IMG/VR virus record: IMGVR_UViG_3300035698_008689
Span: 1 to 33,713 of that record
DNA from: a virus
Reading direction: 5' to 3' (one strand)
DNA length: 33,713 nucleotides
Part shown: positions 1 to 33,713 of the stretch, piece after piece
How positions within the stretch are numbered: position 1 is the stretch's first letter
Layout of the letters: each line of letters opens with the position of its first letter
Notes under the pieces: generated by a model
The model's database searches: none
What the model was told of the DNA's origin: nothing
What the model saw: only the letters and a program-made list of their open reading frames with translations
Translations under genes and position numbers: made by a program

Positions 1-2
1 AA

Positions 3-308
3 TCATATAAATTACCAAATAAAAAGTTTAAGAAAAGATGGAATGATTTAAGTAGCGACGAAAAGAAACAATTGATCGCTTTACAACCAGATCTTGAAGG
101 CGATTTATATGAAAGTTATAAAGAAGCTGTAGATTCAAAAGGTAAACAAATCAAAGGTGGAGCTAAAGTTAAAATAATTTCAGGTCCAGATAAAGGTAAA
201 ACAGGTTTTGTATATCAACAAATGGACAACAAAATTAGAGTAACAAGTAAACCACAAACAGGATTAATTGGTTGGTTTGAGGGTAAAGATTTAGAACAAT
301 TAGAATAG
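3..308 (+). CDS. C-terminal part of a KOW-like domain protein (5' truncated)
   Basis: The frame is open from the left edge of the window and ends in TAG at 306-308, giving 101 visible residues. The first possible start inside the window, TTG at 72, has no ribosome binding site, so the gene most likely begins upstream. The visible end has a basic, helical-looking start (KKFKKRWNDLSSDEKKQ) and then a small beta domain with the spacing of a KOW/SH3-like motif (VKIISGPDKGKTGFV, later GWFEGKDL). KOW domains occur in ribosomal protein L24 and NusG and usually bind RNA or protein. Its place just before the head genes would fit the end of a portal or another head gene, but nothing visible proves that. 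Identity is open; that it is coding is clear. Confidence 0.7.
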   Translation, partial: SYKLPNKKFKKRWNDLSSDEKKQLIALQPDLEGDLYESYKEAVDSKGKQIKGGAKVKIISGPDKGKTGFVYQQMDNKIRVTSKPQTGLIGWFEGKDLEQLE

Positions 309-314
309 ATGTTG

Positions 315-337
315 GTTAAATAGATTAGATATTTAAC
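315..337 (+). other. Stem-loop after the first gene
   Basis: GTTAAATA (315-322) and TATTTAAC (330-337) form an 8-bp stem with a 7-nt loop. A competing pairing is possible between TAGATT (321-326) and AATCTA (342-347). No T-run follows, so it is not a typical terminator. It could mark the 3' end of the upstream transcript or be incidental in AT-rich DNA. Confidence 0.35.
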
Positions 338-350
338 TGACAATCTATTA

Positions 351-366
351 ATTATTTTTAAATATA
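351..366 (+). promoter_or_regulatory. Archaeal TATA-type promoter before the head operon
   Basis: The box ATTATTTTTAAATATA matches the element found before six other modules in this window. TATATAG follows about 29 nt after the box start (380-386), where the transcript would be expected to begin. Transcription from about 385 would give a leader of roughly 95 nt before the ATG at 482, containing the two hairpins listed below. Confidence 0.7.
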
Positions 367-397
367 ATTAAAATAATGTTATATAGATAGCTACCCA

Positions 398-423
398 CTC
401 ATAGTATTTGAAAATATTATGAG
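398..423 (+). promoter_or_regulatory. Leader hairpin 1
   Basis: CTCATAGTATT pairs with AATATTATGAG (one G-T wobble) to give an 11-bp stem closed by a 4-nt loop. It lies in the inferred 5' leader of the head operon, between the promoter and the first gene. Confidence 0.55.
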
Positions 424-432
424 TTTATTCCC

Positions 433-452
433 ACGGCGACTTCGGTCGCCGT
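433..452 (+). promoter_or_regulatory. Leader hairpin 2, GC-rich with a UUCG tetraloop
   Basis: ACGGCGAC-TTCG-GTCGCCGT is a perfect 8-bp stem closed by UUCG, one of the most stable RNA tetraloops. It is strikingly GC-rich for this AT-rich genome, has no T-tract after it, and ends 16 nt before the GGTGA ribosome binding site at 469-473. That position suggests a role in translation or mRNA stability rather than termination. Confidence 0.7.
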
Positions 453-481
453 CATCCTCTCCCACTATGGTGATTATGATT

Positions 482-847
482 ATGAATTATAAAGAGCGAC
501 TAAATATTTTGTTCGAAGGTACAACTTCCGCTAATTTGGATAAAATTAAAAATAAAAGATTTAATCATGGGCAATGTAAACAAGCTGCAGAGTTTGTAGC
601 AAGTGAAATCCCAGATTTTCATATTAAGAAATTAAACAAGGTCATGTTTGGTTTAGTAGACACTCATTATATTGCGACTGATGGCCAACTAGTTGCAGAT
701 TTAACTTTCCCTGATTATTATAAGCAATTGTCAGGTCGAAAGGATATTGATAAAAGTAAATTACAATGGTTCGATAGAAATAAGAATAATGTTATTTTTA
801 ATGGTCAAGATTATTTGGCTAATATTTATGAGAAGGTGAGATTATGA
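482..847 (+). CDS. Small protein with possible Cys-His-Asp (papain/transglutaminase-like) triad and MNYKERLN N-terminus
   Basis: This encodes 121 aa. The frame extends up to an ATG at 419, but ATG 482 is chosen: GGTGA lies at 469-473, the upstream codons encode the leader hairpins as low-complexity sequence, and the protein then starts MNYKERLN, exactly like the gene at 17213. C32 (HGQCKQAAEF), H62 (DTHYIATDG) and D73 (LVADLT) have the order and spacing of a papain-like or transglutaminase-like active site. The HY..DG..vaDlT pattern resembles small cysteine-peptidase-fold proteins, but I cannot name a family. It overlaps the prohead protease gene by 4 nt, so it is probably co-expressed with head assembly genes and may be packaged in the head. 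The enzymatic role is inference. Confidence 0.75.
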   Translation: MNYKERLNILFEGTTSANLDKIKNKRFNHGQCKQAAEFVASEIPDFHIKKLNKVMFGLVDTHYIATDGQLVADLTFPDYYKQLSGRKDIDKSKLQWFDRNKNNVIFNGQDYLANIYEKVRL

Positions 848-1491
848 AAGAAATACATAATTTAAACGAAGTATGGACACCAGCAGAAAAGCCTTTTGTT
901 TTTCAAGAAAGTGTCGATCCCAAGAGTGGAAAAAGACAATTCTTAATGAATGGGATAATGCTTCCGTTTGGAAAGATTAGTAGGAATGGAGTATTATATA
1001 ACAAAGAAAGTGTAAAAGAAAAATGTGGAAACTTAGTAGGCAGACCACTTATGTATAATCATATCACAGAAGGACAATCATTACCACTTGGGCACTTCAC
1101 AAAAAGTTGGTGTGATGAAAACTTTTGGTATTATGAAGCAGATGTAGATCCTCAAGAAACCGTTTACATAAGCAAGATGGAAAGAGGGGATGTAAGACAT
1201 GTTTCTATACAGCTTAAACCATCGAAGGCAATAGAAAGAGTGTCAGAAGATAACAAATCTTATATCGAAGCATTTGTTGAGGACATAATTGAAGGAAGTG
1301 TAGTACCGGCTCCTGGTTTCTTAGATACTACAATTAAATTCGCAGAAGCATTCAATAAAGAAGACATAAACACAAAAACCGCAGATGGCGCAATTGCACC
1401 AAGCAAAATTGTTGATAAAGAACTAGAAGATGAAGTTGAAGAACTTCTGAAAAATGTAGACGAAGAGGAATTGGAAGAGATTTTTAAATAA
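844..1491 (+). CDS. Prohead (capsid maturation) protease
   Basis: This 215-aa protein fits phage prohead proteases, which digest the scaffold and trim head proteins before DNA packaging. The candidate catalytic residues lie in the usual contexts: H73 in PLMYNHITEG, S121 in DVRHVSIQLKPS, and the following segment EDIIEGSVVPAPG (E150), which is very typical of the family. The C-terminal 40 residues are acidic and probably outside the catalytic fold. It starts at ATG 844 behind AAGGTGAG and overlaps the previous gene by 4 nt. A scaffold gene and the major capsid gene follow, the classic protease-scaffold-capsid order. Family assignment is confident; the exact catalytic set is inferred from motif position. 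Confidence 0.88.
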   Translation: MKEIHNLNEVWTPAEKPFVFQESVDPKSGKRQFLMNGIMLPFGKISRNGVLYNKESVKEKCGNLVGRPLMYNHITEGQSLPLGHFTKSWCDENFWYYEADVDPQETVYISKMERGDVRHVSIQLKPSKAIERVSEDNKSYIEAFVEDIIEGSVVPAPGFLDTTIKFAEAFNKEDINTKTADGAIAPSKIVDKELEDEVEELLKNVDEEELEEIFK

Positions 1492-1506
1492 TTATTTTTA
1501 AATATA
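1491..1506 (+). promoter_or_regulatory. Archaeal TATA-type promoter before scaffold and capsid genes
   Basis: The box ATTATTTTTAAATATA is identical to that at 351-366. TATATAG (1524-1530) follows 33 nt after the box start and runs directly into the GGTGA site of the scaffold gene, so the transcript should have a very short leader. The box begins at the last base of the protease stop codon. Confidence 0.7.
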
Positions 1507-1539
1507 AAATTGAATTATATAAATATATAGGTGATATTT

Positions 1540-2136
1540 ATGAGTAAAACACACAAAGAGAAATTGATTAATATCATAAACGAGAATAAAGCATTGAAGG
1601 AGGAGCTTGAAATGACTAAGAAAGAGCAAAACGTTGCAGATCAAGATGTCCAAACAAAGCCAAAAGACGTTGAGGTAAAACCGGTTGATGGTGCAGACGA
1701 TCAACCTGACGCAGCTTCACAAGACGATTTAGCGGCAAAACAAGGAAACACAAAGATTGAGCAAGCAGACGCTGAAGAAGAGCCAGAGGACGAAAAGGAT
1801 GAGAAGCCTATTGAAGAATCTGAAGAACCGGAAGAGCCTGAAATTGAAGAAGAAGAACTTGAAGAAGAAGAACCAGAAGAAATGACAGAAGAAGTTTCTG
1901 ACATTGAAAAAATGGTTTCTATTATCGAAGAAATGAAAGCAGCTTTCGATGCATTGAAATCAAGAGTTGACAACATGGATAATAAGGAATCTGTTGACGG
2001 TGAAGAAGAGGAAGAAGAAGAACCTGTACCACCAGTAACAGAGAGCATTAAATTCAGCCAAGTTTTCAAAGAAGGAACAACTAAAGTAGATAATACTAAA
2101 GCTTTTAAAAAATTAGCAAGAAAAATCATATATTAA
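1540..2136 (+). CDS. Acidic capsid scaffolding protein
   Basis: This 198-aa protein sits between protease and major capsid genes, where the scaffold is normally encoded. ATG 1540 is chosen over the in-frame GTG at 1531 because that GTG is part of the GGTGA site itself. The N-terminus (about 1-30) is helical and coiled-coil-like. Residues about 65-120 are dominated by Glu, Asp, Pro and Ser. A second helical stretch follows at about 125-150, and the C-terminus is basic (KAFKKLARKIIY), as in scaffolds whose last helix binds the capsid protein. An in-frame ATG at 1612 has its own GGAGG, so a shorter form may be made. The role is assigned from position and composition, because scaffold sequences diverge quickly. 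Confidence 0.75.
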   Translation: MSKTHKEKLINIINENKALKEELEMTKKEQNVADQDVQTKPKDVEVKPVDGADDQPDAASQDDLAAKQGNTKIEQADAEEEPEDEKDEKPIEESEEPEEPEIEEEELEEEEPEEMTEEVSDIEKMVSIIEEMKAAFDALKSRVDNMDNKESVDGEEEEEEEPVPPVTESIKFSQVFKEGTTKVDNTKAFKKLARKIIY

Positions 2137-2151
2137 TGAGGTGAACATGAA

Positions 2152-3162
2152 ATGAGCAAATTCAAAGTAACACAGTATAAAGAACCTTCATTTTCCAGAT
2201 TAGCACCACAAGGATCCAATGACTTATCCTCACAAGTAGGAAAGGCATTATACGAATCTTTTAAAGCTAAGGAAAACGGAGCAGCATTATTAAGAGAGAA
2301 GTTTGGAGAAACATTCCAAGAAGACATTAACACAACCACAGGTGCTGGAGCATATACAACTATGTTATCAACAGTTTTATACAGCGCAGCAATCGAAAAC
2401 ATTTCAGACATTATGGAATTAGTTTTTATTAACGAAGACCTAATGAACGGAAGCGGTTTCGGAGCTTACCAAATACCAAGATTACTACCAACAGTAGCTG
2501 TTGAAGTTTCTGAAGGAAAAGTAATTAACTATTTTGACGAAGGTGTAGATTCAGTAACAGTAACATCTAGAAAAGTTGTAGCTGGAACAGCAATCACATG
2601 GGAAATCATCAAAAGAGGTATGAATGACTTTGTAAGATTTGTTTTACAAAACGCAGCTGATGCAGTAACAAGAAAGATTGCAACAGACATTGTAAACGGA
2701 TTAGCAGCAGGTACAGGAAATACACAGACCGGTGGAACATCATACGATAATATTATCGACGCTAGAGCAAAAGTTCAAGGTGCAACATACACAAACGGAA
2801 CACCATACGGATTTTTAGTTTCACACTTAGTTCTAAACACAGATGAAATGGCAGTTTTACAAAAAACAACCGATTGGAAGAACCACGTTTATTATGCTAA
2901 CGCTAGACCTGGACAAGATTTCGTTGTAGACAGACCAGCATTAATGTTCGGAAACGCAAAGATTGTAGAAACACCATTCTTAACAGCAGCTAAATATCTT
3001 GTATTAGATTGTAAGAAAGCAGCAATGTTAGTTAAGGAATCAGACATGGAAACTTTCGAAGGTGCATTACCAGGAAGACCATACGACAGAGAAATCGTTG
3101 CTTTAATGAGTTACGTATTAGCAGTAATTTATCCAAAAGCAATTTGTATTGGGACAGCTTAA
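2152..3162 (+). CDS. Major capsid protein (HK97 fold)
   Basis: This 336-aa protein is called the major capsid protein from its place after protease and scaffold, its length and its layout. The N-terminal ~60 residues look helical. A long central part carries the alternating strands and helices of an HK97-type shell protein (DIMELVFINEDLM, VTSRKVVAGTAITWE, FVRFVLQNAADAVTRKIATD). A late segment, ADGxP-like in position (LMFGNAKIVETPF), precedes LVLDCKKAAMLVKESD. ATG 2152 lies 7 nt after GAGGTGA. An ATG at 2147 is only 2 nt from that site and reads ATG AAA TGA. Codon choice is uniform (ACA, GCA, GGA), as in the sheath and tube genes, which fits high expression. A hairpin with a T-tract follows. 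Confidence 0.85.
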   Translation: MSKFKVTQYKEPSFSRLAPQGSNDLSSQVGKALYESFKAKENGAALLREKFGETFQEDINTTTGAGAYTTMLSTVLYSAAIENISDIMELVFINEDLMNGSGFGAYQIPRLLPTVAVEVSEGKVINYFDEGVDSVTVTSRKVVAGTAITWEIIKRGMNDFVRFVLQNAADAVTRKIATDIVNGLAAGTGNTQTGGTSYDNIIDARAKVQGATYTNGTPYGFLVSHLVLNTDEMAVLQKTTDWKNHVYYANARPGQDFVVDRPALMFGNAKIVETPFLTAAKYLVLDCKKAAMLVKESDMETFEGALPGRPYDREIVALMSYVLAVIYPKAICIGTA

Positions 3163-3182
3163 TTTAATTAAGCTCCCTTTTT
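3151..3182 (+). terminator. Hairpin plus T-tract after the capsid gene
   Basis: AGCTTAAT (3156-3163) and ATTAAGCT (3167-3174) form an 8-bp stem with loop TTA. It can extend across a 2-nt bulge through GGG (3151-3153) with CCC (3175-3177). Five T residues follow. The structure overlaps the capsid stop codon. It may terminate partially or stabilise the 3' end of the capsid mRNA. Confidence 0.65.
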
Positions 3183-3201
3183 AAATAAGAGGTGAAAATA
3201 T

Positions 3202-3486
3202 ATGGCAGATGTAAACACAAGCGTATTTACCGTATTACAAGGTTACGCAGGATTAAAAGCAGCATACATTGAAGTTTCAGCAATGGACTCAACAGACGTA
3301 CTAAAGTTTGTTACAGCAGAAAGAGTAGAGAATGTTAAACATATGAACTTAGTTGAAGAAAATAATTCAACAGGTAGTTTACTAATGAGCTTTTCAGTAA
3401 CAGGTACAGACATGAATGAATTAACACTGAAAACAGCAGCAAAAACAGCAATCAAAGTTTCAGGAATAATTTATTACGTAGGTTAA
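3202..3486 (+). CDS. Probable capsid decoration/auxiliary head protein
   Basis: This encodes 94 aa starting at ATG 3202 behind GAGGTGA. The protein is mostly predicted beta (YIEVSAMDSTDVLKFV, SLLMSFSVTGTDM, IKVSGIIYYVG), with no signal peptide or membrane segment. Being small and directly after the major capsid gene, with the same ACA/GCA/GGA codon style and its own hairpin plus T-tract, it probably makes an abundant head protein such as a decoration or cement protein. I do not recognise a family motif; the role is inferred from position and apparent expression. Confidence 0.6.
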   Translation: MADVNTSVFTVLQGYAGLKAAYIEVSAMDSTDVLKFVTAERVENVKHMNLVEENNSTGSLLMSFSVTGTDMNELTLKTAAKTAIKVSGIIYYVG

Positions 3487-3511
3487 GTAAGTTCGCTTAC
3501 TTACCTTTTTT
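3481..3511 (+). terminator. Strong hairpin with UUCG loop plus T6
   Basis: TAAGTAAG and CTTACTTA flank a TTCG loop, with GG/CC pairing outside one bulged T, so the stem spans 3481-3505. Six T residues follow directly (3506-3511). The stop codon (3484-3486) lies inside the left arm. This is the most terminator-like element in the window. Confidence 0.8.
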
Positions 3512-3544
3512 ATTTATAAAAAAATCTGAGATGGAGGAATTAAT

Positions 3545-3898
3545 ATGAGAGTAAGAATCAAAGAATCATATAGTGGTTGGTATTGGGATAGTTCCAATGG
3601 AGTAACAATCAGAAAAGATAATAGAGCAGGTGTTGAAGTTTTGAGAGAAAACCAATTCGTTCATCATGCATTAACACAGAATATTTTAGAAATAGTTCCA
3701 GAAGTAATTCACAAGAAAGAGATGAAGAAAATGGATATTGATAAAGAAGAACCTAAGATAGAAGAAATCAAAGAAGAACCAAAGGCTGAAGAAGAAATAA
3801 TCACAGATAAAGTAGACCTTAAAGAATCTATCAAGGAAGTTGTTACACCAAACAACAAAGTTAAAAAAAAAATAAAAGGTAACAAAAAATGGAATTAA
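3545..3898 (+). CDS. Unknown head-region protein with charged tail
   Basis: This encodes 117 aa, with ATG 3545 preceded by GGAGG, a stronger site than most here. Residues 1-55 look like a compact beta domain rich in aromatics (SYSGWYWDSSNGVTIRKDNR). Residues 56-117 are a disordered, alternating Glu/Lys tail ending in a poly-Lys patch (KVKKKIKGNKK). The next gene overlaps its end by 10 nt. I do not recognise the family. Position after the capsid genes suggests a head completion or minor head role. A TTTATTTATAAA stretch just upstream (about 3510-3521) could be a weak promoter but lacks the AATTAT element. Confidence 0.6.
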   Translation: MRVRIKESYSGWYWDSSNGVTIRKDNRAGVEVLRENQFVHHALTQNILEIVPEVIHKKEMKKMDIDKEEPKIEEIKEEPKAEEEIITDKVDLKESIKEVVTPNNKVKKKIKGNKKWN

Positions 3899-4209
3899 CT
3901 ATCGTTGATCCAGTCGTCAAAAGGATATCTTTTGACACTTTCAAAAAGTTCTTTGTTGCGCCATTGAAGGCGAACACAACAAATTACAATGAGTTATTTT
4001 ACAAAAAATTAAAAGATGGTTTAGAAATATCATTTTGTTCTAGTTGTTTTATTGTTATTTGTTTTGTATCATACCAAGAAATCGTTAATCAATACAAGGA
4101 TTTATCTCCAAATGACGCAGCTGGCGAATTAGTTCCAGAAGAAGATAATTTATTGATTGCTAAATTCTATATGGACTTCCTAATGAACCGAGCAATAATC
4201 ACAGAATAA
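3889..4209 (+). CDS. Unknown small protein, head region
   Basis: This encodes 106 aa. ATG 3889 overlaps the end of the previous gene, so the two are probably translationally coupled. The protein has a hydrophobic, Cys-containing stretch at about 49-62 (FCSSCFIVICFVSYQ) followed by a helical C-terminus (LLIAKFYMDFLMNRAI). The hydrophobic stretch is short for a membrane span and may instead be a buried strand. I recognise no motif; an adaptor or connector role is possible from the location but not shown. Confidence 0.55.
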   Translation: MELTIVDPVVKRISFDTFKKFFVAPLKANTTNYNELFYKKLKDGLEISFCSSCFIVICFVSYQEIVNQYKDLSPNDAAGELVPEEDNLLIAKFYMDFLMNRAIITE

Positions 4210-4224
4210 TTATTTTTATATATA
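4209..4224 (+). promoter_or_regulatory. Archaeal TATA-type promoter before the fibre cluster
   Basis: ATTATTTTTATATATA begins at the last base of the preceding stop codon. TATATAG follows at 4241-4247, 32 nt after the box start. It resembles the boxes at 351 and 1491 and drives the fibre-like genes beginning at 4256. Confidence 0.65.
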
Positions 4225-4255
4225 TCTTTTTCTTTTATTATATATAGTGATATAA

Positions 4256-4627
4256 TTGGCAACGGTATTGACTGATAGAAAAGGACTACGATTTGTAGAT
4301 ACAAGAGTTCGTTCAGATGGATTGAGTGCATTAATAGTAGATGCTCAAGTATCAGCGACAGATCTTGATATTCGCGATTTAATGGAATCGCAAGATAGTG
4401 TTAAGATCGGAAACGATAGCAAATTCTTAATTATTAATGCAGATGGTTCTGTTAATGCAATTAATACCGCAAGCTTAATACCGAAAAAGTTTGATGATGT
4501 TCATATTGATTATGTAAACGGGAATCCCGTTACTGTAATTTACAAATCCTCGACAGTTGTAGTTGCAACATTAACATTAATTTACAATGTCGATGGAAAT
4601 ATAACCGATGTGAGAAGGGGCGATTAG
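4256..4627 (+). CDS. Fibre-type structural protein with LDIRDL repeat
   Basis: This encodes 123 aa from a TTG start at 4256, with GTGA 5 nt upstream and no ATG nearby. The middle carries SATDLDIRDLMESQDSVKI, a repeat common in phage fibre and baseplate-associated proteins and found again in the gene at 6121. The C-terminus (NPVTVIYKSSTVVVATLTLI) is a beta-hairpin module typical of fibre proteins. The next frame follows the TAG stop without a gap, in the same phase. Placement between capsid and neck genes suggests a head fibre or collar component rather than a tail fibre, but that is inference. Confidence 0.65.
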   Translation: MATVLTDRKGLRFVDTRVRSDGLSALIVDAQVSATDLDIRDLMESQDSVKIGNDSKFLIINADGSVNAINTASLIPKKFDDVHIDYVNGNPVTVIYKSSTVVVATLTLIYNVDGNITDVRRGD

Positions 4628-6124
4628 ATAGCTAAAAAATTAACATTTAATCCATTCACTGGTAATTTTGATTATATTCTCGATTTAGAAAATCCATTAC
4701 AATATAAAGGTGGAATTGCAATCGCTGCAGACTTCCCATTAGTCGGAGTTGCTGATGTTGGTTGGTTTTATACTGTTACTGCAAGTGTAACCGATCCAGT
4801 CACAAGCCAAAGTTTTATCGCATACGATGAAATCTCATGGGGTGGAAGTTCTTGGATATTGATGGGAAACATATCTAATTTTTATACAAAGACTGAATCC
4901 GATGCAAGATATGTGCAATTTACCACAGCAAATTATGTGACACTTACCAACGGAAGCGACGGTAGTTCATTACATAATCACAATTCTATTTATTATACTG
5001 AAACCGAGCTAGACGCTGGTCAACTAGATAACCGTTATTATACAGAAACAGAGCTAGACGCTGGTCAACTAGATAACCGTTATTATACAGAAACAGAAAT
5101 TGACGCAGATTTTGTTCCATATACAGGAGCAACAGGCAATATAGATTTAGGTACTTACGATATAGTAACTACAGGAAACATTAAAGACCAGATTAATGTT
5201 TTGACAAAGATTAATGATTATTCAGCTGACAAGGACGACGAGGTCATTCTTGCAAACGCAATTTCTAATGATATAATAATTGATTTGCCTTCGGTAGCGA
5301 CTGCGACCAATAAAGAAATAAATGTAAAGAAAACAGATTCCTCTATTAACACAGTCACTCTTAGAGGTCAGACTCTTGGTCTTTCAACAGGGTTAATAGG
5401 TAACTGGAGATTCAACGAATCTAGTTGGAACGGTACAGCTGGAGAAGTCAAAGACAATACATCCTTTGGTAATGACGGTGTTGCAGAAGGTTCAACCATT
5501 ACAACAGGTAAGCTTGGTAATGCAGGACAGTTTTCTGCCAATAGAGTTTTGATTAATGGTTTAGAGCAGATTTCTACGGTTTCAATTTCGTTATGGATGA
5601 ATCTTCCTTCACAAAATAATGATAACTGTCTTTTTGAGTATGTTGCTGCCGACGGAACATTAAGAGGAGTATATACCTACTATAATAGATTATGGTTCAG
5701 TTTCCCCAGCTTCTATCAATATGGTGGTGTTGAGGTTGTTAATGATGGTACATGGCATCACATTGTATATACCTATGACGCAGACACAGATACTGCTCAA
5801 GGATATGTAGACGGTGTAGCACAGACTATGCGTTCCAGGAGTGCTTTTTCTGGTATAAGCCCTGCTTTTGCAGGTTATGTAGTAGTCGGTAGTTCAATAA
5901 AATCAGGATCTTACTACATCAGGAACGGTAAGGTTGACGAGGTCGCTATATGGAACAGAATAATAACCCAAACAGAGATAACCCAGTTATATAACGGAAG
6001 TACAGGAACAGAGATAAACACTTCCGACCGAGAAAAGATCGACGGCGAGAACTCGCAAACTTTAGACAATCAATACGATAGTGTAACATTATTGAGCGAC
6101 GGAACATATTGGTGGATATTATGA
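4628..6124 (+). CDS. Fibre/adhesin with LamG-like (concanavalin-type) domain; AUA start
   Basis: This encodes 498 aa. There is no ATG, GTG or TTG in frame before 4856. The frame opens with ATA at 4628, 4 nt after GGGGCGA, and the product begins (M)AKKLTFNPFTGNFDY, a natural phage-fibre N-terminus; starting at 4859 would remove a folded domain. Order: N-terminal module with YKGGIAIAADFP and WGGSSWILMG (1-80), shaft with FYTKTESDARY (about 82-95), HNH histidines, a tandem 15-residue repeat YTETELDAGQLDNRY (about 122-155), then a LamG-like jelly roll at about 254-458 (IGNWRFNES, DGTWHHIVYTYD, GKVDEVAIWNR). LamG domains bind carbohydrates or proteins, so this may be a host-surface or particle-attachment adhesin. 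UAG read-through from the upstream gene is the alternative to an AUA start. Confidence 0.78.
   Translation: MAKKLTFNPFTGNFDYILDLENPLQYKGGIAIAADFPLVGVADVGWFYTVTASVTDPVTSQSFIAYDEISWGGSSWILMGNISNFYTKTESDARYVQFTTANYVTLTNGSDGSSLHNHNSIYYTETELDAGQLDNRYYTETELDAGQLDNRYYTETEIDADFVPYTGATGNIDLGTYDIVTTGNIKDQINVLTKINDYSADKDDEVILANAISNDIIIDLPSVATATNKEINVKKTDSSINTVTLRGQTLGLSTGLIGNWRFNESSWNGTAGEVKDNTSFGNDGVAEGSTITTGKLGNAGQFSANRVLINGLEQISTVSISLWMNLPSQNNDNCLFEYVAADGTLRGVYTYYNRLWFSFPSFYQYGGVEVVNDGTWHHIVYTYDADTDTAQGYVDGVAQTMRSRSAFSGISPAFAGYVVVGSSIKSGSYYIRNGKVDEVAIWNRIITQTEITQLYNGSTGTEINTSDREKIDGENSQTLDNQYDSVTLLSDGTYWWIL
4991..5097 (+). repeat. 45-bp tandem repeat in the fibre shaft
   Basis: Two nearly identical 45-bp units (4991-5035 and 5036-5080) are followed by a partial third unit. 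The core GAGCTAGACGCTGGTCAACT is identical in both. The repeat keeps the frame and encodes 15 residues (YYTETELDAGQLDNR), consistent with a shaft that can lengthen or shorten by unit slippage. Confidence 0.85.
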
Positions 6125-6468
6125 CTAATTGGAAAAAAAAAATAATAAAAGATACAGATGGAAACATTTTAGATATTAATGTTGATGGTAGTATTAATGT
6201 TGTAGCAACAGCTACGGGTTTAGATATTAGAGATTTAGATTCAGCTACAGATAGTGTTGAGGTCAAACAGACAACGGCAACAAACCTAAACGCAAACGTA
6301 AGTGCAACTGATTTAGATATTAGAGATTTAACCGATGCAACAGGAGTTTTAATGGCTAACTTTGACGCAAGTAAGACAGTAGGTACAATGGAAATAAACA
6401 CTCCATTCAGTGAAGGTTTAACAGTCGTTGTATCTGGAACTCCAAAAATGACAATAGTATACGAATAG
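6121..6468 (+). CDS. Small fibre-type protein with two LDIRDL repeats
   Basis: This encodes 115 aa. ATG 6121 is preceded by GGTGG and overlaps the previous gene's stop by 4 nt; the frame also extends to a TTG at 6109 inside that gene. Two repeats are visible, TATGLDIRDLDSATDSVEV and SATDLDIRDLTDATGVL, matching the one in the gene at 4256. The protein ends with a beta module (EGLTVVVSGTPKMTIVYE) typical of phage fibre proteins. The two LDIRDL proteins flanking the LamG protein suggest all three assemble together. Function is inferred from motif and context. Confidence 0.65.
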   Translation: MTNWKKKIIKDTDGNILDINVDGSINVVATATGLDIRDLDSATDSVEVKQTTATNLNANVSATDLDIRDLTDATGVLMANFDASKTVGTMEINTPFSEGLTVVVSGTPKMTIVYE

Positions 6469-6474
6469 GGAGAA

Positions 6475-6492
6475 AATTATATTTATATAATA
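6475..6492 (+). promoter_or_regulatory. Archaeal TATA-type promoter before the 331-aa structural gene
   Basis: AATTATATTTATATAATA is a variant of the shared box. It sits just after the stop of the gene at 6121 and about 53 nt before the next start. An AT-only stretch around 6503-6515 is in the expected transcription-start region. Confidence 0.6.
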
Positions 6493-6544
6493 TGATTAAA
6501 TAAATAATATATCATATTTTATAAAACTCGAGGTGAATAAAGAT

Positions 6545-7540
6545 ATGACAATTTTAACAGGAAAAGTTGAAGTTCCTAAATCTGTACCAGGAGTCCAAGC
6601 GACACTTGCAGTAACGATAGCAGGAGTAACAACATCAGGAAACGCAGTAGTAAATATTGCAGAAAATAATAATTTAACAGACACAAGAAGACCACCACAA
6701 TTCTACGGAGTATGTACATCTAATACACTGACAATTAACAGTTTATTACCTGAATTATACGAAGCAACATACGTAAATTACGTTGTTGATACAGATGGAA
6801 CTGGTGTAGTTGGAGATTTAGTATACCAAGGTGTATGGGATTGTTCAACAACAGCATATCCAACATCACCAGCAAAAGGTAACTATTGGATTTGTTCAGT
6901 TGGAGGAACCATTTCAGGTGTTGTTTACACAGCCAGCGATTGGTTAGTATACAACGGAACAACTTGGGATAAAATTGACAACACAGATTTTGTAACAAGC
7001 GTTCAAGCAAAAGTAGGTGCAGTTGTTTTAACATCAACAGTAACCGATCCAGGACATGTACACGCAGCAACAGTAACAGATACAGGACATACACACAGTG
7101 GAATGTCAGTTCTATCAATGGGTAGAATTACCGGAGTATTAGGTGCAGCAACTGATTATATGTCAGGTGCAATTGGTGCAGCAGACACAACCGAATATTC
7201 AATTGTAGTTCCAACAGATTGTGTAGCAGAAGCAATGTATGGAAATCTTGCAATTGCTCCCGGTGGAGCAGATACAGTAGTTGTAACACTTAGAGTCAAT
7301 GGTGTAGATAGCCTTAACACATTTACAATTTCAGCAGCAGACACAACCGGAAATGATATTACAAATCACATTGCATTAACAGCAGGAGATGTAATTTCAG
7401 TTTCAGCAGTATCAAGTGCAGGAACAGCAGATGGATTAAGCGTATCACTAGCAATATTAGCAGACACAAGCTCAGATGCAACAGGAATCACAGCAGCAGC
7501 AGATTCCGGAGTAACAGGAGTAACAACAGTTATATCATAG
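6545..7540 (+). CDS. Abundant beta-rich structural protein with GHxH motifs
   Basis: This encodes 331 aa. ATG 6545 is used with GGTGA at 6532-6536. Residues about 90-147 form a known fibre module: YQGVWDCSTTAYPTSPAKG, then YWICSV, then ASDWLVYNGTTWDKID. DFVTSVQAKVGAVVLTS follows. Two GHxH motifs lie at H171/H173 and H182/H184; similar histidine pairs in T4 short-tail-fibre-type proteins bind metal ions on the trimer axis. The last 150 residues are a Val/Ala/Thr-rich beta domain. Codons are ACA/GCA/GGA-rich as in the capsid gene, it has its own promoter, and a hairpin with T-tract follows, so it is probably made in many copies. It is perhaps a head fibre or decoration trimer; the location on the particle is inference. 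Confidence 0.7.
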   Translation: MTILTGKVEVPKSVPGVQATLAVTIAGVTTSGNAVVNIAENNNLTDTRRPPQFYGVCTSNTLTINSLLPELYEATYVNYVVDTDGTGVVGDLVYQGVWDCSTTAYPTSPAKGNYWICSVGGTISGVVYTASDWLVYNGTTWDKIDNTDFVTSVQAKVGAVVLTSTVTDPGHVHAATVTDTGHTHSGMSVLSMGRITGVLGAATDYMSGAIGAADTTEYSIVVPTDCVAEAMYGNLAIAPGGADTVVVTLRVNGVDSLNTFTISAADTTGNDITNHIALTAGDVISVSAVSSAGTADGLSVSLAILADTSSDATGITAAADSGVTGVTTVIS

Positions 7541-7560
7541 AGGAATTTATTCCTTTATTT
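7541..7560 (+). terminator. Short hairpin plus T-rich tract
   Basis: AGGAA (7541-7545) and TTCCT (7550-7554) form a 5-bp stem with loop TTTA, followed by a T-rich run. It is weaker than the element at 3481 but sits directly after the stop of another gene with highly expressed codon style. Confidence 0.5.
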
Positions 7561-7583
7561 TATAAGAATGTAGGTGATTATTA

Positions 7584-8720
7584 ATGGTGAAAATTATAGA
7601 ATATGTAAATCCCGATGTATCGGAAAACGAAATAACTTACTTAGCTGTTAATTTAGCTGTTAATACTGCCACATTGACCGTTGAAAACACGGCAGACTTT
7701 TTAGATAATGATTATATTATTATCGAATCAGTCGGATATGAACAAGCAGAGATGAAACAAATTCAGACAATTACTGAACCTGATACAATATTATTAACAG
7801 GTAATGTTTCATTTGCTCATTCTATTTCAAAACCTATCAGGAAAACTTTCTTTAATCAAATGAGATTACATCGAAGTACTGATGGCGAAACATATACAAT
7901 GGTCGATACTAAAGAAATCGATTGGCAAGATAAATACAACAAAACAACATTTGAAGACCTAACAGGTACAGATGCTTATTATTATAAAATAGAATATTAT
8001 AATTCTACAAACTTAGCTTCAGAATTTAGCGATCCAATCAAGACAATCACTCAGCCTGGATTCATAACAGTTGAAGAGTTTAAAATGATGACAGGAATTA
8101 AAGCAGCAGATGCATTGCTTGAAATGGACATTAGATATGGCGCAGAACAAATTACAATAAAAATGTACACAGATAGATGTTTACAGACCGGTGAGCAAGA
8201 AACCCAATTTTATTTGGAGCCTGATACATTAGAATTTGCAGATATTAATTACGATCTTGAAATAACCAAAGATGACATCGTTGCATATGAAACAGATGAA
8301 GATGGTGTTAAAACATATATTACAACTAATATAACTTCAGTTGACAAGGATAGACACATTGTAACTTTCAATCGGACATACCCAAGCGACAATCATACTT
8401 TATTTATTGAATACAAATTAACATACAGGAAAATCGCAGATATGAAACAATCAATTAAAAAATTAAATATGTTATATGCATCTGTAGAATTTTTTAATAC
8501 ATTACCATTGAGGAGAATGCAACGTGGAATCGGTGGTTGGTCAATCAACGGCGTTTCTATGGACTTTCAAGGTAGCGAAATTAGATCCATAATAGAAGAA
8601 AATGAAAAGAAAATTAAGTTATTGCTTTCATCCTTAGAAAGAGTTTACACAAGAAGGACGAGAATTGGCGAAGCACCAAGAACATTTTACAATTCAAGAT
8701 ATAGATATTTTCCACAATAG
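7584..8720 (+). CDS. Head-tail connector (gp6-like) with N-terminal beta modules
   Basis: This encodes 378 aa starting at ATG 7584 behind GGTGATTATTA. The C-terminal half resembles HK97 gp6/SPP1 gp15-type connectors, which form a ring under the portal: FITVEEFKMMTGIKAAD and the helix ALLEMDIRYGAEQITIKMY open it (about 160-200), and a long helix with a basic end closes it. N-terminal residues about 18-90 form a beta module often found in such proteins (TATLTVENTADFLDNDYIII). Residues about 88-154 look like a fibronectin type III domain (LHRSTDGETYTMV, DAYYYKIEYYN). Connectors in many phages are only 100-150 aa, so this is a connector carrying surface-facing domains. It is followed by the stopper and tail-completion genes. 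Confidence 0.7.
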   Translation: MVKIIEYVNPDVSENEITYLAVNLAVNTATLTVENTADFLDNDYIIIESVGYEQAEMKQIQTITEPDTILLTGNVSFAHSISKPIRKTFFNQMRLHRSTDGETYTMVDTKEIDWQDKYNKTTFEDLTGTDAYYYKIEYYNSTNLASEFSDPIKTITQPGFITVEEFKMMTGIKAADALLEMDIRYGAEQITIKMYTDRCLQTGEQETQFYLEPDTLEFADINYDLEITKDDIVAYETDEDGVKTYITTNITSVDKDRHIVTFNRTYPSDNHTLFIEYKLTYRKIADMKQSIKKLNMLYASVEFFNTLPLRRMQRGIGGWSINGVSMDFQGSEIRSIIEENEKKIKLLLSSLERVYTRRTRIGEAPRTFYNSRYRYFPQ

Positions 8721-8729
8721 GTGTATATA

Positions 8730-9137
8730 ATGAATGAATACTTTGATGAAGACTCAGACTATGACATAAACGATGTGCGTGAAGACTTTGAATATATTTG
8801 GAAAAAGAATATTGTTCAAGTTGATTTGGTTAGACAGACGACTCCTCAAGCTGGAGATTATTTCTCATCAACAGAAGACGAAGGACAAGTTACTTTCAAG
8901 TTATGGGCAAATATCCAAGGTATTTCTTCCGACCAATATAAACAAGCAGTCCAAGGTATCATCACACCAGACGCACAATTACACGTTTATGTCAAGTGGG
9001 ATGAGAACATCGAGAATTTGGATATCATTAAATTCAGCGATTGGTACTATCGGATTAAAAATTACAACAAATCGATGTATGATGGTCAATTTGCATTCAT
9101 AGATTTCGATATATATCGTATTGATAGGGTGATTTAG
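8730..9137 (+). CDS. Head-closure (stopper) protein
   Basis: This encodes 135 aa. ATG 8730 is preferred to the in-frame GTG at 8721, which is part of the AGGTG site. The C-terminal half has the pattern of SPP1 gp16-type head-closure proteins: a beta barrel ending with an IIKFSDWYYRIKNYNKSM-type segment and a final strand (FAFIDFDIYRIDR). The N-terminus is very acidic. Location between connector and tail-completion genes matches the usual neck gene order. Sequence support is moderate because this family diverges strongly. Confidence 0.65.
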   Translation: MNEYFDEDSDYDINDVREDFEYIWKKNIVQVDLVRQTTPQAGDYFSSTEDEGQVTFKLWANIQGISSDQYKQAVQGIITPDAQLHVYVKWDENIENLDIIKFSDWYYRIKNYNKSMYDGQFAFIDFDIYRIDRVI

Positions 9138-9138
9138 T

Positions 9139-9645
9139 ATAGAGGCAATCGATTTTTTTGATGCCGAGAAACTAGGCCACAGTATATTCAAGGCACTTAC
9201 TGCTGTTTATGTAGGTGAGCTTATCAGAAGAACACCTTCTAAGACAGGCTTCCATAGTGAACAATGGGACTCCTACAAGAATGGTAATTTCAGTTACACT
9301 ATTTTTAATCCTTATGGGGATATTATCATTTTTCTAGAAGAAAGAACCAAGCCACATATTATTAGACCTAAAAATAAAAAGTTTCTTAGGTTTCAAATAG
9401 ACGAAGAGCCTAAGTTTCGGAACAAAAAAGAAACTCAGTTATTTAGGAAACATAAAATGATATGGTTTTATGGAAAAAATAAGAAACCTGTTTTAGGATA
9501 TGCCAAACAAGGAACACTTTATTTTTGTTTTGCTAAAAAAGTAAATCATCCTGGATTTAAAGGCCAGCATTTTATTTCTGATATCTTCTCAAGTGATAAA
9601 TTATTCGATAAATTCGAGTCATTAATTTGGAATGCAATCAAATAA
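9139..9645 (+). CDS. Tail-completion protein (HK97 gp10-like); AUA start
   Basis: This encodes 168 aa. No ATG, GTG or TTG occurs in frame between the upstream stop at 9130 and codon 107 (ATG 9457). The frame opens with ATA at 9139, 6 nt after GGTGA (9128-9132). The part before 9457 holds the family signature of HK97 gp10-type proteins: RRTPSKTGF near the start, FLEERTKPHIIRPKNKKFL in the middle, and later VNHPGFKGQHFISDIF, so the long form must be real. This family joins the neck and tail and may help set the first tail rings. It lies exactly where that gene is expected. The start is a rare codon with good ribosome-binding support. Confidence 0.8.
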   Translation: MEAIDFFDAEKLGHSIFKALTAVYVGELIRRTPSKTGFHSEQWDSYKNGNFSYTIFNPYGDIIIFLEERTKPHIIRPKNKKFLRFQIDEEPKFRNKKETQLFRKHKMIWFYGKNKKPVLGYAKQGTLYFCFAKKVNHPGFKGQHFISDIFSSDKLFDKFESLIWNAIK

Positions 9646-9646
9646 T

Positions 9647-9661
9647 AATTATATTTAAATA
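9647..9661 (+). promoter_or_regulatory. Archaeal TATA-type promoter before the tail operon
   Basis: AATTATATTTAAATA matches the shared box and follows the tail-completion stop codon. Transcripts starting about 25-30 nt downstream would have a leader of about 55 nt, including the hairpin at 9682-9703. Confidence 0.65.
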
Positions 9662-9681
9662 AAAGAAATTAATTAATATTA

Positions 9682-9703
9682 TTAAGCATAAGGACTTGCT
9701 TAA
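9682..9703 (+). promoter_or_regulatory. Leader stem-loop before the tail operon
   Basis: TTAAGCA and TGCTTAA form a 7-bp stem with an 8-nt loop (TAAGGACT). It lies between the promoter box and the start at 9737, and no T-run follows. The loop contains AAGGA, which resembles a partial Shine-Dalgarno sequence. The gene's own site appears to be GGAG at 9724-9727. Confidence 0.45.
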
Positions 9704-9736
9704 AACATTCACATCCAAACGACTGGAGTAGATCAC

Positions 9737-10378
9737 ATGACTATTGTTAAGAAAGCGACCAATCACGATACTTTTGCACCAATGCAAGCACTATATAATT
9801 TAATAAATACTAAGGTCGAAGATATTAATGCAGTACGTAAAGCGTATGCAACGACTGCAAAAAAACAATGGATCTATCCAGCAGAACCACTTTCTAACGA
9901 TGAATTATATCCGAGAATTGGATTGATTCAAGGGCAATTAAGATTCGAAGAATATGGAGCAGGTCAATATGTAGATACTTCTAGAGATATTTCAAATAAT
10001 GCGACTTCTATTAATTTTGCTAAGGTCGCAATCTTACCAGTGACAGTTGGACTTTTTATAAAAAATAACCAACAACACGAAGTGGATTATTACGATGGGG
10101 TTGCTCATAAAATCAAAAACTCATTACAAGCTGATTATCTAGGATTCAAGATTGCTAAATACTTAGAGATGTATAGACCTGATTATTTCATTTCAGCTGG
10201 TATGGACATCAGAATTAATTCTGTTGGTAATACGTACGACAATAATGACTATACAATCGCAAAAAACATTGATGTAGAAATATCTTTATTATCCAAATGG
10301 GAAATCGATTTAATAGATCCTTCCTCAACTGTTGGAATCATTGAAAACATTAACTTAGACATAGACGTAGATAGGTGA
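9737..10378 (+). CDS. Probable tail terminator protein
   Basis: This encodes 213 aa, starting at ATG 9737 with GGAGTAGATC upstream. It lies between the tail-completion protein and the sheath, where contractile-tail viruses place the terminator that caps tube and sheath and docks the tail on the head. Visible segments include an N-terminal helix (FAPMQALYNLINTKVEDI), a strand pair (SINFAKVAILPVTVGLFI), a helical section (DGVAHKIKNSLQADYL) and a closing strand region (NIDVEISLLSKWEIDL), consistent with the alpha/beta fold of terminators. There is no decisive motif, so assignment rests mainly on gene order and size. Confidence 0.55.
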   Translation: MTIVKKATNHDTFAPMQALYNLINTKVEDINAVRKAYATTAKKQWIYPAEPLSNDELYPRIGLIQGQLRFEEYGAGQYVDTSRDISNNATSINFAKVAILPVTVGLFIKNNQQHEVDYYDGVAHKIKNSLQADYLGFKIAKYLEMYRPDYFISAGMDIRINSVGNTYDNNDYTIAKNIDVEISLLSKWEIDLIDPSSTVGIIENINLDIDVDR

Positions 10379-10385
10379 AAAAAAT

Positions 10386-10565
10386 ATGGCTAAAAAGAAT
10401 ATTAATAAGAAACAGATTGTCAAAAAGATGCGAGAAGTGTTTAAAGCGACAGAATGGGCAATCATGAAAGAATTAGATTATCATTTATTCATATATTATG
10501 ATAATGAATTAATCACAGAAGCAGAATTTGAAAAATTAAACATAAAAATTAGAGGTGAACAATAA
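10386..10565 (+). CDS. Small basic protein of unknown function
   Basis: This encodes 59 aa. ATG 10386 follows AGGTGA, which overlaps the previous stop codon, and the gene ends by sharing one base with the sheath start (TAATG). The N-terminus is Lys-rich (MAKKNINKKQIVKKMREVF) and the C-terminal half looks like a small folded unit (DYHLFIYYDNELITEAEFEKL). Tight packing and good ribosome-binding context support it as real. It may be translationally coupled to the sheath. No family is recognised. Confidence 0.7.
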   Translation: MAKKNINKKQIVKKMREVFKATEWAIMKELDYHLFIYYDNELITEAEFEKLNIKIRGEQ

Positions 10566-11983
10566 TGGTTTACAATCCAAGAATTGACATTCAAGTTCAA
10601 GAAAACTTGACATTAACAACTCCTGGTGGACCTGCAGTTATTGCTCTAATGGGTACAGCACAATGGGGAGCAATCGATGAAGTTCAGACTTTTTCATCAT
10701 ATGCAAACTTATTGAATTATTATAAAGCAGACTCTTCACTTTTAACATTAGTAAAAGGTGCAGACATTGCATATAATAACGGTGCTTACGTCATTAAAGC
10801 AGTTAGAGTAGGACATACAGGTTATGCAAAAGCTACAAAAGATTTTGCAGGTGGAGCAGCAGCAGTTTCCGACGCTATCGCATTCGATGGTTTATATCAC
10901 GGAACATACGGAAACAATATATTAGTAACAGTTTTAACAAAAGGCTCAGGTAGAACAATCACAGCAACTGATGGAGTCATTTCTGAAACATTTACTAATA
11001 ATAATGATGCTAATGGTTATGTCACAAACGCAGCAATAGGAACAGCAATAAACGGAAACTCACAATTAATATCCGCAACAATTGCATCAGGAAGCGAAGC
11101 TGCTAATTTAATAGACGCAATCACAGCAACAGCATTAGTAAGTGGATCAGACGGAACAACAAGTATTGCATTCTCCGACTTCACAACATCATTCGATTCA
11201 ACATTAAATCTGGAAACTTATGATTTATTATTAATACCTGGACAAAGTACAGATTCCGATCACACATCAATGGTTGCAAAATTAAATACAAGGGCAACAA
11301 ATGAAAAGAAATTCTCTATGTATTTCACAGGTGTAACAGCTGAAGAAGCAATTTCAGTACAGAAAGCGAGAGCAGCAGCAGGATCAAGATTAGTTTTATG
11401 TTCTCCGAGTATGCAATACACACCATCATACAGTTCAGTTGAAGTTGTTATGGACGGAAGTTATTTAGCATGTGCGGTTGCTGGAAAGGTCGCTTCACAA
11501 GATTTAGAAGTTGCAGTAACTAGAAAAGTATTATCTGTCTCAGATTTAATAGTTCTAACAGCATCATCTAAAAAATATTACAACGCTGGAGAATTAGAAG
11601 AATTACTTGGAGCAGGAATCCTACCAGTCAGCTTAATCAATGGTTCATTGAAAGTCGCTAGAGGTGTTACAAGGAATACAGATAAAACTTCAATATACTA
11701 CGAAATAACAATCCAAAGAATCGTAGATTATGTAAAAGCACAAGTAGAAGAAAAGCTTGATGGTTTCTTAGGAGATCCAAATTTAGGAAGAATAAGAAAT
11801 GTTATGGCGAGAGAAGTAGATGGATTATTACATCAAGACACTTTAGATGAAATAATTGTAGATTATCAGCCAACAGAAGTTGTAGAAGGAGTTAGTCCAG
11901 ATACAGTTCTTGTGAACATGATAATTCAACCAACATTTAGTATAAATTTCATTAACGTTACACTAAGCGTTAATAGGTTATAG
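10565..11983 (+). CDS. Contractile tail sheath protein
   Basis: This 472-aa protein is clearly a tail sheath, the outer layer that contracts to drive the tube through the host envelope. The N-terminus has TTPGGPAVIALMGTAQWG, the typical opening in which the viral tail meets standing pressure from the baseplate end. A variable outer domain follows (about 100-280). The conserved C-terminal part has YYNAGELEELLGAGILPV, ARGVTRNTDKTSIYYEIT, then IQRIVDYVKAQVEE, and a final strand (FSINFINVTLSVNRL). The C-terminal strand that links neighbouring subunits appears intact. It starts at ATG 10565 behind GAGGTGAAC. The tube gene follows 12 nt later. Confidence 0.93.
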   Translation: MVYNPRIDIQVQENLTLTTPGGPAVIALMGTAQWGAIDEVQTFSSYANLLNYYKADSSLLTLVKGADIAYNNGAYVIKAVRVGHTGYAKATKDFAGGAAAVSDAIAFDGLYHGTYGNNILVTVLTKGSGRTITATDGVISETFTNNNDANGYVTNAAIGTAINGNSQLISATIASGSEAANLIDAITATALVSGSDGTTSIAFSDFTTSFDSTLNLETYDLLLIPGQSTDSDHTSMVAKLNTRATNEKKFSMYFTGVTAEEAISVQKARAAAGSRLVLCSPSMQYTPSYSSVEVVMDGSYLACAVAGKVASQDLEVAVTRKVLSVSDLIVLTASSKKYYNAGELEELLGAGILPVSLINGSLKVARGVTRNTDKTSIYYEITIQRIVDYVKAQVEEKLDGFLGDPNLGRIRNVMAREVDGLLHQDTLDEIIVDYQPTEVVEGVSPDTVLVNMIIQPTFSINFINVTLSVNRL

Positions 11984-11995
11984 AGGTGAATAGAA

Positions 11996-12400
11996 ATGGT
12001 AAATCAAAGAATTAGTCTTAAAGACATAGATGTTTCTATAAATGGAGTAATAATTGGTGGAGCAGAAGAATTAAGTTGCACAATCGCAAGAGATAATGCT
12101 AAAGCACTTGAAGGTGGAAGTTATATGCCAGCAGAAATCGTAGCTGGAGCATTTGATATTTCAGGAAGCATGACAAGAGCTTTTGTAGATGTCGATTTGT
12201 TAAATCAATTAATGCCACAAACAGCAATCGCTGCAAGTGTAACAATAACAGGTTCAATTAATAACGGAAAAACTCCATTAAGAAATATGTCTATATATGG
12301 AGCAGTATTCGACAGCGTAGCTATTGAGGGTTTAGGATTAACAGATTATGCTAAAAATCCAATGCCATTCAAAGCAACTGGTTGGAAATTTTCTAAATAA
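11996..12400 (+). CDS. Tail tube protein
   Basis: This encodes 134 aa starting at ATG 11996 after GAGGTGAATAGAA. It directly follows the sheath gene, as the tube gene does in contractile tails. The sequence has the beta-barrel pattern of tube proteins: an N-terminal LKDIDVSINGVIIGGAEELS hairpin, a central FDISGSMTRAF strand, and a C-terminal SVAIEGLGLTDYAKNPMPF followed by a closing strand. Dozens of hexameric rings form the tube, so high expression is expected; codon style and the following hairpin plus T-tract fit that. Confidence 0.88.
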   Translation: MVNQRISLKDIDVSINGVIIGGAEELSCTIARDNAKALEGGSYMPAEIVAGAFDISGSMTRAFVDVDLLNQLMPQTAIAASVTITGSINNGKTPLRNMSIYGAVFDSVAIEGLGLTDYAKNPMPFKATGWKFSK

Positions 12401-12414
12401 TTTCCTTCCTTTTT
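12384..12414 (+). terminator. Hairpin plus T-tract after the tube gene
   Basis: GGAAATT (12384-12390) and AATTTCC (12399-12405) form a 7-bp stem around an 8-nt loop containing the end of the tube gene, then TTCC and five T residues (12410-12414). It probably attenuates transcription from sheath and tube into the lower-copy baseplate genes. Confidence 0.6.
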
Positions 12415-12444
12415 ATTATTTGCGAGATGCAAAAAGGTGAGAAC

Positions 12445-12654
12445 ATGAGATTAGTAATGGATGCAAAAAGACACAAACAAGTATTTAGATTAAATATTGC
12501 AGAATTTAAAAAAGGCGATTGGTTAAAAGAAATTCCAATTTCCGATTTATTAGAAGTAACATACAAAAACGATCATTTGACTATCAATAATGCGATATTA
12601 TTGAAGACAAAAAATTTCGAGAAGAAAGATGGAGAAGATTCAAATGCAAAATAA
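12445..12654 (+). CDS. Small protein between tube and tail chaperones
   Basis: This encodes 69 aa. ATG 12445 has GGTGA 4 nt upstream; an in-frame ATG at 12427 precedes that site and is less likely. The protein is basic at the start and end with a central beta part (ISDLLEVTYKNDHLTINNAI). It overlaps the next gene by 26 nt. Its position before the chaperone pair suggests a tail assembly role, but no family is recognised. Confidence 0.65.
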   Translation: MRLVMDAKRHKQVFRLNIAEFKKGDWLKEIPISDLLEVTYKNDHLTINNAILLKTKNFEKKDGEDSNAK

Positions 12655-13042
12655 AACAACAGTACCAAAACCACACGATGAAGAAGTTCCTAAAATAGTA
12701 GAAAGTTTTGAGGACGCAGAAGTAGTAGAAGAAGAAAAACCACAATTCCCACATTGGATGAAAGAATTACCAAGTGGCGAATATTCAGTACAAACAAAAG
12801 ACGGCGAATTTATATTCGCAGAACTTAATTACGATGATATTAGATCAATCAGGAAAAGACTGACTGCAAACGGCAGGAAAAAAGTTGAAGGAGATGTTCT
12901 CTCTGCAGCTATGATATCAAAAGGTTTAACCAATAGATCAATGGGTGAACTAGATATTTTAGAGCTTAAAGGTTCTACAGTTATGAGATTACTAAACGCA
13001 GCTAATAAGTTATATAGTCTTGATGATTTTTTACAAAGTTGA
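12629..13042 (+). CDS. Tail assembly chaperone, short form (gpG-like)
   Basis: This encodes 137 aa. The gene overlaps its predecessor; a start at ATG 12644 with GGAGAAG upstream is an alternative. An acidic, disordered N-terminus (about 1-40) leads into a compact domain (about 45-135) with IRKRLTANGRKKVEGDVLSA, and the protein ends YSLDDFLQS. Tail assembly chaperones are encoded just before the tape measure and bind it before tube polymerisation. The same place, size and downstream overlapping ORF are seen here, together with a T TTT TTA slippery heptamer 6 nt before the stop. Assignment comes from context and frameshift architecture rather than sequence similarity. Confidence 0.75.
   Translation: MEKIQMQNKTTVPKPHDEEVPKIVESFEDAEVVEEEKPQFPHWMKELPSGEYSVQTKDGEFIFAELNYDDIRSIRKRLTANGRKKVEGDVLSAAMISKGLTNRSMGELDILELKGSTVMRLLNAANKLYSLDDFLQS
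13027..13033 (+). promoter_or_regulatory. Predicted -1 ribosomal frameshift site (T TTT TTA)
   Basis: In the frame of the gene at 12629 the codons read GAT TTT TTA CAA AGT TGA, giving the canonical X XXY YYZ heptamer T TTT TTA in phase. A -1 slip continues ACA AAG TTG AAA in the frame of the gene at 13039 without a stop, yielding a fusion of about 204 aa (135 + 69). An 8-bp stem (13038-13045 with 13106-13113) begins 4 nt downstream and might stimulate slippage. Confidence 0.72.
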
Positions 13043-13242
13043 AAGACCTCATTGAATATAACCGATATATCGAAGAAATCGAAAAGGATGTGAAGAAAAG
13101 TATAACTTTCAACATTTCTTTGCGATGGAATATCGATATTGAGGTCGTTGAAAGTTGGAGTCTTTCTAAAATAAAAAAACATTATTCGGCTTTGATGTAT
13201 GAAATAGAAAAACAAAAAAGATCGATAAAAGATCGAAAGTGA
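13039..13242 (+). CDS. Tail assembly chaperone extension (T part of a G-T fusion)
   Basis: This encodes 67 aa if started at TTG 13039, which overlaps the preceding stop, but it is more likely read as the extension of the previous gene after -1 frameshifting, adding 69 residues. The product is helical and highly charged (YNRYIEEIEKDVKKSI, SLSKIKKHYSALMYEIEKQK), as expected for the tape-measure-binding T domain. The phase relation is exactly -1 and no good ribosome binding site precedes the TTG. The tape measure gene begins 4 nt after its stop. Confidence 0.72.
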   Translation: MKDLIEYNRYIEEIEKDVKKSITFNISLRWNIDIEVVESWSLSKIKKHYSALMYEIEKQKRSIKDRK

Positions 13243-13246
13243 TACT

Positions 13247-14806
13247 ATGGCGAAACGGACATTTGATATTGTATTTAATACAAACATTGGAGATGTTGTC
13301 AACAAGACAACCAAACTGAATTCAGAATTAGAATTGATGGTTCTAGTAAACCAAAACATTAATGGTGTTGCGAAATCTCAATTAGGTACATATAGCCAAA
13401 TAAATGATTCACTAGAAAAAATGACAGGTCATGCAGATCGTACCGAAGATGAATTAGAACAAATTGAAAAAATGACTAATAAGATTAATAATAATATGCA
13501 AGATATCGAAAGTCCGTTCGAAAGCATATTATCTAACATCGTTCCATTCGGTTCACAAATAGTAAAACAAAATCACCGACTTACTGACATGGTTTCTGCA
13601 TTTGGTAAGGTCGAAAAAGCTGGTGGTTTTACGAATGTGTTGACTGATTATATGGCCAATTTCGGCACTAAGGTTGGTAAAGTTTCGGGATTTGTCAAGA
13701 ATGCTTTTGGCGGAGGACTTTCTGGAATGTTAACTAAGGCATCAGCAAGTCTTACTGGATTAACTTCTTCCTTTGCAGCATTACTACCGGTGATTATCCC
13801 AATTGGAATAGCCATAGCTGCTATTATTGCAGCATTGTTTACTTTACAAAGAATGTGGGTTAATAATGTAGGTGGAATGCAAACAACCTTCAATAAATTC
13901 GTTGCGACAATTCAACAAATGTGGAATAGATTCGTTGTTAATTTTGATAGAACATTAAGAGCTATTGGTCCAATAATTAAAATATTAATTGATCAAGCTG
14001 TACAACCATTGTTCAATTTCTTGACAATGATAAGTGGTGTGCTTGATGGTTTCTTTGCGGTTTTAATGCCAATCGCAGATGCAGCTGGAGAATTAGGTGC
14101 AGCATTCTCAGAAGCATTTGGAATTATGGGTGATGATGCAGCTTTTGACCAAATGACAATGATGGGTGGAGTGATTAAATTCGTTGGTGAAGTCTTGGGT
14201 GGACTTTTAAGATTAGTATTGAAACCATTAGTTGCAATATTGAAAGTATTTGCAACTGTCTTAGGAACAATATTATCACCATTGAAAATTATATACGATC
14301 TTGTTACAGATTTATTTACTAATATTTCTAACGCTGGATCCGATATGGCGAATGCATTAGATGTTGAACCGTTAAACTTATTCAAGGACATTTTAGTATT
14401 CATACAAGGCGTCTTAGACGGGATTTTTGGGACAATCAGTGATATCGGAAAAGCAATTACAGACGTTATTGATCCAATAGGAACATTAGCAGAAGCGTTT
14501 GACATGAACATTGGTGGAACAATCGACGATCTTGCAACAGCAACGAATGGATTACTTGGAGATATAATGGGTGGATTAGGAATGCTTGGGGAAATGGTTA
14601 CAGGTGATTCTGAAACTATTAGTCCAGACTCAGCACTACCTTCTGGACCAATCTCATCAAGCCAAGTAACTAGAAATGATAATAATAATACTACAAATAA
14701 TAATAATAACGTTGTTGTAAATTCATCAGGACCAATAACTGCAGAATCTGCACCTGGAGTTGCAAATTTAATTTCAGCAATGTTAACAACCAAATCGAGG
14801 TTATAA
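13247..14806 (+). CDS. Tape measure protein
   Basis: This encodes 519 aa starting at ATG 13247 behind AGTGATACT. The layout is typical: a helical, coiled-coil N-terminal region (1-110), a Gly/Ala-rich part, a hydrophobic segment at about 176-200 (LLPVIIPIGIAIAAIIAALF) that may span the membrane during DNA delivery, further amphipathic and hydrophobic helices, and a polar, Asn-rich C-terminal linker followed by a short hydrophobic end. Tape measures set tail length. At the usual rule of about 0.15 nm per residue this predicts a tail near 75-80 nm, shorter than in most myoviruses. No lytic-enzyme domain is visible. Confidence 0.85.
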   Translation: MAKRTFDIVFNTNIGDVVNKTTKLNSELELMVLVNQNINGVAKSQLGTYSQINDSLEKMTGHADRTEDELEQIEKMTNKINNNMQDIESPFESILSNIVPFGSQIVKQNHRLTDMVSAFGKVEKAGGFTNVLTDYMANFGTKVGKVSGFVKNAFGGGLSGMLTKASASLTGLTSSFAALLPVIIPIGIAIAAIIAALFTLQRMWVNNVGGMQTTFNKFVATIQQMWNRFVVNFDRTLRAIGPIIKILIDQAVQPLFNFLTMISGVLDGFFAVLMPIADAAGELGAAFSEAFGIMGDDAAFDQMTMMGGVIKFVGEVLGGLLRLVLKPLVAILKVFATVLGTILSPLKIIYDLVTDLFTNISNAGSDMANALDVEPLNLFKDILVFIQGVLDGIFGTISDIGKAITDVIDPIGTLAEAFDMNIGGTIDDLATATNGLLGDIMGGLGMLGEMVTGDSETISPDSALPSGPISSSQVTRNDNNNTTNNNNNVVVNSSGPITAESAPGVANLISAMLTTKSRL

Positions 14807-14807
14807 A

Positions 14808-15329
14808 ATGGTTGAATATATGTTAGAAGTTGGGAATATCAAAGTTCCTTTATACATAGTAAATAACTCTACATGGGGAGGTTCAATGCAAACAGTGATA
14901 CATGAGTCTGCAGGCACTAACGGCGGAGTTGTTGTTACAACAGGTCGAAACACCAACAAAGTGGTATTGAATGGACAACTAATGTTAAGATTGTATGATA
15001 TTATTAAAGGAAAGACAATTTCTAGGTATGCGAAAGATTATAATCCGATAAAAGATTTAGAATTTATAAAAAATTATTTTGATACATTAAAGAATAAAGG
15101 AGTTCCAGTTACATTGTTAGCTCCTATAAATAATAACGATTCTGGTAGATATATTATTTCATCTTTCACTGGATCAGTATTAGAAGGTCAATCAAACTTC
15201 TTACCATTCACAATGGAATTAACAGAATACAAACAAGCAAATATCCAAAAATCACAAATTAATTTAATTAATCTTGGACCAGCGAATGAGTTCAAACGAA
15301 TATTAGCACAAAGAGAGTTGATAGGTTAA
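14808..15329 (+). CDS. Baseplate/tube-initiation protein
   Basis: This encodes 173 aa and begins 1 nt after the tape measure stop. The segments SMQTVIHESAGTNGGVVVTT, KVVLNGQLMLRLY, and a late GRYIISSFTGSVLEGQSNFL followed by FTMELTEYKQ match the general pattern of small baseplate proteins encoded right after the tape measure. Those have a tube-like beta fold and start tube polymerisation. I see no LysM repeat, unlike the XkdP-type proteins in the same position in Bacillus PBSX-like elements. The hub gene follows with a 1-nt overlap (TAATG). Confidence 0.65.
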   Translation: MVEYMLEVGNIKVPLYIVNNSTWGGSMQTVIHESAGTNGGVVVTTGRNTNKVVLNGQLMLRLYDIIKGKTISRYAKDYNPIKDLEFIKNYFDTLKNKGVPVTLLAPINNNDSGRYIISSFTGSVLEGQSNFLPFTMELTEYKQANIQKSQINLINLGPANEFKRILAQRELIG

Positions 15330-16612
15330 TGTCTTACATCAAACAGATCATGGTTATCGGCAGTGGCGATTATGCTATTGTTACAGATGTTGCTGGAAAC
15401 ATATCTGGAAGTTTTGACATTGATGATCAGTCTGGTCAATTAAGTTTTACATTACCTTATTATTTGAGCGTTCCAGAAGGACAAGTTGGATATGATTTGA
15501 AAGTATTATTACAGAATTTAAAGAAATTCGATATTATTAAACTATATGCAAAAATGTTTGAAACTGATCCTGGAACGATATTACAAACAAAAGTAGATGA
15601 TGATTTTGTATTCACTGCAAACGGTGTAACCCTACCACAAATATTCGATGGTTATGTTGATCAAATAAAACAACAAACTTCAAAAACTAATATTAATTAT
15701 GAAGTGTCTAGCTTAGGAACTCTTTCAATAGGCAATGACAGAGGATTAACGTATCAACATAAGACTGGGACAGCATTAGAATTATTCCCAACGTTATTCC
15801 AACTTGCTGGTATGCAATATTTGACTGATCAAACATTATTAGCGTTCAAGGATAAAGATTTACAACAAATTACGACCGAAGTAATTCCAATAAGTAAAAT
15901 CAGGTTTATTGATGTAGATGCAGGCAACCAAGTTATTATTGTTAACGGGGGTCAATCATTAAAAGATGTCTTTGACAACATTAAAGATAAATACAGTTTC
16001 ATTATCCATCAATCAGGCGATGGTTATGTTAATATTATGACACCGTATTATTTATTACAGAATTCTGAAGATGAGGTATTAAGCATCAACAAATGGGATT
16101 TTGATATTAATAACGGTAATTTATTCGAAATAGATTATGGTGATGTGACGGCTCAACAGAATGCAGTTGTTGTCGTTGGAACTGGGGTTTCTGGAGTTGC
16201 TGTAGATCCAGTCGCAGTTCAATTAAATAACGGGATTGTGAATTACATCACATTCGAAAATAGAAGTTTCTTGAGCGAAGAACAATGCCAAGAATCAGCA
16301 AGGAATCGGTTGTTACAAATTTTGAGAAATCAAATCATTAGTTTTAAGACAGAATTTAATCCAAACTTCATGGTTGGTCAACCGTTCACAATTATAGATA
16401 ACGACAAGTTTAACGGTACTAAAATTTTCACTATCAAGAAATATAGTTTTATTATTAATAAAAATGATGTCAGCTGTGAAATTCAAGGATATTCGAATGG
16501 AACTACAACAATCCCTTCTGATTTACTATTGTCTAATACAGGGATCTTAGATGTTGATGTTTTAAAAATTAGAGATAAAGAATTAGACACTACACAATGG
16601 AATGATTTATAA
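15329..16612 (+). CDS. Baseplate hub protein (gpD/gp27-like)
   Basis: This encodes 427 aa with 1-nt overlaps to both neighbours. Gene order and content fit the central hub that carries the spike: an N-terminal tube-like barrel (DQSGQLSFTLPYYLSVPEGQ), an LKKFDIIKLYAKMF strand, a central domain with ALELFPTLFQLAGMQYLTD, and a late segment AQQNAVVVVGTGVSGVAVDP. The C-terminal strand set (MVGQPFTIIDNDKFNGTKIF) is typical of hub proteins ending in a pattern for function-linked docking of the spike. The family is divergent but the tape measure - small baseplate - hub - spike order is highly conserved. Confidence 0.78.
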   Translation: MSYIKQIMVIGSGDYAIVTDVAGNISGSFDIDDQSGQLSFTLPYYLSVPEGQVGYDLKVLLQNLKKFDIIKLYAKMFETDPGTILQTKVDDDFVFTANGVTLPQIFDGYVDQIKQQTSKTNINYEVSSLGTLSIGNDRGLTYQHKTGTALELFPTLFQLAGMQYLTDQTLLAFKDKDLQQITTEVIPISKIRFIDVDAGNQVIIVNGGQSLKDVFDNIKDKYSFIIHQSGDGYVNIMTPYYLLQNSEDEVLSINKWDFDINNGNLFEIDYGDVTAQQNAVVVVGTGVSGVAVDPVAVQLNNGIVNYITFENRSFLSEEQCQESARNRLLQILRNQIISFKTEFNPNFMVGQPFTIIDNDKFNGTKIFTIKKYSFIINKNDVSCEIQGYSNGTTTIPSDLLLSNTGILDVDVLKIRDKELDTTQWNDL

Positions 16613-17211
16613 TGACATTCGAAGAACCAATTAATTTTTACGCTAAGATCCAAGCCATGATTAAAAAAGAAATTTCTAATAGTAACGTTGGGCTTACAAT
16701 TTGGAAAGTCACGGATATTAAATCAAAAAAGTCTAATGGATACATTACAGATTATCGATGTAATATCCAAAAACTAAATTTCAAATTTACACTGGATAAT
16801 ATACCATTTGTGGGCTTAGGTCTAGGGCACAAAAAAGGGATACTGAAATACCCAAATGTTGACGATCTTGTAGTTGTTGCATACTTCGGTGACCAACCTA
16901 TGATATTAGGTACATTGTTCGATTACTTTAGCCAAAGCCCAGATAGTGTTCCACAAATAAAACAAGATGAATTAATAATTGTCCCGAAAGAAGATGGAAG
17001 TATTTTGTTGTTCAAAGACAACAATGATGTTATTATTAGGATTGCAGACACAGATGGTAATATCGCAAATGGCAGTAAGATAAAACTATCTAATGATGGT
17101 AGTTTCAAATTATACAATAAAGATAATTATGGTATTGATGTTGATGCTTCTGGCGAGATGAATATTAGAGCATCAAAGATAACCAAAACCCAAACTCCAG
17201 GAATGTGGTAA
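16612..17211 (+). CDS. Baseplate spike protein (gpV/gp5 OB-fold type)
   Basis: This encodes 199 aa. Residues about 30-105 form an OB-fold domain with the signature GHKKGILKYPNVDDLVVVAY then FGDQPMILGTLFDYF, as in gpV and the N-terminal part of T4 gp5. The rest is a run of short strands (DGSILLFKDNNDVIIRIADT, SKIKLSNDGSFKLYNKDN), consistent with the trimeric beta-helix of the spike shaft. The end, TQTPGMW, is common in such spikes. No lysozyme domain is inserted. The protein should sit under the hub and pierce the host envelope, with the PAAR-like protein at 17715 as a possible tip. Confidence 0.85.
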   Translation: MTFEEPINFYAKIQAMIKKEISNSNVGLTIWKVTDIKSKKSNGYITDYRCNIQKLNFKFTLDNIPFVGLGLGHKKGILKYPNVDDLVVVAYFGDQPMILGTLFDYFSQSPDSVPQIKQDELIIVPKEDGSILLFKDNNDVIIRIADTDGNIANGSKIKLSNDGSFKLYNKDNYGIDVDASGEMNIRASKITKTQTPGMW

Positions 17212-17212
17212 T

Positions 17213-17707
17213 ATGAATTATAAAGAAAGATTGAATAAAATGTACGAAAAAGTAGTTTATACAAAGTTCGGAATGCCTGAAGACGAAGCATCTAAAAACG
17301 AAAAAGAAGCAAAAACATTCGTTGATAAAATTAATAAATTCGCAGCAAAGAAAATCACAGAAATAAATAATTGGTTGATTGATAGGATATCAGAACAACA
17401 AGATAACGAGATTTTTAGGAATTTAAGTTCAGATAAATCCTCTGGTCAATATTATTCTTATGAGCCTATAGACTCAACTGAAGGTATATTTTTCGTAGAT
17501 GTTAATTTCTTAATCAAAAAAAGAGGAAATGTTATTGGTAAGCTTGGTAAATTCCCACGAATAAGAGATGCTATGGCGAAGAAAATAAAATTGCCAGTGC
17601 CATATTATGATTTAAGAAGAGAAAAAGTAGAGGAAGGTAACCACAGAGTTGCAGTCTCGAAAGAAATAGGATTAAAGAGTGTACCTGTGAGAATATTTTG
17701 GAAGTGA
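17213..17707 (+). CDS. ParB-like domain protein with MNYKERLN N-terminus
   Basis: This encodes 164 aa. It starts with MNYKERLN, identical to the gene at 482. Residues about 15-75 are charged and helical. The C-terminal part ends with EEGNHRVAVSKEIGLKSVPV, the conserved box of ParB/sulfiredoxin-like domains (usually DGxHR), including GNHR at 142-145. PVPYYDLRREKV before it fits the same fold. ParB-like domains bind CTP or act as nucleases or kinases in different families, so activity cannot be assigned. Its place between spike and tip genes is unusual. The shared N-terminus suggests delivery into the particle; that is a hypothesis. Confidence 0.72.
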   Translation: MNYKERLNKMYEKVVYTKFGMPEDEASKNEKEAKTFVDKINKFAAKKITEINNWLIDRISEQQDNEIFRNLSSDKSSGQYYSYEPIDSTEGIFFVDVNFLIKKRGNVIGKLGKFPRIRDAMAKKIKLPVPYYDLRREKVEEGNHRVAVSKEIGLKSVPVRIFWK

Positions 17708-17714
17708 TATCAAA

Positions 17715-18053
17715 ATGGTTAAAATAATATCTTCTGATGGAAATTGTTCTCATACAGGCACTGTTTGTAGTGGTCCAATTGCTGGAACGATAACAGTCGG
17801 ATCTAATAGTTTCGTGTATACTGAAGATAAATTAGACATGGTAGAAGATGGATTATTAATAGTTCCAGATCATAACAATCCTCCTTGTGTCCCTGTTAAT
17901 ATTCAAAATCATTCATTTACCCCAAACAATATACAAAATTCATTTGTATTTATTGAAGATAAGAATGTTTGTGTTATAGGTGATGCATATACTAGCGATA
18001 CTACAACAACTGATAATTCTGGGACGAATTCGTTTGTAGATATTGAATTATAA
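17715..18053 (+). CDS. PAAR-like spike tip protein
   Basis: This encodes 112 aa. The opening DGNCSHTGTVCSGPIAGTI resembles the first hairpin of PAAR-like tips, followed by repeated short strands with polar and metal-binding residues (LLIVPDHNNPPCVPVNI, SFVFIEDKNVCVIGD). PAAR and PAAR-like proteins cap the spike with a conical, metal-bound tip. Four Cys and several His are spread through the sequence and could ligate a metal. A Ser/Thr-rich tail ends the protein. It starts 7 nt after the preceding stop, behind AGTGATATC. Assignment is moderate; the spike context supports it. Confidence 0.7.
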   Translation: MVKIISSDGNCSHTGTVCSGPIAGTITVGSNSFVYTEDKLDMVEDGLLIVPDHNNPPCVPVNIQNHSFTPNNIQNSFVFIEDKNVCVIGDAYTSDTTTTDNSGTNSFVDIEL

Positions 18054-18055
18054 TA

Positions 18056-18070
18056 ATTATTTTTAAATAA
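18056..18070 (+). promoter_or_regulatory. Archaeal TATA-type promoter before the wedge operon
   Basis: ATTATTTTTAAATAA follows the tip gene stop. An ATATATAT stretch at about 18087-18097 marks the expected start region. It is followed by GCGAGAGCAAAGGTGA, the ribosome binding region of the gp25-like gene. Confidence 0.65.
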
Positions 18071-18118
18071 GTAAAATAACATAATAATATATATATTGCG
18101 AGAGCAAAGGTGATTATA

Positions 18119-18544
18119 ATAGTAACGAAAGAAGATGCAACAGATAATCCATTAGAAAATCTAGGAAGAGATGTCTATTTAACTTTAAATAATGACATTG
18201 CAATTAATTCTAATAACGACTTTTCAACAGTTAGATATTATAATAACCTTATTCAAGCAATATCCTCAAGATTAAAGACTCAAATTGGTGAGTTATCACA
18301 ACACCCAAATTATGGAAGCAGATTAAACGAATTAATCGGAACTGTTCCTAATAGCTTAACATTATCAGCAGCAAAGATGCATGTGTTTGAAGCATTAACA
18401 CAAGAACCAAGAATAGAAGAAATTTTAGATATTTCTCCATATTTCAGGGAGAATACTAGCAAAACAGTTATAGACATTAATATTGAAGTAAAACCAATTA
18501 GCGAGATAGAATCACTTAATTTGGTTTATAGTTTATTTGTATAG
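18119..18544 (+). CDS. Baseplate wedge protein (gp25/W-like); possible AUA start
   Basis: This encodes 141 aa if started at ATA 18119, 5 nt after GGTGA (18109-18113). The only canonical alternative is GTG 18110, which lies inside that ribosome binding site and would be hard to use. The sequence fits gp25/gpW-like wedge proteins: LGRDVYLTLNNDIAIN, YYNNLIQAISSRLKTQIGEL, HPNYGSRLNELIGTVPN and a final VKPISEIESLNLVYS strand. An EPR-type segment (TQEPRIEEILDI) sits in the usual place. These proteins join wedge to hub in the baseplate. The gpJ-like gene follows 8 nt downstream. Confidence 0.8.
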   Translation: MVTKEDATDNPLENLGRDVYLTLNNDIAINSNNDFSTVRYYNNLIQAISSRLKTQIGELSQHPNYGSRLNELIGTVPNSLTLSAAKMHVFEALTQEPRIEEILDISPYFRENTSKTVIDINIEVKPISEIESLNLVYSLFV

Positions 18545-18552
18545 GTGAATAT

Positions 18553-20637
18553 ATGGGATTTGACATAAAGAATCAAAGCAGTATTATAAATGATATGTTA
18601 GTAGAGATATTAACAACGGTTGATGACGTAACCGATGCAAATGTAGGGTCTACCCTGAGGGTTTTAGTTGAAGCACTAGGCATTGAATTATCAGATTTGT
18701 ACTTAGAGTTAGAAAACGTTTATGACGGAACTAGAATTTTAACTTCAACCGGTGATGACCTTGAAAACTTAGGTTCATTAGTTGGAATTGTAAGAAAAGC
18801 AGGAACAGAAGCGTTGGGTTATGTTACATTCAAAAGGAATAATATCATTGGCGCAGACTTCACAATCGCTGCAGATACAATTGTATCGACTCAGCCGAAC
18901 ACAGCAGAAACACAATTAAGATTTTTAGTGTCTGCGGACACAACATTTTTATCCGAGATTCTTGCAGAAACACAGGAATTTGTCGATGGGATATTTGATT
19001 ATTCATTAACAGAAAGATACATTGATAGTATTTCAAGCTTAACAGGAACGGCATCCGGTGGAGCATTCACATTCGTTGAAAACACAGACTTCGAAATACT
19101 TAAAGATTACGAAGATATTATTATAGAACCGGATGATGTTGAAGTTCTGGATAATTGTGACGTAACCACCGATTGGTTAGGAAGCACAGGAACAACATCA
19201 ATTGCAACAGACGCTGTAGATTTTAAAGAAGGTACTGCATCATTAAAGCTAGGGAAATCCTCTACGATTACCGATAGCGTTTATTATCATAAAGTATTAG
19301 GCGGGGTTGTAGATGGATCTAATTTGAATGGTTATATTTGGATTAAGATCGAAGACATCACAGCATTGAATAAATTAGAATACCTTGAATTTTCATATGG
19401 GAATGGCGGGGATATTTCAAACTCTAATACATACCAAATTGATCAATCACAATTAGAAGTTGGCTGGAAAAAATACAAAATAGATTTTAATTCCTCGACA
19501 CTTGAACAATTAGGTGTACCTAATAAAAGTGTTACAAATTATATTAGATTAACAATGGTAACCAATAACGTTACCGATACTTTAACATCTGGAGACGTTC
19601 TTATGGATTGGTGGATTTATAGTACATCAATTGATTATATTGGAGATGTTGTTAGATTTTTAGCAACAGGAACATTACCAGATGATGGTACTAATTTTAG
19701 TATCGACTACAAACCACTTTCAAAAGAAGTATTATGTGTTGCCGAAGAAGTTGGCGATTCATATAATGTTGGGGTTGAAAAGATATTCTATAAGGTTAGT
19801 TTTATTGCTGACATTGATAATGTTTATAATTACTTAGCAATCACAGGGGGAACAGATATTGAGACCGATAATGATTTAAGATTACGGATTCAATACGCTA
19901 CTGAATTACTAGGTAAAGCAACTGAAGAAGCATTAAAACAAGCTATCTTAGGTGTCGAAGGTGTAACTTCAGTAAGCGTTGACGATATGCCATTAAAATC
20001 AACAACAGCAGAATCTCACACTCACACAAGTTTTGCTGTAACTCCGACAATTCCATTAGATTATGAAGTTGCATTAGATGATGCAAATTTAGATATTACA
20101 GGAACTCGAGGTGCAGCGCCTGTAACATTTGTAAATGGTGTAGATTATTATTTAGAGGATTCTACTATTCATTGGGTTAGCGATATTGTTGATCCTGATG
20201 ACGCAACCTCAATATTAATAGATTATGATTATAGATGGTTGGGGCACGTAGAAATTTATGTTGCGGGAGCATCGACTCCATTATCAGCTACAATTGTTTT
20301 AGATATCGATGAAGCAATCGATGAAACTAAAGCTGCTGGAATAGATGTACAATGGTATGAACCAACTGCGATTACAGTTGCTGTATCATCAGCAATATTA
20401 ATAGACACAGATAATGGTTATTTGTTTGCGACAGTCCAACCATTAGTAGAAACAGCACTTAGAGATTATTTGAATACTAAAGAAACCGGATCAGATGTTT
20501 ATCTAGCAGAAATAGTTGAAACGATTATGGGTGTAGATGGAGTGAAAAACACAACGATTTCATTACCTGCAACAGATACTACAATCGCAACCGATGAAGT
20601 TGCAAGACCGGGAACAATGACAATAACAGAAATTTAG
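18553..20637 (+). CDS. Baseplate J-like protein with inserted carbohydrate-binding-like domain
   Basis: This encodes 694 aa starting at ATG 18553 behind AGGTGAATAT. The N-terminus (STLRVLVEALGIELSDLY, DDLENLGSLVGIVRKAGTEA) and the later core (TDIETDNDLRLRIQYATELL, then EALKQAILGVEGVTSVSV) are clear baseplate J features. J proteins form the wedge ring that opens on contraction. Residues about 194-362 look like a foreign beta-sandwich: LDNCDVTTDWLG, EGTASLKLGK and a late DVLMDWWIYS segment resemble CBM-type domains. It splits a module present again at about 523-561 (FVNGVDYYLEDSTIHW). A SHTHTSF histidine motif lies at about 488-494. Length is well above the usual 300-400 aa because of these inserts. 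Confidence 0.85.
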   Translation: MGFDIKNQSSIINDMLVEILTTVDDVTDANVGSTLRVLVEALGIELSDLYLELENVYDGTRILTSTGDDLENLGSLVGIVRKAGTEALGYVTFKRNNIIGADFTIAADTIVSTQPNTAETQLRFLVSADTTFLSEILAETQEFVDGIFDYSLTERYIDSISSLTGTASGGAFTFVENTDFEILKDYEDIIIEPDDVEVLDNCDVTTDWLGSTGTTSIATDAVDFKEGTASLKLGKSSTITDSVYYHKVLGGVVDGSNLNGYIWIKIEDITALNKLEYLEFSYGNGGDISNSNTYQIDQSQLEVGWKKYKIDFNSSTLEQLGVPNKSVTNYIRLTMVTNNVTDTLTSGDVLMDWWIYSTSIDYIGDVVRFLATGTLPDDGTNFSIDYKPLSKEVLCVAEEVGDSYNVGVEKIFYKVSFIADIDNVYNYLAITGGTDIETDNDLRLRIQYATELLGKATEEALKQAILGVEGVTSVSVDDMPLKSTTAESHTHTSFAVTPTIPLDYEVALDDANLDITGTRGAAPVTFVNGVDYYLEDSTIHWVSDIVDPDDATSILIDYDYRWLGHVEIYVAGASTPLSATIVLDIDEAIDETKAAGIDVQWYEPTAITVAVSSAILIDTDNGYLFATVQPLVETALRDYLNTKETGSDVYLAEIVETIMGVDGVKNTTISLPATDTTIATDEVARPGTMTITEI

Positions 20638-20646
20638 ATGATTTAG

Positions 20647-21276
20647 ATGACGGACTTAGAAGATAAGAGAAATGAGATCACGCAAGAGATCATACAACGA
20701 TATCCTTCTTGGTGGAACTCAGGCGCGGAATCAAATAACTACCAATTAGCATATGCATTCTCAAATGAGTTAGCTAAATCAAGTTTAAACATCGATGATT
20801 TACATATAGAAATTTATGTAAATACAGCATCAGGTGAAAGACTTGATGATATTGGAGAAATTTTCAAACTTAAAAGAAAGTCCGCTGAAGAAGATGAAGA
20901 TTACCGAGCGAGAATAAAAGCATATTGGCCAGGATATTCCGGTGGCGGAACAGCACCGGCAATCAAATCAACTGTCAATAGGATGACAGGATTGCCAGAA
21001 GCAGATGTTATAGTTACCGACATAAATTATATTAAATTTAAAACAGAAATATTATTAGATTCATTAGCAGATGTATTGTTAAAAGATACAATCTTTGATA
21101 CAATTTGGAATATCAAAGCAGCTGGTGTTTATCCGTTTTTCGAATGGACACTCGGTGGAGATTTATTAGATGAAGCATTAGAAGTTTCAGATTCAGTAAG
21201 TATCACATATGTTTCAACAAGTCCTTGGTTCATTGTAGGACAATCATTAATTGGTGGAGCTAAAGTTATATGGTGA
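20647..21276 (+). CDS. Baseplate/tail protein I-like (gpI)
   Basis: This encodes 209 aa and follows the J-like gene, as gpI genes do. RLDDIGEIFKLKRKSAEEDE then YRARIKAYWPG is typical of gpI/XkdU-like proteins that connect the wedge to tail fibres. The C-terminal part is beta-rich (EVSDSVSITYVSTSPWFIVG). ATG 20647 is preceded by GATGATTTAG, a weak ribosome binding site. Assignment rests on order plus this segment. Confidence 0.7.
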   Translation: MTDLEDKRNEITQEIIQRYPSWWNSGAESNNYQLAYAFSNELAKSSLNIDDLHIEIYVNTASGERLDDIGEIFKLKRKSAEEDEDYRARIKAYWPGYSGGGTAPAIKSTVNRMTGLPEADVIVTDINYIKFKTEILLDSLADVLLKDTIFDTIWNIKAAGVYPFFEWTLGGDLLDEALEVSDSVSITYVSTSPWFIVGQSLIGGAKVIW

Positions 21277-21280
21277 TTTT

Positions 21281-21709
21281 ATGAAAGAAGGAATAAAAGT
21301 AAAAGGATTATTGCAAATATTCGATGCGAAAACAAATGAGTTATTATTTGAAAAAAACAATTTAGTTCTAAACACTGGACTTGCATTAATGGTTGATAAC
21401 ATGAAAGTTAGTACTGCGGTATTAACTCATATTGCAGTTGGTACAGGAACAACAGCTGTTATTGCAACCGACACTGCATTAGAAACTGAATTGTATAGAA
21501 AGGCAGTAACCAACATCGATACATTAGCGAATGTATTAACAGTTGAAACTCAAATGAATGCAATCGAAGCAAACGCAATTTGGAAAGAATGCGGAATATT
21601 AACTGCATCAAGTGGCGGGATTTTATTTAATAGAATAAATATTGATTTTAATAAGACATCTGCGGATGTTGTGAATATAAAGTTCACAATTACATTAACG
21701 GTGAGTTGA
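21281..21709 (+). CDS. Tail fibre-associated protein
   Basis: This encodes 142 aa. ATG 21281 lies 4 nt after GGTGA; the frame opens further upstream, but that part lies inside the previous gene. The pattern KVKGLLQIFDAKTNELLFEK, LTHIAVGTGTTAVIATDTAL and NAIWKECGILTASSGGILFN belongs to a common small phage protein next to fibre genes that may form a collar or fibre adaptor. It lacks membrane segments or enzymatic motifs. The next gene starts 6 nt after its stop. Confidence 0.65.
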   Translation: MKEGIKVKGLLQIFDAKTNELLFEKNNLVLNTGLALMVDNMKVSTAVLTHIAVGTGTTAVIATDTALETELYRKAVTNIDTLANVLTVETQMNAIEANAIWKECGILTASSGGILFNRINIDFNKTSADVVNIKFTITLTVS

Positions 21710-21715
21710 TAACAT

Positions 21716-22693
21716 ATGGTATTACAATTTGATAAAAACGAAAAAGTATATGAATCTGATCTAAATAACTTAGCAGTTATGAATTACCAATCGGTAAGAG
21801 ATGGCTGTACAGTTATTCAAAGAACTCCACAAATCATGGGAGTTAGAGTTGAAGCGGGAAGCGTGTTTTTTACAAGTACTGTTGTTACAGTATCGCAAGC
21901 AGATGTTTCAATTACAGCAGCTGATCCTAGTAACAATAGGTTAGACCTTATTGTTGTTAATGCTTCTGGTGTTGCAAGTGTAATAACAGGTACACCTGCA
22001 CTTGAACCACAGACACCTACATATGATCCGCTAACTTATGTTGTATTGGCTAGGGTATTGGTACAAGATATATCAACTCAAATCTTCACGGCAGACATTC
22101 GAGACTTGAGAGTTTTAAGATATGAATTATTTTCAAAATTTATTGAATCTTCAATCGTTGCACAATCAACAGTTGTTGTCACTCATAACTTGGGAGATGC
22201 TGAACCAATGGTAAGTTGTTACGAAGGCGGAACAGTATTAGTAATTCCAGAATCAGTAACACTAGATAACACCAACCAATTAACAGTAACGTTCGATCCT
22301 GTGTTCACCGGAAGGATAATAGTATTTGGTGGAACAGGTGGATTACCAGTTGGCGGAGGAAGTCTTACATTAACAGTTGCAGAACAAGACGGAACACCAA
22401 CAGTACTTACAGTTAATGAATTAAAATTATCAGATGGTACATTAACCGATGATGGTTCAGGTGTTGTTAGCTTAGATCTATCTGGAACTATTAACTCGTA
22501 TATTCACAGCCAAGGTGTGACATCAGCAACTTGGACAGTTACACATAATTTAGGTGAAAAGTATGTTAGCGTTATGGTTTATGATTCAACCGATGTATGG
22601 ATTCAACCTAATAGTATAACATTAGTGGACGCTAATACATTGACAATTGGATTATCAGGATCAATTGTAGGAACTGCAGTTGTTAAAAAGTAG
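21716..22693 (+). CDS. Tail fibre protein with two copies of the shared C-terminal beta module
   Basis: This encodes 325 aa. The N-terminal 130 residues match a common fibre head module (YESDLNNLAVMNYQSVRDG, NNRLDLIVVNASGVASVITG). Then come two copies of a ~60-residue module repeated across this cluster: one internal (VVVTHNLGDAEPMVSCYEGG to GRIIVFGG) and one at the C-terminus (WTVTHNLGEKYVSVMVYDST to the last residue). A low-complexity linker sits between them. The carboxy-terminal copy probably forms the receptor-facing knob. ATG 21716 is 11 nt after GGTGA, a long spacing. Confidence 0.72.
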   Translation: MVLQFDKNEKVYESDLNNLAVMNYQSVRDGCTVIQRTPQIMGVRVEAGSVFFTSTVVTVSQADVSITAADPSNNRLDLIVVNASGVASVITGTPALEPQTPTYDPLTYVVLARVLVQDISTQIFTADIRDLRVLRYELFSKFIESSIVAQSTVVVTHNLGDAEPMVSCYEGGTVLVIPESVTLDNTNQLTVTFDPVFTGRIIVFGGTGGLPVGGGSLTLTVAEQDGTPTVLTVNELKLSDGTLTDDGSGVVSLDLSGTINSYIHSQGVTSATWTVTHNLGEKYVSVMVYDSTDVWIQPNSITLVDANTLTIGLSGSIVGTAVVKK

Positions 22694-22702
22694 GTGAACA
22701 TA

Positions 22703-23539
22703 ATGGTTAGATTTATAGGGAATGCAGAAGAAATTAGATTAGTTAATTTATTACCTGGATCTGCTCCAGGATCTCCATCAGAAGGAGACTTGTATTACGA
22801 CACGGTTGCTAAAGTTCTTAAACTACGAAACGACACAGCCTTCTTAGATTTATTAACCGAAGGCTCTGGAATAGAAGTTACAGACTTTACAGCAAAAGGT
22901 GATATGTTAATTGCAACAGGTGCAGGAACATACATCGCATTAGGTGTAGGTACTGATGGATATATTTTAACTGCAAACTCTGGCGAATCCACTGGAGTTG
23001 CATGGACAATACCAGCTGGGGATATTAACGAAGTTATCGCAGGAGCAGGTTTGACCGGTGGCGGATCTTCAGGATCTGTTACACTAGATGCTGTTGGTGG
23101 CAATGGAATTTATGTTTCAGCAAATTCATTTGCTGTTGATTTATCTGCGACCTCAGGTTTAAGTTTTTTGACAGGTGCATTAGAAATAGATGATTCTGTT
23201 GCTGGTTGGGGTCTTGACATTGTAAACAAAATTATAAAGATTGATCCAAGTGATACTAGTATTTTTGATACATCGGTATTAACAAACACAGTATCTAAAG
23301 TTCCAGTCTGTAGTGTTGTTAAAACTTATGTTGATGCAACAGCAAAACAATATACCCAAGCATTCACAACGCAAACAATTATTATCGTTTCACATAGTTT
23401 GGCGAGATACCCGATAGTTCAAATTTTAGATTCTTCTGGATATGTAGTGATCCCAGATGAAGTTCAACACACAACTACAAGTTCATTCACAGTAACATTC
23501 TCAGTAGCAACAACAGGTACGATTGTATATGTTGGTTAG
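22703..23539 (+). CDS. Tail fibre protein, short paralogue of the fibre family
   Basis: This encodes 278 aa. ATG 22703 lies 5 nt after GGTGA; a GTG at 22694 is within that site. An N-terminal module (VRFIGNAEEIRLVNLLPGSA, GDLYYDTVAKVLKLRND) is a divergent form of the anchor seen in the next three genes. The middle has the shaft motif ITSL-type GAGLTGGGSSGSVTLDAVGG with NGIYVSANSFAVDLS, common in trimeric fibres. The C-terminus (IIVSHSLARYPIVQILDSSG to GTIVYVG) is another copy of the shared knob module. It probably assembles as a trimer on the baseplate. Confidence 0.7.
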   Translation: MVRFIGNAEEIRLVNLLPGSAPGSPSEGDLYYDTVAKVLKLRNDTAFLDLLTEGSGIEVTDFTAKGDMLIATGAGTYIALGVGTDGYILTANSGESTGVAWTIPAGDINEVIAGAGLTGGGSSGSVTLDAVGGNGIYVSANSFAVDLSATSGLSFLTGALEIDDSVAGWGLDIVNKIIKIDPSDTSIFDTSVLTNTVSKVPVCSVVKTYVDATAKQYTQAFTTQTIIIVSHSLARYPIVQILDSSGYVVIPDEVQHTTTSSFTVTFSVATTGTIVYVG

Positions 23540-23547
23540 GTGATTAT

Positions 23548-26112
23548 ATGGTAAGAATAATAGGAAATTTAAATTTCGATGAAAACGAAGCAAAAAATAT
23601 GGTTGTTCATACAGGAACAGCGTTTCCCGCAACACCAACTGCTGGTCAATTATTCTACCGTTCAGACTTAATAAAGACTTATTATTATAGCGGAACATCA
23701 TGGGTAGACTTGAAATCTATCGCAGACATTGATGTTAATGATTTAAAATTATCATACAGCTCAAAAGGTGGATTGAATACATCAATTGATTATGCAGCTG
23801 GAGACACACCACAAACTGGTAACAACTGGATTGAAGATGAAAAGTATGGTTGGTGGCAAGGAAGAAATTCATTAGCAATGTCATCTGAATTTGATTCCGA
23901 AGTTACTAGAACCGGAAAATATACAGTAAAGCTTTCAGCTACAGACATTACAGGTGCTGGATACATTGCAAATATAAATGCAGTGTATGCTGTTGATTAT
24001 TTGAAAAGAAAGGCTCCGAGAATGAATGGTAGTTCTAAATATAGATTAACGTGCTATGTAAAAGGAAACAATGTTGCGACAGATGCTGCATATTTAGAAG
24101 TAAAAGAATACAATGTAACATCTTTAATTGTTACAAATACAAGCACGAAATTATCAGGGACATTTGATTGGACTCCAATTGTAATGGAATTTACTTCAAA
24201 TGCATCTACTGATAGATTTTGTATGAAGTTTGTTAATGGTGTTGTTGGAAATATTTCAGATGTATGGTTCGATGCAAATTCAATGACACTCGAAAAAATT
24301 ACTACCGACACAACATATGTTGGGAACACTGCAGAAAGAATAAGACCGATGTTCCAAGCATCTTCATATGATAATTATATCGACCAAACACAAGTAGTAA
24401 AAGATAGAAATCAGCCAGCTGGAACAAATAAATACGGTTCAGATTTCACACCCAGTGTTGATAACTTATCTAATATTAGCATTCAAATGTATGCTACAAG
24501 CGGAACTGCAACAGGTACGGTGTTAGTTAGTATTCAAGGTGCATCTGCTAATTTACCAGATGGAGTTATATATTTCGAAGATACTTTTGATTTAACATCA
24601 TTAACTTCTGGATATGTAGAATATAAAATTCCGATGCCATGTGTGTTAGAAGCTGGAACTCAATATTTCATTACATTAGATTTCGCGAATCATACAGGTT
24701 CAGAAGTATATTTAAGAGCAAGTACAGCGTCCATTAATTATGGCGCGATTGACACTGGTGCAGGATGGATTGCATGGTCACCTAAAATTTATTATAATAC
24801 TTATTTAAACGCACAGACACAAGGATATAAAATTATTTGTAACGGTATAAAAACCGAGATAAAATCAGATAAGTTTGGATTCTTAGATGATTCGGTTATT
24901 GATTTAGATAACGGGTTGTATCGATGGAACATCGGAAACTCCAGTAATACATTAATTACAGAAGCACAATATTGGTCATTCATGAACCAATTAATCGAAC
25001 AAACTGGGGACTTTTTCATTTGGTTATCGAATTCTATTGGAATGGATATCCCATCAACTGCAAAATCTGGAACAGGAACATTCAAAGTAAACTTTGGAGC
25101 AAGAGCAAAAAGAGTTACATTCGACACTAAATATTATTCACTCGCTGGAGATAATTTTAAAATGGAATGGTCTTATGATAACGAATCTTGGACTGCTCTA
25201 CCATTGATTTTAGACAATTCCGTAAATGAATTAGTTCAATCATACGACATTGACACTGATGGGATTTATGTTAGATTCACATTGAGTAATGCAGGTGGTG
25301 GATTCAGAAGTAAGTTTTATCGATTCAATATTGAAGCTGAATTAGATACTTCCACAATCGCAACAGGATTATTTTATCCATTGTTACAAGAGCATGCATT
25401 CACAGAATCAATAAAATTACCACAAGAGGTAAATAGAATTTATTACAGAACCAAAAAATATCAAAATGCTGATGGAGTTCTGATGCCAGCATTAGAATAT
25501 TATTCAAATTCCTCAGGTGTAGCGATCGGACATACATTCGTGCAGATTGACAATTCACAGGAACCAAACGCTTGTATAATTTTCGAAAGCGAAACAACAG
25601 GATTCACTCAGACTGGTGGAGGTTCTTCTGTTGGAACAGGATACTCAATTAATAACAATGAATATATGACATTAGGCACCTATTATTCAGAGCTTAGAGT
25701 TACGTACAAAATTGGAATCGGTTCACATACATTCAATGATATTACAATGAATGCATTGTATACATCTGTTGATTCTTCATATCCTGAAGATACATTCGTT
25801 TCTAGTAATCAATCCAATATTGTTATTGGAATACGAGAACAAAATGATAAGGAAAGTATTAATGAATTGGGTGTAGAATTACAGAATGTTAAGAATGGAT
25901 TGAATGACAAATTGAATAAATTCACTCAAACATTTACTGCAATCACGACAGTAACAGCATTTCATAATTTAGATTCAGAAAATATTATGGTGAATGTTTA
26001 TGATGATACAGGCGCAAAGATTATCCCTTCAACAATTACGATTGTTGATGTTGATAATATTACAGTTACATTTAGCGGTTCAACAACAGGTAAAATAATA
26101 ATTATTGGATGA
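23548..26112 (+). CDS. Long tail fibre / receptor-binding protein A
   Basis: This encodes 854 aa starting at ATG 23548 behind AGGTGATTAT. Residues 1-52 are the shared anchor (NMVVHTGTAFPATPTAGQLF, YYYSGTSWVDL). A carbohydrate-binding-like beta-sandwich follows at about 85-250 (EVTRTGKYTVKLSA, KYRLTCYVKGNN, VWFDANSMTLEKI). The long central part shares landmarks with the next gene (IICNGIKTEIKS, DSVIDLDNGLYRW, ELDTSTIATGLFYP, NRIYYRTKKYQNADGV, IDNSQEPNACI). The end (TAFHNLDSENIMVNVYDDTG to KIIIIG) is the shared knob. Two full-length paralogues in tandem suggest duplication and divergence of receptor-binding proteins. No enzyme motif is visible. Confidence 0.78.
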   Translation: MVRIIGNLNFDENEAKNMVVHTGTAFPATPTAGQLFYRSDLIKTYYYSGTSWVDLKSIADIDVNDLKLSYSSKGGLNTSIDYAAGDTPQTGNNWIEDEKYGWWQGRNSLAMSSEFDSEVTRTGKYTVKLSATDITGAGYIANINAVYAVDYLKRKAPRMNGSSKYRLTCYVKGNNVATDAAYLEVKEYNVTSLIVTNTSTKLSGTFDWTPIVMEFTSNASTDRFCMKFVNGVVGNISDVWFDANSMTLEKITTDTTYVGNTAERIRPMFQASSYDNYIDQTQVVKDRNQPAGTNKYGSDFTPSVDNLSNISIQMYATSGTATGTVLVSIQGASANLPDGVIYFEDTFDLTSLTSGYVEYKIPMPCVLEAGTQYFITLDFANHTGSEVYLRASTASINYGAIDTGAGWIAWSPKIYYNTYLNAQTQGYKIICNGIKTEIKSDKFGFLDDSVIDLDNGLYRWNIGNSSNTLITEAQYWSFMNQLIEQTGDFFIWLSNSIGMDIPSTAKSGTGTFKVNFGARAKRVTFDTKYYSLAGDNFKMEWSYDNESWTALPLILDNSVNELVQSYDIDTDGIYVRFTLSNAGGGFRSKFYRFNIEAELDTSTIATGLFYPLLQEHAFTESIKLPQEVNRIYYRTKKYQNADGVLMPALEYYSNSSGVAIGHTFVQIDNSQEPNACIIFESETTGFTQTGGGSSVGTGYSINNNEYMTLGTYYSELRVTYKIGIGSHTFNDITMNALYTSVDSSYPEDTFVSSNQSNIVIGIREQNDKESINELGVELQNVKNGLNDKLNKFTQTFTAITTVTAFHNLDSENIMVNVYDDTGAKIIPSTITIVDVDNITVTFSGSTTGKIIIIG

Positions 26113-26118
26113 TTATAT

Positions 26119-28677
26119 ATGGTAAAAGCAATCGGAAGTATAGACTTAGATGAGAATCAATCGGAAAACATGGTTGTAGATAGTGGTACATCTTTTCCAG
26201 TTGCACCAACATCCGGTCAATTATTCTATCGAACAGATTTAAAATTATTATATTATTACGATGTTATAGAATGGATGGAACAATCTGGGATCCCAAGCAA
26301 AGACATCAGCGAATTAAAGTTAGCTACTGAAGTTTCTGGAGGAATCTTAAATGGTTCATTCGAAAAAGGAACAGGTAGCAGAACAACAAATGGAATTATC
26401 GGAACAGATTATGATTATGGCTGGGGACTTTATAAAGGTTCATCAGCTGTTTGTGAAGCTGGTTTCGATCCGAATGTTAAATATTCCGGAACGCAATCAA
26501 TGAAGCTTAACGTAACGACAGCAAGTGGACTGACGACATTAATGAATCATTTCGATTGGACTAATTATGCGGCGTGGGCAAAATCAAGAAGTAAGTATTA
26601 TATTAAAGTTAAACCATCAACTAAGTATAGATTCTCATTTATGTATAGGATGCAAGATGTTTCAACCACTACTGGCAATTTCCAAATGCGATGTTATATG
26701 TCTAATGATGTTTTCATAAATACACAATCTTTCTTAAATGCATTTGGCAACGGAACTATTGATTGGACTCCATACACATATGAATTTTCAACCGATTCTG
26801 ATGTTGAGTATGCTAAATTATTTTTTTCATTATATAATGAAACCGGAACAGTTTGGATTGATGATGTGAAGTTCGAAGAGATTTATGAAGACGCTCTTTT
26901 TGATTCTAACGTCGTTTCTAAAGTTAGACCGGTATTCCAGTCACAATCAAGGACAGATCAAGTTGACCAAAATTTAGATATTACTGGATTAGTTTATACA
27001 AATATATATTCATTAACAACTGCAATTGATGAAGGTTCAGCACATAAACAAACGATTAATACTAGAGCTAATAATGTTTATTCTGTGAAAGTTGTTGTTG
27101 CCGATAAAGGAACAGGTGACTGGACTGCAATTTTACATGATTCAAGTAATAATGAACTCGCAAGACATAAAATAGTGAATGCTTCATTGACAGATGGAGT
27201 ATTTAATGAATTTCTATTACAGGCGAATAATGTCTTCTGGGAAACTTTTGGAGCTGTTCATTTACATTTAATATCTAGTGTTGCAGACGGTACTGCAAGA
27301 TGTGGTACAACCGAAAGTTTAGAGACTTGTAGTTATATCCAAACGTTCACAAAACGAAACAACAGTTTTTCTTTAATTTGTAACGGCGTAAAGACCGAAT
27401 TAACTACTAAAGATTCAACAGGAATGTTGCATGAATCCATCATAGACATTGATAACGCTAAATATTCATACTACCAGATGTATGGTTCGAATTATGATGG
27501 AGCAGCAAGAAACGATATTTTAGAAACCAGTCTTGGCGGTGGAACATCAACTGTCAGACGTGCATATAATGGCTTTTCAATGTCAACAGGAGAAGTCTAT
27601 TCTAATTCAGGATCTGAAGAAAGATACTTTATTTGGAAAGTAAACACAATATTACCTATAAAACACTTACGCATAAAGACCGAGGGATATTCGTTTAATA
27701 CAAATCCGATATTATGGCAAGTGTCTAAGGACAAAATAAATTGGGAAACTGTTTTTACTGTTAATATCGGTGGAAACTCCAGAGTATACGGAGACATCGA
27801 AACAGATTTAATGAATGGTGAAAATTCATTCTATCTTAGATTATACAAGAACACAAATTTATATTTAAGTTTAATATCTCTTGGGATTGAAGCAGACTTA
27901 GACACAAGCACAGTTCCAACAGGATTTTTATATCCAACAGATGTAGAACATCGATTTACGAAAACGATATTTTCAAACACAGACTCTATTGATATTGGGA
28001 GAATTTATTACAGAAAGAATAAATTCGTTAATAGCTACGGAGTGATCCAGCCAGCATTAGAATACACAGACAACAACAATTGGTACATTACCCATACCTT
28101 TTTAGAGATAGATAACAGCCAAGAAGCAAACCCATGTGTTTCTATATTAGATGACACTACTAATTGGCAACAATCTGGTTCTGGTTCTCCGGAAAGCACC
28201 ACTGGGTACATCTTAAACGATGGCGAACATCTAGCTATTACCTCAGTATCTCAAGATGCTTCAATCGTTTATAAAATAGGAACAGGAACAACTACATTTT
28301 CGAACATTACAAAGAATAGTTTTTATTTAACTTCTAATAATCAGTTCGCAGACATTTCAAATATGTCCAGCAGATCATTCACTTATGTATCTGGGATCTT
28401 AGAAGCAAACATACCGCAATCAATAAAAAAAGTAAGCAAAGATTTACAATTATTGAAAATGTCAAATAAGAATGACATCAAACGAGTTGTAGCTGATATT
28501 GATGCAACTACTGATATTAATGTTTATCATGATTTAAATACCGAAGATGTAATCATTAATGTTATTGATGACACCAATGAAGTAATAATCCCCAATAGCG
28601 TAACGATCATAGATAAGAACACAATCAATGTAACATTTACATTAGGAATTACAGGAAAAATAATAATCATAGGATAA
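26119..28677 (+). CDS. Long tail fibre / receptor-binding protein B (paralogue of A)
   Basis: This encodes 852 aa, almost the same length as its upstream neighbour and with the same layout. Anchor (NMVVDSGTSFPVAPTSGQLF), carbohydrate-binding-like domain at about 70-255 (KYSGTQSMKLNVT, KYRFSFMYRMQDV, VWIDDVKFEEI), central landmarks (LICNGVKTELTT, ESIIDIDNAKYS, DLDTSTVPTGFLYP, GRIYYRKNKFVNSYGV, IDNSQEANPCV) and shared knob (VYHDLNTEDVIINVIDDTNE to KIIIIG) are recognisable. Similarity is strongest at both ends and weaker in the region about 290-440. ATG 26119 follows GATGATTAT only 6 nt after the previous stop. Confidence 0.78.
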   Translation: MVKAIGSIDLDENQSENMVVDSGTSFPVAPTSGQLFYRTDLKLLYYYDVIEWMEQSGIPSKDISELKLATEVSGGILNGSFEKGTGSRTTNGIIGTDYDYGWGLYKGSSAVCEAGFDPNVKYSGTQSMKLNVTTASGLTTLMNHFDWTNYAAWAKSRSKYYIKVKPSTKYRFSFMYRMQDVSTTTGNFQMRCYMSNDVFINTQSFLNAFGNGTIDWTPYTYEFSTDSDVEYAKLFFSLYNETGTVWIDDVKFEEIYEDALFDSNVVSKVRPVFQSQSRTDQVDQNLDITGLVYTNIYSLTTAIDEGSAHKQTINTRANNVYSVKVVVADKGTGDWTAILHDSSNNELARHKIVNASLTDGVFNEFLLQANNVFWETFGAVHLHLISSVADGTARCGTTESLETCSYIQTFTKRNNSFSLICNGVKTELTTKDSTGMLHESIIDIDNAKYSYYQMYGSNYDGAARNDILETSLGGGTSTVRRAYNGFSMSTGEVYSNSGSEERYFIWKVNTILPIKHLRIKTEGYSFNTNPILWQVSKDKINWETVFTVNIGGNSRVYGDIETDLMNGENSFYLRLYKNTNLYLSLISLGIEADLDTSTVPTGFLYPTDVEHRFTKTIFSNTDSIDIGRIYYRKNKFVNSYGVIQPALEYTDNNNWYITHTFLEIDNSQEANPCVSILDDTTNWQQSGSGSPESTTGYILNDGEHLAITSVSQDASIVYKIGTGTTTFSNITKNSFYLTSNNQFADISNMSSRSFTYVSGILEANIPQSIKKVSKDLQLLKMSNKNDIKRVVADIDATTDINVYHDLNTEDVIINVIDDTNEVIIPNSVTIIDKNTINVTFTLGITGKIIIIG

Positions 28678-28680
28678 ATT

Positions 28681-28696
28681 AATTATATTTAAATTA
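28681..28696 (+). promoter_or_regulatory. Archaeal TATA-type promoter before the last fibre and lysis genes
   Basis: AATTATATTTAAATTA matches the shared box. CATATATATAC at 28709-28719 lies in the expected start region, just before AAAAAGGTGAAATT and the ATG at 28733. Confidence 0.65.
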
Positions 28697-28732
28697 ATTA
28701 AATTATTCATATATATACAAAAAGGTGAAATT

Positions 28733-30616
28733 ATGAAAGTATATGGACCACTTGATATGCAAAAGAGCGAGATCGAAAATTTCGTCATTGATGTAGGAAC
28801 AGCATTCCCAGGGACACCAACCTTTGGGCAAATGTTCACACGAACCGATTTAAGCAAAATTTATTGGTATAATGGTGCAGCATGGACAGAATTAGCAGCA
28901 GCTTCTGGATCAGTTGCATTCACAGACCTTACAGACGTTCCTGCTAGTTATTCAGGACAAGGAACTAATATTGTCAGAGTAAACTCAGGAGCAAGTGCAT
29001 TAGAATTTTTATCAACAGTACCTATCTTAAATGGTGGTACTGGACAAACAACAGCAAACACAGCATTAAATGCTTTCTTACCAACACAAGGTGGAAACGC
29101 TGGTAAAGTATTACAAACCGATGCAACTAACACTAGTTGGGAAACCCCAGCATCTACAGGCACAGAATCTTTAGGATTATATGAGGATTTATCAGCTGGG
29201 GATTTAGTACAAATTGTTGATGATGCTGGTGTTGCAAAGTATGCAAAGATTAAATGTGGTGCTAACAAATTTTCAAAGGGGAACACATTTACTGGATCAG
29301 GCACAGCAACCGACACTCAAATTGTTTCATTATCATCTACTAAGATAATATATTCATACGATGTATCAAGTTCATGTTATGCAGTATGTGGAACTATTTC
29401 AGGTGAGACTATTACTTTCGGATCAGAGACTTCAATTGATCCAACTGTAAATTTTCTTGCAGACATGGAAAAACTAGACTCAACTCATGTGATTATTGCT
29501 TATTCAGATGCATCAACGTTATATCCAAGAGTCGTGATTGTTGATAATACAACAGGAACTACGATTGTTCCCGGAACTGTAGTTTCGCTTAATACTGCAA
29601 GTTGTCATAATTCAATATTTGTTAGTAGGATTGACGACACTCATTTCCTTGCAGTATATTCAAAATCCAATGGCGGGAATTATGATATTGTTGGAAGGAG
29701 ATGTACAGTCTCTGGAACCACAATCACTCAAGGAGCAGAACAAGCATTAGCGACTAATGTTACAGAATATATAACAGCAGTAACTGTATTAGACAGTTCA
29801 ACATTTAGTATCTCTTATAATGATTCTGGATATTACACAGCAGCTGGTTCTATCAGTGGAGACACCCTAACACTAGGAGCTGGAGTTTTAACATTAATTA
29901 ATAATTATAAGAAACCTATTAGAATATCTGACTCAAGTTATATGTTGGCAGATGATGATGGATGGCGTTCCAATTTAGCAGGAATCAGAACTGAATTATA
30001 CTCTGTATCAGGTACAACTACAACTTTACAATCTGTCAATCGTAGATTAATGATGATGATATACACTAGTACGAATGAAAATATCGAATATGTGTCAGGG
30101 ACAAGTGTTGGTGAAACAGGCGAAGTTATGTTATTATATATCGGTTCTGTTTCAGATAACGCGATTATCGTTCATGCAAAAGCTAATGGAAACTCGGTGA
30201 ACATCGGTTCTGTATATTCTATCGGAAATGCATCAGCGAGCTATGTATCTGAATGTGATATCAATTATTTAGATAATGGATTTGCTATTAGTTCTATACG
30301 AACAAATAGTAACGGCGTAATAACGATGATGAAATATAACGACGGATTCTCATGTATTGGAGCGATGTCAGAAGCTGGAACTGCAGGACAAACAAAATCT
30401 GCTAATTTATTGTTTACAACAAATGATGAACAGACTGGATTAACCCCAGGACAAAGTTATTATATAGATGAAGACGGTGGATTATCAGCGACACAAGAAG
30501 GAAAAAATGATAATAATCAAGAATATTATAGTACAACACCAGCAGGAATCGCAATAAGCAGCACAAAGTTATTATTGAATAATACAATAAATAAAAACAA
30601 TGTTGACAGATGGTGA
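28733..30616 (+). CDS. Tail fibre with probable beta-propeller domain
   Basis: This encodes 627 aa. The N-terminal ~55 residues are the shared anchor (IENFVIDVGTAFPGTPTFG, YWYNGAAWTEL). Then come common fibre modules: LTDVPASYSGQGTNIVRV and ILNGGTGQTTANTALNAF, with VLQTDATNTSWETP. Residues about 195-545 contain repeats of about 45-50 residues (TKIIYSYDVSSSCYAV, THVIIAYSDASTLYPRVVIV, THFLAVYSKSNGGNYDIVG, STFSISYNDSGYYTAAG) with a strand-turn-strand character that suggests a beta-propeller. The C-terminus (GLTPGQSYYIDEDGGLS, PAGIAISSTKLLL) is a frequent fibre ending and differs from the knob of the two preceding genes. It may bind a different receptor. It has its own promoter. Confidence 0.75.
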   Translation: MKVYGPLDMQKSEIENFVIDVGTAFPGTPTFGQMFTRTDLSKIYWYNGAAWTELAAASGSVAFTDLTDVPASYSGQGTNIVRVNSGASALEFLSTVPILNGGTGQTTANTALNAFLPTQGGNAGKVLQTDATNTSWETPASTGTESLGLYEDLSAGDLVQIVDDAGVAKYAKIKCGANKFSKGNTFTGSGTATDTQIVSLSSTKIIYSYDVSSSCYAVCGTISGETITFGSETSIDPTVNFLADMEKLDSTHVIIAYSDASTLYPRVVIVDNTTGTTIVPGTVVSLNTASCHNSIFVSRIDDTHFLAVYSKSNGGNYDIVGRRCTVSGTTITQGAEQALATNVTEYITAVTVLDSSTFSISYNDSGYYTAAGSISGDTLTLGAGVLTLINNYKKPIRISDSSYMLADDDGWRSNLAGIRTELYSVSGTTTTLQSVNRRLMMMIYTSTNENIEYVSGTSVGETGEVMLLYIGSVSDNAIIVHAKANGNSVNIGSVYSIGNASASYVSECDINYLDNGFAISSIRTNSNGVITMMKYNDGFSCIGAMSEAGTAGQTKSANLLFTTNDEQTGLTPGQSYYIDEDGGLSATQEGKNDNNQEYYSTTPAGIAISSTKLLLNNTINKNNVDRW

Positions 30617-30620
30617 ATTT

Positions 30621-31664
30621 ATGACAGGACAAATAGGTATAGTTCAAATATTAAAGGATCTCACGTATCCATTACATGCAAATGATATTAGTAAATTAAA
30701 AACTGATATTGTTAATCTTCAAACTAAGTTGTCGATAGAAGAAAACGAAACCGATTCATTATCTTCTTCAAAAGAAGAACTGGAAGATAAATTGAATAAA
30801 TTAATATCAGATTCTGACACTGTCGAAGATGAAGCAAAAGATCAAATAGATTTTCTTAAAATTGAAATCATACGTTATACTAATATCATCGAAGAAAAAG
30901 AATTGATGATCGATAGTATGACAAACGAAATAGAAGTTTTTAATTCCGACGTTATGAGATTACAACGAGCAATCAAAGATTGTCCTGATCTAAACGATCC
31001 CGTTGAACAAAAACTAATTAATAAATATCCAAAACAAAACACTACTTACAATAGAAAAGAAACCGATCGTGAATATGATATCGATGTTAGAAATTTTCTT
31101 GCGATGTATGATGATTTTAAAGTTCCTACATTCACTGGAAAAAACTACGATGAGATTGCACTAAAGTCTTGTTTATGGGTTCAAAAAAATATAGAGTATA
31201 AGACTGATGGGTCACCCGATTCTTACAAGACCGGAGAATATTGGGCGTATCCGTATCAAACAATGTATCATAAATACGGCGATTGCGAAGATGGCGCAAT
31301 ATTGTTAGCATGTATAATGTTAAAGAGTGGTATTCCTTATTATAGAGTTAGAATGGCGTGTGGTTCTGTATTTGGTGGAGGACATGCTTATTGTTGTTAC
31401 GCTAGAGAATTAGACGATGAGTTCATCGTTCTTGATTGGTGTTACTGGCCAAAAGAAATTCCAATAAACGATAGACTATTACACAAAGAAGAACAAAACT
31501 ATTCAGATGTAACTAGAAATTTTTATGTTTGGTTTAGTTTTGATTTAAAACACAGTTACGGACAGATGCTGACGATAAATGCAGCAACAAAAAGCAGAAA
31601 GAAAGCAAATAAAATATTAAAGAAAATTAAATTTAAACCAATTAATTTCGATGATAAAGTATGA
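30621..31664 (+). CDS. Coiled-coil transglutaminase-like cysteine peptidase (candidate lysis enzyme)
   Basis: This encodes 347 aa. ATG 30621 lies 4 nt after GGTGA; an upstream in-frame ATG at 30600 is inside the fibre gene. Residues about 22-118 form a long coiled coil (LKTDIVNLQTKLSIEENE, KEELEDKLNKLISDSD). The C-terminal domain has the transglutaminase-like order Cys-His-Asp: C222 in YGDCEDGAILLACIM, H255 in GGGHAYCCYA and D272 in FIVLDWCYWP. This superfamily includes the pseudomurein endoisopeptidases PeiW/PeiP of methanogen viruses, but no pseudomurein-binding repeats are visible here, so the substrate is unknown. The two membrane proteins that follow suggest lysis; a tail-associated role in entry is also possible. 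Confidence 0.78.
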   Translation: MTGQIGIVQILKDLTYPLHANDISKLKTDIVNLQTKLSIEENETDSLSSSKEELEDKLNKLISDSDTVEDEAKDQIDFLKIEIIRYTNIIEEKELMIDSMTNEIEVFNSDVMRLQRAIKDCPDLNDPVEQKLINKYPKQNTTYNRKETDREYDIDVRNFLAMYDDFKVPTFTGKNYDEIALKSCLWVQKNIEYKTDGSPDSYKTGEYWAYPYQTMYHKYGDCEDGAILLACIMLKSGIPYYRVRMACGSVFGGGHAYCCYARELDDEFIVLDWCYWPKEIPINDRLLHKEEQNYSDVTRNFYVWFSFDLKHSYGQMLTINAATKSRKKANKILKKIKFKPINFDDKV

Positions 31665-32032
31665 TACAGGAGAGATTTGAATTGACCGACGGGAAAACCT
31701 TACAAGAAATGTTTAAGAAATTAGACTATATTATAGAGAATGTGAATCAAGTGAAAACACAAGTTGCAGTAGTTATTACTAGGTTAGACAACACAGATTC
31801 AAATCTGAAATCATACAGAGAAAAATTACACGAACACAAATCGGATAATAAAGAATCTTTCAAAGCTATCGATTGCACACTTGAAAAAATGAGCGACAAA
31901 ATGGAAGAACATGCAAAAAGAAACCAAGAAGAACACGAAAAAATGAATATCGAAAGAGCAAAACTTGTAACCCTTGGCGGAATCGTCGGTGCAGGATTTA
32001 TTTTTATCCTAAAATTATTAGGAATATATTAA
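31661..32032 (+). CDS. XhlA-like coiled coil with C-terminal membrane anchor
   Basis: This encodes 123 aa with a 4-nt overlap to the preceding gene (ATGA). A TTG at 31682 behind GGAGAG is an alternative start. Residues about 12-95 are coiled-coil helices; residues 102-121 form one transmembrane segment (LVTLGGIVGAGFIFILKLLG). This order, cytosolic coiled coil then C-terminal anchor, matches haemolysin XhlA-type proteins encoded with holins in phages. A membrane adaptor in lysis is likely, but direct evidence is only the topology and location. Confidence 0.68.
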   Translation: MIQERFELTDGKTLQEMFKKLDYIIENVNQVKTQVAVVITRLDNTDSNLKSYREKLHEHKSDNKESFKAIDCTLEKMSDKMEEHAKRNQEEHEKMNIERAKLVTLGGIVGAGFIFILKLLGIY

Positions 32033-32048
32033 CTAAACAGGTGATTAT

Positions 32049-32297
32049 ATGAATAAGATAATAGATATTATAGGAAACATGGCAGGACATGCAGTATCAG
32101 GATTTATCATAGGTGTAATTGCATCAATGGCACAAGCACTTGCTTTAACACCAGACCTACAAGTAGCAATTTTACTTATGGTCATTGGTTCATCAATAGC
32201 TTTCTTGAAGGCAGTAATCGATCAATTAGAAGAGATTCTACCTAAGAGTACAGCAGCAAAAGGAAAGAAGCCATTCAGAGCTTTCTTTGGAATTTAA
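32049..32297 (+). CDS. Two-TM holin-like membrane protein
   Basis: This encodes 82 aa starting at ATG 32049 behind AGGTGATTAT. Two hydrophobic segments at about 14-33 (HAVSGFIIGVIASMAQALAL) and 37-57 (QVAILLMVIGSSIAFLKAVI) are joined by a short polar turn, followed by a basic C-terminus (KGKKPFRAFFGI). Size and topology suit a class II holin or XhlB-like protein. Adjacency to the peptidase and XhlA-like genes strengthens the reading. Holins have no strict sequence motif, so this stays an inference. Confidence 0.68.
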   Translation: MNKIIDIIGNMAGHAVSGFIIGVIASMAQALALTPDLQVAILLMVIGSSIAFLKAVIDQLEEILPKSTAAKGKKPFRAFFGI

Positions 32298-32318
32298 GGG
32301 AAATTTCCCTTTTTTTTT
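32296..32318 (+). terminator. Palindromic hairpin plus T9 at the end of the late block
   Basis: AAGGGAAATTTCCCTT is a perfect palindrome immediately followed by an uninterrupted run of T residues (32310-32318, part of which pairs with the left arm). It overlaps the holin-like stop codon and ends the rightward late transcription unit before the strand switch. Confidence 0.78.
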
Positions 32319-32329
32319 AAGTGATTATT

Positions 32330-32449
32330 ATGAGATGTTTTATATGCCATAGACTGTTTCAAGGTCGTAAAGGTTTGACATGCGACAAATGTCGTGATGC
32401 AAACGAACCAGCAACAAGAACAGTACACGATAATATTATTCGTGAATAA
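32330..32449 (+). CDS. Mini zinc-ribbon protein
   Basis: This encodes 39 aa from ATG 32330, 5 nt after AGTGA. Cys residues at positions 3, 6, 18 and 21 give a C-X2-C-X11-C-X2-C arrangement (CFICHRLF, LTCDKC), a classic zinc-binding knuckle pair, followed by a polar tail. It lies 12 nt past the T-tract terminator and ends 1 nt before the stop codon of the convergent nuclease gene. The binding site and intact ligands support it despite its size. Such small ribbons often bind nucleic acids or act as regulators; function here is unknown. Confidence 0.65.
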   Translation: MRCFICHRLFQGRKGLTCDKCRDANEPATRTVHDNIIRE

Positions 32450-32450
32450 T

Positions 32451-33083
32451 TTACAACTCTGAAATAAACGTTTTTATCTTTTTACCTTTTTTGTCGCCAA
32501 TGCCATTTACGATAAAACTTTTGTCCTCGAAACTTTGTTTCAATTTCGATAGGTTATTGTAATTTGTTTTAATCCTTGATACTAATTTATTGCTGATGCC
32601 TGGAATTAAAAATAACAATTGCTCATATGGATTCAATTTATGATTGACAAACTTATTTTCGCCATGAAAGACTTCAATCTTGTCTTCTTTAATTTCCTTG
32701 ATAATCATTTTAATCATTAACAATAAATCATCATCTGTCTCAACTTGGATGACTCTAATATTATATCTCAAGAACACTGATTTTAGCATTCCCAAGTATT
32801 GGTTCTTTGTTACATTGTTGTACTTATTTAGTACAGCGTAATGGAAGAAAGTTCCTGAAATGATTAAGAACTTGTATTTATGTTGTTGCATTGCAATCAA
32901 TTGTTTCTGTATGTGTTTCTTGGTATAACTTTGAATGAAATCGGCTATGGTTTTTCTTTCAAATATAGAATCGGTTTCTTCGTCGAAAAAATCTCCTGTT
33001 GGCAATGCTTCTATTTTACTACCTTCAAAAAGTTCTGTTGCTTTCAATTGTATCTCTGGGGGTTCTCTACTATCTATTATCAT
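32451..33083 (-). CDS. ERCC4/XPF-type nuclease with C-terminal helix-hairpin-helix
   Basis: This encodes 210 aa. The nuclease core is clear: IDSREPPE (D4, R6, E7) at the start, then TGDFFDEE and FERKTIADF, giving the GDx(n)ERKx3D signature (D31, E42, R43, K44, D48). The C-terminal 60 residues contain two helix-hairpin-helix-like repeats (LLFLIPGISNKLVSRIKT, IVNGIGDKKGKKIKTF) for DNA binding. Together this is the layout of archaeal XPF/Hef nuclease parts without the helicase. It would cut branched or forked DNA, probably in viral replication or recombination. The start has GGTGATAAAATG and overlaps the stop of the upstream gene by 3 nt. Confidence 0.92.
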   Translation of the reverse strand: MIIDSREPPEIQLKATELFEGSKIEALPTGDFFDEETDSIFERKTIADFIQSYTKKHIQKQLIAMQQHKYKFLIISGTFFHYAVLNKYNNVTKNQYLGMLKSVFLRYNIRVIQVETDDDLLLMIKMIIKEIKEDKIEVFHGENKFVNHKLNPYEQLLFLIPGISNKLVSRIKTNYNNLSKLKQSFEDKSFIVNGIGDKKGKKIKTFISEL

Positions 33084-33430
33084 TTTATCACCATGTATTT
33101 TTCAGGATTAAATCCTTTTCTCAATAAACAAAAAACTATATTATCATTACAAGTAATAATCCTGTCGCTCTGAATCTCGAAATTCAAATCCATTTGTATA
33201 TCGAATTTGACTTTTCTGATATCAACATTTTGGATCTTGTGGTATGCATCACCAATGATATAAGTCAAATCAAAAATTTTAGAGTCACGATGTTGGATAA
33301 ATTCCATTAACTCTATTTGGGTTATTTTGAAAATACTGCAATCACTGTGTAAATATAAAGTAATAAACTCTTCTACAATTATGCTTATAGACGAAAACCT
33401 CATCCTTTCTATTAATATATTTTGTTTCAT
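33080..33430 (-). CDS. Unknown protein between primase and nuclease
   Basis: This encodes 116 aa read leftward. The start is GTGAAATTATG, with the ribosome binding site overlapping the primase stop codon, and it overlaps the nuclease start by 4 nt, so all three genes form one operon. Visible parts are an N-terminal helix (SISIIVEEFITLYLH), a middle alpha/beta region (KIFDLTYIIGDAYHKI) and a beta-rich end (VKFDIQMDLNFEIQSDRIIT). No motif is recognised. A role in replication or repair is likely only because of the neighbours. Confidence 0.65.
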   Translation of the reverse strand: MKQNILIERMRFSSISIIVEEFITLYLHSDCSIFKITQIELMEFIQHRDSKIFDLTYIIGDAYHKIQNVDIRKVKFDIQMDLNFEIQSDRIITCNDNIVFCLLRKGFNPEKYMVIK

Positions 33431-33434
33431 AATT

Positions 33435-33713
33435 TCACTTTATAAATTTGCAAAGTCTTGGTAAAGGACAATAACCTTTCCTTTTCACTGTCGTGCAACT
33501 TGGAGGAAGAATTATCCTTTTGTATAAATATTTCAATTGTCTTTCTTTAGTTATACAATGTAAGAACTTTTTCCTATCCATAAACTTTTTTAAAATATTT
33601 TCTATGTCTTTTTCACTGTATCCTTCTGAAATTAAATGAGTGATTACAATAAACCGTTCGTGATATGAATTGTCGAATTCGTTTATGGAAAGTAATATTT
33701 TTGCTACGCAAGG
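33435..33713 (-). CDS. priL: Archaeal-type DNA primase large subunit, C-terminal Fe-S domain (5' part outside window)
   Basis: The reverse strand is open from the right edge to a TGA at 33435-33437, giving 92 visible residues. They match the C-terminal iron-sulfur domain of archaeal/eukaryotic primase large subunits: PCVAKILLSINEFDNSYHER, FIVITHLISEGYSEKDIENI and, near the end, ILPPSCTTVKRKGYCPLPRL followed by Cys. The four cysteines (visible residues 2, 73, 82 and 88) are in the order expected to hold a 4Fe-4S cluster. PriL supports primer initiation and handover in archaeal replication. A virus-encoded copy implies its own primase. Whether a small-subunit domain is fused upstream cannot be seen. 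Confidence 0.85.
   Translation of the reverse strand, partial: PCVAKILLSINEFDNSYHERFIVITHLISEGYSEKDIENILKKFMDRKKFLHCITKERQLKYLYKRIILPPSCTTVKRKGYCPLPRLCKFIK

Follow-up and report, generated by a model that had tools for sequence, protein, structure and literature searches.

This locus raises the question why two proteins, one encoded among the head genes and one among the tail genes of the same virus, should begin with the same eight residues, MNYKERLN (we refer to them as the 482 and the 17213 protein, after the positions of their start codons). The window, i.e. the whole stretch of 33,713 nucleotides that was analysed, is an IMG/VR record (33.7 kb) that represents a fragment of a contractile-tailed virus, whose gene set includes a protease, scaffold, HK97-fold capsid protein, sheath, tube, tape measure, hub and spike, next to PAAR, gp25, baseplate J and fibre genes (Table 1). 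The octamer, which the sequence-only reading had proposed as a virion-targeting tag, was confirmed at both N-termini: a degenerate DNA pattern matches these two sites in the window and no third, and since it found no match in 100 dinucleotide-preserving shuffles of the window, the sharing is beyond chance. It is among the three longest peptides common to any pair of window proteins, the other two being each shared by a pair of tail-fibre-like or repeat proteins. The same pattern found one further match in IMG/VR (L005). It belongs to an unrelated phage and falls within the C-terminus of an apparent scaffold, encoded between the genes for portal and capsid; by our own rough estimate a collection this large should yield about one match by chance. 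We rejected this match as a true leader, because it is internal to the scaffold-like protein and does not exceed the chance level.

The 482 protein starts at the ATG at 482, with a Shine-Dalgarno-like GGTGAT at 469-474 to which another in-frame ATG, at 476, is too near; the 17213 protein starts immediately after the stop of the preceding gene, with the ATG at 17213. The 24 bases that encode the octamer differ at four positions between the two genes, and all four differences are silent (P = 0.00065 in a model of four random substitutions over codons 2-8), which points to selection acting on the peptide sequence of the leader. The earlier statement that the two proteins differ entirely after the octamer proved too strong, as the two proteins are still alike at residues 9-12 (ILFE / KMYE), and the likeness reaches a Glu at residue 12 in both.

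Table 1. Positions of the features under discussion, in the window unless another contig is named
Feature	Position	Strand	Remarks
Accessory protein, 121 aa	482..847	+	immediately precedes the prohead protease gene; no family match; missing from G001
Leader of the 482 protein, MNYKERLNILFE (residues 1-12)	482..517	+	possible cut after E12 (LFE/GTT)
Prohead protease, Peptidase_S78-like	844..1491	+	family match below cut-off
EDINT, C-terminal to the protease domain	1360..1374	+	predicted self-processing site
Scaffold protein, acidic	1540..2136	+	ATG at 1540; between protease and capsid protein
Scaffold N-terminus MSKTHKEKLINIINE	1540..1584	+	leader-like
Scaffold C-terminal VFKEGTT	2062..2082	+	VFxE conserved in G001; EGTT found behind the 482 leader, too
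Major capsid protein, HK97 fold	2152..3162	+	
EDINT, ahead of the HK97 fold	2320..2334	+	predicted capsid maturation site
ParB/sulfiredoxin-like protein, 164 aa	17213..17707	+	flanked by spike (gpV-like) and PAAR genes
Leader of the 17213 protein, MNYKERLNKMYE (residues 1-12)	17213..17248	+	
Homologue of the 17213 protein, 175 aa	L018 6847-7374		36% identical
Candidate protease-substrate peptides			MNYKERLNILFEGTTSAN, FGETFQEDINTTT, VFKEGTTKVD

Relatives of the virus were found by scanning with the gp25-like protein, and comprise G001 (48.7 kb), G002 (a second contig with the same match values as G001 over the shared part) and the fragments L009, L017 and L018. Single-protein scans of IMG/VR with the capsid protein, the 482 protein, the 17213 protein and the sheath yielded no relatives, and neither did a scan of the GTDB genomes with the capsid protein alone; a two-row capsid alignment retrieved G001 and no other record in IMG/VR, and nothing in the genomes, and no convincing match came from tblastn of phage records, for which the queries were the capsid protein, the 482 and 17213 proteins and the L018 homologue. 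G001 is syntenic with the window (capsid protein 74%, sheath 67% and protease 60% identical) and has no homologue of the 482 or the 17213 protein, so that the two genes must be regarded as accessory. The only homologue of the 17213 protein that was recovered, on L018, sits elsewhere in the tail operon and starts with MRYTERLNRLMETALL. Its leader, MRYTERLNRLME, is related to the other two and keeps E12; it is conserved at the protein level, with different codons. The identity between the two homologues is 7/12 in the leader, 6/28 in the stretch that follows, where a five-residue indel lies behind residue 17, and 34/72 in the ParB-like domain, and the leader is therefore a conserved island ahead of a variable linker.

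The sequence-only reading had also noted a looser version of the tag, HKEKLIN, at the start of the scaffold. It is better written MSKTHKEKLINIINE, and the likeness stands for the 482 leader and is weak for that of 17213; the scaffold of G001 starts with MNAKEKLINILEE, which is nearer to the tag than the window scaffold. We ranked the first 20 residues of the 146 proteins of the window, G001 and L018 against the leaders. With the three leaders as joint query the tagged proteins rank 1-3, followed by the scaffolds of G001 (4) and the window (5). When the 482 leader is the only query, no non-tagged N-terminus ranks above the two scaffolds, an outcome that was obtained for 1 of 141 control queries with other N-termini, where the two scaffolds are homologous and hence not independent. 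The 17213 leader alone places the scaffolds at ranks 1 (tied) and 9, and the L018 leader at ranks 7 and 32, the scaffold of the L018 virus itself not being on the contig; the shuffle P values for the scaffolds alone are 0.015 and 0.043. The resemblance to the scaffold is thus clear for the 482 leader, weak for the 17213 leader and absent for the L018 leader.

The order protease-scaffold-capsid in the window equals that of T4 (portal-67-68-protease-scaffold-capsid). Each of the two proteomes, that of the window and that of G001, has just two occurrences of the motif E[DG][IT][NTS]T, one in the capsid protein, just before the HK97 fold, and one in the protease, behind the catalytic part. Both window proteins have it as EDINT and both G001 proteins as KEDITTTTG, and because such co-variation is expected of a substrate and its enzyme, this shared private motif is probably the processing site. 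The leaders end in LFE/GTT (482), MYE/KVV (17213) and LME/TAL (L018), with E12 in 3/3, and the sites at E12 have the Glu of the EDI[NT]T motif without its remaining residues. Guided by T4, phiKZ, SPN3US and P1, we would guess that the protease cuts the leaders after E12: the proteases of the first three cleave after Glu (PMC5694885) and the P1 capsid protein is cleaved after E120 (PMC9024508). The G001 protease (L011 10133-11293) has an insertion between the catalytic part and its FMKEDITT motif and a longer C-terminus, both of which are absent from the window protease.

Given the block conserved in the L018 homologue, the accessory nature of the genes, the likeness to the scaffold and the terminal Glu, a T4-like capsid-targeting leader on exchangeable accessory cargo is the best reading, to which we assign a probability of about 55%. 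The first ~12 residues would then work like the signal of the T4 internal proteins and imitate the helix with which the virus's own scaffold begins. The tagged proteins would join the scaffold core during prohead assembly, the prohead protease would probably cut after Glu12, scaffold and leader would be lost together, and the mature protein would stay in the head and exit with the DNA. The cargo would consist of the products of exchangeable accessory genes, the ParB-like protein and the small 482 protein, for which we infer incorporation, cleavage and injection. The complete scenario, in which a tailed archaeal virus uses a scaffold-mimicking leader, removed by the protease, to load exchangeable accessory proteins, the ParB-like one included, and to deliver them to archaeal cells, is more tentative and falls somewhat short of an even chance. 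Against the capsid-targeting reading speak the tail operons in which the ParB-like gene lies in both viruses, the mismatch of the E12 site to EDI[NT]T, the uneven likeness to the scaffold across the leaders and the recovery of a single homologue.

Proteins that are packaged in the head and injected are well known in T4, P1 and the giant phages; within the open-licence literature no paper was found that joins an archaeal virus with capsid targeting. In T4 the internal proteins IPI-III carry the capsid-targeting sequence MKTYQEFIAE, which, like the window leaders, is a short N-terminal peptide on unrelated proteins with a terminal Glu, in a virus with the same protease-scaffold-capsid order; it also resembles the scaffold N-terminus, as the 482 leader does clearly and the 17213 leader weakly. 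The differences are that the T4 signal and the window leaders have no obvious sequence identity, that the window cargo is unrelated, that the window protease is weakly like a known family, and that packaging is a prediction for the window proteins. In P1, the N-terminus of DarB sends a reporter to the head (PMC9024508), and DarB/DdrB would resemble the window proteins in the N-terminal head targeting of accessory proteins, in the presence of a ParB-superfamily head protein and in a capsid protein that is cut after Glu, whereas the P1 signal takes 10-30 residues on a 250-kDa protein and the window leader, on small proteins of one domain each, ~12. SPN3US gp53 and gp54 share 15 identical N-terminal residues (PMC5694885) and a Glu cleavage motif and are otherwise much diverged; they are recognised paralogues, unlike the 482 and 17213 proteins. 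If the capsid-targeting reading is true, a 12-residue label would expose cargo genes from sequence alone, by a screen for N-termini that imitate the start of the scaffold. A control in T4 suggests that such a screen could generalise: with the IPII/IPIII signal as query, the 76 T4 proteins were headed by IPII, IPIII, IPI and the scaffold gp22, in this order, and with the divergent IPI signal as query gp22 was not found by the ranking.

The model of the 17213 protein (pLDDT 67) consists of a long helix (residues 3-19) and a C-terminal domain, and looks like a ParB/sulfiredoxin fold, the top structural matches being ParB, Noc and sulfiredoxin chains (E 0.04, Z ≤4.5). The L018 homologue scored 16.6 bits against the DdrB-like ParB profile PF18763, below the cut-off of 27.6, and matched phrog_723 ParB with an E of 0.0018; the 17213 protein itself gave no ParB match in profile searches. 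DdrB-like ParB domains have been reported to adjoin virion genes (PMC5512222) and DdrB is present in P1 heads (PMC9024508). Both chains (164 and 175 aa) have one recognisable domain each, below the at least two enzymatic domains per chain that define phage polyvalent proteins. The spike-PAAR interval is an insertion hot spot, with a different accessory gene per virus, or none: the ParB-like gene (window 17213-17707), a gene for a 101-aa protein (L012 10840-11142), one for a CheY-like receiver (L018 9240-9653), and none (L017 1624-1639).

This location suits the idea of a leader that attaches its proteins to the tail (tube lumen, hub or spike), which would then carry them as cargo: the ParB-like gene has spike and PAAR as its neighbours in the window, and the Dit-like and hub genes in L018, and the spike-PAAR interval holds differing accessory genes in the relatives. 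The 482 gene, however, is part of the head operon, beside the protease, and the leaders resemble the scaffold and not a tail protein, so that we consider docking on the tail unlikely. The proposed virion-targeting tag is thus upheld in part: a targeting leader is the best reading, and with both ParB-like copies in tail operons its destination may be the tail.

Rather improbable is that the tagged proteins share a longer, homologous helical domain at the N-terminus, of which the leader is the beginning and which acts as an intracellular binding module without packaging. The remainders of the 482 and 17213 proteins do align marginally better than shuffles (P = 0.044) and the 17213 model has one long helix there (residues 3-19), whereas such likeness is missing between the 482 remainder and the L018 homologue (P = 0.69) and the conservation of the ParB homologues drops sharply past residue 12, with the indel following behind residue 17. 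That the tagged proteins are assembly factors like T4 gp67/gp68, consumed and not delivered, and bind the scaffold or portal by way of the leader, we regard as quite improbable: the 482 gene does occupy the place of T4 genes 67/68 and two G001 proteins encoded just upstream of the protease have tag-like peptides, internal or C-terminal, but the tagged genes are evolutionarily dispensable, being absent from G001, unlike those of core assembly proteins, and a ParB-like domain suits an injected protein better. Coincidence, or a DNA/RNA element common to the start codons, for which 15 identical bases around these codons could be adduced, is very improbable and largely refuted by the lack of shuffle matches, the silent-only divergence downstream and the conservation of the L018 leader at the protein level with other codons.

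The tag-like peptides of the small G001 proteins upstream of the protease (ChaB-like and phrog_6439; L011 9126-9701 and 9769-9957) are not N-terminal: KMKEKLDKLYQ (P = 0.006) and, at a C-terminus, SYKNKLNSLYKE (0/2000 shuffles as good). Profile and sequence searches detected no relatives of the 482 protein and gave no support for a papain-like Cys-His-Asp reading; a CiaD-like Pfam match to its leader (E 0.0043, below the cut-off) was attributed to the chance similarity of a short helix, and a single-sequence structure model (pLDDT 41) was too poor for use. The 5' leader of the 482 gene contains two hairpins (window 397-424 and 433-452; -29.5 kcal/mol, z -4.6), the second with a GC-rich stem and a cUUCGg tetraloop in a genome of 34% GC; a search of Rfam, hairpins included, gave no match, and they are a possible regulatory element.

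The virus is probably an undescribed, tailed, archaeal one. An archaeal host, not proven, is made likely by the combination of an ERCC4-type nuclease and an SPT5-like KOW protein, both encoded in the window, with the match of the protease to a Nitrososphaera provirus, its sole matching phage record (E 0.03), and matches of baseplate J to haloarchaeal viruses, next to which staphylococcal viruses were matched as well. A reading of the last window protein as primase large subunit was not confirmed. The tail-fibre genes end with a gene (30600-31664) for a protein with a transglutaminase-like domain (DUF553) after a coiled coil, which possibly has a role in entry through the cell envelope.

Follow-up and report, generated by a model that had tools for sequence, protein, structure and literature searches.

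The gene for a LamG-domain tail fibre in this virus opens directly behind the stop codon of its neighbour and carries an AUA at that point, which raises the question of where, and with what codon, translation of the fibre begins. The window analysed here covers an entire IMG/VR record (33,713 bases), and the features around the junction are collected in Table 1. The AUA abuts the UAG in the same frame with a gap of 0, and the fibre frame contains no ATG, GTG or TTG between that UAG and a TTG at 4859, its first canonical start, which is followed by an ATG at 4862. The abutment, the lack of an earlier canonical start and the sequence GGGGCGA at 4617-4623, 4 nt before the ATA, had been reported in a first-pass annotation and proved exact when the coordinates were rechecked. 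After the ATA, 497 further codons lead to the TGA at 6122-6124 and the 498-codon frame is intact; the chance of an open frame of this length is about 7e-17 from base composition. Absence of ATG, GTG and TTG from the first 77 codons has a probability of 0.11 at the virus's own codon usage and is weak by itself, so the significance of the region comes from homology. The predicted structure of the 90-residue fibre N-terminus was of low confidence and was set aside. A near-identical tandem repeat, YYTETELDAGQLDNR, lies further into the fibre gene, at 4990-5110 of the window.

Table 1 Features at the junction of the small tail protein and fibre genes (window coordinates)
Feature	Position	Strand	Remarks
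Upstream small tail protein	4256..4627	+	123 aa, TTG start, UAG stop; first gene of conserved two-gene fibre cassette; C-terminal domain ...VVVATLTLIYNVDGNITDVRRGD ends at UAG
SD-like GGGGCGAT	4617..4624	+	Variant of the virus's usual GAGGTGA; 3 nt before ATA 4628
UAG stop of upstream gene	4625..4627	+	Equivalent proteins in relatives end here with TAA, TGA or TAG
AUA, proposed initiation codon	4628..4630	+	Homologous to start codon of relatives' fibre genes
LamG-domain tail fibre gene	4628..6124	+	498 codons, TGA stop; Pfam Laminin_G_3 PF13385, E 1e-14, residues 314-450
Conserved N-terminal fibre module AKKLTFNPFTGNFDY...SWILMGN	4631..4870	+	Partner of upstream gene in many tailed viruses
Internal SD-like GGGGTGGAA	4837..4864	+	Before TTG 4859 / ATG 4862; sole route to truncated fibre

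A read-through query led to the Synechococcus phages S-SRP02 and KBS-S-2A, and profile and pattern scans of IMG/VR added many further relatives. Start codons were surveyed at places matching FNPFTGN[FL]D in IMG/VR after removal of near-duplicates, which gave 88 places among the matches listed. The codon before the motif was ATG at 81 of these 88, GTG at 4, TTG at 1, internal at 1 and ATA at 1, and the window stood alone among them in having no canonical start anywhere from the in-frame stop upstream to the motif. More distant relatives among the matches listed had canonical starts, and none had ATA. The nearest relative among these matches, L032 (IMGVR_UViG_3300033153_003943), is about 61-64% identical to the window across the 80-residue N-terminal module, and identity of the module to cyanophages S-SRP02 and KBS-S-2A is 33-40%. 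Nucleotide substitutions relative to L032 were distributed 25/19/46 over the three codon positions, and this bias towards the third position is as expected of a translated module. The junction reads ...LISVTRS TAA ATG ACT AAG TAT ACT TTT AAT CCT in L032 and ...ITDVRRGD TAG ATA GCT AAA AAA TTA ACA TTT AAT CCA in the window. Stop and start also abut in other relatives: TAA-ATG is found in L040 and L064 as in L032, TAG-ATG in L106 and in the S-SRP01 pair (L030), and TAA-GTG in L079. A pattern search of IMG/VR that spanned the junction and had N as the third codon base returned no near-identical contig.

Judged by homology, the start position of the fibre gene is settled at 4628, because homologues carry ATG at exactly that codon. 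By the same comparison, the N-terminus formed by residues 1-76 is genuine and conserved. The first-pass annotation had taken these 76 codons for a normal fibre N-terminus, which agrees with their 61-64% amino-acid identity to L032, and had proposed looking in homologues for an ATG at the codon equivalent to 4628; one is present in nearly all of them. Homologues starting only at 4859, which it had named as evidence against its proposal, were not what was found.

The junction belongs to a two-gene cassette. Homologous upstream C-termini (VATLTLxY..SVT[KR]S, then the stop) end at the equivalent point and adjoin FNPFTG genes. An AlphaFold2 model of the upstream protein contained a C-terminal beta domain with pLDDT of 92-94 over residues 81-120 and 82 over the last three, and its last predicted strand, 116-122, ended at the stop. 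Fold searches with this protein found nothing significant; among viruses, the best hits were weak and included cyanophage proteins (S-SRP01, S-TIM5) from phages also found by sequence search. PHROGs and Pfam searches with the protein gave no match. Stop-to-start distances in the 60 pairs, among the matches listed, whose upstream protein could be recognised were -1 (15 pairs), 0 (6), +2 (12), +3 (15) and others; the frame relation in the same 60 pairs was 0 in 25, 1 in 7 and 2 in 28, and the upstream gene ended in TAA in 34, TGA in 20 and TAG in 6. Since these distances include 0, direct abutment is a normal variant of the cassette and only the ATA is odd.

In cyanophages (S-SRP02, KBS-S-2A, S-SRP01, S-EIVl, S-CBS4) the cassette has the same upstream C-terminus and an adjacent fibre with an NPFTG/NPITG-type N-terminus, but the junctions inspected have ATG starts, the C-terminal parts of the fibres are different, and so is the remainder of the viruses. 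Two separate genes are annotated in KBS-S-2A, the upstream protein ending ...VATLTLAYDGNDNLISVTKS at its stop and the fibre starting MAIKFNPFTGNLDL, and likewise in S-SRP02. The cassette, with unrelated fibre C-termini, is common to cyanophages, uncultured tailed viruses and the virus studied here (L021, L022, L025-L032, L040, L064, L106 and others besides the window); sequence comparison thus indicates that the small-protein/FNPFTG-fibre cassette is a widely exchanged module across unrelated tailed viruses. The start of the upstream gene is also non-AUG, with TTG 4256-4258 directly after an in-frame TAA, and two weak start codons therefore follow one another. A second small protein, at 6121-6468 of the window, resembles the upstream protein (4256-4627) over the N-terminal part of the latter, with SATDLDIRDL-type repeats, and directly precedes another tail/fibre-like gene, 6545-7540; from this resemblance, the cassette may be duplicated within the window.

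The window encodes a contractile-tailed virus, with genes for sheath, sheath initiator/gp25, baseplate J and an HK97-type capsid; a prohead protease is also possible, from a match below the Pfam cut-off. An XPF/ERCC4-type nuclease matched XPF endonuclease structures, which we take to be archaeal, and many genes in the window have a GAGGTGA-type SD close to the start; together the nuclease and these SDs make an archaeal host likely. No close relative was found in viral or genome contigs when these were searched with the capsid, sheath and ERCC4 nuclease, and the sheath is only about 25% identical to those of known phages. A suspected PriL-like identity of 33435-33713 found no support in Pfam or PDB searches. 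Elsewhere in the window, a T TTT TTA slippery heptamer (13027-13033, +) lies in frame shortly ahead of the TGA that ends the ORF 12629-13042. The -1 frame stays open as far as 13242, and a tape-measure-like gene (13247-14806) follows directly. By its sequence, 12629-13242 resembles a tail assembly chaperone region with programmed -1 frameshifting, in a virus that is probably archaeal.

The best explanation of the junction, to which we give a probability of about 0.6, is that the fibre gene starts at 4628 with AUA as its initiation codon, recruited by the SD and probably aided by termination at the UAG, with reduced output. As would be expected of a natural AUA gene, the AUA stands at the codon where homologues start, and no upstream or nearby canonical start explains the product, because the UAG is directly upstream and 4859 lies inside the conserved module. 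The duplex of GGGGCGAT with the 16S 3' end was calculated at -7.2 kcal/mol with a spacing of 3, a compensating pairing at proper spacing that is moderate and weaker than the best sites of the virus; a score of -7.3 or better occurred at only about 4% of random positions. Ordinary genes of the window showed SD pairing of about -2 to -12 and spacing of 0-8, and GGGGCGAT falls within this range. The stop-start distance of 0 is also short, as termination-reinitiation would require, and relatives mostly have -1 to +3. In the proposed mechanism, GGGGCGAT, inside the end of the upstream gene, would bring the ribosome to the AUA, ribosomes fresh from termination at the adjoining UAG would probably help by re-initiating at the next codon, and the initiator tRNA(CAU) would read AUA by a weak third-position C-A pair, so that fibre synthesis would run at a fraction of the rate from AUG. 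Initiation at AUA in this host, help from termination-reinitiation and a lowered fibre dosage are what we infer from this arrangement, and the AUA is probably a weak but usable start. Considerably more tentative is the wider proposal that an archaeal virus uses AUA for a virion fibre, with termination-reinitiation at the UAG relaxing start stringency and setting a low fibre dosage. At two other places in the window, 8718-8732 and 22691-22705, a TAG stop forms part of the SD of the next gene (TAGGTG(A)...ATG), both genes being in the same frame; this sharing of stop and SD may explain why TAG is common at these junctions.

Base 4630 could instead reflect a minority variant or an error of sequencing or assembly, with an ordinary ATG in the virus population. 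The window is a single metagenomic contig, the codon is one base away from the start of nearly all homologues, and no closely related record confirms the ATA; the genes examined, however, showed no sign of other errors and their long frames were intact. One-base errors in assembled contigs are rare, and we regard this explanation as unlikely though credible.

A real crippling mutation is a further explanation, under which little fibre would be produced, or TTG 4859 or ATG 4862 would yield just a truncated form. The strong SD-like GGGGTGGAA upstream of the TTG would suit this, the loss could be made good by other fibre genes in the window, and AUA is weak in E. coli (PMC12864459). Although GGGGTGGAA has a dG of -9.4, its spacing is 11 nt to the TTG and more to the ATG, longer than at the other genes of the window, and it lies inside the codons for the conserved WGGSSW motif. 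In addition, homologues start at the 4628 equivalent and the 498-codon frame shows no decay. A crippled allele therefore appears improbable; a truncated product is possible, but not as the ancestral one.

Read-through of the UAG (e.g. by pyrrolysine or a suppressor tRNA) to give a fusion of 622 aa, a length confirmed by recomputation, would fit two frames that are the same and abutting but is very improbable, given that cassette pairs among the matches listed use all three frame relations and all three stops, relatives' fibre genes have their own ATG, in the AlphaFold2 model the upstream domain is already complete when the stop is reached, UAG ends ten other genes, several of them with another stop within a few codons, and the window contains no tRNA gene. 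A fusion would predict one kept frame and the lack of an own start in relatives, and neither was seen. Same-frame adjacency was considered as a signal and rejected, being found in 25 of the 60 pairs among the matches listed and at two other TAG-ended genes here. The UAG-ended genes besides 4256..4627 comprise nine in the gene list and 3-308, in line with the first-pass count of at least ten, and UAG is an ordinary stop in this virus. That annotation had left a choice between AUA initiation and read-through; its start at 4628 is upheld by the ATG at the homologous codon, and the 622-aa product is not.

If AUA does initiate, natural AUA initiation, known from bacteria, would extend to a probably archaeal virus, and the junction would offer a natural test of near-cognate start tolerance during termination-reinitiation in archaea. 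Gene callers would lose the conserved first 76 residues of such a fibre, and homology at the junction recovers non-canonical starts of this kind.

Published evidence bears on initiation at the AUA in both directions. The archaeal starts described in one review are AUG, GUG and UUG (PMC7531240), and the output of AUA in E. coli reporters was no more than about 1% of that of AUG (Hecht 2017, cited by PMC12864459); both count against it. A spontaneous ATG>ATA allele of E. coli rpoS lowered the protein at most 5-fold (PMC12864459), and bacterial initiation factor 3 in vitro tolerates some non-Watson-Crick third-base pairs, weak ones being largely excluded (PMC10158994). In a eukaryotic system, ribosomes reinitiating beside a stop accept codons other than AUG, a putative AUA among them (PMC3035654). 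In S. solfataricus an adjacent pair, UGAGUG, was not coupled (PMC6728339), which counts against coupling here.

The closest parallel for the codon is S. aureus, where infC, ccpN and citZ have AUA starts with an extended or strong SD and about 10-30% of AUG output where measured (PMC13009471). Because such starts are documented in bacteria, the earlier statement that either initiation at AUA or read-through would be unusual was too strong. The S. aureus genes and the fibre gene share an AUA at the initiation position and a compensating SD, and in S. aureus the codon keeps expression low. The S. aureus starts are bacterial and were located through ribosome profiling, with reporters in addition for ccpN and citZ, whereas the present case concerns the predicted start of a structural gene in a probably archaeal virus. 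The ccpN AUA start is conserved in B. subtilis (PMC13009471), whereas the AUA of the window is unique to one sequence among the matches listed. For the junction, the parallel lies in Haloferax and E. coli, where termination-reinitiation operates across very short distances (PMC6728339, PMC10666635). The pairs described there have canonical starts and in most cases a 4- or 1-nt overlap, whereas the window has a gap of 0, an AUA and putative coupling; in both, stop and start lie within a few nt, the SD is inside the upstream gene and the two genes appear to form a single functional unit.

Follow-up and report, generated by a model that had tools for sequence, protein, structure and literature searches.

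AUA initiation is already known in bacteria. In Staphylococcus aureus, infC, ccpN and citZ start with AUA, a strong or extended Shine-Dalgarno (SD) sequence stands before infC and ccpN, and AUA starts yield about 10% of AUG output, a share that for ccpN rises to as much as 30% when the medium is rich (PMC13009471). SD-led initiation in archaea is the subject of a review that, in its available parts, names AUG, GUG and UUG as starts and does not contain the term 'AUA' (PMC7531240), and leaders of the GGTGA type are the archaeal form of the SD in two further papers (PMC3160421, PMC2784483). An ATG-to-ATA SNP in the start codon of nadA appears among the mutations acquired during construction of a Halobacterium strain (PMC11834397), and a set of bacterial and archaeal genes is described as including genes annotated with AUA, AUU or AUC starts (PMC5397173); such annotations therefore exist in databases. 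Start choice by the archaeal, eukaryote-like factors aIF1, aIF1A and aIF2 has been described for AUG, GUG and UUG. In the literature searched, we found no naturally occurring AUA start described for archaea or for their viruses. All 64 codons were reportedly covered by Hecht et al. in 2017.

Here we describe candidate AUA starts in IMG/VR record IMGVR_UViG_3300035698_008689, the whole of which (33,713 bases, GC 33.6%) we call the window. The virus probably has an archaeal host, because its SD is GGTGA, the archaeal type, and because its ERCC4 nuclease matches PDB chains named XPF endonuclease (E 1e-6). It shares GGTGA leaders with SD-led archaeal initiation and shares with the staphylococcal genes a proposed AUA start, a strong SD and, we expect, an output weaker than that of AUG. 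The staphylococcal system differs in having a bacterial ribosome with IF3, in involving regulatory or host genes and in being documented by ribosome profiling and reporters, whereas our case is built from sequence. The head-to-tail gene block and the host-domain marker are as follows.

7584: adaptor position, without a family match
8730..9137, + strand: head-completion-like gene (Phage_HCP, E 6.8e-4, under the Pfam cut-off), stop TAG 9135-9137
9128..9132, + strand: Shine-Dalgarno GGTGA, whose TGA (9130-9132) is the stop that closes the frame of the 9139 gene upstream
9139..9141, + strand: ATA at 6 nt from the end of GGTGA, the proposed start, in keeping with leader score and start-to-motif length
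9139..9645, + strand: 168 codons, putatively for a neck / tail-completion protein (HK97-gp10-like), with no canonical start ahead of ATG 9457
9737: presumed terminator, placed by position only, without a family match
10565: tail sheath (phrog_279, E 4.5e-33)
11996: tube-like gene, weak matches
13247: tape measure
18553: baseplate gene, ATG start
32451-33083, - strand: XPF/ERCC4-type nuclease, host-domain marker

Searches did not support a PriL-like reading of the protein encoded at 33435-33713, which carries what we take to be a PriL-like motif.

The gene at 9139 and its proposed start

The frame of the gene reads TGA (9130-9132) TTT AGT ATA (9139-9141) GAG GCA ATC GAT and stays open until the stop that ends at 9645. 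As the initial annotation had stated, GGTGA (9128-9132) can be read directly at 6 nt before ATA 9139, and no ATG, GTG or TTG follows for 106 codons, ATG 9457 being the first. Its argument against read-through also holds: the 8730 gene ends in another frame (AGG GTG ATT TAG, stop 9135-9137), which makes read-through of the upstream stop impossible here. Computed with a generic archaeal anti-SD, the leader duplex at 9139 is -8.9 kcal/mol, a score reached by 1.0% of all positions, compared with a median of -8.3 at 33 scored ATG starts. Of 20,000 random anchors, only 0.76% are followed within 20 codons by an ATA that is in frame and has a leader of this quality; among the 1049 ATA triplets, 13 are matched in leader score. 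The pattern GGTGA-N(4-8)-ATA occurs 10 times on the + strand, any frame counted, so an SD with an ATA is not rare and by itself proves nothing; the ATA at 9139 is telling because an open frame without a canonical start lies there.

Could the ribosome enter this frame elsewhere? Near-cognate codons are present nearby (ATC 9148, CTA 9172, ATA 9184), and the two frames overlap by a few bases (9133-9137), such that a frameshift near 9129-9137 could also be imagined. We regard both routes as improbable: the leaders of the three codons score only -5.2, -3.0 and -2.7, respectively, the overlap holds no typical slippery site by our reading, and head-completion and neck proteins are encoded by separate genes in Clostridioides phage phiC2, in the virus contig L048 and in ten further phage loci.

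The region ahead of ATG 9457 is coding by frame, though its score is low for this virus. Its 106 codons score 16.1 bits in frame and -45.9 and -133.4 bits in the other two, and the maximum among 616 off-frame stretches of the virus is -31.5; at the same time, 16.1 bits falls under the first percentile of the virus's in-frame stretches (32.8; 311 stretches scored). A profile built from 11 members of the neck family matches residues 17-78 (hhalign E 2e-4, probability 46%) but nothing in the 62 residues that begin at ATG 9457. The claim that the family motifs lie ahead of ATG 9457 is thereby borne out, and the TPxxTG motif also falls in the part that a start at ATG 9457 would discard. That ATG is the first canonical start, and it might be proposed that only the 62 codons of 9457-9645 are translated and that the upstream part is a remnant. 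Given that the family profile matches the upstream part only, where the frame is open and coding, we consider this very improbable.

Based on motif and gene order, we read the product of the 9139 gene as a probable, distant HK97-gp10-like, or neck (tail-completion), protein. The order in phiC2 is adaptor, adaptor, gp11 (PF04883, E 7e-19), gp12 (terminator, E 2e-40) and sheath; the 9139 gene lies likewise between head-completion and terminator/sheath, in an order matching both phiC2 and L048. In a tblastn search of the whole phage collection, phiC2 gp11 matched residues 1-58 weakly (E 0.6), with 1.4e-5 against seven fetched loci, and the weak match gains weight because it falls on the syntenic gene. 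The putative tail completion protein of Marinitoga phage MPV1 matches residues 64-154 (E 0.4 in the whole collection, again weak, and 9e-6 against the seven loci). BLASTP found nothing between the 9139 protein and L048 gp10 (E 3.6); the two are linked by position and by the assignment of L048 gp10 to phrog_5 (E 1.9e-6). Against Pfam and PHROG the 9139 protein gave no family save an irrelevant match at E 0.13. A single-sequence AlphaFold model was set aside at pLDDT 37.5. The likeness to HK97-gp10_like, phrog_5 and Neck1 (phiC2 gp11) lies in TPxxTG and in the order head-completion, gene, terminator, sheath; the differences are that the relationship is distant (28% identity, A4), that the relatives start with ATG and that the N terminus is shorter here. 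From the ATA to TG there are 37 residues, compared with 38 in the syntenic L048 gp10 and 50-69 in 11 phages; MPV1 is without the TG motif and has 40 residues at that column. In total, we hold AUA initiation at 9139 to be the best explanation for the neck gene, and a likely one, on the sequence evidence of one contig for which no close relative was found.

Proposed companion starts at 4628 and 18119

Two further genes bear on the question, and their features are as follows.

4615..4630, + strand: proposed second AUA start, AAGGGGCGATTAG-ATA, start 4628, duplex -7.4
4628..6124, + strand: fibre/adhesin-like gene with an NPFTGNFDY N terminus and a Laminin_G_3 domain (PF13385, E 1e-14)
18109..18121, + strand: third AUA candidate, GGTGA 18109-18113, 5 nt, ATA 18119
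18119..18544, + strand: sheath initiator gene, called mechanically from GTG 18110 (in that version it matches PF10934 at E 8.6e-9)

The fibre protein begins I/M-A-K-K-L-T-F-NPFTGNFDY. A scan of viral contigs for NPFTGNFD[YF] returned 39 loci in 29 distinct contexts, and all 39 have a canonical start 5-10 codons ahead of the motif (ATG 34, GTG 3, TTG 2, ATA 0); ATA 4628 therefore sits at the initiator position of the relatives, four of which have ATG at exactly 7 codons, as in the window. Judged by this comparison, the case for an AUA start is stronger at 4628 than at 9139. A stricter N-terminal pattern (the motif of the window combined with a family motif) had no match, tblastn of the fibre N terminus against phages gave nothing useful, and no N-terminal fragment matched the PHROGs. 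Since ATA 4628 directly follows TAG 4625-4627 in the frame of the upstream gene, read-through was considered at this site. Pyrrolysine-type read-through is unlikely, given that TAG is an ordinary stop in this virus (used by 11 of 40 genes) and that the position of the ATA is where the relatives have their start codon. The same gene contains repeated YYTETELDAGQLDNR units at about 4995-5100.

At the sheath initiator gene, the choice of the ORF callers, GTG 18110, sits inside the SD, and the leader duplex is -8.9 at ATA 18119 (followed by GTA ACG) versus -3.0 at GTG 18110. Homology is indecisive between the two, because the conserved Sheath_initiator match covers the GTG version only from residue 28 onward. 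We lean toward ATA 18119 as the start of this gene. The initial annotation had suggested from two cases that AUA initiation is systematic in this virus, and the suggestion gains a third candidate: AUA appears to work as a further start codon at 9139, at 4628 and probably at 18119.

An important question is whether the gene at 9139 has an ordinary ATG start that reads as ATA only through a mistake in sequencing or assembly, or because the allele is defective. With the site taken alone, on one uncultured contig, the idea has some appeal, given that ATA and ATG differ by one base (G to A) and that 13 of 13 neck relatives start with ATG. The same change would have to have struck three starts, yet the 39 genes hold no internal stop; by our own arithmetic, G-to-A at 3 of 37 starts leads one to expect about 17 of the 216 stop-making changes of this kind at Trp codons, and 0 are observed. 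We therefore hold an error to be unlikely and AUA initiation to be the better reading of the three sites.

Start codons, code and relatives across the virus

On the + strand, 39 genes begin with ATG (34), ATA (3) or TTG (2), none with GTG; these are our own SD-guided assignments, with the three ATA entered as proposed. GGTGA is the virus's own SD motif: between positions 1 and 32300 of the + strand, 19 of its 44 copies precede a start of our assignment by 4-8 nt (17 ATG and 2 ATA, those at 9139 and 18119). The mechanical GTG 'starts' at 1531, 6533, 18110 and 22694 are each the GTG within GGTGA, an artefact that could inflate GTG counts in the annotation of archaeal viruses. A small gene at 13039-13242 has a TTG start that overlaps the upstream stop as TTGA, with no SD and a leader score of -1.7.

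A changed code, in which AUA means methionine throughout virus and host, would make AUA starts ordinary and would account for ATA, not GTG, being the second most used start. The interior of the genes argues to the contrary. Reading AUA as Ile gives a proteome with 8.3% Ile and 1.8% Met, which are ordinary values. There are 256 internal ATA codons, and the 41 that could be aligned with the small number of relatives at our disposal, a small sample, face I 15 times, V 6, L 4 and M 3, much like ATT and ATC, while ATG codons, unlike ATA, align with M in 5 of 28 cases. The internal AUA codons are thus not aligned with conserved Met, and since the residues facing them are mostly I, V or L, AUA is still Ile inside genes. 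Of all the alternatives, we give the changed code the least credence.

Are such starts found in relatives? The initial annotation had proposed a search for them; the relatives examined (39 fibre, 13 neck), which are distant, all start canonically, with M first in each of the 13 neck proteins (A4). No close relative turned up when viral contigs were scanned with single proteins (the 9139 protein, the sheath, the capsid, the baseplate and the protease), nor when genome contigs, and 87 genomes from the phylum to which one archaeal MAG belongs, were scanned with the sheath. L048, which is identical to L047 over the 17.9 kb in common, has the neck gene order of the window but canonical starts. A protein encoded at 30621-31664, transglutaminase-like by our reading of its sequence, matches a contig of an archaeal MAG (L046:418-975, 46% identity) and L048 (L048:9899-10738, 33% identity); L046 had no strong match to the window beyond this protein.

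Proposed initiation and its consequences

We propose a mechanism in which SD pairing at GGTGA 9128-9132 would position the ribosomes and the initiator Met-tRNA (anticodon CAU) would accept AUA 9139 via a third-position mismatch, with the strong pairing helping initiation at AUA. A stop codon adjoins the proposed AUA at both 9139 and 4628, and ribosomes ending at UAG 9135-9137 may assist at the adjoining 9139, as others may at 4628. The output of AUA would probably lie below that of AUG.

Does the virus use AUA to lower the expression of minor proteins, as the initial annotation had supposed? The virion parts concerned are low-copy in phage virion stoichiometry, and the three genes would probably be so here, which makes such down-regulation plausible; the low-copy genes at 8730, 9737 and 18553, however, use ATG. 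More broadly, AUA may be a regular start for this virus and for the archaeon that it would infect, commoner than GUG and UUG, perhaps through an unusual modification of the initiator tRNA or a permissive aIF1, an idea that we put forward tentatively and with some doubt.

If the proposed starts are real, two to three AUA and no GUG starts in 34 kb would mean either a different rule of start choice or a viral setting of dosage. Automatic annotation would drop the neck gene or keep only 62 codons of it, and would deprive the fibre gene of its N terminus. Were AUA a regular start in the host as well, gene finders, which permit ATG, GTG and TTG only, would have overlooked a class of archaeal genes that begin with it. 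N termini in this virus hold a further observation: MNYKERLN begins two unrelated-looking genes, at 482-847 and 17213-17707, and might serve the two as a shared signal for targeting or packaging.

Follow-up and report, generated by a model that had tools for sequence, protein, structure and literature searches.

Frameshifted G/T tail assembly chaperones are the rule among tailed phages. In phage P2, a -1 shift occurs at TTTTTTG with no reported downstream structure (PMC3091744). For archaea, a review lists one reported cellular case of -1 frameshifting, the S. solfataricus fucosidase, together with predictions for haloarchaeal viruses (PMC8211752). According to two reviews, -1 frameshifting of the g-t pair has been proposed for HVTV-1, HCTV-1, HCTV-2 and HCTV-5, and a +1 frameshift for the chaperone pair of HSTV-2 (PMC5009743, PMC8211752). 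An unconventional +1 shift, with no conventional slippery heptamer, has been proposed for the HF1 group (PMC7230728).

Here we analyzed a 33,713-base IMG/VR virus record with 34% GC, referred to in its entirety as the window, in which a first-pass annotation of the bare sequence had proposed a programmed -1 frameshift in a tail chaperone gene read by archaeal ribosomes. From sequence comparison and structural modelling, we find it very likely that positions 12644-13242 encode a G/GT chaperone pair expressed by -1 slippage in a contractile-tailed archaeal virus.

A chaperone gene pair in the tail cluster

The locus lies within a plus-strand tail gene cluster, in which a tail sheath gene (10565-11983; phrog_279, E 4.5e-33) and a tail tube gene (11996-12400; PF18906 Phage_tube_2, E 1.3e-8, a score that passes the curated cut-off) are followed by a small conserved ORF (12445-12654), the G and T frames, and the tape measure gene (13247-14806; phrog_1272, E 2.9e-17), whose product is the expected client of the chaperone. 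A sheath initiator gp25, a baseplate J protein and a Mu gp48-like protein are encoded 3' of the tape measure gene. The order sheath-tube-small ORF-G-T-tape measure is also kept in the relatives described below, and the two small overlapping ORFs that separate tube from tape measure, in the window as in these relatives, lie where contractile-tailed viruses usually carry their tail assembly chaperone genes. The small ORF at 12445-12654 overlaps the start of the chaperone gene; it is present in seven lineages including the window (homologues in L157, L160, L163, L166, L167 and L187) and was not detected in L193 and L195.

Two further features of the window were observed outside this cluster. The otherwise different proteins encoded at 482-847 and 17213-17707 both carry MNYKERLN at or near the N-terminus, possibly a shared N-terminal signal, and consecutive tail-fibre-like ORFs at 21716-30616 have one related module in their N-terminal part (..GTAFPATPTAGQLFYRSDL..) and another in their C-terminal part (..VNVYDDTGAKIIPSTITIVDVDNITVTFSGSTTGKIIIIG), which suggests duplicated fibre genes.

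The zero-frame gene, G, occupies 12644-13042 on the plus strand. The first-pass annotation had referred to it as the gene at 12629; the likely start is instead the ATG at 12644, which stands behind a GGAG motif (12631-12634) with an anti-Shine-Dalgarno energy of -7.0 kcal/mol, versus -3.0 kcal/mol for the ATG at 12629, giving a product of 132 rather than 137 amino acids. Gene order, family profile matches and a structural model together identify this protein, as that annotation had it, as a tail assembly chaperone, probably of the XkdN-like type. Of the 10 family G proteins, 4 match phrog_389 ('XkdN-like'; best 1.3e-4) and PF08890 (Phage_TAC_5; best 0.003); both matches are weak, and the Pfam assignment is not confident. 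The window's own G matched no profile, these two included. When this G was modelled with AlphaFold2 (mean pLDDT 76, with a core near 90), the predicted fold was the same as that of YqbN (3klu). Among solved structures YqbN ranks first, above the other rows of the comparison, with a VIA-align Z of 8.4 and an rmsd of 5.0 across 90 residues, but a Foldseek E of only 0.54; the HK97 chaperone 2ob9 comes second (Z 5.2), and the best-matching viral models in BFVD include the tail assembly chaperone of the archaeal halovirus ChaoS9.

The G frame ends in the codons CTT GAT GAT TTT TTA CAA AGT TGA, and thus contains the heptamer T_TTT_TTA (13027-13033, plus strand) in the X_XXY_YYZ phase, separated by six nucleotides (CAA AGT) from the TGA stop at 13040-13042. 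In the -1 frame, a TGA at 13024-13026 lies directly upstream of the heptamer, such that there are zero open -1 codons before it; the frame opens at the heptamer itself and remains open to 13242. The two frames can consequently be joined only over 13027-13039, with a predicted fusion junction of LDDFL followed by TKLKDLIEY. The heptamer, its spacing to the stop, the uninterrupted -1 frame and the junction peptide all agree with what had first been described here. In-phase T_TTT_TTR occurs only twice among the 9,827 codons of the window.

In the proposed mechanism, most ribosomes would terminate at the TGA at 13040 and release G, while a minority would decode TTT in the P site and TTA in the A site, slip back by one base on both codons, and read the -1 frame to 13242, yielding a G-T fusion of about 199 amino acids. 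By analogy with lambda, G would bind the tape measure protein and the T part would recruit tube subunits (PMC5009743). The sequence downstream of the site shows no RNA structure, either in the window itself (z -0.8) or as a conserved feature of the family, marked hairpins being present only in L167, L195, L163 and L187; an upstream Shine-Dalgarno-like stimulator was absent from most family members.

Conservation of the site in an uncultivated virus family

Queries with one protein at a time recovered no relative, whether from viral contigs (G, sheath, capsid, baseplate J), from genome contigs (sheath) or from a phage collection (capsid and a primase-like fragment, see below). Distant sheath relatives with 25-31% identity were found in archaeal MAGs, in a sampling confined to archaeal phyla, and made profile queries possible. 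Profiles of baseplate J and sheath then recovered an uncultivated virus family in IMG/VR, whose baseplate J proteins are 34-60% identical to that of the window over full-length matches and whose genes are fully syntenic with it. The junction is readable in ten lineages, namely the window, L157, L166, L163, L160 (counted with the near-identical L161, L162 and L181), L184, L187 (counted with L189), L193, L195 and L167.

In-phase T_TTT_TTR is present at the same place in all ten lineages (TTA in the window, TTG elsewhere), and an alignment of the GT fusions shows SFL or DFL at the junction of each lineage. The zero-frame stop follows within 8 codons of the heptamer in 8/10 lineages and about 30 codons further on in L160 and L184, and the -1 continuation, 55-77 residues long (57-79 if the heptamer is included), stops close to where the tape measure gene begins throughout. 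Heptamer conservation in relatives had been put forward as a check on the frameshift, and relatives lacking any slippery site as its refutation; every lineage examined carries the site.

Given the amino acids, each contig's own codon usage and lineages taken as independent, the joint synonymous-codon probability of NNT TTT TTR at this site is about 2.5e-9. Family G proteins are only 22-39% identical to the window's G, so that synonymous sites should be saturated. The heptamer is kept in L166, L160 and L184, with GC contents of 54%, 43% and 42%, respectively; in L166 the frequencies of TTT, TTR and a T-ending serine codon are 0.19, 0.24 and 0.19. Over whole contigs, in-phase T_TTT_TTR occurs at 0.15-1 per 1,000 codons. 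Judging from this preservation across ten lineages, the slippery signal is almost certainly real, and together with the T continuation in each of them it supports the -1 shift originally proposed.

The sequence beyond the heptamer (13033-13242, plus strand; 69 amino acids after the shift) is a real protein domain. Homologous T frames are found in L157, L166 and L187/L189, with a clear motif (EW..VVALRWNLPIHEVEKW..V.RHFKA.KYE) common to the window, L157, L166 and L187. This motif is weaker in L160, L184, L193 and L195, and in L163 and L167, where identity to the T of the window falls to 10-18%, it is chiefly position and length that are retained; by these alignments the continuation is recognisably the same domain in most lineages. 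The model of T is helical and confident from residue 20 on (mean pLDDT 79). T gave no significant profile match, and its model no significant structural match in a fold search.

Host assignment and alternative readings

The host is very probably an archaeon, to judge by the genes that the virus and its relatives carry. The window encodes an ERCC4/XPF-type nuclease, genes for RadA (1pzn is the best PDB match, E 6.5e-101, with archaeal RadA entries next) and a family B polymerase (PolB) lie in the L166 contig, and the L162 contig encodes an intein-containing family B polymerase and an ATP-dependent ligase; the archaeal setting claimed at the outset is thereby upheld. A genuine frameshift in a virus of bacteria is an unlikely alternative. 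It would fit the failure to find a close relative among the genomes sampled from Nitrososphaeria, Asgard, Bathyarchaeia, Halobacteriota, Thermoplasmatota, Methanobacteriota, Methanosarcinia and the Thermococci group, the absence of an archaeal-specific match for most proteins, and the GGTGA-type ribosome binding sites, which are not exclusive to archaea, but it is opposed by the XPF-type nuclease, by the archaeal-type RadA and PolB of the relatives, and by the location of the distant sheath relatives in archaeal MAGs, though only archaeal phyla were sampled.

Two observations concern replication genes more generally. L201:5910-9347 corresponds to the family B DNA polymerase of the L162 virus, interrupted by an intein (PF14890 and LAGLIDADG matches). 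At the edge of the window, a truncated minus-strand ORF (33435-33713) resembles by eye the C-terminal part of an archaeal primase large subunit; PF04104 did not match this PriL-like fragment, and it was excluded from the host evidence.

Less likely still is the production of T as a protein in its own right, through termination-reinitiation or by initiation independent of G. A TTG at 13039 overlaps the stop codon (TTGA, 13039-13042), and coupled start-stops are common between genes of this virus. However, most window genes begin at an ATG preceded by a Shine-Dalgarno sequence of the GGTGA type at -7 to -12 kcal/mol, whereas the TTG at 13039 lacks such a sequence (-1.9 kcal/mol), as do the later GTG and TTG codons, and no ATG lies within reach. 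Moreover, the start-stop overlap is not conserved: in L157, L166, L187, L195 and L167 the first T start is reached only after about 25 codons, and L193 has no usable T start at all. A separate start for T was therefore rejected; independent initiation would also leave the retention of T_TTT_TTR in 10/10 lineages unexplained.

Slippage could in principle lie with the RNA polymerase rather than the ribosome, the T run giving rise to -1 transcripts. Polymerase slippage on homopolymers is known in principle, and a distant archaeal family lends the idea some support. In 18 contractile-tail loci from Nitrososphaeria, Bathyarchaeia and Halobacteriota MAGs (L129-L134, L144-L146, L148-L152 and L219-L222), the chaperone ORF, with phrog_344 matches, ends in an A run (A9 in 14/18, otherwise A7, A10 or A11). 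The ORF that comes after it (SPEGQELAALCLDYGYKLA..) lies in -1 at 11/18 loci and in +1/-2 at 7/18, mixed frames that suggest polymerase slippage or loosely constrained slippage at these A runs. In the window's family, by contrast, the run is only six T long, shorter than typical transcriptional slippage sites, and in all ten lineages its length stays at exactly six with a purine next, its zero-frame phase is X_XXY_YYZ, and T lies in -1 without exception, which is the pattern predicted for tandem slippage on the ribosome. We consequently regard a transcriptional origin as slightly less likely even than separate initiation.

Finally, a sequencing error or frameshift mutation that split one protein, as the overlap of only a few codons between the two frames might suggest, has a negligible probability and is refuted by conservation, since independent assemblies of ten lineages all show this split and this heptamer.

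Relation to known frameshifting systems

Ribosomal -1 slippage remains the most likely reading of the junction. The G/T frameshift as such has precedents in phages and in a few haloarchaeal viruses, and the novelty implied in the first-pass annotation was overstated, since two reviews (PMC5009743, PMC8211752) already report -1 frameshifting of the gene pair for HVTV-1, HCTV-1, HCTV-2 and HCTV-5. What is new is its very probable occurrence in an uncultivated family of contractile archaeal viruses, which would extend the G/GT rule to this group. Beyond this, we lean towards the view, with considerable reservation, that U_UUU_UUR is used on archaeal ribosomes across the whole family with no conserved RNA stimulator.

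If this holds, programmed -1 frameshifting, which has barely been tested in archaea, could be studied there with the tail chaperone as a natural and portable system. The family contains ten versions of a compact U-rich site that differ by natural variation and lie beyond the haloarchaeal isolates; they could serve as ready reporter constructs. Furthermore, the predicted GT protein will be missed by routine annotation of such genomes.

Several described systems resemble parts of this locus. Lambda G/GT is alike in arrangement and in the proposed roles of the short and long chaperones, while lambda is a siphovirus with another slippery site; mature lambda virions contain neither G nor GT (PMC5009743). 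The XkdN/YqbN-like chaperones of PBSX-type elements (PF08890, phrog_389, 3klu) share the predicted G fold and the gene position, with weak sequence similarity to the family G proteins. Among archaeal viruses, HSTV-2 and the HF1 group are myoviruses in which, as here, a pair of overlapping chaperone ORFs separates tube from tape measure, but for which a +1 frameshift is proposed (PMC5009743, PMC7230728) in place of the -1 shift of the window. HVTV-1, HCTV-1, HCTV-2 and HCTV-5 share with the window a G/T pair expected to be read by a -1 shift on archaeal ribosomes (PMC5009743, PMC8211752); they are siphoviruses, in contrast to the contractile-tailed window virus, and the slippery sites quoted for the three HCTV viruses are of the A/G type, whereas the U-only site of the window matches that of P2. 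P2, with its E and E+E' products, and the P2-like phages share with the window the contractile tail and the gene pair between tube and tape measure, as well as a -1 shift at T_TTT_TTG for which no downstream hairpin has been reported (PMC3091744). P2 and its relatives infect bacteria, and their likeness to the window's locus is one of arrangement and slippery site.
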